Shown here in pieces: positions 1 through 47,650 of a stretch of 47,650 nt of DNA. The notes beneath the pieces are model-generated. The model worked only from the letters and a program-made list of their open reading frames with translations, searched no databases and was not told the origin of the DNA. Origin of the DNA: Opitutales bacterium (GTDB lineage: Bacteria > Verrucomicrobiota > Verrucomicrobiia > Opitutales > UBA953); NCBI GenBank assembly GCA_017546455.1, contig JAFYWY010000087.1, positions 1 to 47,650 of the forward strand, in the 5' to 3' direction. Every line of letters begins with the position of its first letter. Within the stretch, counting starts at the first letter, position 1. The translations under genes and the position numbers were made by a program.

Positions 1-359
1 AATAAGGATATTGAACGTTCCCCTGACACTCCTCGGCTCCGTGAGAAATTCTAATATCTCCTCTCGCAGAGACGCGGGGACGCAGAGGCTCAAACGACAT
101 TCACAGTCTTCATTTCCAAACACAAATCTCCAAGAAGCTTGAATTGGAAGCACGATGATTTCCTCTCCGACGACGCTCCGCGTCCCCGTGCCTCTGTGAG
201 AAATATTATTGGAGACTCTCACGGAGACACAAAGACACTGAGCGCTTACGGAACACCCAGCGCCCTAATTCCAATTCAAATTTCCGGTCGGATCGGGATG
301 GGAATAAGGATATTGAACGTTCCCCTGGTGCTCCGCGTCTCTGCGAGAGATATTATTAA
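1..359. repeat. Cluster of degenerate interspersed repeats, no gene
   Basis: No convincing gene is present. The stretch is made of related pieces. A run beginning AATAAGGATATTGAACGTTC at position 1 recurs almost exactly from 303, about 302 bases later. Variants of a motif built on CTCTGTGAGA, TCTCTGCGAGA and CACGGAGACACAAAGAC occur in both orientations near 45-85, 190-240 and 330-350, giving local inverted repeats. Such purine-rich CACGGAGACAC-type repeats are common between genes in several environmental phyla. An 80-codon reading frame at 139-381 is an artefact of the repeats. Both large repeat copies include CGTTCCCC, one base off the abundant octamer described separately. The left side is cut by the window edge. 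Confidence 0.6.
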
Positions 360-1145
360 TTACTTTCCGCCCGGAGACTGAAGCGCGCGGTGTTCCCGCC
401 AACAACCCGAACGCGCAGCGGCGACGGCAAGCGCCACGGAAACGGCAGTTTCGACGCGGAGAACGCGGGCGCCCAGATGAGCGAAGCCCAATCCGGCCTG
501 CCGCAAAATCGCCCGTTCCGCCTCCGTCCAGCCGCGTTCGGAGCCGATTGCCAACGTAAACAGCGCGCCGGAGGGCAATGCGGGAAATACGGTGTCCGCA
601 AACGATGCGTTGCGGGCGTAAACGTCCAACGCAATTCCCGTTCCCGACTCCGGCGCCAGGTCCGCACAGGCAGCCTCAAGCGAAGGGAAGAGTCGGCCCC
701 GCGGCAAAAAAGTCGTGCAGGTCTGCTCGGCGGATTTTACTAAAATCGAACGGATTTCATCGTTCCCGTCGCGCCAAAGCGAGCTCTGCGCGTAGGCGGG
801 GTCGCCGTTTTGAGAAACGAAAACCGCAATCTCGCGACAGCCGATTTCACTCGCCGTCGCAAAAACTTTTTTCATGGTTTGCGGACGCGAAAGCCCGACG
901 AGCAGGCGAATCGGCGGCGAAAAGCTCTCCGGAGCCGTCCCCGTCTCCCAGTCCACGGAAAACGCGAGTGATCCGTCCGCGCCGACCTGCGTAACCGTCG
1001 CCAGCCCGCGGGCCGCATTTTCCGCGCCGCACCAAAAGGTCGTCCCGACGCGTGCCTTCAGCACGCCGAGCAAGTGCTTGGCAGCGGGCAATCCCGCGTC
1101 CAAACGCTGAGACGATTCCGTTGAATTTAAAAGAATCAGATTCAC
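360..1145 (-). CDS. rsmE: 16S rRNA m3U1498 methyltransferase RsmE
   Basis: RsmE methylates N3 of U1498 in 16S rRNA using S-adenosylmethionine in the cytoplasm. The C-terminal part carries the family signature as IGSERGWTEAE followed by a LGARVLRVETA stretch (usual form IGPEGG...LG.RILR.ETA), which belongs to the knotted SPOUT-type SAM-binding fold. I chose a GTG start at 1145, giving 261 residues, near the usual 240-250. The reading frame is open further upstream but would overlap the preceding DUF502 gene. The stop of that gene (1151) lies 5 bases before the GTG, so the two are probably translated from one message. The second glycine of the usual GPEGG motif is Arg here, a minor deviation. 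Confidence 0.88.
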   Translation of the reverse strand: MNLILLNSTESSQRLDAGLPAAKHLLGVLKARVGTTFWCGAENAARGLATVTQVGADGSLAFSVDWETGTAPESFSPPIRLLVGLSRPQTMKKVFATASEIGCREIAVFVSQNGDPAYAQSSLWRDGNDEIRSILVKSAEQTCTTFLPRGRLFPSLEAACADLAPESGTGIALDVYARNASFADTVFPALPSGALFTLAIGSERGWTEAERAILRQAGLGFAHLGARVLRVETAVSVALAVAAARSGCWREHRALQSPGGK

Positions 1146-1150
1146 GGCAA

Positions 1151-1840
1151 TTATTCCTTCGGCATGTTGCCCTGCAAATTTTCCGGAACGACCGCCCCGC
1201 CGGACACAATCATCTTCATGGCTTCCGAAACCGAAATATCCAATTGGATGACGGATTCCGCGGGCACCAAAATCATGTAGCCGCCGGTCGGATTCGGCGT
1301 TGTCGGCACAAACACGTGGACAAGCTTCTGCCCCGTAATTCCGCAAAGCGGCGTCGGTTTTTCGTGCGTGATAAACGCCACGGTCCAAGCGTCGCGGCGC
1401 GGAAATTCCACCAGAACGACCTTGCTGAAGGTCTGTTTTTTCCCGACGCTGAACGTATCGATAATCTGCTTAATCGAAATATAAACCGAACGCACCATCG
1501 GCACGCGTTGCAGAAGCCGGTCGAGCAAATTGAGGAACCATTTGCCGAAAACGTAACGCGAAACAAGCCCGACCAGGACGAGCACCACCGCCACGCAAAG
1601 CGCCGAAACAATCGTCACGCCCGCGCCGAAAAAAGGATCGCCGTGCGGGATTTCGACGCCACAAACGTCCAAAAGCCCTTTCAGAATGCCGCGAGCCGGC
1701 GAAGCCATGGCGTTGACAAGCCAAACGATAATGTAGGCAGTCAGCGTCACGGGAAGGCACACAAACAGGCCGGTCAGAAAAGCCTTGCGCGCCGACGAAA
1801 GCAGTCCGCGCTCTTCGGGAACGTTTTGGGATTTAGCCAT
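1151..1840 (-). CDS. DUF502 family membrane protein
   Basis: This is a 229-residue protein with two hydrophobic segments, about residues 20-43 and 72-94, followed by a soluble domain of about 130 residues. The family hallmarks are visible: a VPMVRSVYISIKQ stretch after the second membrane segment, VVLVEFPRRDAW, and VFVPTTPNPTGGYMILVP. DUF502 proteins are widespread inner-membrane proteins of unknown function. The ATG at 1840 (MAKSQN) gives a normal length. It is the first gene of a two-gene minus-strand unit with rsmE and diverges from rsmA across a 72-base spacer. That spacer contains one CGTTCCCG octamer (1897-1904), and another lies just inside this gene (1816-1823). Confidence 0.85.
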   Translation of the reverse strand: MAKSQNVPEERGLLSSARKAFLTGLFVCLPVTLTAYIIVWLVNAMASPARGILKGLLDVCGVEIPHGDPFFGAGVTIVSALCVAVVLVLVGLVSRYVFGKWFLNLLDRLLQRVPMVRSVYISIKQIIDTFSVGKKQTFSKVVLVEFPRRDAWTVAFITHEKPTPLCGITGQKLVHVFVPTTPNPTGGYMILVPAESVIQLDISVSEAMKMIVSGGAVVPENLQGNMPKE

Positions 1841-1912
1841 AAACAGAGTGTCGCACACAGAAACGCGTTTCGGCGATAAAATTTTGTCGATAATTCCGTT
1901 CCCGCGCGGATA

Positions 1913-2797
1913 ATGGAAGCCAGCATGCTCACCGGACCTTTTAATCTTTCCCGCACACGGGAACTGCTCGACACACTTTCGCACTCGCCCAAAAAATGGC
2001 TGGGGCAAAATTTTCTCGTGGACGGCAACATCGTCAAAAAATCGCTCGAACTCGCGCAAGTCGATGCCGCCGATACGATTGTCGAAGTCGGTCCGGGCTT
2101 GGGAACACTGACAACTACGCTACTCCAGAGCGGCGCCCGCGTCTTCGCCGTCGAACGGGACGCCACCCTCGCCGCACACCTGAGAGAACGCGTCGCCCCG
2201 CATTACACGGAAACGTTTTCGCTCAAGGAAGCCGACGCGATGGACTTCCCGCTTGCGGAATTTCCTGAAAAAATGCCCGCCGGAACGCCGTTTAAAATCG
2301 TCGCCAACCTTCCCTATGCCATTTCCACGCCGTGGATGGATGCCGTTTTGGACGGCGACAATCTCCCGACGGTCCTCGTGCTCATGCTTCAGAAAGAAGC
2401 CGCCGACCGCTTCACCGGCACGCCCGGCAACAAAAACTACGGTGCGCTTTCCGTATTTCTGGAAGCCGCCTACGAACGCGCTCCCGGGCACAAGGTGTCC
2501 GCCAACTGCTTCTTCCCGCCGCCGAAAATCGATTCCTACCTGCTCCACCTGCGCCTGCGCGACAATCCGAGAAAATTCACACCCGCAAGTAAGAAACTCA
2601 TTCGCGAGCTCTTCATCTACCGCCGCAAGCAGGTTGCATCCGTTTTGAAAAAAATCGAGCTCGACGGCATCCCCACCGGAGCCGTTGATGCGTGGTTGGA
2701 CATGCTGCCGCAATTCGCCTGCGCGGGAACGGACCGCCCGGAATGCATCCCCTGCGCCGCCTGGCTGGCGCTCGACGAAAAAATCCGCGCCGCCTAA
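1913..2797 (+). CDS. rsmA: 16S rRNA dimethyladenosine transferase RsmA (KsgA)
   Basis: RsmA dimethylates A1518 and A1519 of 16S rRNA during 30S maturation. Seen here: the family N-terminal LGQNFLVD motif (residues 30-37), the SAM-binding loop VEVGPGLG (57-64), the acidic ERD at the end of strand 2, and the catalytic NLPY (132-135). The C-terminal small domain has the usual RRKQ stretch. At 294 residues it is of normal length. Translation could begin at 1913 (MEASML) or 1925 (MLTGPF), and both precede the conserved region. folP follows 19 bases downstream on the same strand. An octamer CGGGAACG at 2724-2731 is read as Ala-Gly-Thr. Confidence 0.95.
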   Translation: MEASMLTGPFNLSRTRELLDTLSHSPKKWLGQNFLVDGNIVKKSLELAQVDAADTIVEVGPGLGTLTTTLLQSGARVFAVERDATLAAHLRERVAPHYTETFSLKEADAMDFPLAEFPEKMPAGTPFKIVANLPYAISTPWMDAVLDGDNLPTVLVLMLQKEAADRFTGTPGNKNYGALSVFLEAAYERAPGHKVSANCFFPPPKIDSYLLHLRLRDNPRKFTPASKKLIRELFIYRRKQVASVLKKIELDGIPTGAVDAWLDMLPQFACAGTDRPECIPCAAWLALDEKIRAA

Positions 2798-2816
2798 ACA
2801 CAACCGATCCGCTCCC

Positions 2817-3698
2817 ATGCCGCACCTTTTCCGGGCAGAAAAAAGTTGGACCTCGCCGCACGGCCGCGCGCTCCCGCAGGATTTCCGTGAACGCACCCTG
2901 CTCATGGGAATCGTCAACGCCACGCCGGACTCCTTTTCCGACGGCGGTGAATATTTTGCCCCGGAAGCCGCCGCACACCACGCCGCCGAGCTCGTCGCCG
3001 CCGGCGCAGACATTATCGATCTCGGCGCCGAATCCACGCGCCCGGGCTCAGAAAAAATTTCTCCCGAAGAAGAATGGAAGCGGCTCGCTCCCGCCCTGCA
3101 AGCCATTCGCGAACGGCTTCCGCAAATTCCCGTCAGCATCGACACCGTTCACGCCGAAGTCGCCGAAAAAGCCATCGCCGCCGGTGCGGATATTTTAAAC
3201 GATGTCCGTGCAATCGGCTCCCGTGTGTTGACGGCAGGCACGCCCTACCCGCTCGGCCAAGTCGCTGCCGCAAGCGGCGCGCCGCTCATCGCCATGCACA
3301 ATCGCTTCGACGCCCCGAATTACGAAAATTTTTGGGCAGATTTCATGGACGATTTGCGCGCAGGCGTTGAGCGTATCCTGAGTTGCGGCATCCCGGCGGA
3401 GCAACTTTGGCTCGACCCCGGATTCGGCTTCGGAAAAACGCCCGAACAGAATCTCGAAATCGTCGCCCGCCTGCGCGAAGTCGCCAACCTCGGGTTCCCG
3501 GTCCTTCTCGGCACCTCCCGCAAAAGCACGCTTGGGATCGTCCTCGGCGGCAAACCGCCCAAAGAGCGCACCGGCGGCGACTCCGCCTGCGCCGCCCTCG
3601 GAGCCTTCCACGGTGCCGCCTGCCTGCGCCTCCACGACATCGCCGCCCACAAAGACGTCGTCACCGTCGCCGACGCCATCTCCCGCACCGTTTACTAA
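2817..3698 (+). CDS. folP: Dihydropteroate synthase FolP
   Basis: FolP condenses 6-hydroxymethyl-dihydropterin diphosphate with p-aminobenzoate in folate synthesis. Both signatures are present: GIVNATPDSFSDGG (residues 31-44) and the phosphate-binding ESTRPG (72-77). Later come SIDT, a DILNDV motif, a GFGFGKT segment and LLGTSRKS (the usual G.SRKS motif). The length is 293 residues with the ATG at 2817. The reading frame is open further upstream but would overlap rsmA. The TAA stop at 3696-3698 is also part of the apparent target-site duplication of the element that begins at 3700, so the insertion left the protein intact. Confidence 0.95.
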   Translation: MPHLFRAEKSWTSPHGRALPQDFRERTLLMGIVNATPDSFSDGGEYFAPEAAAHHAAELVAAGADIIDLGAESTRPGSEKISPEEEWKRLAPALQAIRERLPQIPVSIDTVHAEVAEKAIAAGADILNDVRAIGSRVLTAGTPYPLGQVAAASGAPLIAMHNRFDAPNYENFWADFMDDLRAGVERILSCGIPAEQLWLDPGFGFGKTPEQNLEIVARLREVANLGFPVLLGTSRKSTLGIVLGGKPPKERTGGDSACAALGAFHGAACLRLHDIAAHKDVVTVADAISRTVY

Positions 3699-3699
3699 A

Positions 3700-3939
3700 G
3701 GCTACCTCTAGAGATTCCTTTTTTAGACTTGGGTTCAAGCTTTCTTCCTTTCAGCTCGTCAGAATGTGTGCGCCGGAGGTGCACTACATTGGATAACCGC
3801 GGGTGAAGACGTAGTCGGAACCCGCGGATAATCCATAAAAGCAAGCGCCTCAAAGTGACAGGCAAAGCTCTGTTTGCGTGCCTGCGGCGTAATGGAACGA
3901 GTGGCACGCTTTCGCCAAAACGAATTTCTAGAGGTAGCC
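3700..3939. mobile_element. MITE-like element with terminal inverted repeats
   Basis: This 240-base segment has near-perfect terminal inverted repeats. GGCTACCTCTAGAGATTC at the left (3700-3717) matches the complement of the right end (3922-3939) at 17 of 18 positions. It is flanked by TAAA on both sides (3696-3699 and 3940-3943), which looks like a 4-base target duplication. No protein is encoded. Inside is a strong GC hairpin with arms at 3791-3804 and 3820-3834 (CCGCGGGT and ACCCGCGG). A smaller one lies in the next 70 bases (CAGGCA...TGCCTG). This fits a non-autonomous transposable element moved in trans, or a repeat with REP-like hairpins. No transposase is in the window. The bases from 3944 to 4063, up to the next gene, show no gene. 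Confidence 0.65.
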
Positions 3940-4063
3940 TAAAGGGGTAAAACACAACGAAATGTCCGCGCTTTCAGGGCGCATTTGCAAGAACGGAGGC
4001 GAGACGAACAACTCCGTTTGCGACATCCACCCTCTGCTTCGGACAAATTGAAGAAACAAATAT

Positions 4064-5686
4064 TCATTGCAATTCTATCAAAGATTTTATTTTGCAACGC
4101 GGAAGCGCGGCGGTGGAAACGCTTAAAAATTCCTGCGGGCGGATGTTGCACCCAGAATCGAGAAGACAGATCGTTTCCCAACCAAGAACATTCGGGGCAA
4201 TGAAGTCTTTTTTCGGATTGTCGCCCACATAGTAAAAATCCGCATCAGGATATTTTTTCATGAAAAATTCATAATTCCGCAAAGACGGTTTCTCCGAACC
4301 AAACTCTTCGGAAATGACGATATTTTCGTCCGAAAAAAATTCTCCTAAGCCAAGGGCTCGGATTTTGTTTCGCTGAGTCAACGAACGCCCGTCGGTGATA
4401 AGTCCGAGCACAACGCCCTGCCTTTTCAGCGTTTCCAATGTTGAACGCGCCCCCTCGGATAATTTCATCCCAACCGGGAAATGTGTGCGGTATTGTGCGA
4501 GCAGATTCTTTACGGGGACGCCAAAACGCGTAGACAGATTTTCAAAAACATTTTCCTCGCGAGAACGCATTTCAAGCATTTCACCGAAAAGATTTTCCGC
4601 TTCAGCCCCGCGCGTTTCCGTGAGCGATTCCGCGATTTCGCGAAATGCGGAGCGCAGGAAATCCGCCTCATTGCAAAGCGTGTCGTCCAAATCGAAAACG
4701 ATGACACGCTTCCTTTCGGGAACGATGATTTCCGCATCATAGCGAAGCATAAGCGTGCTATCGCGCCACGAATCTGAAAAACCGATGCATTCGCCAAGCA
4801 GGTATTCCCGAACAACGTTTCGCGGGAAATTCGCCCCCGCGCCGTAACTCAACGGATATCCGCCGCCGAAACGAGGATTTATTTCGATACCGACGATATC
4901 TCCCGTTTTTTCATTCAGAAAAAATTGCGCACAAATACATCCGACCACGCCCGGAATCTCGGAAAATCGTTCCCGCAAAACCCGTTCGAGAACATTCTTT
5001 CGGGTCCTCCCTTTATTTATTTCTCCGGCGCGAATTTCAATTCGTTCCCGTGGAATGATCGCTTTTATCGCATTGTCCCGCCCGAAATACATATCGACCG
5101 TGTATTCGGAATAAACACGTTTGTCGATGTACTCCATGAATATAAGCTTCGGGTGATTGAGAATTTCCGGAGTCAACTCTTCACGAGAGCGCACCACGAA
5201 CAAGTCCTTACTCAAAGATCCGTCGTAAGGTTTTGCAAAAAACGGGAACGTAGGATTCCGTTTGTCCACAAGTGCGGGAACGCGAATTCCGTGCGATTCG
5301 AAAAAGTTTCCCGTGTTACGCTTATCCCGACAGGTCACAACGAAATCTTCATCCGAAACCAACAAAAATATTCCGACTTCAGCAAAACGTTTTTTCGCAC
5401 GAGCAAGCACAAGCAACTCCGTATCGATTGTCGGAACAACAACACGAATTTCGTTTTCCGTACAAATTTTGAAAAGGCAGTCAATATATGTCTCGTCCGT
5501 CACCCGCGGCACACAAAAGCAACCGTCGGAAATTTGTGCGGCGGGTGACATTTTCGGATTAAGCTCCGTCGCGAAAACTCTACCTTGCGGAAAAACTTTT
5601 TTCAGTTCTGTTTGAAACTCCCGCACGAGCGAAACACGCTTTCCCGCAGAAGAAATTAAAATGTTATTCCGTGTTCCCTCGTTCAT
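4064..5686 (-). CDS. ATP-grasp / HAD phosphatase fusion protein
   Basis: This 540-residue protein joins two enzyme domains. Residues 1 to about 325 form an ATP-grasp carboxylate-amine ligase of the carbamoyl-phosphate-synthase-like group. It has an N-terminal NILISSAGKRVSLV fold, an ATP-binding middle with FFAKPYDGS (about 149-157), and the metal-binding EINPRFGGG (268-276). Residues from about 327 form a HAD hydrolase: motif I FDLDDTL (331-337, nucleophile D332, acid D334), Thr431 in LITDG, Lys466 in GSEKP, and VGDNPKKD (D489, D494). ATP-grasp and HAD genes are often neighbours in surface-polysaccharide loci. Here they sit downstream of a PglE/PglD pair, so a role in attaching an amino acid or similar group to a sugar is plausible but inferred. 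The substrate is unknown. Five CGGGAACG octamers lie in this gene. Confidence 0.8.
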   Translation of the reverse strand: MNEGTRNNILISSAGKRVSLVREFQTELKKVFPQGRVFATELNPKMSPAAQISDGCFCVPRVTDETYIDCLFKICTENEIRVVVPTIDTELLVLARAKKRFAEVGIFLLVSDEDFVVTCRDKRNTGNFFESHGIRVPALVDKRNPTFPFFAKPYDGSLSKDLFVVRSREELTPEILNHPKLIFMEYIDKRVYSEYTVDMYFGRDNAIKAIIPRERIEIRAGEINKGRTRKNVLERVLRERFSEIPGVVGCICAQFFLNEKTGDIVGIEINPRFGGGYPLSYGAGANFPRNVVREYLLGECIGFSDSWRDSTLMLRYDAEIIVPERKRVIVFDLDDTLCNEADFLRSAFREIAESLTETRGAEAENLFGEMLEMRSREENVFENLSTRFGVPVKNLLAQYRTHFPVGMKLSEGARSTLETLKRQGVVLGLITDGRSLTQRNKIRALGLGEFFSDENIVISEEFGSEKPSLRNYEFFMKKYPDADFYYVGDNPKKDFIAPNVLGWETICLLDSGCNIRPQEFLSVSTAALPRCKIKSLIELQ

Positions 5687-5775
5687 GCGGCGCTCCTTCT
5701 CTTGTACATAAAGCGTATTGCATTTGTGTTTTTAACGTAAGACAATTTTAGAAAATCAAAACGAAGGGCATTATC

Positions 5776-6072
5776 ATGGCAAAAAGCGCAACGCTCAGCA
5801 TCCGCATTGAACCCCAAATTAAATCTCAGGCAGAAAAACTTTTCTCGAAGCTCGGCATTTCGACGTCCGAGGCAATGAGTCTGTTCCTGCATCAGTGCGT
5901 GAACGACAACGCCCTTCCTTTCACGCCACACGTCGGACACGCAAGAATCCCCAACGCAGAGACCGTTGCCGCAATGGAGGAAGGCGAATACATACTCAAG
6001 GAAATCAAAGCCGGAAAACGGGAAGCTGACTTTAAAACCGCCGCAGAATTCTTCAAGTCCCTGGAAATCTAA
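5776..6072 (+). CDS. RelB/DinJ family antitoxin
   Basis: This 98-residue protein begins with a ribbon-helix-helix region, ATLSIRIEPQIKSQAEKLFSK followed by LGISTSEAMSLFLHQ. That is the signature of RelB/DinJ antitoxins, which dimerise, bind their own operator and neutralise a RelE-type toxin through the C-terminal half. An AAGGG sequence 8-9 bases ahead of the ATG is a plausible ribosome binding site. The toxin gene follows after one codon in the same frame. The pair is inserted in the opposite orientation between two minus-strand sugar-modification genes, typical of a mobile addiction module. I could not define the operator in the 89-base divergent spacer with confidence. Confidence 0.88.
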   Translation: MAKSATLSIRIEPQIKSQAEKLFSKLGISTSEAMSLFLHQCVNDNALPFTPHVGHARIPNAETVAAMEEGEYILKEIKAGKREADFKTAAEFFKSLEI

Positions 6073-6075
6073 CCC

Positions 6076-6315
6076 GTGCTCGCCCCTTCTCAAGCAACGA
6101 AGCTCAAACGCGACATGAGTGCGTTTAAATTTGTCGTTGAATCGTTGATGTCTGAAATTCCGCTTCCCGAAAAATTCCGCGATCACGCCTTGAGCGGAGA
6201 TTGGCAAGGATTTCGGGAATACCACATTTTGCCGGATTGGCTTTTGATTTACAAAATTGAAGCGGGCATTTTGATTCTTCACCGCACAGGAACGCACAGC
6301 GATCTTTTTCACTGA
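6076..6315 (+). CDS. YafQ-family mRNA interferase toxin, short N-terminus
   Basis: This is a RelE-superfamily toxin that would cut mRNA on the ribosome. The 79 residues align with YafQ and keep the residues important in that family: His in FRDHAL, His in EYHIL, the DW pair, Arg and His in HRTGTH, and Phe near the end. It begins at GTG 6076, after the antitoxin TAA and one CCC codon, and cannot extend upstream in frame. YafQ proteins are normally about 90 residues, so the first strand, about 12 residues, is missing. It may be intact but short, or attenuated. Toxin and antitoxin share a frame, so stop-codon readthrough would fuse them. A CGTTCCCG octamer lies 30 bases after its stop. Confidence 0.85.
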   Translation: MLAPSQATKLKRDMSAFKFVVESLMSEIPLPEKFRDHALSGDWQGFREYHILPDWLLIYKIEAGILILHRTGTHSDLFH

Positions 6316-6386
6316 GCAACTTCGAGTAACGAAATTTAAAAGCCCGTTCCCGCAACAAAACGCCGCAGAATACGCACCCGCACGAA

Positions 6387-7010
6387 CTATTCTATATTTT
6401 TTTTGGGGGGGGCGAACCTCAGTACCCGTGCAGGAACTCCGACGACCACCGCATTGGCAGGAACATCTTTAATGACAACAGCTCCGGCACCGATATAAGC
6501 ATTTTCCCCGACGGAAATTCCTTGGATAATCGTTGCGCCAGCCCCCACCCAAGCATTGCTTCCAACCGAAACGTTTCCGCACAGGGTTACGTGCGGTGCA
6601 ATATGGACAAAATCGCCGATTCGGCAATCATGGTCGACACTCGCTCCCGTATTGATAATGGAATGCGCACCAATCTGAGTATCCACATTAACTAACGCCC
6701 CCGGCATAATCACCGTCCCCCCTCCTATTTTGACGGAAGGAGAAATGACTGCAGAAGGATGAATCGCCGTTGCAAAATTTACACCGCCGCGATCCTCCAA
6801 GAAAGCAACGATTTTACGGCGAACCTCATTTTTCCCGATGGCCACAATCGTTGTTCCTGTAGGAGACTCGCTCCCGCAAAGCACCGGTAAACCAGAAAAC
6901 TCGGAAGCCGCCGCATTGTCATCGCAGATACAATCAACCGCAACACCCTGAGCGCGCAGGATGTCGAGGATGACTTTGGCGTGACCGCCGGCTCCGTAGA
7001 GAAAAAACAT
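6387..7010 (-). CDS. pglD: PglD/NeuD-type sugar O/N-acetyltransferase
   Basis: This 207-residue enzyme has an N-terminal nucleotide-sugar binding domain (YGAGGHAKVILD, residues 5-16; then VAIGKNEVRRKI) and a C-terminal left-handed beta helix of hexapeptide repeats (ISPSVKIGGGTVIMPGALV, GAHSIINTGASVDHDC). His in the VDHDC turn is the expected catalytic base. The closest well-known relatives acetylate the amino group of UDP-4-amino-sugars to give UDP-diacetylbacillosamine (PglD), or act on sialic-acid-like sugars (NeuD). Its ATG directly follows the TAA of the PglE-like gene, so the two are coupled. The last codons consist of a C8 and an A8 run, described separately. The exact substrate is inferred from the neighbouring aminotransferase. 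Confidence 0.82.
   Translation of the reverse strand: MFFLYGAGGHAKVILDILRAQGVAVDCICDDNAAASEFSGLPVLCGSESPTGTTIVAIGKNEVRRKIVAFLEDRGGVNFATAIHPSAVISPSVKIGGGTVIMPGALVNVDTQIGAHSIINTGASVDHDCRIGDFVHIAPHVTLCGNVSVGSNAWVGAGATIIQGISVGENAYIGAGAVVIKDVPANAVVVGVPARVLRFAPPKKNIE
6397..6412. repeat. T8G8 homopolymer tract inside the pglD 3' end
   Basis: The plus strand reads eight T then eight G. On the coding (minus) strand this is C8A8 and encodes Pro-Pro-Lys-Lys near the C-terminus of the acetyltransferase, four codons before its stop. Both runs are long enough to slip during replication. Slippage would only change the tail beyond the last conserved hexapeptide turn, or delay termination. Confidence 0.9.
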
Positions 7011-8138
7011 TTACGATTTTAGGACTTCGACGACGCGGGCAATGTCTTCGTCGGTGAGAGAAGAGCCGGACGGAAGGCAAAGGCCTTGCGAGAAGATTTT
7101 TTCGGAAGTGCCGTTCCCGTAGAAAGGAGCGCTTGCGTAAACCGGCTGCATGTGCATCGGTTTCCAAAGCGGACGCGTTTCAATATTGGCGGCTTCGAAT
7201 TTCTGACGGAGCGCCTCATAGTCCATCCCAAACTTCGCCGGATCGACGAGAATACAACTCAGCCAGAAATTGGAATCGAATTCCGGACTCGGAGCTTGCT
7301 TGACCGTGATTCCCGGGATTTCTGCGAGCAACTTCGTGTAAAGCGCATGAATTTCTCGGCGGCGAGCTACGTGTGCATCGAGGACTTCCATTTGTCCGCG
7401 ACCGATTCCCGCACAAATATTGCTCATGCGGTAGTTATAACCAATCTTTTCGTGCTGGTAATACGGACGATTTTCACGCGCCTGCGTCGCATAGAACATA
7501 GTGCGCTTGGCTTGCTCCTGCGTGCGGCAAATGAGCGCCCCGCCGCCGGAAGTCGTGATAATTTTGTTTCCGTTAAAAGAGAGCGCGGCAAACTCACCGA
7601 AGGTCCCGCACTTGCGGCCCTTGTACTCTGCCCCGAGTGCCTCCGCCGCATCCTCAAGGACCGGAATACCATATTTCTCGGCAATAGCACAAATTTCGTC
7701 CATCTTCGCCGGCATCCCGTAAAGATGTACGGGAATAATGGCCTTCGGATATTTTCCGGTTTTCGCCTTACGGTCGAGAATTGCTTCTTCGAGCGCCACC
7801 GGATCCATGTTCCAAGTATCCTCTTCCGAATCAACAAACACCGGTACGCCGCCACAATAGACGACGGGATTGGCGCTCGCGGCGAAGGTAAAGCTTTGGC
7901 AAATAACTTCGTCGCCGGGACCGACTCCGAGCTGAATCAATCCGAGGTGGAGCGCCGCCGTACCCGCGCTGAGTGCGACAACGTGACGTTCTTCCCCGAG
8001 ATACGAAGCCAGTGTAGCCTCAAAGGCATTGACGTTCGGCCCGAGCGGCACGACCCAGTTCGTTTCAAAGGCTTCCCGGATGAAGTCTTGTTCGCGCCCG
8101 CCCATATGAGCAAGCGAAAGCCAAATTTTCTTGTTCAT
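7011..8138 (-). CDS. pglE: PglE-type UDP-4-keto-sugar aminotransferase (DegT family)
   Basis: This PLP-dependent aminotransferase of 375 residues belongs to the DegT/DnrJ/EryC1 family. The PLP lysine is Lys192 in SFNGNK, and Asp163 in LEDAAEALGA binds the pyridine nitrogen. The starting HMGG motif, the PLGPNVNAFE stretch, FYATQARENR, YNYRMSN and IETRPLWKPMH follow the UDP-N-acetylbacillosamine transaminase PglE closely, so the likely reaction adds a C4 amino group to a UDP-4-keto-6-deoxy-GlcNAc. The acetyltransferase starts directly after its stop. The third enzyme of the pathway, a PglF-type dehydratase, is not in the window. dapA ends 54 bases upstream on the same strand. Perosamine synthases are close relatives and cannot be fully excluded. 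Confidence 0.85.
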   Translation of the reverse strand: MNKKIWLSLAHMGGREQDFIREAFETNWVVPLGPNVNAFEATLASYLGEERHVVALSAGTAALHLGLIQLGVGPGDEVICQSFTFAASANPVVYCGGVPVFVDSEEDTWNMDPVALEEAILDRKAKTGKYPKAIIPVHLYGMPAKMDEICAIAEKYGIPVLEDAAEALGAEYKGRKCGTFGEFAALSFNGNKIITTSGGGALICRTQEQAKRTMFYATQARENRPYYQHEKIGYNYRMSNICAGIGRGQMEVLDAHVARRREIHALYTKLLAEIPGITVKQAPSPEFDSNFWLSCILVDPAKFGMDYEALRQKFEAANIETRPLWKPMHMQPVYASAPFYGNGTSEKIFSQGLCLPSGSSLTDEDIARVVEVLKS

Positions 8139-8192
8139 GTAACAGTGAATAGCGAAAGCAAATCAATTTGACGTTCCTGGAAAGCGAACTGC

Positions 8193-9086
8193 CTATCCCT
8201 GGACAAATGCGTCCATGGCGGCGTCGAGGACGGCGGCGTTTTCCGAAGCGATTTCGACGAGCGGGAGGCGAAGCTCCGGCGACTCGATGATGCCCGCGCG
8301 CGCGAGGACGTATTTTGCGGGGACGGGATTCGGTTCGATGAAGAACTTCTTAAAGAGGTCGGCCATCGCATTGTGGAGCTTTTGTGCGCCTGCGAGATCT
8401 CCGGCACGCATTTTTGCGACCATTTGCGTCACCTGTGCGGGGAGCCAGTTGGATGCGACGGAAATCACGCCCTTTGCGCCGAGAGCGATAAAGGGGAGCG
8501 TCAGCGAATCGTCGCCGCAGGTCACGATAAAGTCCGGGTCGAGGGCGCGAACGAGGCGGGAAACCTTGTCGCAGGATCCGCCGGCTTCTTTGATGCCGAC
8601 GATATTCGGGAAAGCCTTACGGAGGCGCACGACGGTTTCGACGGCGATTTCGATGCCGCAACGGCCGGGAATGGAATAAAGCATAATCGGCTTGTCGGTC
8701 GCGCCCGCGATTTCGGCGAAGTGGCGATAGACGCCTTCCTGATTCGGCTTGTTGTAATACGGAGCGACGTGCAGGAAGGCCGAGGCGCCGAGCTTTTCGG
8801 CTTCTTTGGTCAGCAGGACGGCCTCATGCGTCGAGTTGGCGCCGGTGCCTGCAAGAACGGGGACGCGCCCGTCGGCATACTCGATGGTTTTGGCGATGAC
8901 TTCAAGGTGTTCCTCGTGCGTCAGCGTCGGGGATTCTCCGGTGGTTCCGACGGAAAGAATTCCGTCAATTCCGCCTGCGACCTGGTGTTCGACGAGGCGC
9001 TTCAAGTCGGCGTAATTGACTTCGCCGTTCTTCATCGGCGTCACGAGAGCGGTCCATGCTCCCGCGTACTGCTCAAAATTTGTCAT
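8193..9086 (-). CDS. dapA: 4-hydroxy-tetrahydrodipicolinate synthase DapA
   Basis: DapA condenses pyruvate with aspartate semialdehyde, the first committed step to diaminopimelate and lysine. The active site is complete: the GTTGES motif (residues 47-52), Tyr137 in LYSIPGR, Arg142, and the Schiff-base Lys166 in VGIKEAGG. The start is the ATG at 9086 (MTNFEQ, 297 residues) or an ATG two codons earlier at 9092. The frame is open further upstream but that part does not resemble DapA. It precedes the pglE/pglD genes on the same strand and diverges from the pilus operon. Two inverted octamers lie 28 bases upstream of the start. Confidence 0.95.
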   Translation of the reverse strand: MTNFEQYAGAWTALVTPMKNGEVNYADLKRLVEHQVAGGIDGILSVGTTGESPTLTHEEHLEVIAKTIEYADGRVPVLAGTGANSTHEAVLLTKEAEKLGASAFLHVAPYYNKPNQEGVYRHFAEIAGATDKPIMLYSIPGRCGIEIAVETVVRLRKAFPNIVGIKEAGGSCDKVSRLVRALDPDFIVTCGDDSLTLPFIALGAKGVISVASNWLPAQVTQMVAKMRAGDLAGAQKLHNAMADLFKKFFIEPNPVPAKYVLARAGIIESPELRLPLVEIASENAAVLDAAMDAFVQG

Positions 9087-9119
9087 GCTCATTGAGGAGT
9101 AAATAAAAAACTTTTCCCG

Positions 9120-9149
9120 CGGGAACGCAAAATTGAAATTTCGTTCCCG
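9120..9149. repeat. Inverted pair of CGGGAACG octamers between dapA and pilB
   Basis: CGGGAACG at 9120-9127 and CGTTCCCG at 9142-9149 face each other across 14 AT-rich bases, in the divergent spacer (9093-9284) between dapA and pilB. No T-run directly follows on either strand, so it is not a normal terminator at this place. On the dapA side a T6 run comes about 13 bases after the hairpin, which leaves a leader attenuator possible but weak. Apart from this I see no clear promoter in the spacer. Confidence 0.7.
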
Positions 9150-9284
9150 TGTTTCGGCTAAATTTCTTGCCTCACGGAAACCAACGTGGTAGAAGTCCCC
9201 GATATTAGATTCTCCTCTTAACAACCGCATTTTACGCGCATTTCTCACCTTTCCCCTTTGTAAAAAGAAGATTTTTGGCACACC

Positions 9285-11015
9285 ATGATTTCCGCCGACG
9301 ATTACGTTGTTCAACTCATCCAAGATCGCGAGTTAGTCGCGCCCGACATTGTCGATATTGCCCGCCAGGATGTCCTCGGGCAAGGCATCCGAGAATCGGA
9401 CTCCGACGCTGCGATTCTTAATCTGCTTGTCGAAAAGGGATACACCGACTGGAAGGCAATTTCGGCGGCGCTTGCGGCGGAATTTGATATGGAGACTGCC
9501 GACCTCTCGCAGGTTCGCCCGACGGATGAGGCGCTGAAGCTCGTCGGCCAGGATGCGGCCACCCGCTACAATGTGCTCCCGCTCCAAATGGAAGGTTCGG
9601 ACCTGCTCGTCGTCATCGCGGACCCGCTCGACATGGACTCGATGGACGAGCTGAGCAAGCTCGTCGGCAAAACGCTCAATTTCAAGATTGCCCCGCCGGA
9701 AGAGATCCGCGAGGCGATTGTCGCCGCGTACGACAATTCGGGCGATGCGGGCAGCTCGGCGCTCAAAGAAATTTTCGGTGATAACACCGGCGAAAACGGG
9801 CTCGACGTCAAAATTCCCGGCAACGACGAAAAGAATGCCAAGGAAGAGGACGCCCCGATTATTAAATACGTCAATTTGCTGATTACGGAGGCGATTCGTC
9901 GCCGCGCGTCCGACATTCACATGGAGCCGCTCGAAAAGCGTTTCCGCATCCGCTACCGTATCGACGGTGTTTTGCAGGAAGTCGAAAACCCGCCGAAGCG
10001 CCTCCAAGCCTCGATTATCGCGCGTCTCAAGCTCATGGCCAACGTCTCGCTTGCGGAAAAACGCATCCCGCAGGACGGACGTATTCAGATTCAGGTCGCA
10101 GGCAAGGACGTGGACTTGCGTGTGTCGGTTCTTCCGACGGTTTACGGCGAATCCATCGTCATGCGTATTCTCGACAAGGAAGGCCTGAAACTCGGGCTTC
10201 CCGAACTCGGCTTCTTCTCGGACGACCAGGAAATCTTCATGAAGATTATTACGGGGGCGGACGGCATCTTCCTCGTCACGGGGCCGACCGGTTCCGGTAA
10301 GTCCACCACCCTGTACTCCGCACTCAACTACATCAATCAGCCGGACCGCAAAATCATCACGGTTGAAGACCCGGTCGAATACCAGATGGCGGGGATCAAT
10401 CAGGTCCAAGTCCGCCGCGAAGTCGGGATGACCTTCTCCTCCGCTCTCCGCTCCATGCTCCGTCAGGCTCCGAACATCATCATGATCGGGGAAATTCGTG
10501 ACTTGGAAACGGCGGAAATCGCGGTCAACGCCTCGCTGACCGGTCACATGGTTTTCTCAACGCTTCACACGAACGACGCACCCGGCGCGGTTTCCCGTCT
10601 CGTGGACATCGGCGTGAAGCCCTTCCTCGTTTCCGCCTCGCTCCGCGGCGTGCTCGCCCAGCGCCTTGTCCGCCGCATCTGCCCGGACTGCTCGGCCTCT
10701 TACACGCCGACCGAAAAGGAACTGATTTCGATCGGCATGACGATCAGCGACCTCACGGAAACGAATTTCCGCAAGGGCAAGGGCTGCGTGAAGTGCCACG
10801 ACACGGGATACCGCGGACGCCGCGGCGTGTTCGAGCTCTTCCTCGTCAATGAAGAAATCCAGGAAATGATTTACCAGAACGCGACCCTCGTTGACCTGCG
10901 CCGCAAGGTTCGCGACCTCGGGATGCGCACGATGCGTGAAGACGGTATCCGCAAAATTGCCGCCGGCATCACCACCATCGAAGAAGTGCTCTCGACAACC
11001 GTCAGCGTCGAATAA
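9285..11015 (+). CDS. pilB: Type IV pilus extension ATPase PilB (first copy)
   Basis: This hexameric cytoplasmic ATPase of the GspE/PilB family powers pilus assembly. At 576 residues it has an MshEN-type N-terminal domain (about 40-150), then the N2 domain with ASDIHMEP, then the motor domain. The motor carries Walker [10 protein letters not shown] (333-341), an ITVEDPVEY Asp box, Walker B-like IIMIGEIRD (about 398-406) and the [11 protein letters not shown] His box. A zinc tetracysteine is formed by Cys466, Cys469, Cys501 and Cys504, which marks PilB/GspE rather than PilT. It is the first gene of the operon, with pilT 50 bases downstream. Opening residues show no obvious Shine-Dalgarno. A type II secretion role (GspE) is the main alternative, but pilT next door favours pili. 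Confidence 0.93.
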
Positions 11016-11065
11016 CACGCCCCGTCACCCCGTACCCGCCACCCAACCAACAGAAAGCGAACACC

Positions 11066-12145
11066 ATGAACTACCTTTTAAACGACCTCCTCGAACTCGT
11101 TATTTCCGAAAAAGCCTCCGACTTGCACCTGCACGTTGACCAAGCTCCCGTCCTGCGCATCTCCGGCTCCATGCTGCCCGTGGAAGGGCCGCTGCTGACC
11201 CCGGAAGACACCGCCGCGATGGTCAAGGAAATCACGCCCCCGCACCACCTGAAGCGCCTCGAGGAACAGGGCGGTTGCGACTTCGGTTTTTCCTTCGGCA
11301 ACAAGGCCCGCTTCCGCGTCAGCTGCTTCAAGGCACGCAGCGGTGAAGCCGACGGCAATGCCTACGGCATCGTCTTGCGCCAGATTCCGCACGACATGTT
11401 CTCACTCGAAAAACTCGGCCTCTCCGACAAGGTCAAATCCCTGCTGATGCGCCAGCGCGGCCTCATCCTCGTCACGGGGCCGACCGGTTCCGGTAAGACG
11501 ACGACGCTCGCCTCCATGCTCAACTGGATCAACGAAAACGAAGAGCGCCACATCATTACGATCGAAGACCCGATCGAATATTTCCACGACCACAAGCGCT
11601 CCGTCATCACGCAACGCGAAATCGGACGCGACGTTCCGAGCTTCTCCGACGCCATCCGCTCCGCGCTCCGCCAAGACCCGGATATCATTCTCGTCGGCGA
11701 AATGCGCGACCTCGAAACGATTACCGCCGCCGTCTCCGCCGCAGAAACCGGCCACCTCGTTTTCGCCACCCTGCACACGACAGGCGCCGCACGCACGGTT
11801 GACCGTATCGTTGACGCCTTCCCGGCCGACACGAAGGAACAAATCCGTATGCAGCTGGCCTCCTCGCTCGTCGCCGTCATCTCGCAGGTCCTCTGCCGCC
11901 GCAAGGACGGCGGACGCGTCGCCGGCTACGAAATCATGATCAACACGGACTCGACCTCGGCGCTCATCCGCGACAACAAGACCTACCGCATCGCCTCGGA
12001 AATCCAAACCGGCGGCGCGCTCGGCATGCGTACGCTTGACAGCCACCTGCTCAGCCTCGTCGAAGAAGGCATCATCGAGCCCGCCGAAGCCGTCACCTAC
12101 GCTCAGGAGCCGGACGAAATGCGCCAAAATCTCCGCAACCTCTAA
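11066..12145 (+). CDS. pilT: Type IV pilus retraction ATPase PilT
   Basis: PilT depolymerises the pilus and so drives twitching and DNA pull-in. This copy has 359 residues with a PilT-type N-terminal [18 protein letters not shown], Walker A GPTGSGKT (138-145), IEDPIEY, Walker [10 protein letters not shown] and the [15 protein letters not shown] His box. It lacks the zinc cysteines of PilB. The C-terminal region has [11 protein letters not shown], standing in for the AIRNLIRE helix of classical PilT proteins. It lies between the two pilB-type genes in one operon (gaps 50 and 17 bases). Confidence 0.94.
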
Positions 12146-12162
12146 AACTTTAATTTACCCTC

Positions 12163-13839
12163 ATGTTTGACGACCACAGCGAAGACTTAATGGCTTACCT
12201 GGAAGATTCCGGTAAGATCACCAAGCAACAGCTCGACGATTGCTGGACCGAACACACGGAAACCGGCAAAGCCTATACGGACATCCTTGAGGACTCCGGC
12301 TACTTTACCCGCGAAGAAATCCTCCGCATTGTCGCCGACCATCTCTCCGTCACCTTCGTCCCCGACACCCCGGAAATCGATCCCAGCCTGATCCGCCTCA
12401 TCAAGGCCGAACAGGCGCACCAATACGGCGTCGTCCCCTACAAGGCGGATTCCGACCGGATTTATCTGCTCACGAAGGATCCGTTCAATCACGCGATTGA
12501 AGACAATTTCAGCTTCGTCCTCAAGCGCGACATCGAGCTGTCCGTCTGCGACCCCGTCAAAGTTCAGGACGCCATCATCCGTTACTACGGCGAAGAAAAT
12601 TCGTCGATGGACTCCGTTCTCAACGAAATCGAAGGCTTGGATCTCGGCAGCGACGACGACAACGCACTTTCCAATTCCGCCAATCAGGCTCCGATCATCC
12701 GCTTCGTCGATGTCGTGCTTCAGGAAGCCGTGAAGGCCAAGGCGTCCGACATTCACTTTGAACCGTTCGAAGACCAATTCCGTATCCGCTACCGTATCGA
12801 CGGTGCGCTCTACGAAATGGCTCCGCCGCCCAAAAGCCTCGCCGGCGCCGTCACCGCCCGCGTGAAGGTTATGTCCGGGCTCAACATCGCGGAAAAGCGT
12901 ATTCCGCAGGACGGACGTATTAAGACGACGGTCGGCGGACGCCCGATTGACCTTCGTGTTTCCACGCTTCCGACACAATTCGGCGAATCCGTCGTGCTTC
13001 GTATTCTCGACAAGGGGGTCGTTAACCTCGACCTCGAAAACCTGACTATGACGGACGAAATCATGAGCGGCATCCGCGAGCTCGTGAACCGCCCGAACGG
13101 CATCTTCATCGTCACGGGCCCGACCGGTTCCGGTAAAACGACGACGCTCTATTCCGCGCTCCGCGAAGTCAACACCGTCGACGTCAAGATTCTCACCGCG
13201 GAAGACCCGGTCGAATACGAAATCGAAGGCATCATGCAGGTGCAGATTAACCACCAGGTCGGTCTGACCTTCGCGTCGGCTCTGCGTTCCTTCCTCCGTC
13301 AGGACCCGGATACCATCATGGTCGGGGAAATTCGTGACCAGGAAACGGGCGGGATCGCGGTTCAGGCTGCGCTCACGGGTCACGTCGTGCTTTCCACGCT
13401 TCACACCAACGACGCCCCGGGCGCCGTCACGCGTCTCGTCGATATGGGCTTGGAGCCGTTCCTCATCGCCGCCTCCCTCGAAGGCGTGCTCGGTCAACGT
13501 CTGCTCCGACGCATCTGCCGTTCCTGCAAAACCGCCTACGAACCCGACCAAGCCGTCATCAACATGCTTCAGGTCGATCCGCTCGAAATCGCGGAAAAGC
13601 AATTCTACTACGGCAAGGGTTGCTCCGAATGTAACCGCACCGGCTACAAGGGCCGTCAGGGGCTCTTCGAGCTCATGATGATCAACGACGCCGTCCGCGA
13701 GCTCATCACCAAGAAGGCTCCGACGCTCGTCCTCAAACAAAAGGCAATCGAGAACGGCATGCGCACCCTGCGTGACGACGGTCTCCGTTGTATTTTTGAT
13801 GGATTGACCACCATCGAAGAAGTCTTAAAATACACCTAA
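12163..13839 (+). CDS. Second PilB/GspE-type ATPase
   Basis: A second extension-type ATPase of 558 residues, clearly homologous to the one at 9285 but diverged in the N-terminal third. It has an MshEN-like N-terminal domain (about 20-140), KASDIHFEP, Walker A GPTGSGKT (319-326), [12 protein letters not shown], Walker [25 protein letters not shown] and the four zinc cysteines (CRSCK and CSECN). It lies 17 bases after pilT and 27 before pilC, so it may be the ATPase that works with this PilC. Having two PilB-type motors in one operon suggests either two pilus or secretion machines sharing PilT, or stage-specific motors. Which copy is the real PilB cannot be told from sequence. Confidence 0.9.
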
Positions 13840-13866
13840 TTCTCCCCTTAATCTCCCCACACGCAA

Positions 13867-14979
13867 ATGGCTAAAACGGACAACTCTTCATCCGGCGGCA
13901 ACGCCAAGAACAAAAAGAAAAACCAGGCGTTCAACAAGAAAATCAAGACGGAACAGCTGACGGTTTTCACGCGCCAGCTCGCCACCCTTTTGCAGGCAGG
14001 TCTGCCGTTGCTCCGCGCGACCCAGATTCTCTGCGAACAGGAACGCGACCCGAATTTCAGAAACGCACTCGAAACGATCTGCGACAACATTCAGTCCGGT
14101 AATTCGCTCTCCGATGCGCTCTCTCAATTCCCGCGCATGTTCGACCGCCTCTACATCAACATGATTAAGGCGGGGGAAGCCGGCGGGGTGCTCGACACCG
14201 TGCTCGACCGTTTGGCGATGTTCCAGGAAAAGTCCGAACGCATCAAGAAGAAGGTAAAGTCCGCGATGGTCTATCCCTGCGTCGTTATCTGCGTCGCCGG
14301 CGTCATCGTTTACCTCCTCCTTACTTTCGTCGTTCCCTCTTTCCAATCCATGATTGCGTCCCAGGGCGGGCAGATGCCGGCACTGACGGAATTCGTCATG
14401 AACATCGGGAACGGTCTGCGCGAGCACTGGTTGCTCACGATCATCGGCTTTGCACTGCTCATCTTCGGCGGGCGCTTCGCGTTCAAAAACCAGAAGGTCT
14501 GCGCAATGCGTGACCGCGCTCTGTTCCGCATGCCCAAGATCGGGACCTTCCTCCAGACCGTTACCGTTTCCCGCTTCTGCCGCACCTTCGGCACCCTGAT
14601 GTCTTCCGGCGTGCCGATTCTGCAGGCCATGAAGATTACGACGGAAACGCTCAACAACATCGTCCTCCAGGAAGCCCTCGAAAAGGTCCACGACCGCGTC
14701 CGCGACGGGGATACGCTCGCCGCGCCGCTCGAACAGGCCAAGGTCTTCCCGCCGATGGTTTGCTCCATGGTGCAGGTCGGTGAAGAAACCGGTCAGCTCC
14801 CGGAAATGCTCAATCGCGTCGCCAACAACTACGACGAAGAAGTGGACAACGCCGTCGGCGCTCTCACGTCCGTCATCGAGCCTTTGCTCATGGTCTTCCT
14901 CGCTATCGTCGTCGGTACCATCGTTATCGCGATGTTCCTCCCGATTATCGACGTCATCAAGAACATGACCGGAGGTTAA
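13867..14979 (+). CDS. pilC: Type IV pilus inner-membrane platform protein PilC
   Basis: PilC/GspF is the inner-membrane platform that couples ATPase rotation to pilin insertion. The 370-residue protein shows the duplicated GspF domain. The first begins FTRQLATLLQAGLPLLRA and contains FPRMFDRLYINMIKAGEAGG. The second begins FCRTFGTLMSSGVPILQA and contains FPPMVCSMVQVGEETGQLPEML. Three hydrophobic segments are visible, about residues 137-160, 180-200 and 340-365. The N-terminus is lysine-rich and probably cytoplasmic. It is the last gene of the pilus operon, which ends at a strong terminator 25 bases later. No pilin, prepilin peptidase or secretin gene is in the window. Confidence 0.94.
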   Translation: MAKTDNSSSGGNAKNKKKNQAFNKKIKTEQLTVFTRQLATLLQAGLPLLRATQILCEQERDPNFRNALETICDNIQSGNSLSDALSQFPRMFDRLYINMIKAGEAGGVLDTVLDRLAMFQEKSERIKKKVKSAMVYPCVVICVAGVIVYLLLTFVVPSFQSMIASQGGQMPALTEFVMNIGNGLREHWLLTIIGFALLIFGGRFAFKNQKVCAMRDRALFRMPKIGTFLQTVTVSRFCRTFGTLMSSGVPILQAMKITTETLNNIVLQEALEKVHDRVRDGDTLAAPLEQAKVFPPMVCSMVQVGEETGQLPEMLNRVANNYDEEVDNAVGALTSVIEPLLMVFLAIVVGTIVIAMFLPIIDVIKNMTGG

Positions 14980-15003
14980 GCCGCCTTTCCGCGATTTTCC
15001 GCC

Positions 15004-15039
15004 AAAAACGTTCCCGAGCCTGCCGCGGGAACGTTTTTT
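15004..15039 (+). terminator. Rho-independent terminator built from two octamers
   Basis: AAAAACGTTCCCG (15004-15016) pairs with CGGGAACGTTTTTT (15026-15039) around a 9-base loop, giving a stem of 13 base pairs with A/T tails. It lies directly after pilC and should work in both directions. The core of each arm is the abundant octamer of this window. Confidence 0.92.
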
Positions 15040-15051
15040 GTTTTATGAAGG

Positions 15052-15080
15052 TTGCAAGAATGCAACGAGCGGGTAATAAT
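15052..15080 (+). promoter_or_regulatory. Possible sigma-70-type promoter of cysS
   Basis: TTGCAA (15052-15057) and AATAAT (15075-15080) are separated by 17 bases and precede the cysS ATG by 24 bases. The -10 match is good and the -35 match moderate. The nearby GTTGCAAGAATGCAAC palindrome overlaps the -35 box and could be an operator. There is no T-box-like sequence, so tRNA-sensing control is not indicated. Confidence 0.35.
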
Positions 15081-15104
15081 GGGAAATCCTTTTAAAACCT
15101 TGTC

Positions 15105-16553
15105 ATGAGCATAAAACTACACGATACGATGTCACGGGAACGCCGCGAGCTGAAACAGGTCTCGCCCGAAAAACCTTTCGGCATGTATTGTTGCGGCCCG
15201 ACGGTTTACGGGCCCGCGCATATCGGCAATTTCCGCACATTTCTTTTGCAGGACGTCCTGCGCCGCACCCTTGAAGTCGACGGCATCAAAGTCCGCCACG
15301 TCCGCAACATTACCGACGTGGACGACAAGACCATCCGCCGCTCGCAGGAAGAAGGCAAGACCCTCGCCGAATTTACCGCCGCGTGGACAAAGAAGTTCCA
15401 CGACGACTGCGCCGCGCTCAACATGCTCCCGCCGCAAGTCGAACCGAGCGCCGTCGAACACATCCCGCTCCAGATCGCGATGATCGAACAGCTCGTCGCC
15501 CGCGGAAACGCCTACGTCGCTCCCGACGGCAGCGTTTACTTTAAAGTTTCCAGCGACCCGCATTACGGCAAACTCGCGCGCCTCGACCGCGACGCCCTGC
15601 GCACGCAATCGACGAATTCGAACGGCGACGCCAATGTCGCCGACGAATACACGCGCGACAATGTTTCCGACTTCGCGCTTTGGAAAGCCCGCAAGCCCGA
15701 AGACGGCCCGAATTTCTGGCAAAGCCCCTGGGGCGAAGGCCGCCCCGGCTGGCACATTGAGTGCTCCGCGATGAGCACGCATTACCTCGGCGAAACCTTC
15801 GATCTGCACGGCGGCGGCATCGACCTCTGCTTCCCGCACCACGAAAACGAAATCGCGCAGGCCGAATGCTCCTGCGGACACCACGACACCTTCGCACAGC
15901 ACTGGTTCCACTCGGCCCACCTCATGGTGGACGGCGCAAAAATGTCCAAGTCGCTCGGCAATCTTTACACGCTCGCCGACCTTGAAGGCAAAGGCTTTTC
16001 CCCGATGGCCGTGCGCTACGCGCTGATTTCCGGGCACTACCGCTCGCAACTCAATTTCACGCTGAAGTCCCTCGACGACGCGACCGCCGCGCTCGAAAAA
16101 ATCGAGAAAGCCGCGCGCAAGCTTCTCGACAAGGCCGGCATCACGCCGGAAGAATTTTCGCAGGATATCACCGTTCACGAGCAAAACACGGCTTGGGGCG
16201 CCTTTGAGCCGGCCTGGACCGCGCTTTGCGACGACCTGAACATCCCCGGCGCCATCGGAAAAATCTTCTCCGCCTTCGCAGAGCTCAATAAAACCGAGCT
16301 GTCGCAAGCGGACGCGGGAACGCAACTCTGCGGGCTCGCCAAAATCCTCTCCGCACTCGGCATCAGGCTCTTCACGAAACAGGAGGCCGCTCCGGCAGAC
16401 ATTCCCGCAGAAATCGTCGCGCTCGGCGAACAGCGCTGGGCCGCGAAGCAGGCGAGAAACTGGGCGGAAGCCGATGCCCTGCGCAACAAGCTCGCGGAAC
16501 TCGGATGGAAGTCGCTCGACCGCAAAGACGGCTACAGCTTAGAAAAAATCTGA
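15105..16553 (+). CDS. cysS: Cysteinyl-tRNA synthetase CysS
   Basis: This class I aminoacyl-tRNA synthetase charges tRNA-Cys. It has HIGN at 39-42 and KMSKS at 279-283. Zinc ligands are expected at Cys30 (MYCCGPTVY) and in GWHIECSAM plus HHENE. At 482 residues it is of standard length. The gene begins a new transcription unit after the pilus terminator, and the DUF374 acyltransferase follows after 5 bases. Two CGGGAACG octamers lie within it (15135, read Arg-Glu-Arg, and 16315). Confidence 0.96.
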   Translation: MSIKLHDTMSRERRELKQVSPEKPFGMYCCGPTVYGPAHIGNFRTFLLQDVLRRTLEVDGIKVRHVRNITDVDDKTIRRSQEEGKTLAEFTAAWTKKFHDDCAALNMLPPQVEPSAVEHIPLQIAMIEQLVARGNAYVAPDGSVYFKVSSDPHYGKLARLDRDALRTQSTNSNGDANVADEYTRDNVSDFALWKARKPEDGPNFWQSPWGEGRPGWHIECSAMSTHYLGETFDLHGGGIDLCFPHHENEIAQAECSCGHHDTFAQHWFHSAHLMVDGAKMSKSLGNLYTLADLEGKGFSPMAVRYALISGHYRSQLNFTLKSLDDATAALEKIEKAARKLLDKAGITPEEFSQDITVHEQNTAWGAFEPAWTALCDDLNIPGAIGKIFSAFAELNKTELSQADAGTQLCGLAKILSALGIRLFTKQEAAPADIPAEIVALGEQRWAAKQARNWAEADALRNKLAELGWKSLDRKDGYSLEKI

Positions 16554-16558
16554 ACGCG

Positions 16559-17275
16559 ATGAACCTGCCTCCGAAACGAGAAGAAAAACAGCCGATTCGC
16601 CCAATGACGGAGGGCGAACTCGCGCGCCAACGCCGAGTCCGCGAAATTCCGTTCTGGCAACAGCTGCTGCTCTTTCCGCTGAGCCTGCTCCTGCGTACCT
16701 GGCTTTGGACCCTGCGCATGAAGATTTCTCCGGAAACGCGGGACCGCCTGCGCCACCAGACACAATCGCTCATCGTCGTTTTCTGGCACAACCGCCTGTT
16801 TATCTCCGCGGACCTGAGGCGCCGTTTCCGCCCGTTCGGCAAAATGAACGGCCTCGTTTCTCCGTCCAAGGACGGCGCTTGGCTTGTGGCGTTTTTCAAA
16901 TTCATGGGCATCGGCGCCGTTCGCGGCTCGACGTCCCGCCGCGGCGGCCAAGCCATGCTTGAAATTTACCACAAGCTTTCCCGCGGAGAAGACATCGCCA
17001 TCACGCCGGACGGACCACGCGGCCCGCGTTACAAATTCAATCCCGGCGCCGCGCTCGTCGCGCAAAAAACGCATTGCCCGGTCGCGCTCGTCGAATCCCG
17101 CTATTCCTGCGCAATCCGCCTGAAATCCTGGGACGGCTTCATCATTCCGCTCCCCTTCTCAAAAGTGGAAATCATCCCGAAGTTCTATCCCTACGAAAAG
17201 ATGTGGGACCACATTTCAGCGAAGGCCCTCGCCGAATACTTCGAACAGGAACTGCGCGCAATCACACAAGACTAA
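16559..17275 (+). CDS. DUF374 lysophospholipid acyltransferase family protein
   Basis: This 238-residue protein belongs to the DUF374 branch of the LPLAT acyltransferases, membrane-associated enzymes related to lipid A and Kdo-lipid acyltransferases. Seen are FWHNRLFISAD near residue 75 (His being the likely catalytic base), a VSPSKDGAW stretch, GIGAVRGSTSRRGG, and ITPDGPRGPRY, the family hallmark. A hydrophobic segment lies at about 28-48. The ATG at 16559 follows the cysS stop by 5 bases, so the two are co-transcribed. The precise acyl acceptor is unknown. Together with hldD it points to an LPS-bearing outer membrane. Confidence 0.88.
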   Translation: MNLPPKREEKQPIRPMTEGELARQRRVREIPFWQQLLLFPLSLLLRTWLWTLRMKISPETRDRLRHQTQSLIVVFWHNRLFISADLRRRFRPFGKMNGLVSPSKDGAWLVAFFKFMGIGAVRGSTSRRGGQAMLEIYHKLSRGEDIAITPDGPRGPRYKFNPGAALVAQKTHCPVALVESRYSCAIRLKSWDGFIIPLPFSKVEIIPKFYPYEKMWDHISAKALAEYFEQELRAITQD

Positions 17276-17298
17276 GCTCGACACCATCGGGCTTTTTT
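17274..17298 (+). terminator. Rho-independent terminator after the DUF374 gene
   Basis: AAGCTCG (17274-17280) pairs with CGGGCTT (17288-17294) with one G-T pair and a 7-base loop, followed by T-rich bases to 17298. It overlaps the stop codon and ends the cysS unit, convergent with sulP. The bases from 17299 to 17395 show nothing further. Confidence 0.75.
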
Positions 17299-17395
17299 AG
17301 TGCCAAGTCCGAGCCTCGACAGCAACGATACGCCGAAGCGGACGCCTTCCCGCAGAAACGACGCCCGGGCTTGAAACCTAACGTTTAGCGCTTTC

Positions 17396-19207
17396 CTACG
17401 CCGCTTCCGGAGCTTTGGGCTTGGCGTAGATGCTGACGCGAGCTTCCTTCCCGCCGAGCAGCTTGTAAGCGTGGCGAATGGCACGGGAAGCCGAAAGGGT
17501 TAAATTCTTCGGCGTGTCGCGGAAAATGTTTTCACGCCCGATGACGGGAATGAGTTTGGCTGCACGGAAAACGCGATAAACTTCCGGACGAACTTCGCAG
17601 ATGATAATGCTGCGCCCGGCGGCACGTGCCGAGCGAACGAGCTCTTCCAAAAGCATTGCGCTCGTCGCATCCAAGTGATGGGCGTTGCGGAATTTCAAAA
17701 TCAGCACGCGCAGGTTCGGATCCGCAAGCATACGCCGCAACTGATCCTGGAAGATTTCCGCCGAGCCGAAATAAAGATTTCCGTCGATATGAACGATGGA
17801 CACTTCGGGATCGCGGTTTTCGGAATCGCCGATTTTTTCCGCAAGCTCACCCTGCTCGTTGTACGTGTATTCGACGATTTCCGGCGTGGAAGTCTTTCGC
17901 AGGAAGAGGATAATGGACAAACCGACGCCGAAGTAAATCGCGACATCCAGAGGCGCAAGCAAACCGGAAATCAGAGTCAGCAAAAAAACGGCACGATCCC
18001 CGAGCGTAGCGGACGTCACAAGGCGAATCGATTTCCAGTTAATCAGGCGCGTCCCCGCAAACATAACGAGAGCCGCGAGCGCCGGTTTCGGGATAAAGTG
18101 CATCAGATCACCGGTACCGAAAAGCGCGACAAACAGAATCAGACCGGAAAAGATTCCCGCAAAAGCCGTCTTGGCCCCGCTCGTAAAAGTCAGCGCCGAA
18201 CGCGTCAGCGAACCGCTTGCCTGCATCCCGCCGAAAAGGCCGCAGCCCAAATTCGCCATGCCCAATCCGAAAAGCTCCTGATTGCAGTTGAAGCGTTCCC
18301 CTGCACGGGCGGCGACGGATTTGCCGATGGAACTGCCTTCGATCATCCCCAAAATCGCAATCGCCATTGCTGCGGAAAATGCGGAATTAACCGCCCCCAG
18401 GCTCATGTCCGGAAAAGAAAACTTAAATTCTTTCAGGCCGAAATCTTCGAGCGTCGCCACGGTCTGCGTCACCCCGCCGTGGAAATACTCGTTCCACCAA
18501 TTAACGGCGACCATCAGAAAACACGACGCAATCAGGGCAATCGACATGTCCGGCAGCTTCGGGCAAAACTTTCTTACGAGCAGATAAACGCCGAGTGTCC
18601 CCGCCGCCAGAACAAAGGAGGCCGGATGAATTTCCTGCCATTGACGAATCGTACAAACAACGACGGAATAAAACGTCCCTTCGGAACCGCGCAAAGTGAC
18701 CCCGAGCAAATTCGGCAGCTGGTTGGCCATAATCAGAATCGCCGCAGCCGTAATGTAGCCCGTTACCACGGTCTGGGAAATATACTGTACGAAACTCGCC
18801 ACGCGGAAAACCGCAGCCAGCACCATGAAGATGCCGACGAGAAAGACGATGGTGGGCAAAAGCGCCATACGCGCATCCGCCGTTTCCGCCCCCGCCGCAG
18901 CCAATGCACTCAACAGCATCACTGCCGTCGCATTCGAAGGTCCGAAGGAAAGAAAACGCGTTCCCGAGAAAATCGGGCCGATGACCGCAGCAACTGCGCA
19001 GCCGATAATCCCGATCTGCACCGGCAACCCCGCCATAAGCGCAAACGCCATCCCCATCGGGAAAGTCAAAAGCGCAACGTTAATCGACGATTTTAAATCC
19101 GCAGCCGCATCCGCACGCGTATATTGTGCGGCAACCGTTCGAATCGGAAACAAATTCAAGTGTTCCAGGAGGGCATGCCAGCGCCCGAAAATCCGCGGTT
19201 TTTTCAT
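17396..19207 (-). CDS. SulP family anion transporter with STAS domain
   Basis: This 603-residue inner-membrane protein belongs to the SulP/SLC26 family, which moves sulfate, bicarbonate or related anions. The membrane part (about 40-430) includes the family motifs GPIFSGTRFLSFGPSNATAV, EGSSIGKSVAARAGERFN and GGMQASGSLTRSAL. A C-terminal STAS domain (about 450-570) has the characteristic ILKFRNAHHLDATSAMLLEEL. The substrate cannot be read from sequence, and bicarbonate or sulfate are both plausible. It stands alone on the minus strand, facing the DUF374 gene. Confidence 0.92.
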   Translation of the reverse strand: MKKPRIFGRWHALLEHLNLFPIRTVAAQYTRADAAADLKSSINVALLTFPMGMAFALMAGLPVQIGIIGCAVAAVIGPIFSGTRFLSFGPSNATAVMLLSALAAAGAETADARMALLPTIVFLVGIFMVLAAVFRVASFVQYISQTVVTGYITAAAILIMANQLPNLLGVTLRGSEGTFYSVVVCTIRQWQEIHPASFVLAAGTLGVYLLVRKFCPKLPDMSIALIASCFLMVAVNWWNEYFHGGVTQTVATLEDFGLKEFKFSFPDMSLGAVNSAFSAAMAIAILGMIEGSSIGKSVAARAGERFNCNQELFGLGMANLGCGLFGGMQASGSLTRSALTFTSGAKTAFAGIFSGLILFVALFGTGDLMHFIPKPALAALVMFAGTRLINWKSIRLVTSATLGDRAVFLLTLISGLLAPLDVAIYFGVGLSIILFLRKTSTPEIVEYTYNEQGELAEKIGDSENRDPEVSIVHIDGNLYFGSAEIFQDQLRRMLADPNLRVLILKFRNAHHLDATSAMLLEELVRSARAAGRSIIICEVRPEVYRVFRAAKLIPVIGRENIFRDTPKNLTLSASRAIRHAYKLLGGKEARVSIYAKPKAPEAA

Positions 19208-19266
19208 GGATTTTTATTAACAACTTTAAGCGCCAAAAGCAAAGAAAATCCCGGACACACGGGAAC

Positions 19267-19917
19267 TCAATCACTCCCCGCCCCGGCATCTTTCACCTCA
19301 AATTCGTTCGATTCCAGGAACGGAATATTTCCTGCGAGTTCCGCAAGATCGGCATGAGGATATCTCAGCTTAAAATATTCTCCCTGCGAAAAAATCCACT
19401 CTTCAGAAGAAATACACCCTTTGTCTGTAAGCAGCAAGCCGGTACTAAATTTCAGGAAAAATGGAATCTTCGCCTTCGGCGGAATTGATTCACCCCTCCA
19501 ACTATCGCCAATAGGCCCGCAGAGTGACGCATCAAACCATTCACCGTCCCGTCTTACGAAAACAAATTCCTCCCAATAAAGCGCCATCTTCGGATTATCC
19601 GAACGCAAATCCAAATCGACGTACTTCCACTTCGTCCCGTCGCCACAAGATTCTTCTACATAATAATAATCTTGAAGATAAGCCTTTCGGATACGCGCAA
19701 AGCGATCGGGAGAAGTATTTTCGATATAACCGATCACTTTCACCCCCTGGGTGCTGCGGATTGCCGACAAAACAACAATTTTCAGGCTTTGGATATTATC
19801 TTTCGCGAGTTCCGCTGCAACAGCTTTAGCATCGAAAGAATCAGACTCATGCATCGTACGGCATCCTACAAAAACCCACAACACGGAGAAGAAAAGAAAC
19901 GGAATAAGGTACTTCAT
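19267..19917 (-). CDS. Predicted lipoprotein of unknown function
   Basis: A 216-residue protein starting at ATG 19917 (MKYLIPF). It has a typical lipoprotein signal: a hydrophobic stretch ending in the lipobox VFVGC, so Cys about residue 19 would be lipidated. I do not recognise the remainder (for example SVLWV then a mixed alpha/beta domain with EEFVFVRRDGEWFDASLCGPIGDSW). An upstream in-frame ATG at 19956 would spoil the signal peptide and is less likely. It lies 59 bases upstream of sulP on the same strand, perhaps by chance. Confidence 0.7.
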   Translation of the reverse strand: MKYLIPFLFFSVLWVFVGCRTMHESDSFDAKAVAAELAKDNIQSLKIVVLSAIRSTQGVKVIGYIENTSPDRFARIRKAYLQDYYYVEESCGDGTKWKYVDLDLRSDNPKMALYWEEFVFVRRDGEWFDASLCGPIGDSWRGESIPPKAKIPFFLKFSTGLLLTDKGCISSEEWIFSQGEYFKLRYPHADLAELAGNIPFLESNEFEVKDAGAGSD

Positions 19918-20041
19918 CTCAAAATCAACCAATCTTGCAAAAGCGTAGCCTCGCATCCGACAGAGAGCGAACCCAAATTCTCCGACGGACCAGCCTTATT
20001 CCGTTGCGGGAACGCAAAAGCCGTCGCAGAATAAGCCCATC

Positions 20042-20263
20042 ATGAAAAAAGTTGCTTACCTTTTGACGCTGATCGGAATCGCGGGAATGAATTCCGCCTG
20101 CCTTTACTCGCCGGAGGTCACCTACACCTACTGGCGCTACTCGCCGACCACGCAAATGTATTCGGCCGTACGCACCGAAATACCGCTTTCCGCCGACGAA
20201 ATGCGCGAACAGGGGCTTTCGGACAAGCTCCCGGAAAACGCCAAAACCTTCGAAGCCCGCTAA
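20042..20263 (+). CDS. Small predicted lipoprotein
   Basis: A 73-residue protein with a signal peptide ending in a lipobox (GMNSAC, Cys about residue 20). The mature part is about 53 residues, rich in Tyr and Thr at its start (SPEVTYTYWRYSPTTQMYSAV). No family is recognised. It ends 3 bases before the DJ-1 gene, so the two are probably translated together. A CGGGAACG octamer at 20007-20014 lies 28 bases upstream of the ATG. Confidence 0.65.
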   Translation: MKKVAYLLTLIGIAGMNSACLYSPEVTYTYWRYSPTTQMYSAVRTEIPLSADEMREQGLSDKLPENAKTFEAR

Positions 20264-20266
20264 GCC

Positions 20267-20836
20267 ATGAAAGTCCTCACCATTATGACCCACGGTTTTG
20301 AAGAAACCGAAGCCGTTGCACCGCTCGACCTGCTCCACCGCGCAGGCGTACAAAACACGCTCGCCGCAGTCGCAAGCAAAGGCGAAACACTTTTGAAAGG
20401 ACGCTCGGATCTCTTTTTGAAAACGGACACCACGCTCGACGCCCTGCTCGAAAGCCACCGCTCGGCGGAAGGCATCGCCGATGCCTTTGATGCGCTTTTC
20501 ATCCCCGGCGGCCCCGGCACCTGGACCTTGCTTGACGACGGGAAAGCCGTCGAACTTGCCAAAGCCTTTGACGCCCAAAACAAGCCGATCGCCGCAATCT
20601 GCGCCGCTCCGCTGATTCTCAATGCAGCAGGCCTGCTCGACGGAAAGCGCGTCTCCGCCCATTCCTGCACCTGGAAGGAAATCCCCGCCGCACAAGCTTC
20701 CGGCCCCTACGCACTCGACGGCAATCTGCTGACTTCGCGCGGTGCGGGAACGGCCTTTGCTTTCGGCCTCGCCTTCGTCGAAATGCTCTACGGAAAGACG
20801 GTCGCCGAGAAACTCGCCGCCGACACGATGCTTTAA
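20267..20836 (+). CDS. DJ-1/PfpI family protein
   Basis: A 189-residue cytoplasmic protein of the DJ-1/ThiJ/YajL family. The nucleophile elbow AAICAAP holds Cys112, and Glu15 in the FEETEAV segment is the partner that lowers its pKa. The GGPGTW loop (81-86) completes the site. Members are redox-responsive and linked to protein or nucleotide repair of glyoxal damage, but for this one only the fold and site can be claimed. It follows the small lipoprotein by 3 bases. A GC-rich inverted repeat (20873-20914) follows without a T-run and is not called a terminator. Confidence 0.88.
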   Translation: MKVLTIMTHGFEETEAVAPLDLLHRAGVQNTLAAVASKGETLLKGRSDLFLKTDTTLDALLESHRSAEGIADAFDALFIPGGPGTWTLLDDGKAVELAKAFDAQNKPIAAICAAPLILNAAGLLDGKRVSAHSCTWKEIPAAQASGPYALDGNLLTSRGAGTAFAFGLAFVEMLYGKTVAEKLAADTML

Positions 20837-20935
20837 GACTCACCCCCGACAAAACCCACCGACTGATTGCCGGCCCGCGCTCCACCCCGTTTTTCCTTGC
20901 GGGAACTCGCGGGCTTGGGCAAAAATTAACACATC

Positions 20936-22369
20936 ATGATTGATCTTGTTCCCGCGACGCTTGCCGCCCACGCCGAAACTGCCGGAGAAGCAGTTCGCTT
21001 ATGGATGGCAATTCCGTTTGCCCTGTTGCTCGTCCTCATTGCGGTCATGCCCCTAACGCCGCATCGCTCGAAAGAACTTTGGGAAAAATACTACCCGCAC
21101 GTCTCGATTATCCTCGGCGTTGCGGTCGCCGCCCTCTACGGATTTTTCATGCCGGGCGGCGCCCATGCGGTCTGGCACTCGTTTAAGGAATACGTTTCCT
21201 TCATCGCCTTGGTCGGTTCGCTGTTTGTCATTTCCGGCGGGATTGTCATCCATCTGCGCGGGGAAGCAACGCCGAAAACCAACGTCATTTTCCTGCTCGT
21301 CGGAGCCATTCTCGCCAATCTGATCGGAACGACGGGAGCGTCCATGGTGCTGATCCGCCCGTGGATGCGCATGAACAAGTTTCGTCTCTCGAGTTTTCAC
21401 ATTGTTTTCTTCATTTTCCTGGTTTCCAATGTCGGCGGCGCACTGACACCAATCGGGGATCCGCCGCTTTACATCGGCTACCTGCGCGGCGTGCCGTTCT
21501 TTTGGATTCTCGAAAACGCCATCCTGCCGTGGGCATTCGTCACGGGCCTGCTACTCGGCGTCTTTTACCTCTTTGACCTCCGCAGCTTCCGCAAGTCCGG
21601 CCGTCGCGGACAGGTCGCCGAAAAAAGCTCCAAGGAAATGCTCCTCTCCGTTCGCGGGATGAAAAATGTCGGCTTCCTCCTCGCCATCGTCTGCGCGGTC
21701 TTCCTCCCGGGCCAAGTTTCGCCGGAAAGCCGCGAGATTCTGGAAACTTATTTCATCCGTGAAATCGTTATGGTCGCGGCCGCCGTTGCCTCGTACTTCA
21801 TGACGAAACCGGACGTCCATGCGGAAAACGACTTCAATTTTGCACCGATCAAGGAAGTCGGCTTCCTCTTCATCGGGATCTTCCTCACGATGGTGCCGGC
21901 ATTGGCTTATCTGACGGCAAACGGACGTGCTATCGGCGAAGCGCTGACCCAGGCCTCGCACTACTTCTTTGCCTCAGGGATGCTCTCCGGCTTCCTCGAC
22001 AACACGCCGACCTACGCGAATTTCTTCGATTTGATAAAGAGCCAGATCGATGCCGCGGGCGATGCCGAGAAGGTCGCGATGATGGTCAACCCCGCCAATG
22101 TACGGGAACACGCGATGCTGCTTGCCGTCTCGCTCGGCTCCGTCTTCTTCGGCGCCCTCACCTACATCGGGAACGGTCCGAACTTCATGGTCAAATCCAT
22201 CGCGGATGCCTCCGGCGTCAAGACGCCGAGCTTCTTCGGTTATTTCTTCCGCTACGGCCTGCTCATCCTCCTGCCGGTGCTGATTCTCTGTTCGGTCGTC
22301 TTCTTCCCGAACGAACCTTCCGCTCCGGCCGAAGCGGGCAACGCGCCCGTCGCGCAAACCCATCCTTAA
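20936..22369 (+). CDS. NhaD-like sodium:proton antiporter
   Basis: This 477-residue polytopic membrane protein belongs to the ion transporter superfamily containing NhaD and arsenite permeases. It has about 11-12 hydrophobic segments. Conserved stretches are LIGTTGASMVLIRPWMRMNK, VSNVGGALTPIGDPPL (the functional loop of the family) and SGFLDNTPTYANF, with SVFFGALTYIGNGPNFMVKS near the end. The likely role is sodium export in exchange for protons. It stands alone between DJ-1 and hldD. Whether it carries sodium or another substrate is inferred from family resemblance. Confidence 0.88.
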   Translation: MIDLVPATLAAHAETAGEAVRLWMAIPFALLLVLIAVMPLTPHRSKELWEKYYPHVSIILGVAVAALYGFFMPGGAHAVWHSFKEYVSFIALVGSLFVISGGIVIHLRGEATPKTNVIFLLVGAILANLIGTTGASMVLIRPWMRMNKFRLSSFHIVFFIFLVSNVGGALTPIGDPPLYIGYLRGVPFFWILENAILPWAFVTGLLLGVFYLFDLRSFRKSGRRGQVAEKSSKEMLLSVRGMKNVGFLLAIVCAVFLPGQVSPESREILETYFIREIVMVAAAVASYFMTKPDVHAENDFNFAPIKEVGFLFIGIFLTMVPALAYLTANGRAIGEALTQASHYFFASGMLSGFLDNTPTYANFFDLIKSQIDAAGDAEKVAMMVNPANVREHAMLLAVSLGSVFFGALTYIGNGPNFMVKSIADASGVKTPSFFGYFFRYGLLILLPVLILCSVVFFPNEPSAPAEAGNAPVAQTHP

Positions 22370-22402
22370 TTTTTTAACAAACACTTCAACTCCCCTCCCA
22401 CG

Positions 22403-23398
22403 ATGCACGATCTCTCTCAAGGAAAAATCCTCGTCACCGGCGGCTCCGGCCTCATCGGCAGCGCCATCATTGCCCGCCTCAACGCGCTCGGATACACGAA
22501 CATTCTCGTTACCGACAAACTCGGTACCGACCTGCGCTACAAGAATCTCGTTCCGCTCAAGTTCGCCGAATACATGGAATACGAAGATTTCGACCGCGCG
22601 TTCGAAAGCAATCCCGCACAATTTGCCGACATCAAAACGATTTTTCACCTCGGAGCCTGCTCCGCGACCACGGAAAAGGACTGCACTTACCTCATCCACA
22701 ACAACTACGAGTACACGAAGAAACTCGCCGCGTTCGCCCTCGAAAATGGCGCGCGCTTCGTTTACGCCTCCTCCGCCGCCACTTACGGCAACGGCGAAAA
22801 CGGCATGGATGACGAAGGCGACATTCTCCCGCTCAAGCCGCTCAACATGTACGGCTACTCCAAACACCTTTTCGACCTGCACGCCCTGCGCAACGGCTAT
22901 TTGAATAAAATCACGGGAATCAAGTACTTCAATGTCTTCGGCCCGAACGAAAACCACAAGGCGCACATGGTCAGCATGGTCTTCCGCGCGTTCAATCAGA
23001 TTCGCGAAACCGGCGGAGTAAAGCTCTTCAAGAGCTACAAACCGGAATACGCTGACGGCTGCCAGATGCGCGACTTCCTCGGCGCCAAGGAAGCAGCCGC
23101 CATCACCGTTCACCTCGCGCAAAACGAAGAGGCGACGGGCTTGGTCAACGTCGGCGCCGGCAAGGCCCGTACCTGGCTCGAACTCGTGCGACCGATTTTC
23201 GCGGCCATGGGCGTCCCCGAAAACATCGAATTCGTCGATATGCCGGAATCCCTCCGCGCCCAGTACCAATATTTTACGCAGGCCAAGATCGATAAGCTGA
23301 CGCGTCTCGGCGGCGCGCAATACCTCGTTCCGCTCGAAGAATCCGTCACCGACTACGTTAAAAATTACCTGATTCCCGACAAACACCTCGGCGAATAA
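22403..23398 (+). CDS. hldD: ADP-L-glycero-D-manno-heptose 6-epimerase HldD
   Basis: HldD converts ADP-D-glycero- to ADP-L-glycero-D-manno-heptose, the LPS inner-core precursor. It is a 331-residue short-chain dehydrogenase-type protein with the NADP loop GGSGLIG (13-19), YASSAATYGNG (121-131) and the catalytic Tyr150-x3-Lys154 in MYGYSKH. The stretch HLGACSATTEKDCTYLIHNNYEYTK is specific for this enzyme. Its presence implies heptose-containing LPS and therefore a Gram-negative envelope. It is followed by a terminator hairpin. Confidence 0.94.
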   Translation: MHDLSQGKILVTGGSGLIGSAIIARLNALGYTNILVTDKLGTDLRYKNLVPLKFAEYMEYEDFDRAFESNPAQFADIKTIFHLGACSATTEKDCTYLIHNNYEYTKKLAAFALENGARFVYASSAATYGNGENGMDDEGDILPLKPLNMYGYSKHLFDLHALRNGYLNKITGIKYFNVFGPNENHKAHMVSMVFRAFNQIRETGGVKLFKSYKPEYADGCQMRDFLGAKEAAAITVHLAQNEEATGLVNVGAGKARTWLELVRPIFAAMGVPENIEFVDMPESLRAQYQYFTQAKIDKLTRLGGAQYLVPLEESVTDYVKNYLIPDKHLGE

Positions 23399-23407
23399 GA
23401 CAAGCTT

Positions 23408-23440
23408 CGGCGCCGGACATTCAAGTGATGTTCGGCGCCG
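23408..23440 (+). terminator. Hairpin terminator after hldD
   Basis: CGGCGCCGGACAT (23408-23420) pairs with ATGTTCGGCGCCG (23428-23440), one mismatch, around a 7-base loop. The T-run after it is short (TTTG), so termination may be partial. Confidence 0.65.
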
Positions 23441-23483
23441 GTTTGTATCTGCCGCCGTCATCTCTCCGCAAGCCCTTTTCCCC

Positions 23484-24458
23484 ATGATGCTTTCTAAAAT
23501 CCTCCTTTCTCTCGCCTTGCTGAGCCTCGTCCCGGCAATCTCCGCCGCAGAAACTCCGCGAGCCGCCGTCTCTGCCAAGAAAAGCAAAATCGCGACGCCC
23601 GCCGGCTGGAGCGACGACTTCGAAAACGCCCAAAAGCAAGCACGCGAACAGAATAAGGACTTGCTCGTTGCCTTTTCCGGATCCGACTGGTGCGGCTGGT
23701 GCATCCGCCTCGAAAAAGAAGTCTTTTCTCAAGCCCCGTTCACCGAAAAGGCCTCCGAAAGCTTCGTTCCCGTTTACATCGATCACCCGCAGGACAAGGA
23801 ACGCCTTTCGCCCGCCGCCAAGCGCCAAAACGCGCCGCTCGTCGCCCGTTACCGCATTGAACGCTTCCCCGCCGTTCTCCTGCTCGACACCGACGGCGAC
23901 ATCATCGCGCAAACCGGCTACCTCGAAGGCGGCCCCGAAAACTACCTCAAAGCCATTCTTCAACTCCGCGACGACGGCAAGCGCGCTCCCGAATACAAGG
24001 CACAAAAGCAGCTGCGCCAAATCCCGCAGGGACCGGACCGCATCCGTCAGCTCGACGCCATTTTAAGCCCGCTCCCGCTCCAAGCCCAAATCAGACTCTC
24101 GCAATACGTGCAGGAAGTGCTCAATTACGACCCGACGGGCACCCGCGGGCTTCGTAAGAACTATCCCTATTTCACCGAAGTTCTTCCGTTGGAACAGACC
24201 CTAATCGAACTAATCACAAAGATTACCCACGAGACGAATGCCGCTCTCGAGGCGCGCGGAAAGCCCCAGGATAAATCCGAGCACGTCCGCATCATCACTT
24301 CCGTCGTGCGAAAACACGCAACAGCCCTCAAAACGCTGAAGAAAAATGCCCTCGCCGCGTACAAGCGCTTCCCGCAGGACTCCGAAGCCGCCCGCCGCCT
24401 GGACAATCTCCTTATGCGCCTCGGCGACGCCCTCTTCTACATCGAAAACAAAAAATAG
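23484..24458 (+). CDS. Exported thioredoxin-like protein
   Basis: A 324-residue protein with a cleavable signal peptide (hydrophobic 4-19, cleavage near SAAE). A thioredoxin-like domain (about 40-160) has the active-site Cys70-Gly-Trp-Cys73 preceded by FSGSDW, then VPVYIDHP and a cis-proline RFPAVLLLDTDG. This type, with SDWCGWC and thioredoxin-7-like character, is common in Planctomycetes and Verrucomicrobia. The C-terminal half (about 180-324) is alpha-helical and unrecognised. A function in periplasmic disulfide chemistry is likely but the partner is unknown. It stands alone upstream of the two tRNA genes. Confidence 0.82.
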   Translation: MMLSKILLSLALLSLVPAISAAETPRAAVSAKKSKIATPAGWSDDFENAQKQAREQNKDLLVAFSGSDWCGWCIRLEKEVFSQAPFTEKASESFVPVYIDHPQDKERLSPAAKRQNAPLVARYRIERFPAVLLLDTDGDIIAQTGYLEGGPENYLKAILQLRDDGKRAPEYKAQKQLRQIPQGPDRIRQLDAILSPLPLQAQIRLSQYVQEVLNYDPTGTRGLRKNYPYFTEVLPLEQTLIELITKITHETNAALEARGKPQDKSEHVRIITSVVRKHATALKTLKKNALAAYKRFPQDSEAARRLDNLLMRLGDALFYIENKK

Positions 24459-24521
24459 CACGGGCTGCCCGAAAACCGCCGCAGGGATTAAACGCATTCG
24501 TGAGGGCAAAAAGAATTTTGC

Positions 24522-24552
24522 TTGTCAAAAAAGAATAAATTCTTTTTCATAA
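24522..24552 (+). promoter_or_regulatory. Possible tRNA promoter overlapping an AT palindrome
   Basis: TTGTCA (24522-24527) is a candidate -35 box. A TTTCAT or TCATAA sequence 17-19 bases on is a weak -10 candidate, ending about 20 bases before tRNA-Leu. The spacer is occupied by a perfect palindrome with arms AAAAAGAAT and ATTCTTTTT (24528-24536 and 24539-24547). It could be an operator, or an AT-only terminator for the thioredoxin-like gene. Confidence 0.3.
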
Positions 24553-24570
24553 GCTTTCCGTTTTGATTTT

Positions 24571-24655
24571 GCCCGGATGGCGAAATTGGCAGACGCGTCA
24601 GACTCAAAATCTGATACCGCGAGGTGTGTGGGTTCGACCCCCACTCCGGGTACCA
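24571..24655 (+). tRNA. tRNA-Leu (CAA)
   Basis: A cloverleaf can be drawn. Acceptor GCCCGGA pairs with TCCGGGT, followed by discriminator A and encoded CCA. The anticodon stem TCAGA/TCTGA encloses the loop CTCAAAA with anticodon CAA. The long variable arm and the T loop GGTTCGACCCC are as expected for a class II tRNA. It is 11 bases ahead of tRNA-Ser and surely co-transcribed. Confidence 0.95.
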
Positions 24656-24666
24656 AATCAAACGAC

Positions 24667-24759
24667 GGAGGGGTGGCCGAGTGGCTGAAGGCAACGGTTT
24701 GCTAAATCGTCGTAGGGTGTCAAGCCCTACCGTGGGTTCGAATCCCATCCCCTCCGCCA
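24667..24759 (+). tRNA. tRNA-Ser (GCT)
   Basis: Acceptor GGAGGGG pairs with CCCCTCC, with discriminator G and encoded CCA. The anticodon stem ACGGT/ATCGT encloses TTGCTAA with anticodon GCT. A long variable arm (GTAGGGTGTCAAGCCCTAC) marks tRNA-Ser, and the T arm has GGTTCGAATCC. Confidence 0.96.
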
Positions 24760-24770
24760 CTTTTTCTTTT

Positions 24771-24798
24771 CCCGCTCAGCATTGAAGCGGGATTTTTT
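24771..24798 (+). terminator. Rho-independent terminator after the tRNA pair
   Basis: CCCGCT (24771-24776) pairs with AGCGGG (24786-24791), 9-base loop, followed by A and six T. It ends the tRNA transcript before purC. Confidence 0.88.
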
Positions 24799-24870
24799 AT
24801 TTGCGCAGAAAGGCAAGATTTCGCTTTCAGCGGCAACGAAATAGGTTATGATTCCTCCTTTATCTTTATT

Positions 24871-25785
24871 ATGAATATCGCAGAAATCCGCAACAGCCTG
24901 CCGTCCGAGGCACTCATGAACGTCGAAGGGCTTCCCTTCAAAAAAATCGCCTCCGGAAAAGTGCGCGAAATTTTCGACCTCGGCGACAAACTTCTGATTG
25001 TCGCGACCGACCGCATCTCCGCGTTTGACGCAATTATGCCGAACGGCGTTCCCGGCAAGGGCATTTTGCTCACGCAAATCAGCCTCTGGTGGTTTGAGCA
25101 GGCCGCGAAAATCATGCCGACTCACCTCGTCCCCGAGCACTACAAAGCCATCGCGGAAGTCCTGAAAGACTTCCCGCAGCTCATTGCACGCTCGATGCTT
25201 GTCCGCAAGCTGACCCCGCTCCCGATTGAAGCCGTCGTCCGCGGCTACCTCGCAGGTTCCGGCTGGAAAGAATACAAGAAGACGCAAGCAATTCTCGACC
25301 ACGCGCTTCCCGCCGGCATGCTCGAAAGCGACAAGCTCCCGACGCCGATCTTCACGCCGTCCACAAAGGCCGCCGAAGGCCACGACGAGCCGATTACCGA
25401 AGCACAGTGCGCGGAAATCCTCGGCGACGCCGTTTTTGCGAAAGTTAAGAACGCGACGCTCGAACTCTTTGCGCTCGGCACGCAGATTGCCGACCGCGCA
25501 GGCCTGATTCTTGCGGATACGAAGTTCGAATTCGGTCTCGACGACGCCAAGAACCTTTTCCTCATCGACGAAGTGCTCACACCGGACTCTTCCCGCTACT
25601 GGCCGCAGGAAGGCTACGCGCCGGGCAAAGCCCAGCCGTCCTTCGACAAACAGTTCGTCCGCGATTACCTGGAAAGCCTCGATTGGAACAAGCAACCGCC
25701 CGCACCGGCCTTGCCGGAAGACATCGTTGCAAAGTCCCGCGACCTCTATCTCGGCGCGCTCGAAAAGCTGCTCGCTTCCGCCTAA
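24871..25785 (+). CDS. purC: SAICAR synthetase PurC
   Basis: PurC (phosphoribosylaminoimidazole-succinocarboxamide synthase) joins aspartate to CAIR in purine synthesis. The 304-residue long form shows IASGKVREIFD (27-37), the signature VATDRISAFDAIMPNGVPGKG, EAVVRGYLAGSGWKEY and IADTKFEFG-type ILADTKFEFG followed by DEVLTPDSSRYW. It begins just after the tRNA terminator and is followed after 15 bases by purE, so the two form an operon for consecutive steps. Confidence 0.96.
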   Translation: MNIAEIRNSLPSEALMNVEGLPFKKIASGKVREIFDLGDKLLIVATDRISAFDAIMPNGVPGKGILLTQISLWWFEQAAKIMPTHLVPEHYKAIAEVLKDFPQLIARSMLVRKLTPLPIEAVVRGYLAGSGWKEYKKTQAILDHALPAGMLESDKLPTPIFTPSTKAAEGHDEPITEAQCAEILGDAVFAKVKNATLELFALGTQIADRAGLILADTKFEFGLDDAKNLFLIDEVLTPDSSRYWPQEGYAPGKAQPSFDKQFVRDYLESLDWNKQPPAPALPEDIVAKSRDLYLGALEKLLASA

Positions 25786-25800
25786 GAAAGGATTACTCAG

Positions 25801-26187
25801 ATGAAAGCTTACATTTTGATGGGTTCCGAGTCCGACATGCCGCACGCGGAAAAAATCGCGGAAGGCCTGAAGGCGGAAGGCGTTGACTTCGAATATTTCG
25901 TGCGCAGCGCCCATAAGGATCCTGTCGGCGTTTACAACTACGTGAAGGCGCACGACGATGAGCCGAAGGTCCTCTTCATCACGATTGCGGGCCGCTCCAA
26001 CGCACTCTCCGGCGTCGTCGCCGCAAACGCGAAAAAGCCCGTGCTCGCCTGCCCGCCGTTTAAGGACAAGCTCGACTTCCTCGTGAACATCAATTCGACC
26101 CTCCAAATGCCGTCGAAGACACCGGTGCTCACGGTTCTTGAGCCGTCGAACTGCGCACTCGCCGCAGCCCGCATCCTGAGCGTTTAA
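25801..26187 (+). CDS. purE: Class II-type AIR carboxylase PurE
   Basis: PurE supplies CAIR, the substrate of PurC. This copy has 128 residues and the features of class II PurE, the animal-like form that uses AIR and CO2 directly. These are SAHK at 36-39 (class I has SAHRTP), AGRSN at 63-67 (class I has AGGAAHLPG), and CPP at 84-86. Class I enzymes are about 160 residues and need PurK to make N5-CAIR. The start MKAYILMGSESDMP is the usual nucleotide-binding beginning of PurE, and an AAAGGA stretch sits about 8 bases upstream as ribosome binding site. purK is absent here, consistent with but not proof of class II chemistry. Confidence 0.88.
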   Translation: MKAYILMGSESDMPHAEKIAEGLKAEGVDFEYFVRSAHKDPVGVYNYVKAHDDEPKVLFITIAGRSNALSGVVAANAKKPVLACPPFKDKLDFLVNINSTLQMPSKTPVLTVLEPSNCALAAARILSV

Positions 26188-26208
26188 TTCCGCGCACGCG
26201 AATTCAAC

Positions 26209-26260
26209 ACGCGCTCCGCTTATCTCCGAGAGCCTCGGATTTCGCGGAGCGCGTTTTATT
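26209..26260 (+). terminator. Rho-independent terminator after purE
   Basis: ACGCGCTCCGC (26209-26219) pairs with GCGGAGCGCGT (26244-26254), with an inner TCCGAG...CTCGGA hairpin in the loop, then a T-rich tail. It closes purC-purE. Confidence 0.9.
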
Positions 26261-26332
26261 TTCGGAAGCAACGTTTATATCTCCGCCAAATCCCGTATTG
26301 ATAAAAAAAGAGGATTCGGAGAAAATTTTTCC

Positions 26333-26995
26333 ATGAAGTTTTTAGCTTGGACCAGTCTTTTTGCCCTCGTAGCCGTACTGCTTAACGGCAAGTCCGACGA
26401 AGCACTCGTTGAACTCAAAATCGAGCTCCCGCCGGTGGCACTCGTCGGTACGCCGCAACCGATTCGCGTGCCCGCAGAACGCCTCGCACCCGCACAGACT
26501 CCGGTCGTAAAAATCCCGAAAGGCTGCACGAATCTCGCTGCCGGAAAAACCGTAACGGCTTCTGACAAAAATCCGATCGTCGGCGAAGCGGCCTATTTGA
26601 CAGACGGCGACAAAGACGGCGACGAAGGCTACGAAGTCGAACTCGCGCCGGGGCTACAGTGGATCCAAATCGACCTCGGCGAAGCAGCCGACATCTTTGC
26701 AATCGCGCTCTGGCACTACCATCGCCAAAAGCGTGTTTATCATGACGTCGTCATCCAAGTCTCGGACGATCCCGTTTTCAAAAAGGACGTAAAGACCGTT
26801 TTCAATAACGACTTCGACAACTCGTCCAAGCTCGGCAAAGGCGAAGACAAGGTTTATATCGAAACCCATGCGGGGAAAATCATTCCCGTAAACGGCGTGC
26901 ACGGGCGCTATGTACGCTTCTACTCCCGGGGCAATACGTCCGACGGCGGTAATCACTACATCGAAGCCGAAGTTTACGGGAAAAGAAAAGATTAA
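26333..26995 (+). CDS. Exported discoidin (F5/8 type C)-like domain protein
   Basis: A 220-residue protein with an N-terminal signal peptide or single anchor (hydrophobic 5-18). Residues 65-220 form one galactose-binding-like beta-sandwich: NLAAGKTVTAS, YLTDGDK, QWIQIDLGEAADIFAIALW and GRYVRFYSRGNTSDGGNHYIEAEVYG are typical of the discoidin or F5/8 type C family. Such domains bind carbohydrate or cell-surface polymers, and no catalytic domain accompanies it. The part 25-60 is a proline-rich linker. It is monocistronic, followed by a bidirectional terminator. The ligand is unknown. Confidence 0.78.
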   Translation: MKFLAWTSLFALVAVLLNGKSDEALVELKIELPPVALVGTPQPIRVPAERLAPAQTPVVKIPKGCTNLAAGKTVTASDKNPIVGEAAYLTDGDKDGDEGYEVELAPGLQWIQIDLGEAADIFAIALWHYHRQKRVYHDVVIQVSDDPVFKKDVKTVFNNDFDNSSKLGKGEDKVYIETHAGKIIPVNGVHGRYVRFYSRGNTSDGGNHYIEAEVYGKRKD

Positions 26996-27094
26996 AGCTT
27001 AAAGATTAGGGCTTAAAGAAGAGCGGATGCAAAGTCAGACATAGGCAACTGCTTAGGTCCGGAGGTCGGTCTCGGAGCGATTGGAGAAAGTAGT

Positions 27095-27127
27095 AAAAAA
27101 ACCGACTTGAGATTCAAGTCGGTTTTT
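27095..27127. terminator. Bidirectional terminator between two convergent genes
   Basis: AAAACCGACTTGA (about 27098-27110) pairs with CAAGTCGGTTTTT (27115-27127), with A- and T-runs on both sides, so it works in both directions. It serves the discoidin-like gene and the convergent small gene at 27139. The stretch 26996-27060 before it holds only two imperfect GCTTAAAGA repeats. Confidence 0.92.
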
Positions 27128-27138
27128 ATGTTTCGGAT

Positions 27139-27387
27139 TTAACCGAGCGCCCATTCGAAAACGCCGAAGCGTTTCTTTAGCTCGATATCCAGAAATTGCC
27201 AGCCGGACTCCGTGAGCCCGCCTGTATCCGGATTGATGTGATCCCAATCGGTAACGCGAATTTTCTCGCGACGGCCGTCATGGGTATGTGCAAAAACGGA
27301 AACGGGGTTTCCGAAGATGCGGGAGACTCTGATCACGCGAACACAGTCGCCGGAAGCGCACTGCAAAGAATTGTCGATGGTTTCCAT
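27139..27387 (-). CDS. Small conserved-looking protein of unknown function
   Basis: An 82-residue acidic protein without signal or membrane segment. Not recognised. It has two Cys early (QCASGDC), a VSVFAHTHDGRREKIRVTDWDHINPDTGG middle and an aromatic C-terminus (FGVFEWALG). Support for being real comes from its own terminator on the 3' side, an ATG at a sensible distance from the suf terminator upstream, and no competing frame. It could be an uncharacterised lineage-specific protein. Confidence 0.5.
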   Translation of the reverse strand: METIDNSLQCASGDCVRVIRVSRIFGNPVSVFAHTHDGRREKIRVTDWDHINPDTGGLTESGWQFLDIELKKRFGVFEWALG

Positions 27388-27466
27388 GTGGTTGATTCGT
27401 GTGGTTGAGGATTAATGTTGCTCCACCGCGGAACAAACGAAGCCTGACAAGACAAAGAAAACAGCG

Positions 27467-27499
27467 CGCCTTCGCAAGCGAAAAACGCAGGCGAAGGCG
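27467..27499 (-). terminator. Hairpin terminator of the suf operon
   Basis: CGCCTTCGC (27467-27475) pairs with GCGAAGGCG (27491-27499). On the minus strand a moderately T-rich tail follows. It lies 25 bases after the sufD stop. The rest of the 27388-27523 spacer shows nothing else. Confidence 0.6.
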
Positions 27500-27523
27500 A
27501 TTTATCGAAGCCAACAATGCCGC

Positions 27524-28714
27524 TTAGCGGGTGCCAAATTTTTCAGCGATTTTCTCGCGCACGAAATCAGCGACCGCACAACCGGCGCAGGCGTTAATCA
27601 CTTCGTCCATGAAACCGAGCGTGAGCAGCATGCGGGCATCCGCTTCGGGCAAGCCGCGCTGAAGCAGATAGAAAAGCTGGTCGGCGTCGAGTGTTCCCGT
27701 CGTCGCACCGTGCGAACATTGGACGTCGTTGGCGTCGATTTCCAATCCCGGAAGCGAGTGTGCTTCGGCATCTTCGGAAAGCACGAGATTGCGGCAGGAC
27801 TGAACGGCGTTAGTTTGCTGCGCGACTTTATCGACAAGGATGCTTCCCGAGAAAATAGTGCGGGAACGATCCAAGAGCGCGTTTTTGCAAAGCAGATTCG
27901 AGCGGGCTCCCGGTGCGGCATGACGCTGAATCGTGCGCCAGTCGATTTCCTGATCGCCGGAAGCGACATTGAGCGCGCGCCAATCCAAGAGGGCATCGCG
28001 CCCGTCCGCGCAGAGTTCCGTCGCCGTACGGGCATGCAAAGCGCCCAAGCAGAAATCAACGCCGCGCACCGTTGCATTTTCGCCGGCGACGACATTTTCC
28101 GTACGATACATTTTCGATGCGGGTGCGAGCGCCTGGACAAAGTCACGGGAGAATTCGGCGCCGTCGGCGACGAGAATTTCGTTGCGGGAAAGCGTCAGCG
28201 TTGCGTCGGCCTCGGCATCTGCACTGTAAAATTCGCAGAGTTTTGCAAAGCCGTTGCGACCGATTTCAACGCGCGAAGCCGGGAAGCTTGCACTGCCGGC
28301 ACTGCACTGCCAGCGGAAGACAACAAAGGGTTCGTCGAAGCGCGTCTCGGCGGGAACGGACAGAATAACCCCGCTGCGGGAAACGGCATCGTGATATTGA
28401 ATCAGCGCTTCCATACCGAGGCGCGGCGTCGTCGAAAACGGAATGTCGGAAGCGGCCTCAAAGCGGGCTCCGGCGGCAAGGGCTTCATCACTCAATTGCG
28501 AGAAGACGAGTCGTTCGTCAACGAAGACAAGGATGCCGGAAGCACCGAGTGCGCGGCGGCGGGCCTCGTCGATGTATTTTTCAACCACGGCAGCATCCGG
28601 CTCTGCCGGAGCACTGAAGCCGTTGAGCCGGACGCGGCTGATTTGGGCGAAACGCCAGGCTTCGTCTTTAACGAGCGAGGCGGAATTCCACGATTCGGAA
28701 AGGTGTGCGTTCAT
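27524..28714 (-). CDS. sufD: Fe-S cluster assembly protein SufD
   Basis: SufD pairs with SufB and SufC in the scaffold complex that builds iron-sulfur clusters. The 396-residue protein is mostly beta-helix with the C-terminal family signature CSHGATTGTLDADQLFYLLQRGLPEADARMLL, equivalent to the CSHGAT...FYL.SRG of SufD/SufB. The scaffold residues NALLDRSRTIFSGSILVDKVAQQTNA also match. It starts 14 bases after the sufB stop. sufC, which usually lies between sufB and sufD, is missing, and neither a cysteine desulfurase nor SufU is nearby. Confidence 0.9.
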   Translation of the reverse strand: MNAHLSESWNSASLVKDEAWRFAQISRVRLNGFSAPAEPDAAVVEKYIDEARRRALGASGILVFVDERLVFSQLSDEALAAGARFEAASDIPFSTTPRLGMEALIQYHDAVSRSGVILSVPAETRFDEPFVVFRWQCSAGSASFPASRVEIGRNGFAKLCEFYSADAEADATLTLSRNEILVADGAEFSRDFVQALAPASKMYRTENVVAGENATVRGVDFCLGALHARTATELCADGRDALLDWRALNVASGDQEIDWRTIQRHAAPGARSNLLCKNALLDRSRTIFSGSILVDKVAQQTNAVQSCRNLVLSEDAEAHSLPGLEIDANDVQCSHGATTGTLDADQLFYLLQRGLPEADARMLLTLGFMDEVINACAGCAVADFVREKIAEKFGTR

Positions 28715-28728
28715 GACTTGTCCTTGCG

Positions 28729-30153
28729 TTAGGCGACGGAGCCTTCCATTTCCATTTCAATCAGACGTTTGAGTTCGACCGAGTATTCCATCGGGAATTC
28801 TTTAACAAGGTCGTTCACAAAACCGTTAACGGCGAGACTCATCGCTTCCGCTTCGCTCAGGCCGCGCTGTTGCATGTAGAAAATCTGTTCGGCGGAAACC
28901 TTGGAAACACTGGCTTCGTGCTGTGTCTGCGAAGCGTTCCCGTGAACGGTGATCGCCGGATACGTGCCCGTCGCCGAATGCTCGTTGATGAGCAGCGTAT
29001 GGCATTCGCTGTTGTTTTTGCAGCCCTTGAGGTGCTTCGGGATCGAGACGAGACCGCGATAATTGGCACGCCCTTCGCCGGTCGAAACGGACTTCGAAAT
29101 GATGTTGGAGGTTGTTCCGTCGGCGAGGTGAATCATCTTGGCGCCGGTGTCCTGCACCTGTCCGGTGTGGGCAAGCGCGATGGAAAGCACTTCCCCGCGC
29201 GCGCGTTCACCTTTGAGAATCACGCCCGGATACTTCATCGTCAGGCGCGAACCGATATTGCAATCGACCCAGCGGATTTCCGCATCCTCCATGGCGAGAC
29301 CGCGTTGCGTGACCAAATTGTAAATATTGGAAGCCCAATTCTGAACGGTAACGTATTGAATCTTGGCGCCCTTGAGCGCGACGAGTTCAACGACTCCGGA
29401 GTGCAGCGTTGCCGTATCGAAACGCGGCGCCGTACAGCCTTCCATGTAAACGAGCTCGGCGCCTTCGTCGGCGATAATGAGCGTACGTTCGAATTGCCCG
29501 AAGTTCTCGGCGTTAATGCGGAAATAGGCCTGAAGCGGCTGGGCGACTTTCACGCCCTTGGGCACATAAACGAACGAGCCGCCGGAGAAACAGGCGCTGT
29601 TGAGCGCGGAATACTTGCTGTCCGTCGTCGGAATAACTTTCCCGAACCAGGGACGGAAGATATCCGCGTACTTGGTCAGTCCTTCGTTAGGCCCGACGAA
29701 AATTACGCCCTGCTTTTCGAGGTCGGCCTTGAGGCGGGAATAGGCGGACTCGGAGTCAAACTGCGCATCGACGCCGGCGAGGAATTTGCGTTCCTGCTCG
29801 GGTACGCCGAGGCGCTCGAAGGTTTGCTTCACGTCTTCGGGCACATCCTCCCAACTGCGCGCCGCGTCCTTGTTTTTGGCGAGGTAGTAGCGGATTTTAT
29901 CGAAATCGACATCCTTAATCCACTCCGGAGCCCAATGCGTCGGAAGCGGTTTTTTATAAAAAATCTCAAGTGCTTTTTTTCGGAATGCTCGAATCCAGTC
30001 CGGCTCGTTTTTCGCGTCGGAAATATAATCGATAACGCGCTCGCTCAACCCCAATCCCGCATCAAATGCGTATTCTTCCGCCACGGAGAAATCGCCTGCG
30101 GAACGGTCGATATTGATGGCGTCGGGCGCCTTTTTCGCGGTTGTCTCGCTCAT
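28729..30153 (-). CDS. sufB: Fe-S cluster assembly protein SufB
   Basis: SufB is the main scaffold subunit of the SUF system. The 474-residue protein has the N-terminal [16 protein letters not shown] stretch, the [15 protein letters not shown] region, [25 protein letters not shown], and [19 protein letters not shown] with the conserved Cys. The C-terminal part has [33 protein letters not shown]. It is the first gene of the pair with sufD, and transcription begins next to an octamer-pair terminator that ends the upstream TPR gene. Confidence 0.96.
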
Positions 30154-30214
30154 AATAATATTAGCGCAGTAGAGTATTGAGATTCATTTTCGTTTGCAAC
30201 GCGCAAAATGCAAT

Positions 30215-30241
30215 CGTTCCCGCAGGCAAGCTACGGGAACG
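30215..30241 (-). terminator. Inverted octamer pair, likely terminator of the TPR gene
   Basis: CGTTCCCG (30215-30222) and CGGGAACG (30234-30241) face each other across 11 bases, between the 3' end of the TPR gene and the start of sufB. On the minus strand the T-run after the stem is weak, so termination may be partial. Confidence 0.55.
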
Positions 30242-30259
30242 ACAACAACTTCGGCGACT

Positions 30260-32035
30260 TTAGAGAACCGTCTGAATTTCGGTATCGGAATCGCTGGCTC
30301 GTCCGGTGGTGTCGAGCAGCGCGCTCACGCGTTCGAGGTAGGAATCGCGCTCGGCGATGAAAATCATGCGGTCGCTCCCGAGGAAGCGCTGGATTTTTTC
30401 GAGAGTTCGGCGCGGCGGACGGCGGGAATCCAACAATTCGGGCAGATAGCGCAACAGGACTTCGACGTCTTTCTTTTCAATCGCATAATTGACCAGAGCG
30501 ACCAAAGCCTTGTGATTGTAGTTCTCCGCACGGTAAGCGGCTTCGTAGGCGCTTCGACCTTCGTCGAGCAAGCCCATTTCCGTCAGGCGGCGGCCGACCA
30601 AGATGAGCTGCGGCACGGAGATCGTTTTGTTCTTCAACGTATTTTCCAACGCGAGGCGGCCGAGAGATTCGTCGCCGTTTTTGTAATAGGCGAATGTGCG
30701 AAGGCAGTTCAGCGCCGCGGAATTCTGATCCACCCATTCGATATTTTCCCGCGAGAGGCGTTCCAGCAGCTCGAGTGCTTCCTTCGGGCGATTCGCGGCA
30801 ACAAGGGCTTCGATGTAAACCATTTCAAAACGCGTAATATTTTCAAAGACGCGATTTTCCGCGATTTTGTAAAGGCGCTCGACGAGAGCGAAATCATCCT
30901 TCCCCGCGGCATGCTGGGCCAGCTGGAAGAGTGCGACCGGATCGTCGTTGTAGCGGCGAATGTATTCGCTGATACGCTTTTCGCGAATGGTCTTATTTTT
31001 CACGGGGTCGAAAAGAGCAATGATACGAATTTGGACTTCGGGTGTGTCCTGCCCTTCCTTAAACGCGGCCTGGAGCAAGCCGGTCATCGCGCGCATCGCA
31101 TCGCCCTGCGTTGCCAGATAGTGCGCGCGCAACAACACGACCTGCGGATTACCGCCGCTTTCACGGACGACGCGATCGAGGAAGCTCAAGGCTTCTTCGC
31201 GTTCGCCGGATTCCCACAGAATCTGCGCACGCAAGACCTGCCCCGTCAGCGTCTTGTTCAAGCCGTAACGATCCATTTCCTTGAGCGCAAACTCGAAGCG
31301 TCCGCGCAAAATCGCAGCCTGCACGGCGCCGACCGAAAGGAGCATTTTGTTTTCTTCCGCGCGCTTCTTGCGTTCGCCGAGCTCGGCTTTTTCTTCTTCG
31401 GAGGAGCTTGCCTCCTGAGCCTGAGCGAGTTCGGCGATGCGGGCTTCCATTTGCGGAATAAGCTCTTCCGCCGCCTGAATCAACGTGTCATCTTCCGCGG
31501 TTTCGAGGCAGCGCTTCAGGAAATAAACGACGTATTCCTTGTGTTCGATTGCAGCCGGAAGGCCTTCCGCCAGGAGCTTAATCGCATCTTTGATCATGCG
31601 CTGGTGGAACATCAGATAGGAATAATAAATACGGCCGTCGGGATTCATCGGCGAAAGCACAAGGCCGGTGCGAATCCCCTGAATGACTTCGCCGGGAGTC
31701 TTGGCTTCACGCGCCTTGGCGATATACATGTCGCCGAGCTTCTTGCGGTGCTCCAAACGTGCTTCGCGGCTGAAAGGATAAATAAGCATCGTCCAATAAG
31801 ACGTATCTTCCAGGCCCTTGCGGTATTTGTCGTTCGCGTAGCGGGCGTAGGCAATACCGAGGTAGCCGAGCACCGCAAAGAACGCGAGCAGGAAAATAAT
31901 CCGCTTCCAATTGATGAAGAGCTTCCAATTTCCGGACTTCGCGCGCGCATAGGCGGCAAAACCGAAATACTGATCGTTTCTGAAAATCTTTTTCTTAGGC
32001 CCCGTGTTCGAAGCCGCTTGTTCTTCCTTAGCCAT
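30260..32035 (-). CDS. TPR-repeat inner-membrane protein
   Basis: A 591-residue protein with a basic cytoplasmic N-terminus, one membrane span (about 45-64) and a long periplasmic part made of tetratricopeptide-like helical repeats (residues about 90-585). Repeat-like units are visible as AILRGRFEFALKEM, ILWESGEREEALSFLDRV, EALVAANRPKEALELLERL and LTEMGLLDEGRSAYEAAY. Residues 195-230 form a charged coiled coil (EASSSEEEKAELGERKK). No catalytic motif is seen, so the role is probably protein-protein interaction or envelope assembly. No nearby partner is obvious. Confidence 0.75.
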   Translation of the reverse strand: MAKEEQAASNTGPKKKIFRNDQYFGFAAYARAKSGNWKLFINWKRIIFLLAFFAVLGYLGIAYARYANDKYRKGLEDTSYWTMLIYPFSREARLEHRKKLGDMYIAKAREAKTPGEVIQGIRTGLVLSPMNPDGRIYYSYLMFHQRMIKDAIKLLAEGLPAAIEHKEYVVYFLKRCLETAEDDTLIQAAEELIPQMEARIAELAQAQEASSSEEEKAELGERKKRAEENKMLLSVGAVQAAILRGRFEFALKEMDRYGLNKTLTGQVLRAQILWESGEREEALSFLDRVVRESGGNPQVVLLRAHYLATQGDAMRAMTGLLQAAFKEGQDTPEVQIRIIALFDPVKNKTIREKRISEYIRRYNDDPVALFQLAQHAAGKDDFALVERLYKIAENRVFENITRFEMVYIEALVAANRPKEALELLERLSRENIEWVDQNSAALNCLRTFAYYKNGDESLGRLALENTLKNKTISVPQLILVGRRLTEMGLLDEGRSAYEAAYRAENYNHKALVALVNYAIEKKDVEVLLRYLPELLDSRRPPRRTLEKIQRFLGSDRMIFIAERDSYLERVSALLDTTGRASDSDTEIQTVL

Positions 32036-32115
32036 AACTGTTCCCGATTATCGCGCATTCCGGCCGCACGAAGCAACAGATTTCCGCGAAACCGGAAAAG
32101 GCAAACCGCAAATAA

Positions 32116-32162
32116 AACCGGCAGGCAGCGAATGGAGAAGTTCCGTTCACTGCCCGCCGGTT
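32116..32162 (-). terminator. Long hairpin terminator after the BioD-DRTGG gene
   Basis: AACCGGC, then GGCAGCGAATGGA, pairs with TCCGTTCACTGCC, then GCCGGTT, with few mismatches and a 4-base loop (32116-32162). It is downstream of the gene ending at 32182. On the minus strand A/T-rich bases follow. Confidence 0.75.
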
Positions 32163-32181
32163 CCGACTCACCGTCGCCGCC

Positions 32182-33342
32182 TCAGAGTTGCTCCAGGAGG
32201 CGGGACAAATCGATGTTATTTCTTACGAGTTCTTCAATCGTCGTCACCTTATCGCGGTCCGACGGCTGAGTTTTGACAATCATCGCATTGATGCGGGACG
32301 CCGCAGCGAAACATTCGCGCGCGGTGGCAACAACGGGGATCTGCAACTGACGCAGCATTTCGATAATGCGTGCGTTCGGGCGCAGGCCGTTTGAAAGCAC
32401 GACACCGGTCAGGTGCGGCAAAGCCGCCGTCCCGGATGCCGCGATCAGCGAAAAGAGCAGATCTTCACGGTCGCCCGGCGTAATAATCAACGTTCCCGCC
32501 TTGATGTAGTCCAAAACGCTCTGGGCCGACATCGCCCCGATGATGATTTTGTTCACGCGCTGATTCCGCCCGGGCTCCACCGGAACAAGCCATTCGGCGC
32601 TGATAACTTCCGCAATCTGCGAAAAATTCGGACGCGCAAGGGACTTTTCCAAAGGCAAAACGCCGAGCAGCGGAATCCCCAAGGCCTCCAAAGCCTTGCC
32701 GACATAATGCGTAATTTCGTCTTTTTTCTCCGGAATAATCTTGTTGAGAATCGCGCCGACGCATTGGACTCCCTTACTGTCGAAAAGCGCCTTGTTGAGC
32801 GCAATTTCGTCCACCGGCTTCCCGATTCCGCCGGAAGCGACGATAATCGCTTTCGCGCCGAGCGTCGCCGCGTTGTCCGCATTGGAAGTCCCGAATACCG
32901 AACCGACCCCGGCGTGACCGGACCCCTCGATAATAACGATGTCCTTCCCGTAAGCCACACGGTCGAAGGCACGGCAAATCGCGTTTTGGATCTTCGGATG
33001 CATCTCCGCCGAATGGTCGAGATAATTGCGCGTAAAGGCGGAATCGACAGCGACGGGCGACATTGCCGGAAGCGGAATCTTGACGTCGTAAACGCTATTG
33101 AGCAGAAACGTGTCTTCATCGACCTCGACCTCATTGTCCATTTTGACAATGCGCTGAGCGACGGGCTTGATGTAGCTGACGTCTTTTCCGAGTTGCTTGA
33201 GCGCCCCGAAAAGCCCGAGCGAAGTCGTCGTTTTCCCGTCATTTTGGCGGGTGGCGGCGACGAAAACACGTTTCGTGGAAACGTTCATCGGGCGCGTAAG
33301 CAGCCCCGGAACGTCGTTGGCAAATGCCGTTTTATTAATCAT
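32182..33342 (-). CDS. Phosphotransacetylase N-terminal half: BioD-like plus DRTGG domain
   Basis: This 386-residue protein corresponds to the regulatory N-terminal half of long Pta enzymes. It has a P-loop AAA/BioD-like domain with ATRQNDGKTTTSLGLF (about 30-45; Walker A-like GKTT), then IVIIEGSGHAGVGS as Walker B region. Residues about 215-330 form a DRTGG domain (HLTGVVLSNGLRPN and IPVVATAREC parts). It lacks the catalytic PTA domain, which is encoded separately just upstream at 33367. The start is MINKTA (33342). MNVSTKR at 33288 is a possible alternative because it directly precedes the first strand. It may sense NADH or pyruvate as in long Pta proteins, an inference. Confidence 0.82.
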   Translation of the reverse strand: MINKTAFANDVPGLLTRPMNVSTKRVFVAATRQNDGKTTTSLGLFGALKQLGKDVSYIKPVAQRIVKMDNEVEVDEDTFLLNSVYDVKIPLPAMSPVAVDSAFTRNYLDHSAEMHPKIQNAICRAFDRVAYGKDIVIIEGSGHAGVGSVFGTSNADNAATLGAKAIIVASGGIGKPVDEIALNKALFDSKGVQCVGAILNKIIPEKKDEITHYVGKALEALGIPLLGVLPLEKSLARPNFSQIAEVISAEWLVPVEPGRNQRVNKIIIGAMSAQSVLDYIKAGTLIITPGDREDLLFSLIAASGTAALPHLTGVVLSNGLRPNARIIEMLRQLQIPVVATARECFAAASRINAMIVKTQPSDRDKVTTIEELVRNNIDLSRLLEQL

Positions 33343-33366
33343 CGAAAATCAAAAATAAATCGTGTC

Positions 33367-34416
33367 TTATTCGACAGAGATTTCTTCTTTCGGGTAGAGA
33401 TAGTGGCGGTCCACCGCCTGTGCGGCGACGATGACGGCAGAGCCCAAAATGTCGCGGGCGGACGCACCGCGGGAGATTTCGGCCACCGGCTTGGTCAGCC
33501 CGGTCAGGATCTGCCCGTAGCACGGGACATCGGCGATAATCTGCGCCATTTTCGAAGCAATGTTGCCGCTGTTCAAATCGGGGAAAACCAAGACGTTCGC
33601 CGCCCCGGCGACCGGACCTTCGATTTCCTTGGTCTTGGCGGTAAAGGCGTCGAGTGCCGCGTCCACCTGCAATTCGCCGTCGATTTCCACCGGCATGTCA
33701 AAATCGCGTGCCTTAGAAATAGCCAACATCGTTGCCGTCTTGACTTTTTCAACGCTTTCCGAGCGTTTGTTCACGCTCTTGGACGTATAGGAAAGCATCG
33801 CCACGCGCGGCGGCGTATTCGTGAGGTGGTAGCAGAGGCTGGCCGTCGTGATTGCGATATCGGAAAGCTGTTCCGCCGTCGGATTCGGGATAACGGCACA
33901 GTCGGCGAGGAAGAGCGTTCCGTCGGCACCGAGCTTGGACTCTTCCATTTCCATAATCTGCATCGACGAAATCGTTTCGACACCGGGTTGGCGCGGGAAC
34001 ATCTGGAAAACGACGCGCAAAGCGTTTGTCGGCATCGAGGTCGCCCCGCAAACCATCGCGTCTGCGCCGCCGGTCAGCACCATCATTGCCGCAAAATAAT
34101 TCGGCGAAAGCATGTAATCGGTCGCATCCGCTTCCTTCAGATCGGCAAAGCGCTGCAAGCCGCGGAAGCGACGAACAAATTCCGGCAATTCGGCGGAACG
34201 CGCCGGTTCGACAATGCGAATCCCGTCGAGCTTGATGCCGAGATTGACGGCGTTGATCTTAATGCGGGCACGGTCACCGATGAGAATCGGTACACCGAGG
34301 CGGCGTGTTGCAAACTGGCGTGCCGCCTGAATAACACGCGGGTCCGTCCCTTCCGGGAAAACAACGCGCTTGGGGTGACTCTGCAGTCGGAGAGAGAGCT
34401 TGGATATAAGTGACAT
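33367..34416 (-). CDS. pta: Phosphate acetyltransferase, catalytic domain only
   Basis: Pta interconverts acetyl-CoA and acetyl phosphate. This 349-residue protein is the short type, a single PTA_PTB domain. It has VVFPEGTDPRVIQAA, DYMLSPNYFAAMMV, a GATSMPT loop, DGTLFLADCAVIPNP and the CoA/phosphate site YTSKSVN, plus FPDLNSGNIASKM near the end. The companion BioD-DRTGG domains are on a separate gene 24 bases downstream, so the classical three-domain Pta is split into two co-transcribed genes with the domain order reversed. No acetate kinase is in the window. Confidence 0.9.
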   Translation of the reverse strand: MSLISKLSLRLQSHPKRVVFPEGTDPRVIQAARQFATRRLGVPILIGDRARIKINAVNLGIKLDGIRIVEPARSAELPEFVRRFRGLQRFADLKEADATDYMLSPNYFAAMMVLTGGADAMVCGATSMPTNALRVVFQMFPRQPGVETISSMQIMEMEESKLGADGTLFLADCAVIPNPTAEQLSDIAITTASLCYHLTNTPPRVAMLSYTSKSVNKRSESVEKVKTATMLAISKARDFDMPVEIDGELQVDAALDAFTAKTKEIEGPVAGAANVLVFPDLNSGNIASKMAQIIADVPCYGQILTGLTKPVAEISRGASARDILGSAVIVAAQAVDRHYLYPKEEISVE

Positions 34417-34452
34417 GTTCGGTATGAATTAAAATTTGCGCTTAGCTTATTC

Positions 34453-34481
34453 CGGGAACGGCCGAGGTCAAGCCGTTCCCG
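34453..34481 (-). terminator. Inverted octamer pair after the S9 peptidase gene
   Basis: CGGGAACGGC (34453-34462) pairs perfectly with GCCGTTCCCG (34472-34481) around a 9-base loop. An outer CTTAGC (34441-34446) and GCTAAG (34481-34486) pair is also possible. It sits between the end of the peptidase gene and pta. The T-run is poor, so it is either a weak terminator or an element with another role. Confidence 0.6.
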
Positions 34482-34500
34482 CTAAGCCCCGAAACGCGAA

Positions 34501-37137
34501 TTACCAATTTTTCGCGGATTCGGGATAGAGGGCGTTCCACCAGTCGCCGTCGTCCTTGAGCCAGCGTTCAAACCAGGCCAAGTGCGACTTCATCCACTGC
34601 TTGCGGCGGTTGTATTCGGAGATGAAGTGGTCTTCCGCCTTGAAGGTCACCAGTTCGACCGGCTTACCCAAAATCTTGAGCGCAGCAAACATCTGGATGG
34701 ATTCGCCGACGGGGACGTTCGTATCCGACTGACCGTGGCAGAGCAAAATCGGCGTATTGATTTTGTCTGCAGAAAAGAGCGGACTTTGTTCGACGAAGAC
34801 ATTCTTGTCTTTCCACGGGAACGAACCGGCGGCAGCCACCGCGTTGTAAGCGGCGCCCCAGTAGCCTTCGCCCCAGTAGCTCGTGATATCGCTGATCCCG
34901 GCGTGCGCGACGGCGGCAGCAAAAATATCGGAGCGCGTCTGCAGATACATCGTCATAAATCCGCCGTAAGAAGCACCGATACAGCCGATCTTCTTCGGGT
35001 TGACAAATGCGTGCTCGGCACAGAACTGCTTCACGCCTTCGATGATGTCGTCAGCCGTACGCTTGCCCCACGCATTGACGTGGGCGGCAGAGAATTCCTG
35101 GCCGAATCCGGTTGCGCCGCTCGGCTGAAGCACGTACACGACGTAGCCCTTCGAAGCCCAAAGCGGGAAGGAATAGTGCGCCCCGAAGCTACGGGAAACG
35201 GGCGTCGTTCCGCCGTAGTAATAGACAATCATCGGGTATTGTTTGTTCGGATCGAAATGCGGCGGCAGGAAGTACTGCCCGGAGATTTCGACGCCTGCCG
35301 ACGACGTAAAGTTCCACGTCGCTTCCTTCGGCATCGCGATGTCGCGCGTCAGGTGCGTGCGAGAAGCCAGATATTCCTTGGACTCGTTGGCTTCCAAGTC
35401 GACGATGAAGGCCTTGGCCGGAACGAGCGAGCTTTGGCCGAGTGCCGTCGCCACAGGCTTAAATTCCGTCGGGTGGGACGAAATCGAGAAACCGTAAACG
35501 GCTTCCGCGGGCACATTCAAAACCGTGTATTTGCCGTCTTCCGGCGTGTAGCGGTAAACGCGCTTGAAATCCTTGTCTTCAACGGAAAGATAAATCGCGC
35601 CGTCGCCCGCCCAACGTGCGGCAAGCACGGACGGATTGAAGTCACGCGTAATCGGCGTGATTTCGCGGCTCGCCAAATCGAGGATGAAAGCCTGCTTGTC
35701 GTACGAATTCGCCTGCATGCCTTCGGGGACATTGCGCCCGATGCCGCCGAAGCAATTCGGTCCGCCGGTCAGCAAGACGCTCTTTCCGTCCGGAGAGAAG
35801 CTCGCCGAAAAGTCGTAGAGCTCATCCTTGAGCAGCGCTTCCGATTTCATCGTATCCAAGTCGAGCTTGTAGAGCGTGCTCTTTCCGAATTCCGGCAGGG
35901 AATAATCGATTTCGCGCGTCGAAAAGAGAATGGAATTCGAGTCGCGGGAGATCGAGTGGAGCCCCGTGGATTTTGAGCCGGCCGTCAGCGGGCGCATCAC
36001 GCCGTCGGCGAACTTATAAAGGTAAAGATAGCTACGATCGCGGAACGAACCCGTGCGGTCGGAGAGATTGAGAACACGCTTAAAGTTGTCCGTCGGATCT
36101 TTCCATTTTTCAGTCTTGGCGACGATGAATCCGGATTCGTCCGGCAGCCAGTAATAGGTGTGCGAGTCATTCGGCAAGCCGTCAACAAGCACGGTTTCTT
36201 CGCGCGTTTCGAGGTCGAAGGCCACATAAGAGGCTTTCCCGTTGGCCACCTTGCGGCGGTAAAGGCGGGCACCGTTCGGCATCCACGCGTAGTCCGTTCC
36301 GTTGGCAAAGAAAACGATCTTGCCGCTCGCGAGTTCACGCACTTCCGTGCGAAAGCGGGACGAAGCGTCCGCCAGCAGCTCGGAGAACGTATTCATAACG
36401 TATTTACCGTTCGGAGAAAGCGTGTTACCGGAAACGTTTTCGCCTTCGTTAACGTCGGCAATCGTCAGCAGGCGCGCTTCACCCGCTTTCGGGAAAGCAA
36501 TGCCCGCTTTGTCCGGAGCCTTATCCGAAGAGACTTCCGCCTTCAACGCCGGAGCGGCCTTGTCACCGGCGCTCGACAGCGTCTTCACGAGGATTTCGTA
36601 GCGGCGCATTTCCAGCGAGAGATCCACATTGACCGTCGCCGACTTGTCGTTGGCTTCCTGAGCATTGAGCTTGTCGGCGAGCTTAACCCCGTCAACATAG
36701 ACTTCACAGTACTGCGGAGTCGTCACCATCAGCTTGGCCTTCGTGAAAGCCCGGCTGGTAACGTAGAAGCGATAAACACGCAATTGAGCCGCGGCCCCTT
36801 CAGCAGGTACGGCAGCCCCTTCGGGAGCCAGGAATTTGTCTTCGCCGGCAACCACCGGGGAAAATTTCAGCGATTCCGGATTCAGCACCGGCGTACGCAG
36901 AGCCGCTTCGGTGTCGTAAGTTTTGTCCTTCAAATTTTTGATATCCGCAAAAACCGGAGCGGGGATATCGATCGGGGCAGACACCTCGCATTCGCTGAGA
37001 ATCAGCCAGGTTTTTTCCGCTTTCGGGGCTTCGGCAGCGGCAGGCGCCGGTGTCGCGGAAGCTTCCTCCGCAATCGTTCCGAGCGGGCAAAGCAGGGCCG
37101 CGGCCATAAAGAGTCGTGAAAGAGTTTTGGATTTCAT
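34501..37137 (-). CDS. Exported S9 family peptidase (DPP IV-like)
   Basis: An 878-residue exported serine peptidase of the prolyl oligopeptidase family. It has a signal peptide (about 1-22, KSKTLSRLFMAAALLCPLG), an Ala/Pro-rich linker, a beta-propeller region (about 200-600) and a C-terminal alpha/beta hydrolase. The triad is complete and correctly spaced: Ser723 in GASYGGF, Asp805 in GQSDTNVP and His837 in AEDHFI. It would trim peptides, often after proline, in the periplasm or outside. The start could also be an ATG two codons earlier at 37143. It diverges from fabZ by 114 bases. Confidence 0.9.
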   Translation of the reverse strand: MKSKTLSRLFMAAALLCPLGTIAEEASATPAPAAAEAPKAEKTWLILSECEVSAPIDIPAPVFADIKNLKDKTYDTEAALRTPVLNPESLKFSPVVAGEDKFLAPEGAAVPAEGAAAQLRVYRFYVTSRAFTKAKLMVTTPQYCEVYVDGVKLADKLNAQEANDKSATVNVDLSLEMRRYEILVKTLSSAGDKAAPALKAEVSSDKAPDKAGIAFPKAGEARLLTIADVNEGENVSGNTLSPNGKYVMNTFSELLADASSRFRTEVRELASGKIVFFANGTDYAWMPNGARLYRRKVANGKASYVAFDLETREETVLVDGLPNDSHTYYWLPDESGFIVAKTEKWKDPTDNFKRVLNLSDRTGSFRDRSYLYLYKFADGVMRPLTAGSKSTGLHSISRDSNSILFSTREIDYSLPEFGKSTLYKLDLDTMKSEALLKDELYDFSASFSPDGKSVLLTGGPNCFGGIGRNVPEGMQANSYDKQAFILDLASREITPITRDFNPSVLAARWAGDGAIYLSVEDKDFKRVYRYTPEDGKYTVLNVPAEAVYGFSISSHPTEFKPVATALGQSSLVPAKAFIVDLEANESKEYLASRTHLTRDIAMPKEATWNFTSSAGVEISGQYFLPPHFDPNKQYPMIVYYYGGTTPVSRSFGAHYSFPLWASKGYVVYVLQPSGATGFGQEFSAAHVNAWGKRTADDIIEGVKQFCAEHAFVNPKKIGCIGASYGGFMTMYLQTRSDIFAAAVAHAGISDITSYWGEGYWGAAYNAVAAAGSFPWKDKNVFVEQSPLFSADKINTPILLCHGQSDTNVPVGESIQMFAALKILGKPVELVTFKAEDHFISEYNRRKQWMKSHLAWFERWLKDDGDWWNALYPESAKNW

Positions 37138-37251
37138 AAGCATGGGCTCATTTTGTCTGAATCCTCGTCTTCCCGCGACAAAAATCTCCCCCGACGACAA
37201 ACGGATTTTATCTTCCCTCGACCGGACAGATTCCCTAATCTTTCCCCCACT

Positions 37252-37692
37252 ATGACAGAAGAAGTTTTACAGGCTATTCCCCACCGACCGCCGTTTTTGT
37301 TCATCGACAAAGTACTCGAAACCCGCGAAGACGGCATCGTGTGTTCACGCACGTTCCGCGCCGACGAAAAATTCTACGAAGGCCACTACCCGAACGCACC
37401 GCTGACCCCCGGCGTCCTGCTCTGCGAAAGCGTCTTCCAAGCCGCCGCCATTTATCTGGTAAAAAAAGCCCAGGCAAGCGGCGATGCCGATTTCGCCAAC
37501 CGCACGCCCGTGCTCTGCCGCATCGAAAGCGCCAAATTCAAAGGCATGGTTTTCCCCGGCGACGAAATCATTATCGACGTCAAAGACGGTGAAACGCTCG
37601 CCGGCTTCTACTACCTTTCCTCCAATGTACGTTGCAACGGCAAGATCGTCCTCCAGATCAAGTTCGCTCTCGCCATGATTGAAAAGAAATAA
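37252..37692 (+). CDS. fabZ: 3-hydroxyacyl-ACP dehydratase, FabZ type
   Basis: FabZ dehydrates 3-hydroxyacyl-ACP in fatty acid elongation. It is a 146-residue hotdog-fold protein with HRPPFLFID near the start. The active-site residues are His45 (GHYPNAPLTPGV, usual form GHFPG.P.FPGV) and Glu59, spaced 14 apart as in FabZ. The ATG at 37252 (MTEEVL) gives normal length. The wider reading frame upstream is not needed. It is the first gene of a plus-strand run with a Sel1-repeat gene 7 bases on and fabI after that. Confidence 0.88.
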   Translation: MTEEVLQAIPHRPPFLFIDKVLETREDGIVCSRTFRADEKFYEGHYPNAPLTPGVLLCESVFQAAAIYLVKKAQASGDADFANRTPVLCRIESAKFKGMVFPGDEIIIDVKDGETLAGFYYLSSNVRCNGKIVLQIKFALAMIEKK

Positions 37693-37699
37693 CCCCGCC

Positions 37700-39442
37700 A
37701 TGAAACACTTCATCCGTTCAAACAGCAAAAAACTGCTGACGGGCACCGCCCTTCTGCTCGCCCTCGCCGCCCCGGCGATCGCCCAAGCAAATCCGGCCTC
37801 ACGCCCCGACACAGAAGCCAAGGGTGCAAACCTGCGCGACGCCGCCACCGACTTCCCCCGCGAAAATCTTTCCGAAGAAGCCCAAAAGGCCTTTGCCGCG
37901 CTGAAACAGAAAGCCGAAAAAGGCGATGCCGCCGCACTGGCCGAGCTCGGAGAGGCCTACGTTAAAGGCGCCGGCACGCCCGTCGATTACGAGCAAGCTC
38001 TCCTGTGCTACGAACAATCCGCCAAGCAAGGCAACGTAAACGGGCTCCGCGGCCTGGGGCTGCTTTATATGCACGGCTACGGCGTCAAAAAAGACCCGAA
38101 AAAAGCCCTGGGCTACATGCGCGAAGCCGCCGAGAAAGGCGACGCCAAGGCTCAATACAATTTGGCCCGACTTTATTTTGCCACCGGCATTCCCGCCGAT
38201 AAAGCCGAAGGTATCAAATGGCTGAAGAAGGCCGCCGAGAAAAACTATGCCGCCGTACAATCGCTCCTCGGGACGATTTACTGGGAGGGCGACGGCGTCC
38301 CCGCAGACAAGCAGGAAGCCGTGAAATGGTGGACACTCGCCGCCGAACAGGGCGACACCCAAGCGGAAACGGCTCTCGGGAAAGTCTACCTTGAAGGCAA
38401 AAGCCTGCCGAAGGATTACGAACGCGCATTTGCCTATCTCAGCAAGGCCGCTCCCAAAGGCAATGCTGACGCGCAAAAAATGCTCGGCATCTGCTACATG
38501 GAAGGCCACGGTACCAACAAAAGCCTTTTCGAAGCCGAAAAATGGCTCGAAAAAGCCGCCCAACAAAAGACCCCGGAAGCGGCTGGCCTCCTCGGCGAAA
38601 TTAAAATTCACCAAAACAACGACTCCGACGCGCTGAAATGGCTGAAATTCGCCGCCGAAAACGGCTACGCCCCGGCACAACGCCACCTCGGCATGTCTTA
38701 CATGCTCGGCAAACTCGGGCTTTCCCGCGATCGCAGCGAGTCTGAAAAGTGGTTGAAAAAAGCCGCCGGCGCCAACGACTGGGAAGCCCAAAAGGGTCTG
38801 GGCGTCCTTTATTATTCCGGAAGAAACAACAACGCCGAAGCCGAAAAATGGCTCTTGAAGGCCGCGGAGCAGAAAGTCGACGCGGAAACCGCCTGCACGC
38901 TCGGCCTGCTCTACCTCGGCGGAGTCTCGGGCGTACCGGACTTCTCCAAGGCGGAAACCTGGCTCAAAAAGGCCGTCGACCAAGGTCTGACCATCGCCTA
39001 CAAGCCGCTCGCCATCGCGTACATGCAACAAAACAACACGGTGGACGCCGAAAAGTGGTTCCTCAAAGCCGCAGAAAACGGGGATGTCGAATCCCAAGGC
39101 ATCATCGGCATGATGTACCTTTCCGCCGGCAACCTCATCGATGCGGAATTCTGGCTGAAGAAGGTCGCCGAAGCCAACCATCCCGAAGCCTACAAACCGC
39201 TCGGCATGATCTGTATGCAGCAAGGGAATCTTTTCGACGCGGAAACCTGGCTCAAAAAGGCCGCAGAAATGAACGATCCCGAAGCGCAAATGCTCCTCGG
39301 AATGCTCTACCTCAAGGGCATCTCGGGAACTCCGGACTTCGAACAGGCCAAGGAGTGGTTCCGCCGCGCCGCCGAAAACGGCAACGAAGACGCCCGCTCC
39401 ATCCTCGAACAGCTCGAACAGGCCGCCAGCGCACTCCAATAA
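37700..39442 (+). CDS. Exported Sel1-repeat protein
   Basis: A 580-residue protein with a signal peptide (about 1-29, LLTGTALLLALAAPAIAQA) followed by about 14 consecutive Sel1-like repeats of about 32-38 residues. Typical units read GDAKAQYNLARLYF...GIKWLKKAAEK and NDPEAQMLLGMLYLKG. Sel1 repeats are helical-hairpin scaffolds that bind other proteins, so no enzyme activity is expected. It lies between fabZ and fabI, 7 and 23 bases away, so it is probably co-transcribed with fatty-acid enzymes. This is an odd neighbour for a periplasmic scaffold. Confidence 0.85.
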   Translation: MKHFIRSNSKKLLTGTALLLALAAPAIAQANPASRPDTEAKGANLRDAATDFPRENLSEEAQKAFAALKQKAEKGDAAALAELGEAYVKGAGTPVDYEQALLCYEQSAKQGNVNGLRGLGLLYMHGYGVKKDPKKALGYMREAAEKGDAKAQYNLARLYFATGIPADKAEGIKWLKKAAEKNYAAVQSLLGTIYWEGDGVPADKQEAVKWWTLAAEQGDTQAETALGKVYLEGKSLPKDYERAFAYLSKAAPKGNADAQKMLGICYMEGHGTNKSLFEAEKWLEKAAQQKTPEAAGLLGEIKIHQNNDSDALKWLKFAAENGYAPAQRHLGMSYMLGKLGLSRDRSESEKWLKKAAGANDWEAQKGLGVLYYSGRNNNAEAEKWLLKAAEQKVDAETACTLGLLYLGGVSGVPDFSKAETWLKKAVDQGLTIAYKPLAIAYMQQNNTVDAEKWFLKAAENGDVESQGIIGMMYLSAGNLIDAEFWLKKVAEANHPEAYKPLGMICMQQGNLFDAETWLKKAAEMNDPEAQMLLGMLYLKGISGTPDFEQAKEWFRRAAENGNEDARSILEQLEQAASALQ

Positions 39443-39465
39443 GCTAAAAACGCAAAAACAGATCC

Positions 39466-40260
39466 ATGAACTTTTTGAAACTGGAAGGTAAAAAAATCGT
39501 CGTCACCGGCGTCGCCAACCGCAAATCCGTCGCCTGGTTTACAGCCAAAACACTCGAAGAAGCCGGTGCGCAGGTGATTTATTCCGTGCGCTCGCAAGCC
39601 CGCGCCGAATCGCTTGCCAAGCTCCTCGAAGGCAAGCCCGTTTACGTCTGCGACGTCGAACGCGAAGAAGAAATTCCCGCACTCGCCGAAGCCGTCATCC
39701 GCGACCACGGTAAAATCGACGGGCTCGTCCACAGCATCGCGTTCGCCAATTATGCGGAAGGCTTTAAGCCGTTTCATGAAACGAAGCGCGCCGACTTCCT
39801 GCAGGCAACGGCCATTTCGGCCTTTTCGCTCGTCGAGCTCTCCCGTGCCTTTGCGCCGGGCATGAACCCGGGAGCCGCCGTCGTCTCCGTCGGCATCTCC
39901 TCGCAGGTCACGGCTGCAAACTACGGCTACATGTCGCCGATTAAGGCCGCGCTCGAATCGGCTTCCCGCTTCCTGGCAAAATCCTTTGCCGAGCAGGATA
40001 TCCGCTTCAATTCCGTTAACGCCGGCCCGCTCAAGACATCCGCCTCGGCGGGGATCCCCGGTTACCTCAAGAACTACCTCTTCGCCGAAAAACTCACGAT
40101 GCGCAAGGCCAATATCACGACACAGGAAGTTGCCGACACCATCGTGTGGTTGCTTTCTCCGCGCTCGTCCGGCGTAAATGCGCAGTCCGTCGTCGTTGAC
40201 GCCGGCATGGGCTGGAACTTCTTCGAAGAAAGCGTCGTCGAAAAAGCCACCGAGCTTTAA
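39466..40260 (+). CDS. fabI: Enoyl-ACP reductase FabI
   Basis: FabI reduces the enoyl-ACP double bond with NAD(P)H. The 264-residue protein begins KIVVTGVANRKSVAW, like the TGVAN..SIA of FabI, and has the SIAFA motif and Tyr153-x6-Lys160 (YGYMSPIK). The other tyrosine usually 10 residues before it (Tyr146 in E. coli FabI) is replaced by Gly143, so this is a divergent member. The sequence after strand 2 (YSVRS) has Arg42 and could favour NADPH. It follows the Sel1 gene and ends in two tandem terminator hairpins. Confidence 0.88.
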   Translation: MNFLKLEGKKIVVTGVANRKSVAWFTAKTLEEAGAQVIYSVRSQARAESLAKLLEGKPVYVCDVEREEEIPALAEAVIRDHGKIDGLVHSIAFANYAEGFKPFHETKRADFLQATAISAFSLVELSRAFAPGMNPGAAVVSVGISSQVTAANYGYMSPIKAALESASRFLAKSFAEQDIRFNSVNAGPLKTSASAGIPGYLKNYLFAEKLTMRKANITTQEVADTIVWLLSPRSSGVNAQSVVVDAGMGWNFFEESVVEKATEL

Positions 40261-40276
40261 GCGGCGATCCGCATAC

Positions 40277-40330
40277 GACGCGGGAAAGGCAGTGACATTA
40301 TCGTCTCACAGCCTTCCCCGCCGTCTTTTT
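40277..40330 (+). terminator. Rho-independent terminator after fabI
   Basis: A stem of GACGCGGG and AAGGC pairing with GCCTT and CCCGCCGTC, with minor bulges, loop near 40300, followed by TTTTT (40326-40330). Confidence 0.75.
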
Positions 40331-40358
40331 CCGAGATGCGAAAAATGTAAAAAATGAC

Positions 40359-40397
40359 GACGGGCAACCTACCCCTAAGTTGCCCGTCTTATTTTCT
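40359..40397 (+). terminator. Second terminator hairpin after fabI
   Basis: GACGGGCAAC (40359-40368) pairs perfectly with GTTGCCCGTC (40379-40388) around a 10-base loop, followed by a T-rich stretch. Two hairpins in a row suggest a strong stop before the purD upstream region. Confidence 0.85.
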
Positions 40398-40666
40398 ATA
40401 TCTCGTTGCTTATTACCCCATCTCTCACTAAGTGAGAGAAAAACTTAATTTTCTGTTTATGAAATATTTTTTATTTCACCATCGCAAGCATTTTTTGAAA
40501 ATTTTCCCACAACCCGCTTAAACAAAGGAAATATTTTTTATCAAACCGACGAAACACACGACTGAAAGGAAGATTTTCGGGAGGTTTTTGCAAAAATGCA
40601 GGCACTATTTTTTGTTCGCAGGAACGCGACGTTTCAGCTTTACTGAGGGCTTTCGAAAAACAAGAC
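40398..40666 (+). promoter_or_regulatory. AT-rich upstream region of purD with palindromes
   Basis: This gene-free region has unusually long A and T runs. It holds a 19-base palindrome with arms TCTCTCACT and AGTGAGAGA (40421-40439). Next is an inverted repeat with TGAAATA and TATTTCA arms (40460-40478). The 14-mer GAAATATTTTTTAT occurs twice as a direct repeat (40461 and 40528). I cannot fix a -35/-10 pair. It probably controls purD through a repressor or nucleoid protein, but no purine riboswitch pattern is seen. Confidence 0.45.
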
Positions 40667-41959
40667 ATGACAGAAAAATCACTCAGAGTGCTCATCATCG
40701 GCTCGGGCGGACGCGAACACGCGCTGCTCAAGGCCTGCAAAGCCAGCCCGCTCGTGGCTGCGGTTGCCGTTGCCCCCGGAAACGGCGGGATGGAACAGGA
40801 AGCCATTTGCTATCCGCTGAACGTCACGGACGTTCACGCGATTGTCGCCCTGGCCAAGCGCCTGGACGCCAACTTTGTGATTGTCGGCCCCGAAGCTCCG
40901 CTCTCGGTCGGCGCTGTCGATGCGCTCGTCGCCGAAGGCATTCCGGTTTACGGTCCGAACAAGGCCGGCGCACTCCTCGAAGCAAGCAAGACCTTTACCA
41001 AGGATTTTCTGATGCGCCATGCCATTCCGACGGCTTGGGGCAAGAAGTTCACCTCCTCGGAGGAAGCCGTTGAATTCCTCGCGGCGCAAAAATTCCCGAT
41101 TGTCATCAAGGCCAGCGGTCTCGCAGCGGGTAAGGGTGTTATCATCGCCGAAGATTACGATGCCGCCTGCTCCGCCGTTTACGACATGCTCGACGAAAAA
41201 TGCTTCGGAAATGCCGGCGCCGAAATTCTGATCGAAGAATTTATGGAAGGCGAAGAAGCCTCCATCATGCTGATGGTTTCGGAGGACAAGTATGTCATGC
41301 TTCCCGCCAGCCAAGACCACAAGCGCGTGGGCGACGGCGACACCGGGCCGAATACCGGCGGAATGGGCGCCTACGCTCCCGCACCGGTCGTGACCCCGGA
41401 AATCGAAAAGGCCGTCGTCGAAACCATCGTCGAACCGACCCTGAAGGGCCTGCTCGCAGACGGCATTCGCTACCGCGGAACCCTCTACGTCGGCATCATG
41501 ATTACTGCAGAAGGTCCGAAGGTCGTTGAATTCAACGCGCGCTTCGGCGACCCGGAATGCCAGGTTCTGCTCCCGCTTCTGAAAACCGACCCCGTTCAGC
41601 TCATGTACGATTGCGCTACGGGAACGCTCGACCCGAGCAAGGTCGAATTCCGCGACGGCTTTAACATCATCGTCGTGCTCGCCGCACAAGGCTATCCGAG
41701 CACGCCGCGCAAGGGCGACATTATCAGCTTCCCGAGCAAACTGCCCGCCGGTACCGCCATCCTCCATTCGGGAACGGAACGTGAAGATTCCGGCGACATC
41801 GTCACCGCCGGCGGCCGCGTCCTCGGCGTCGTCGCACACGGCGCTACGCTCGCAACCGCCGCACAAAATGCGTATGCGCTGATTGAAAAAATCCGTTTCG
41901 AAGGCATGCATTTCCGCCGCGACATCGGCGCCCGCCAGCTCAAGCGCGACGGCGTTTAA
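40667..41959 (+). CDS. purD: Phosphoribosylamine-glycine ligase PurD
   Basis: PurD joins glycine to phosphoribosylamine, the second step of purine synthesis. It is a 430-residue ATP-grasp protein with RVLIIGSGGREHAL at the start, GPEAPLSVG, the ATP-grasp core (KASGLAAGKGVIIA), SQDHKRVGDGDTGPNTGGMGAYAP, and EFNARFGDPE with the metal ligands. Length and motifs are standard. It has its own AT-rich control region and is followed after 24 bases by recD2. Two CGGGAACG octamers are at 41619 and 41769. Confidence 0.97.
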   Translation: MTEKSLRVLIIGSGGREHALLKACKASPLVAAVAVAPGNGGMEQEAICYPLNVTDVHAIVALAKRLDANFVIVGPEAPLSVGAVDALVAEGIPVYGPNKAGALLEASKTFTKDFLMRHAIPTAWGKKFTSSEEAVEFLAAQKFPIVIKASGLAAGKGVIIAEDYDAACSAVYDMLDEKCFGNAGAEILIEEFMEGEEASIMLMVSEDKYVMLPASQDHKRVGDGDTGPNTGGMGAYAPAPVVTPEIEKAVVETIVEPTLKGLLADGIRYRGTLYVGIMITAEGPKVVEFNARFGDPECQVLLPLLKTDPVQLMYDCATGTLDPSKVEFRDGFNIIVVLAAQGYPSTPRKGDIISFPSKLPAGTAILHSGTEREDSGDIVTAGGRVLGVVAHGATLATAAQNAYALIEKIRFEGMHFRRDIGARQLKRDGV

Positions 41960-41983
41960 GCGGCACACATCCGTTGTAAAACG

Positions 41984-44170
41984 ATGCCCGAAGACGCGAG
42001 CATTGTCGGCGTACTCGAACGCATCGTTTTTTATAACGACGAAAATTACTTCACAATCGGTGAAGTCAAATTGTCGGAGGGTTCCCGCGAAACCGTAACG
42101 GTGACGGGAACGCTTCCGGCCGTTCAATGCGGCGAGACGCTTGAACTTACGGGAGCTTGGATTTTAAACAAAAACTACGGTCGCCAATTCAAGATCGCGA
42201 GTTTCAAATCCAAGCTTCCGTCGAGCGTACACGGCATCCGAAAATACCTCGGGAGCGGTCTGATTCCCGGCATCGGCAAGGCTTACGCCGAGCGCATCGT
42301 CGCACACTTCGGAGCCGACACGCTACGCATCATTTCGGAAGAATCCGCCCGGCTCAAAGAAATTCCCGGCATCGGCGCCGGACGCGTCAAAGCGATTAAG
42401 GAATCCTGGGAAGAACAAAGCGCGTTGCGGGAAATCATTATTTTCCTCCAAACCTACGGCGTCACCTCCGCCCAGTGCACGCGCATTGTCAAAACCTACG
42501 GCAACGGCGCCAAGAAAATCCTTCAGGAAAATCCGTACCGCCTCGCCAGAGATATCGACGGCATCGCCTTCCCTACGGCCGACAAAATCGCCCGCAACCT
42601 CGGCCTGCCCAACGAGAGCGAGCGCCGCATCGAAGCCGGTATTCTTTACGCCGTCGACAGCGCAGAACTCGACGGACACACGGCGCTCCCGCAAGACGAA
42701 CTGCAAAAAAACGCAGTCGAATTGCTCGACGTTCCCACAGAGCTCATCGCAAAGGGGCTCTCGTCCTTAATCAAAAAAAAGCAACTGATTCCCCTACCCG
42801 GCTCCGAGCTGAACCTGCTCCAAAAAAGCGATCAGGAAGCGGCGGAACGGGAAATCGCCGCTTGCGTCCGCGCACTCACCCAAACGCCGGGGCACCTCCC
42901 GCCGATCAAAATCGAGCGCGCCGTTCTCTGGGCGGAAGAGCACGCCGGATTCGAATTTGCGCCGGAGCAAAAACAGGCGGTTGCAACCGCGCTTGCCGAA
43001 AAATTTTCCATCATCACCGGCGGTCCGGGAACGGGGAAGACCACGATTCTGCTTGCCGTCTGTTCAATCTTACGCGCCAAAAAAGTACGTATCACGCTCG
43101 CTGCGCCGACCGGACGCGCCGCGCAGCGCATGAGCGAAACCACCGGGCTTCCCGCGGGAACGATCCACCGCCTGCTCAAACCGGAACCCTTGCTCGGCGG
43201 CTTCGTCCACAATGAGAATTACCCGCTCGAAACCGATTTCGTCGTCGTGGACGAAACCTCGATGCTCGACAACAAGCTGGCGTCGGCGCTCCTGCGTGCC
43301 GTCCCGCCGGAAGCCCATTTGGTCTTCGTCGGCGACGTCAATCAGCTCCCGAGCGTCGGAGCCGGCAATGTATTGAGCGACTTAATTGAGTCTGCACGCG
43401 TTCCCGTGACGCGCCTTTCCGCGGTGTTCCGCCAAGGCAAGCGCTCCGGCATCGTCACGACGGCACACGCAATCCTGCAGGGAGACGCCCGCCCGCCCGA
43501 ACCGCGCCAGCTCTCTGTTTACGATTTCAACCCTGAGCGCGACATCCATTTTATTCACGCGGATTCGGCCGAAGACTGCTGCAAAAAAACGGTGGAATTG
43601 GCGACACGCGCCATCCCGCGCCTGCTCGGCCTACGTTCTTCCGAATCCATCCAAATCCTCGTCCCGATGCACCGCGGCAATGTCGGCGTCCAAAACATGA
43701 ACGGACTTTTGCAAAAGGCGTTTAAACCTGCAACGACGCAAAGCGTTCCCGGCCCCGGCGGGACGCGCTTCGAAATCGGCGACAAAGTGCTGCAAAACAA
43801 AAATAATTACGACAAAAACGTTTTCAACGGGGACTTAGGCTATATCGAAAACGTTTTTCCGGAAACCGGCGGCGTGCGCGTTCGCTACGCAGAGAGCAGC
43901 GTTGACTACACCCGTAGCGAACTGAGCGAACTACAACTCGCCTACGCCATTACGATTCATAAGTCGCAGGGCTCGGAATTTCCCGCCGTCATTATTCCGC
44001 TCGTCAAAGGGCACTTCATGATGCTCCGCCGCAATCTGATTTATACGGCGATTACACGCGGGCGTAAAAAAGTTTTTGTCGTCGGCGAACCGGCCGCCTA
44101 CGCAATGGCGGTCAAAAATGCCGAGTCCGCGCGTCGCTACACCGGGCTTCCCGCGAAGCTCGCCGAATAG
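41984..44170 (+). CDS. recD2: RecD-like ATP-dependent DNA helicase RecD2
   Basis: RecD2 is a 5'-3' superfamily 1B helicase acting in DNA repair, found where RecBCD is absent. The 728-residue protein has an N-terminal extension with helix-hairpin-helix motifs (IPGIGKAYAERI and IPGIGAGRVKAI), then the helicase core. Walker A is ITGGPGTGKTT (about 345-355), APTGRAAQRM, VVDETSMLD, VFVGDVNQLPSVGAGNVL, and the C-terminal AYAITIHKSQGSEFPAVI and YTAITRGRKKV. It follows purD by 24 bases and converges on polA with a 16-base gap. Five CGGGAACG octamers lie in this gene (42105, 43026, 43155, 43399, 43744), the highest density in the window along with the ATP-grasp gene. Confidence 0.94.
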   Translation: MPEDASIVGVLERIVFYNDENYFTIGEVKLSEGSRETVTVTGTLPAVQCGETLELTGAWILNKNYGRQFKIASFKSKLPSSVHGIRKYLGSGLIPGIGKAYAERIVAHFGADTLRIISEESARLKEIPGIGAGRVKAIKESWEEQSALREIIIFLQTYGVTSAQCTRIVKTYGNGAKKILQENPYRLARDIDGIAFPTADKIARNLGLPNESERRIEAGILYAVDSAELDGHTALPQDELQKNAVELLDVPTELIAKGLSSLIKKKQLIPLPGSELNLLQKSDQEAAEREIAACVRALTQTPGHLPPIKIERAVLWAEEHAGFEFAPEQKQAVATALAEKFSIITGGPGTGKTTILLAVCSILRAKKVRITLAAPTGRAAQRMSETTGLPAGTIHRLLKPEPLLGGFVHNENYPLETDFVVVDETSMLDNKLASALLRAVPPEAHLVFVGDVNQLPSVGAGNVLSDLIESARVPVTRLSAVFRQGKRSGIVTTAHAILQGDARPPEPRQLSVYDFNPERDIHFIHADSAEDCCKKTVELATRAIPRLLGLRSSESIQILVPMHRGNVGVQNMNGLLQKAFKPATTQSVPGPGGTRFEIGDKVLQNKNNYDKNVFNGDLGYIENVFPETGGVRVRYAESSVDYTRSELSELQLAYAITIHKSQGSEFPAVIIPLVKGHFMMLRRNLIYTAITRGRKKVFVVGEPAAYAMAVKNAESARRYTGLPAKLAE

Positions 44171-44186
44171 CCCGGAAGCATGCGCA

Positions 44187-46727
44187 TTACGCGTGCGCTT
44201 CGAGCCAGTTGCTTCCCGCCGTCGCCTCGGCAACAAGCGGAACGGCAAGCGGAAATGCCGCGCTCATTTCCTCGGAGAGCAGAGCTTTGACCTTTTCCGT
44301 CTCGGCAACAGGCGCCTCGACAATGAGTTCGTCGTGAATCTGAAGCACGATTTTGGCGGCGGGCACTTCCCTTTTCAAGCGGGCGTGAACACGAAGCATT
44401 GCAATTTTAATGATATCCGCCGCCGAACCCTGAATAGGCGCATTAAGCGCAACACGCTCACCGAAGGCCCGCACATTATGATTGCTCGCCTTAAGCTCGG
44501 GCATCGCACGCCGGCGCCCCGACAAGGTCGCAACAAAGCCGTCTTCCTTCGCTTTTTCTACAACTTTTTTCATGTATTCGCGCACGCCGGCATACTTGTC
44601 GAGATAGCTTTCAATGTAATGCTTGGCGGCCTTGCGCGTAATCCCGAGCGATTTCGAGAGAGAAAATTCCCCCACGCCGTAAACGATTCCGAAGTTCACG
44701 GCCTTGGCATGGCGACGCATCGTCGGCGTAATCTGAATGGGATCGACACCGAAGACGCGGCACGCCGTCACCGCGTGGATATCTCCGCCCCGGTTAAAGG
44801 CTTCTCGCATGGCGGCATCGTCGGCGATGTGTGCGAGCACGCGCAATTCGATCTGGGAGTAGTCGGCATCGACAAGCGTGTTTCCGTTCCCGGCGACGAA
44901 CATGCGGCGCACTTCATTGCCGAGTTCCCCGCGCGTGGGAATGTTTTGCAAATTCGGATTGGAAGAACTGAGCCGTCCGGTCGCCGTCGCCGTCATATTA
45001 AACGTCGTGTGAATACGGCCGTCGGCAGCAATCGCGGCGATGAGGCCGTCGGCAATGGTCTTGAGCTTCGCGAACTGACGAAATTCGATAATTTTAGCAA
45101 CGGCGGGATGCAGCGGCGCGAGGTCCTTCAGGACGTCGGCATCGGTGGAATAACCGGTCTTTGTCTTTTTGCCGGCGGGGAGTCCGAGCTTTTCAAAAAG
45201 CACTTCGCCGAGTTGCTTCGGAGAATTGAGGTTAAATGCCGTCCCCGCGAGTTCGAAAACCGCCTGCTGTGCGGCCGTCGCGGCCTTATCCATTTCGGCA
45301 GAAAATTCTTCGAGCTTGGCGCGATCAGCGGCAATGCCGTGAAACTCCATTTCGGCGAGCACGCGGCAAAGCGGAAATTCGATTTCACGGTAAAGCCGTG
45401 CCATGCCCGCCTGCTCAAGAGCGGGAAGCTGTTTTTCAAAAACTTCGCTCATCTCCCGGGCGTTTTCGGGCATCGGCGGTTTTTTGAGCGGATCGAGCAG
45501 ATAATCCGCAAGCGCCAAGTCGAAAATAAAGCCTTCCGCCGGAAGATTTTCTTCGAAACATTTCCTGAAAATGGCTTTCAGATTGGAGGACACCTTCCTG
45601 ATGTCGGACGCAAACAGTTTTTCAAGAAAACGGCGGCGTTCATCGGAAGCCAATCCGGCGAGGTCGACGGAAGCATGCTGTACCCCCGCGAGAATTTCCA
45701 CGCGGGAGAAATCAACGCCGGCTTCGTCTTCCGGAAACAGCAAAAAGCTCCGCTCCGCACTGCGACAAGCCGCAATCAGGGAGTCGAGTTCGCCGTTCCC
45801 CGCCGGCGCCGCTGCGGCTCCGGAAAAAAGCGGCAAATCGGCGTTTTCCGCTTCGGGAGGAGCCAGATTCCACTTGGCGATGAGCTTCGAAAATTCGAGT
45901 TTTTTGAAAAGCGCGTAGAGCGCGGGCACATCGTAATCCTTGCGGCGGTTTTCCCCGGGCGAAAACGCAATCGGCGCATCCGTACGAATCGTCGCCAAAT
46001 CGTAAGAAATCCAGGCGCTTTCCTTGCCCGCGAGTAATTTCTTTTTTACGGAATCGCGAATGTCCGCCGTGTCGATTTGCTCGTAAATGCGCTCAAGCCC
46101 GCCGATTTTTGTAATGAGCTCACGCGCCGTCTTCTCACCGATTCCGGGAACCCCCGGAATGTTGTCCGACGTATCGCCCCAAAGCGCCTTTAAATCGATG
46201 ATTTTTTTCGGTTCAAAACCGTAATCCTCGCGGAATTTTTCCTCCGTATAATCCGTCGTCTCGGTCTTGCCCATACGGGAAACAACCAGCAGAACACGCA
46301 CGCCGTCGCGAATGAGCTGCAGACTGTCGCGATCGCCGGTAACGATCACGCATTCGCATTTTTCCTCCGCACAACGCGTGCTGATCGTGCCGATGAGGTC
46401 GTCCGCCTCCCAACCTGCAAGCGCATAAACGGGAATGCGCATGGCCGCGAGCACCTCCTTCATCAGAGGGATCTGCGGACGCAGTTCCTCCGGCATCGGC
46501 TTGCGCTGGGCCTTGTAAGCCGCAAATTGCTCGTGACGGAAGGTCGGCGCATGCACATCAAAACAAACGCAAAGCGCATCGGGCTTCTCCGCGTCCAAAA
46601 GGCGGGAAAGGATGCTGAGAAATCCGTAAACGGCATTGGTAAAAATGCCGTCGCGCGTCGAAAGAATTCGAATGCCGTAAAAAGCCCGATTGATAATGCT
46701 ATTGCCGTCGAGGACCATCAATTTCAT
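44187..46727 (-). CDS. polA: DNA polymerase I PolA
   Basis: PolA fills gaps and removes RNA primers. The 846-residue protein has an N-terminal 5'-3' exonuclease domain (DGNSIINRAFY at the start, GWEADDLIGT, VTGDRDSLQL) and a complete C-terminal polymerase domain with motif A LVDADYSQIELR (about 620), motif B RRHAKAVNFGIVYG and motif C LQIHDELIVE (about 800). The central proofreading domain is present in outline but lacks its DxE catalytic motif, so it is probably inactive as in Taq and Bacillus polymerases. The ATG at 46727 (MKLMVLDG) is chosen; the reading frame continues upstream but without homology. It faces recD2 convergently. Confidence 0.93.
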   Translation of the reverse strand: MKLMVLDGNSIINRAFYGIRILSTRDGIFTNAVYGFLSILSRLLDAEKPDALCVCFDVHAPTFRHEQFAAYKAQRKPMPEELRPQIPLMKEVLAAMRIPVYALAGWEADDLIGTISTRCAEEKCECVIVTGDRDSLQLIRDGVRVLLVVSRMGKTETTDYTEEKFREDYGFEPKKIIDLKALWGDTSDNIPGVPGIGEKTARELITKIGGLERIYEQIDTADIRDSVKKKLLAGKESAWISYDLATIRTDAPIAFSPGENRRKDYDVPALYALFKKLEFSKLIAKWNLAPPEAENADLPLFSGAAAAPAGNGELDSLIAACRSAERSFLLFPEDEAGVDFSRVEILAGVQHASVDLAGLASDERRRFLEKLFASDIRKVSSNLKAIFRKCFEENLPAEGFIFDLALADYLLDPLKKPPMPENAREMSEVFEKQLPALEQAGMARLYREIEFPLCRVLAEMEFHGIAADRAKLEEFSAEMDKAATAAQQAVFELAGTAFNLNSPKQLGEVLFEKLGLPAGKKTKTGYSTDADVLKDLAPLHPAVAKIIEFRQFAKLKTIADGLIAAIAADGRIHTTFNMTATATGRLSSSNPNLQNIPTRGELGNEVRRMFVAGNGNTLVDADYSQIELRVLAHIADDAAMREAFNRGGDIHAVTACRVFGVDPIQITPTMRRHAKAVNFGIVYGVGEFSLSKSLGITRKAAKHYIESYLDKYAGVREYMKKVVEKAKEDGFVATLSGRRRAMPELKASNHNVRAFGERVALNAPIQGSAADIIKIAMLRVHARLKREVPAAKIVLQIHDELIVEAPVAETEKVKALLSEEMSAAFPLAVPLVAEATAGSNWLEAHA

Positions 46728-46947
46728 GGAAAAAACTCCGTTTCTATGCCTGCAATCTTCCGACAAACGCAGGTAAAAATCCACCACGAAAGCATAAATT
46801 TTGCGGGGAACACAACAGCGAACCTCCCTGCGCGGCCAACGGCAACTCGGAAGCGGAAACCGAAAGCGCCGGCAACCAAGACAACACAAAATTTATTTGA
46901 CAAATCCTACGAATTAACCATCTCTTGCGTCTCTAAATGTATAAAAT

Positions 46948-46952
46948 AAGGA
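46948..46952 (+). promoter_or_regulatory. Ribosome binding site of the partial surface protein
   Basis: AAGGA lies 6 bases ahead of the ATG at 46959, which supports that start. The 46728-46958 spacer is AT-rich on its right side, with TTGACA at 46897-46902 and TATAAA at 46940-46945. Their distance is too great for one promoter, so no promoter is called. Confidence 0.55.
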
Positions 46953-46958
46953 AATAGG

Positions 46959-47650
46959 ATGAAAGCCTCTACCCCGATCGAAAAACACCGCGGACTTTAC
47001 TTGCCGTGGGCGGCGGGAAGCGCCGCATTCCTCGGACTCGCCGGAACGCTCTGGGCGCTCTCCGAAGCCTTAGAAAACGATACCGACGGCGACGGATGGA
47101 CCGATGCCGAAGAAATCATCGCGGGAACCGATCCCGCCGACGAAACCGATCCTTGGGATTCCGACAGCGACGGAATCGCCGATTATCTCGAATTCCTCGA
47201 CGGCACCGACCCGCTCGACCCGAACGACCCGCCGCGAATCCGAAAAAGCGTGCTCGCCTACAGCGTCGCCGCTGCAAGCAACAAAGCAGAAAACATCTCG
47301 CTAGAGTCTCTGAAATCGGGATCGCAACAAAACATGTACCACAACACGGCGTGGTTCGGGAAGCGCTTGAACTACACCTTTTTTAGACCGACTGCGGATT
47401 CGCAATGGAAAGCCATCAACGGCAACGAAATCGAATATTGGTCCACGGGATATTATGACTTACTCGCTCGAAACGGAAGCTCCGGCATCGCCATTACCGT
47501 AGAAAACGTTCCCGCCGGAAAATACACACTCAAATGGAAACATATGCAACGCCCGGACGGCGGATCTCCCGGCTACACGGTAAGCGTTTCCGGGGCGGCA
47601 ACGGCTTCAAAAAGCTTCACGGCACCGAAGTCCAATTCGGAAGGCGAAGT
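46959..47650 (+). CDS. Partial surface protein with thrombospondin type 3 calcium repeats
   Basis: This reading frame starts at ATG 46959 and stays open to the right edge, giving 230 codons of a longer protein. Residues about 13-35 form a hydrophobic segment (LYLPWAAGSAAFLGLAGTLW), a signal or anchor. Residues about 40-90 hold calcium-binding type 3 repeats: DTDGDGWTDAEEI, AGTDPADETD, DSDSDGIADYLEF and DGTDPLDPND. After a linker comes a beta-rich region (VENVPAGKYTLKWKHMQ). Such proteins in Verrucomicrobia are large secreted or surface-exposed proteins. The end and function lie outside the window. A CGTTCCCG octamer sits at 47507-47514. Confidence 0.8.
   Translation, partial: MKASTPIEKHRGLYLPWAAGSAAFLGLAGTLWALSEALENDTDGDGWTDAEEIIAGTDPADETDPWDSDSDGIADYLEFLDGTDPLDPNDPPRIRKSVLAYSVAAASNKAENISLESLKSGSQQNMYHNTAWFGKRLNYTFFRPTADSQWKAINGNEIEYWSTGYYDLLARNGSSGIAITVENVPAGKYTLKWKHMQRPDGGSPGYTVSVSGAATASKSFTAPKSNSEGE

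Follow-up and report, generated by a model that had tools for sequence, protein, structure and literature searches.

Here, we provide sequence-based evidence that the hairpin behind the type IV pilus gene pilC in an Opitutales bacterium is probably an intrinsic terminator of the pilBTC transcript, the arms of which have presumably been captured by a genus-specific octamer, CGGGAACG, with the character of a DNA uptake sequence. The hairpin lies in a contig stretch of 47,650 nucleotides (the window), which belongs to a genome of 2.15 Mb in 105 contigs (G000). The pilC gene (positions 13,867 to 14,979, plus strand; Pfam T2SSF, E 7e-72) encodes the type IV pilus platform protein and closes a pilB-pilT-pilB-pilC run with T2SSE ATPases upstream by Pfam. 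Its downstream neighbour on the same strand is cysS for cysteinyl-tRNA synthetase (about 15,105 to 16,553, plus strand; Pfam tRNA-synt_1e, E 1.6e-107), which contains one octamer at 15,135.

The hairpin begins 24 bases behind the pilC stop codon (TAA, 14,977 to 14,979) and extends from 15,004 to 15,039 on the plus strand, with the sequence AAAAACGTTCCCGAGCCTGCCGCGGGAACGTTTTTT. Its 5' arm CGTTCCCG (15,009 to 15,016) is a minus-strand copy of the octamer and is preceded by A5; after a gap of 9 nucleotides follows a plus-strand copy CGGGAACG as 3' arm (15,026 to 15,033), which runs through T6 into the T-rich tail TTTTTTGTTTT (15,034 to 15,044, plus strand). The original prediction, according to which the octamer forms a perfect terminator stem behind pilC with arms that are extended octamer copies carrying A5 and T6 tails, is borne out by the exact sequence, as the stem comprises 13 perfect pairs made of the two inverted octamers and A5/T5, with the sixth T unpaired. 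The predicted RNA fold has a free energy of -17.4 kcal/mol (z -3.9) and was equalled by none of 200 shuffled sequences. A 13-bp stem, T6 and a position 24 bases beyond the TAA together give the locus the sequence make-up of an intrinsic terminator. A generic terminator scan returned no match at this hairpin because its loop limit is 8. A search of Rfam at the locus gave no family, and a phage origin of the hairpin was considered and rejected, as no match was found. Once transcribed, such an octamer pair would fold into a GC-rich stem of at least 8 bp directly before a U-tract and thereby release RNA polymerase. Because of the perfect A5:T5 pairing, some of the U-tract can become base-paired within the stem, which counts against termination. 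Termination at this hairpin and at the octamer pairs described below is nevertheless well supported in silico, and it would work equally if the octamer had another function.

The octamer is a genome-wide word. It is the most over-represented octamer of the window (43 copies versus 5 expected), ranks first among all octamers in a 442-kb sample taken from G000, and is present in 1,362 copies (665 and 697 by strand) in the whole genome, as compared to 145 copies of the reversed word as control. Six of the seven congeners harbor 5,192 to 6,550 octamers each, i.e., 2.6-3.9/kb, with the maximum in G002 (strands 3233/3317), while the remaining congener, G006, has only 546; the reversed-word control amounts to about 75-145 copies in these genomes. 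The word is non-palindromic, occurs on both strands and in coding and spacer DNA, and has almost uninformative flanks with only a weak G at position -1. Coding octamers exceed synonymous-codon shuffles about 4- to 5-fold in G000 (129/95 observed versus 27/26) and 8- to 10-fold in G002 (273/197 versus 35/21), which indicates that the constraint acts on DNA and not on protein. More than two octamer pairs per genome were found in this genus alone among 286 genomes of the class, and samples of other genera of the family (G008-G012) contained no word near the octamer's density, with top 10-mers at about 0.2-0.5/kb. One of these, G010 (L069-L072), has over-represented words CCCAGGGC and CCCAAAGGGG at a density far below that of the octamer, and the octamer-poor congener G006 has a repeated word of its own, CCACCAACCC (L059-L060, L016). 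One segment of G000 (C5, 11262-20262; L026) holds about 16 octamers, all on one strand and far denser than in the rest of the genome, and is possibly a repetitive gene.

Several lines of evidence make DNA uptake the leading reading of the octamer: its density, its overall neutrality to strand, its excess at the DNA level, its restriction to one genus, its absence from O-antigen clusters of one congener, and the competence genes of its carriers. Each arm, on double-stranded DNA, would then be a word recognized in type IV pilus/ComEC-based uptake, similar to the DNA uptake sequence (DUS) of Neisseria and the uptake signal sequence (USS) of Pasteurellaceae. Genes for ComEC, DprA, an HHH_3 (ComEA-type) protein and N-methyl/type IV pilins were present in all eight genomes of the genus; ComEC and DprA are equally common in genera lacking the octamer. 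Two multi-kilobase octamer deserts in G002 are O-antigen clusters, an observation from few islands of one genome with composition not controlled. These deserts (L050, 14009-20000, and L048, 10080-17355) contain mainly genes for glycosyltransferases and O-antigen polymerase/ligase. The octamer contains neither the DUS core (CTG) nor the USS core (GCGG; cores according to PMC12616744) on either strand. Sequence traits of the DUS/USS class are present, namely copy number, occurrence on both strands, DNA-level excess, terminator pairs in one arrangement, and the competence gene set. Taken together, a function as DNA uptake word is plausible, being consistent with these data but not proven by them. 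The original prediction had held that the hairpin architecture itself strengthens the uptake reading. Its terminator half is strongly supported; for uptake, the hairpin taken by itself says little, since terminator arms can be recruited from any word of high density. On balance, we lean towards the view that a genus in Opitutia/Puniceicoccales (Verrucomicrobiota) possesses a third independent DNA uptake sequence system, based on a bare octamer, with genomes that span a natural series from saturation to decay in which the copies in terminators survive longer than those serving uptake. Our literature search for uptake words in Verrucomicrobia found nothing relevant. If true, this third case in another phylum would imply that words of this kind arise again and again in evolution and regularly go on to capture terminators.

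It is possible, albeit rather unlikely, that the terminator is instead built from a dense word with a primary role other than uptake, such as a HIP1-like word indifferent to orientation or one that is recognized by a nucleoid protein or a DNA methyltransferase. The octamer density in the congeners exceeds the published values considered here for uptake words of Neisseria and Pasteurellaceae, and, unlike the extended USS, the octamer is bare with almost no flanking motif. Cyanobacterial HIP1 is likewise a very dense octamer throughout the genomes of one lineage. However, HIP1, which is linked to CGATCG methylation (PMC6604393), is palindromic, whereas the octamer is not, and restriction to one genus, absence from O-antigen islands in G002 and use in terminators fit uptake words.

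A much less probable proposal is that a recombination or segregation word (Chi-like or KOPS-like) forms terminators incidentally. The octamer shares with Chi of Escherichia coli that it is non-palindromic, but the global strand skew is absent from the fragmented genomes of both G000 (665/697) and G002 (3233/3317), and local strand excess along contigs is modest and of both signs. To our knowledge, no Chi-type word is paired behind genes.

Pairing is pronounced for the octamer. Among pairs of two octamers separated by a gap of 2-20 bases, the favoured arrangement is CGTTCCCG..CGGGAACG, and the predicted enrichment of inverted pairs was found in the whole genome of G000, with 74 favoured pairs as compared to 7 in the opposite and 5 in the tandem arrangement, and 0 close pairs for the reversed pattern. 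The respective numbers of favoured, opposite and tandem pairs were 182/61/171 in G002, 146/46/106 in G004 and 15/0/1 in G006. In the dense congeners, close inverted pairs arise partly by chance, so that favoured pairs are properly compared with those in the opposite arrangement, over which they remain in excess (182 versus 61 in G002, 146 versus 46 in G004). Pair locations were analyzed in the 442-kb sample, which represents 21% of G000, with gene calls from a home-made caller that make the assignment to spacer or coding DNA approximate. This sample contained 14 pairs versus 0.75 expected from octamer density, with a maximum of 5 in 500 simulations. All 14 were intergenic (0.22 intergenic pairs expected) and faced the 3' end of a gene, seven in convergent, seven in co-directional and none in divergent spacers, in agreement with the anticipated placement behind stop codons. 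Most of them carry A- and T-tracts on their outer sides. In G002, 8 of 23 sampled pairs were intragenic. Tail-to-tail pairs are flanked on the outside by a mean of 5.0 A in the six bases upstream and 5.0 T in the six bases downstream, as compared to about 1.1 A and 1.6 T around single coding copies. The window itself has a second favoured pair, CGTTCCCG..CGGGAACG, with weak tails at 30,215 to 30,241 (minus strand), within a spacer flanked by two minus-strand genes. It also has two pairs in the opposite arrangement, CGGGAACG..CGTTCCCG, to which no strand is assigned: one at 9,120 to 9,149 in a spacer between divergent genes, with no preceding A-tract, and one at 34,453 to 34,481 between two minus-strand genes, without A/T tails.

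These placements also bear on whether the inverted pair could be an operator or a mobile repeat (REP/MITE-like) and not a terminator. Both typically feature inverted repeats in spacers, but nothing beyond the octamer is conserved, gaps and inner stems vary, and the pairs stand behind stops and not between divergent genes, with A/T tails on the outside, which leaves this explanation highly improbable.

A considerable share of terminators uses the octamer. A simple terminator finder rated 70 out of 231 gene ends in G000 as terminator-like, as compared to 3 of 231 in shuffled regions, and 28 of these 70 (about 40%) carry the exact octamer, 18 of them as full pair. Terminator-like ends numbered 28 of 101 in G002, with the exact octamer in 16, and 15 in G004, with the exact octamer in seven; shuffled regions gave 0 in both genomes. 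A purine bias in the 3' arm of all terminators was also considered as the cause of the favoured arrangement; this is unproven, with only a weak trend, as 36 of 68 non-octamer terminators have more G than C and 23 more C than G.

Comparison of the same site among relatives suggests that the terminator is older than the word. Both arms of the hairpin behind pilC are octamers in five genomes of the genus (G000, G001, G004, G005, G007), with a T-tail in the congeners. In G002 one octamer arm is mutated, in G003 two octamers are oppositely arranged and further apart, and in G006 the hairpin is unrelated to the octamer and has a T-tail. In representatives of other genera (G019, G013, G009, G015), different hairpins unrelated to the octamer stand behind pilC, and the terminator at this site thus probably predates the octamer, which would have captured its arms later as it spread. 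In two other genera (L092, L093, L097, L100, L101, L102, L105), a conserved block, AAAAAGGAGGCGGCTTGCATACCCCTATGCAAGCCGCCTGTTTTTTACTGCTTTATCTTACTTACCCC...CCGTAGGACAAA, lies behind pilC. The ordinary hairpins of other genera at this position could also speak for an ordinary terminator that resembles the octamer by coincidence or through amino-acid/codon usage and GC content, but the arrangement bias (74 versus 7), the pair excess (14 versus 0.75 expected) and the 4- to 10-fold excess over synonymous shuffles give this a negligible probability, and simulation and synonymous shuffles reject chance and codon usage as explanations.

In G000, the word appears to be declining. The PilC clade that contains G000 and G006 includes a dense genome (G003), and dense genomes also fall outside this clade. 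In three-way alignments, 12 octamers present in G003 and another dense congener were missing from G000 and two were present in all three genomes; the corresponding numbers for control octamers were 54 and 28. Of the coding octamers in G000, 30 of 46 are kept in dense relatives, as compared to 449 of 3,141 (14%) control octamers. These patterns favour loss of the octamer in G000, although they come from few aligned genes, convergence is possible, and by overall similarity in these genes G000 resembles G003 less than it does the other group. G000 has about 21% of the octamers of G002 (1,362 versus 6,550) but about 55% of its excess pairs (67 versus 121), a higher retention of pairs than of octamers that would be expected if terminator copies were also kept for their function in RNA. 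Retention of terminator copies is less clear in G006, with 15 pairs among 546 octamers. G000 looks partly decayed for the octamer, with terminator copies that may persist at the RNA level and outlast the rest. Both low-density genomes have a second T2SSF gene and 11 pilin-like genes each (G000, C60 and C36; G006, C159 and C62), whereas dense congeners have one and seven, respectively; an extra secretion or pilus cluster correlates with fewer octamers. The presence of dense and sparse genomes within one genus makes gain, decay and terminator retention of the word directly measurable.

At the terminator level, the octamer behaves like DUS and USS, a likeness from sequence that does not extend to a claim of membership in their functional class. 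The analogy drawn in the original prediction, that inverted uptake sequences double as terminators in Neisseria and Haemophilus, matches the literature. In Neisseria, where ComP is the specific receptor for the word, inverted pairs are found in the proportion 226 versus 5, with 0 tandem pairs (Kingsford et al. 2007, PMC1852404, Table 5), and about 55% of predicted terminators contain DUS (PMC1852404); the arrangement bias is milder in Pasteurellaceae (50 versus 25), with USS in 17-29% of high-confidence terminators (PMC1852404). Frye et al. 2013 (PMC3630211) report inverted pairs for every genome that carries a DUS dialect, and according to a 2025 paper such discrimination is known only in Neisseriaceae and Pasteurellaceae (PMC12616744). 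The octamer hairpins share stem, loop, U-tract and position behind the stop codon with standard intrinsic terminators, from which they differ in that the stem is a shared genome-wide word and not gene-specific. Like the USS (AAGTGCGGT), the octamer is a dense word used in terminators with a preference for one arrangement, but the two sequences are unrelated and the AT-rich extended flanks of the USS have almost no counterpart. The octamer also differs from the Neisseria DUS (GCCGTCTGAA) in sequence and phylum, lacks an AT-type extended flank, and has an uptake role that is a prediction. Its figures, 74 versus 7 pairs and about 40% of terminators in G000, with up to about 4 copies/kb in the congeners, stand beside 226 versus 5 and about 55% in Neisseria, and with the DUS it has in common a dense word, one favoured inverted arrangement, outer A/T tails, and a location mostly in tail-to-tail spacers.
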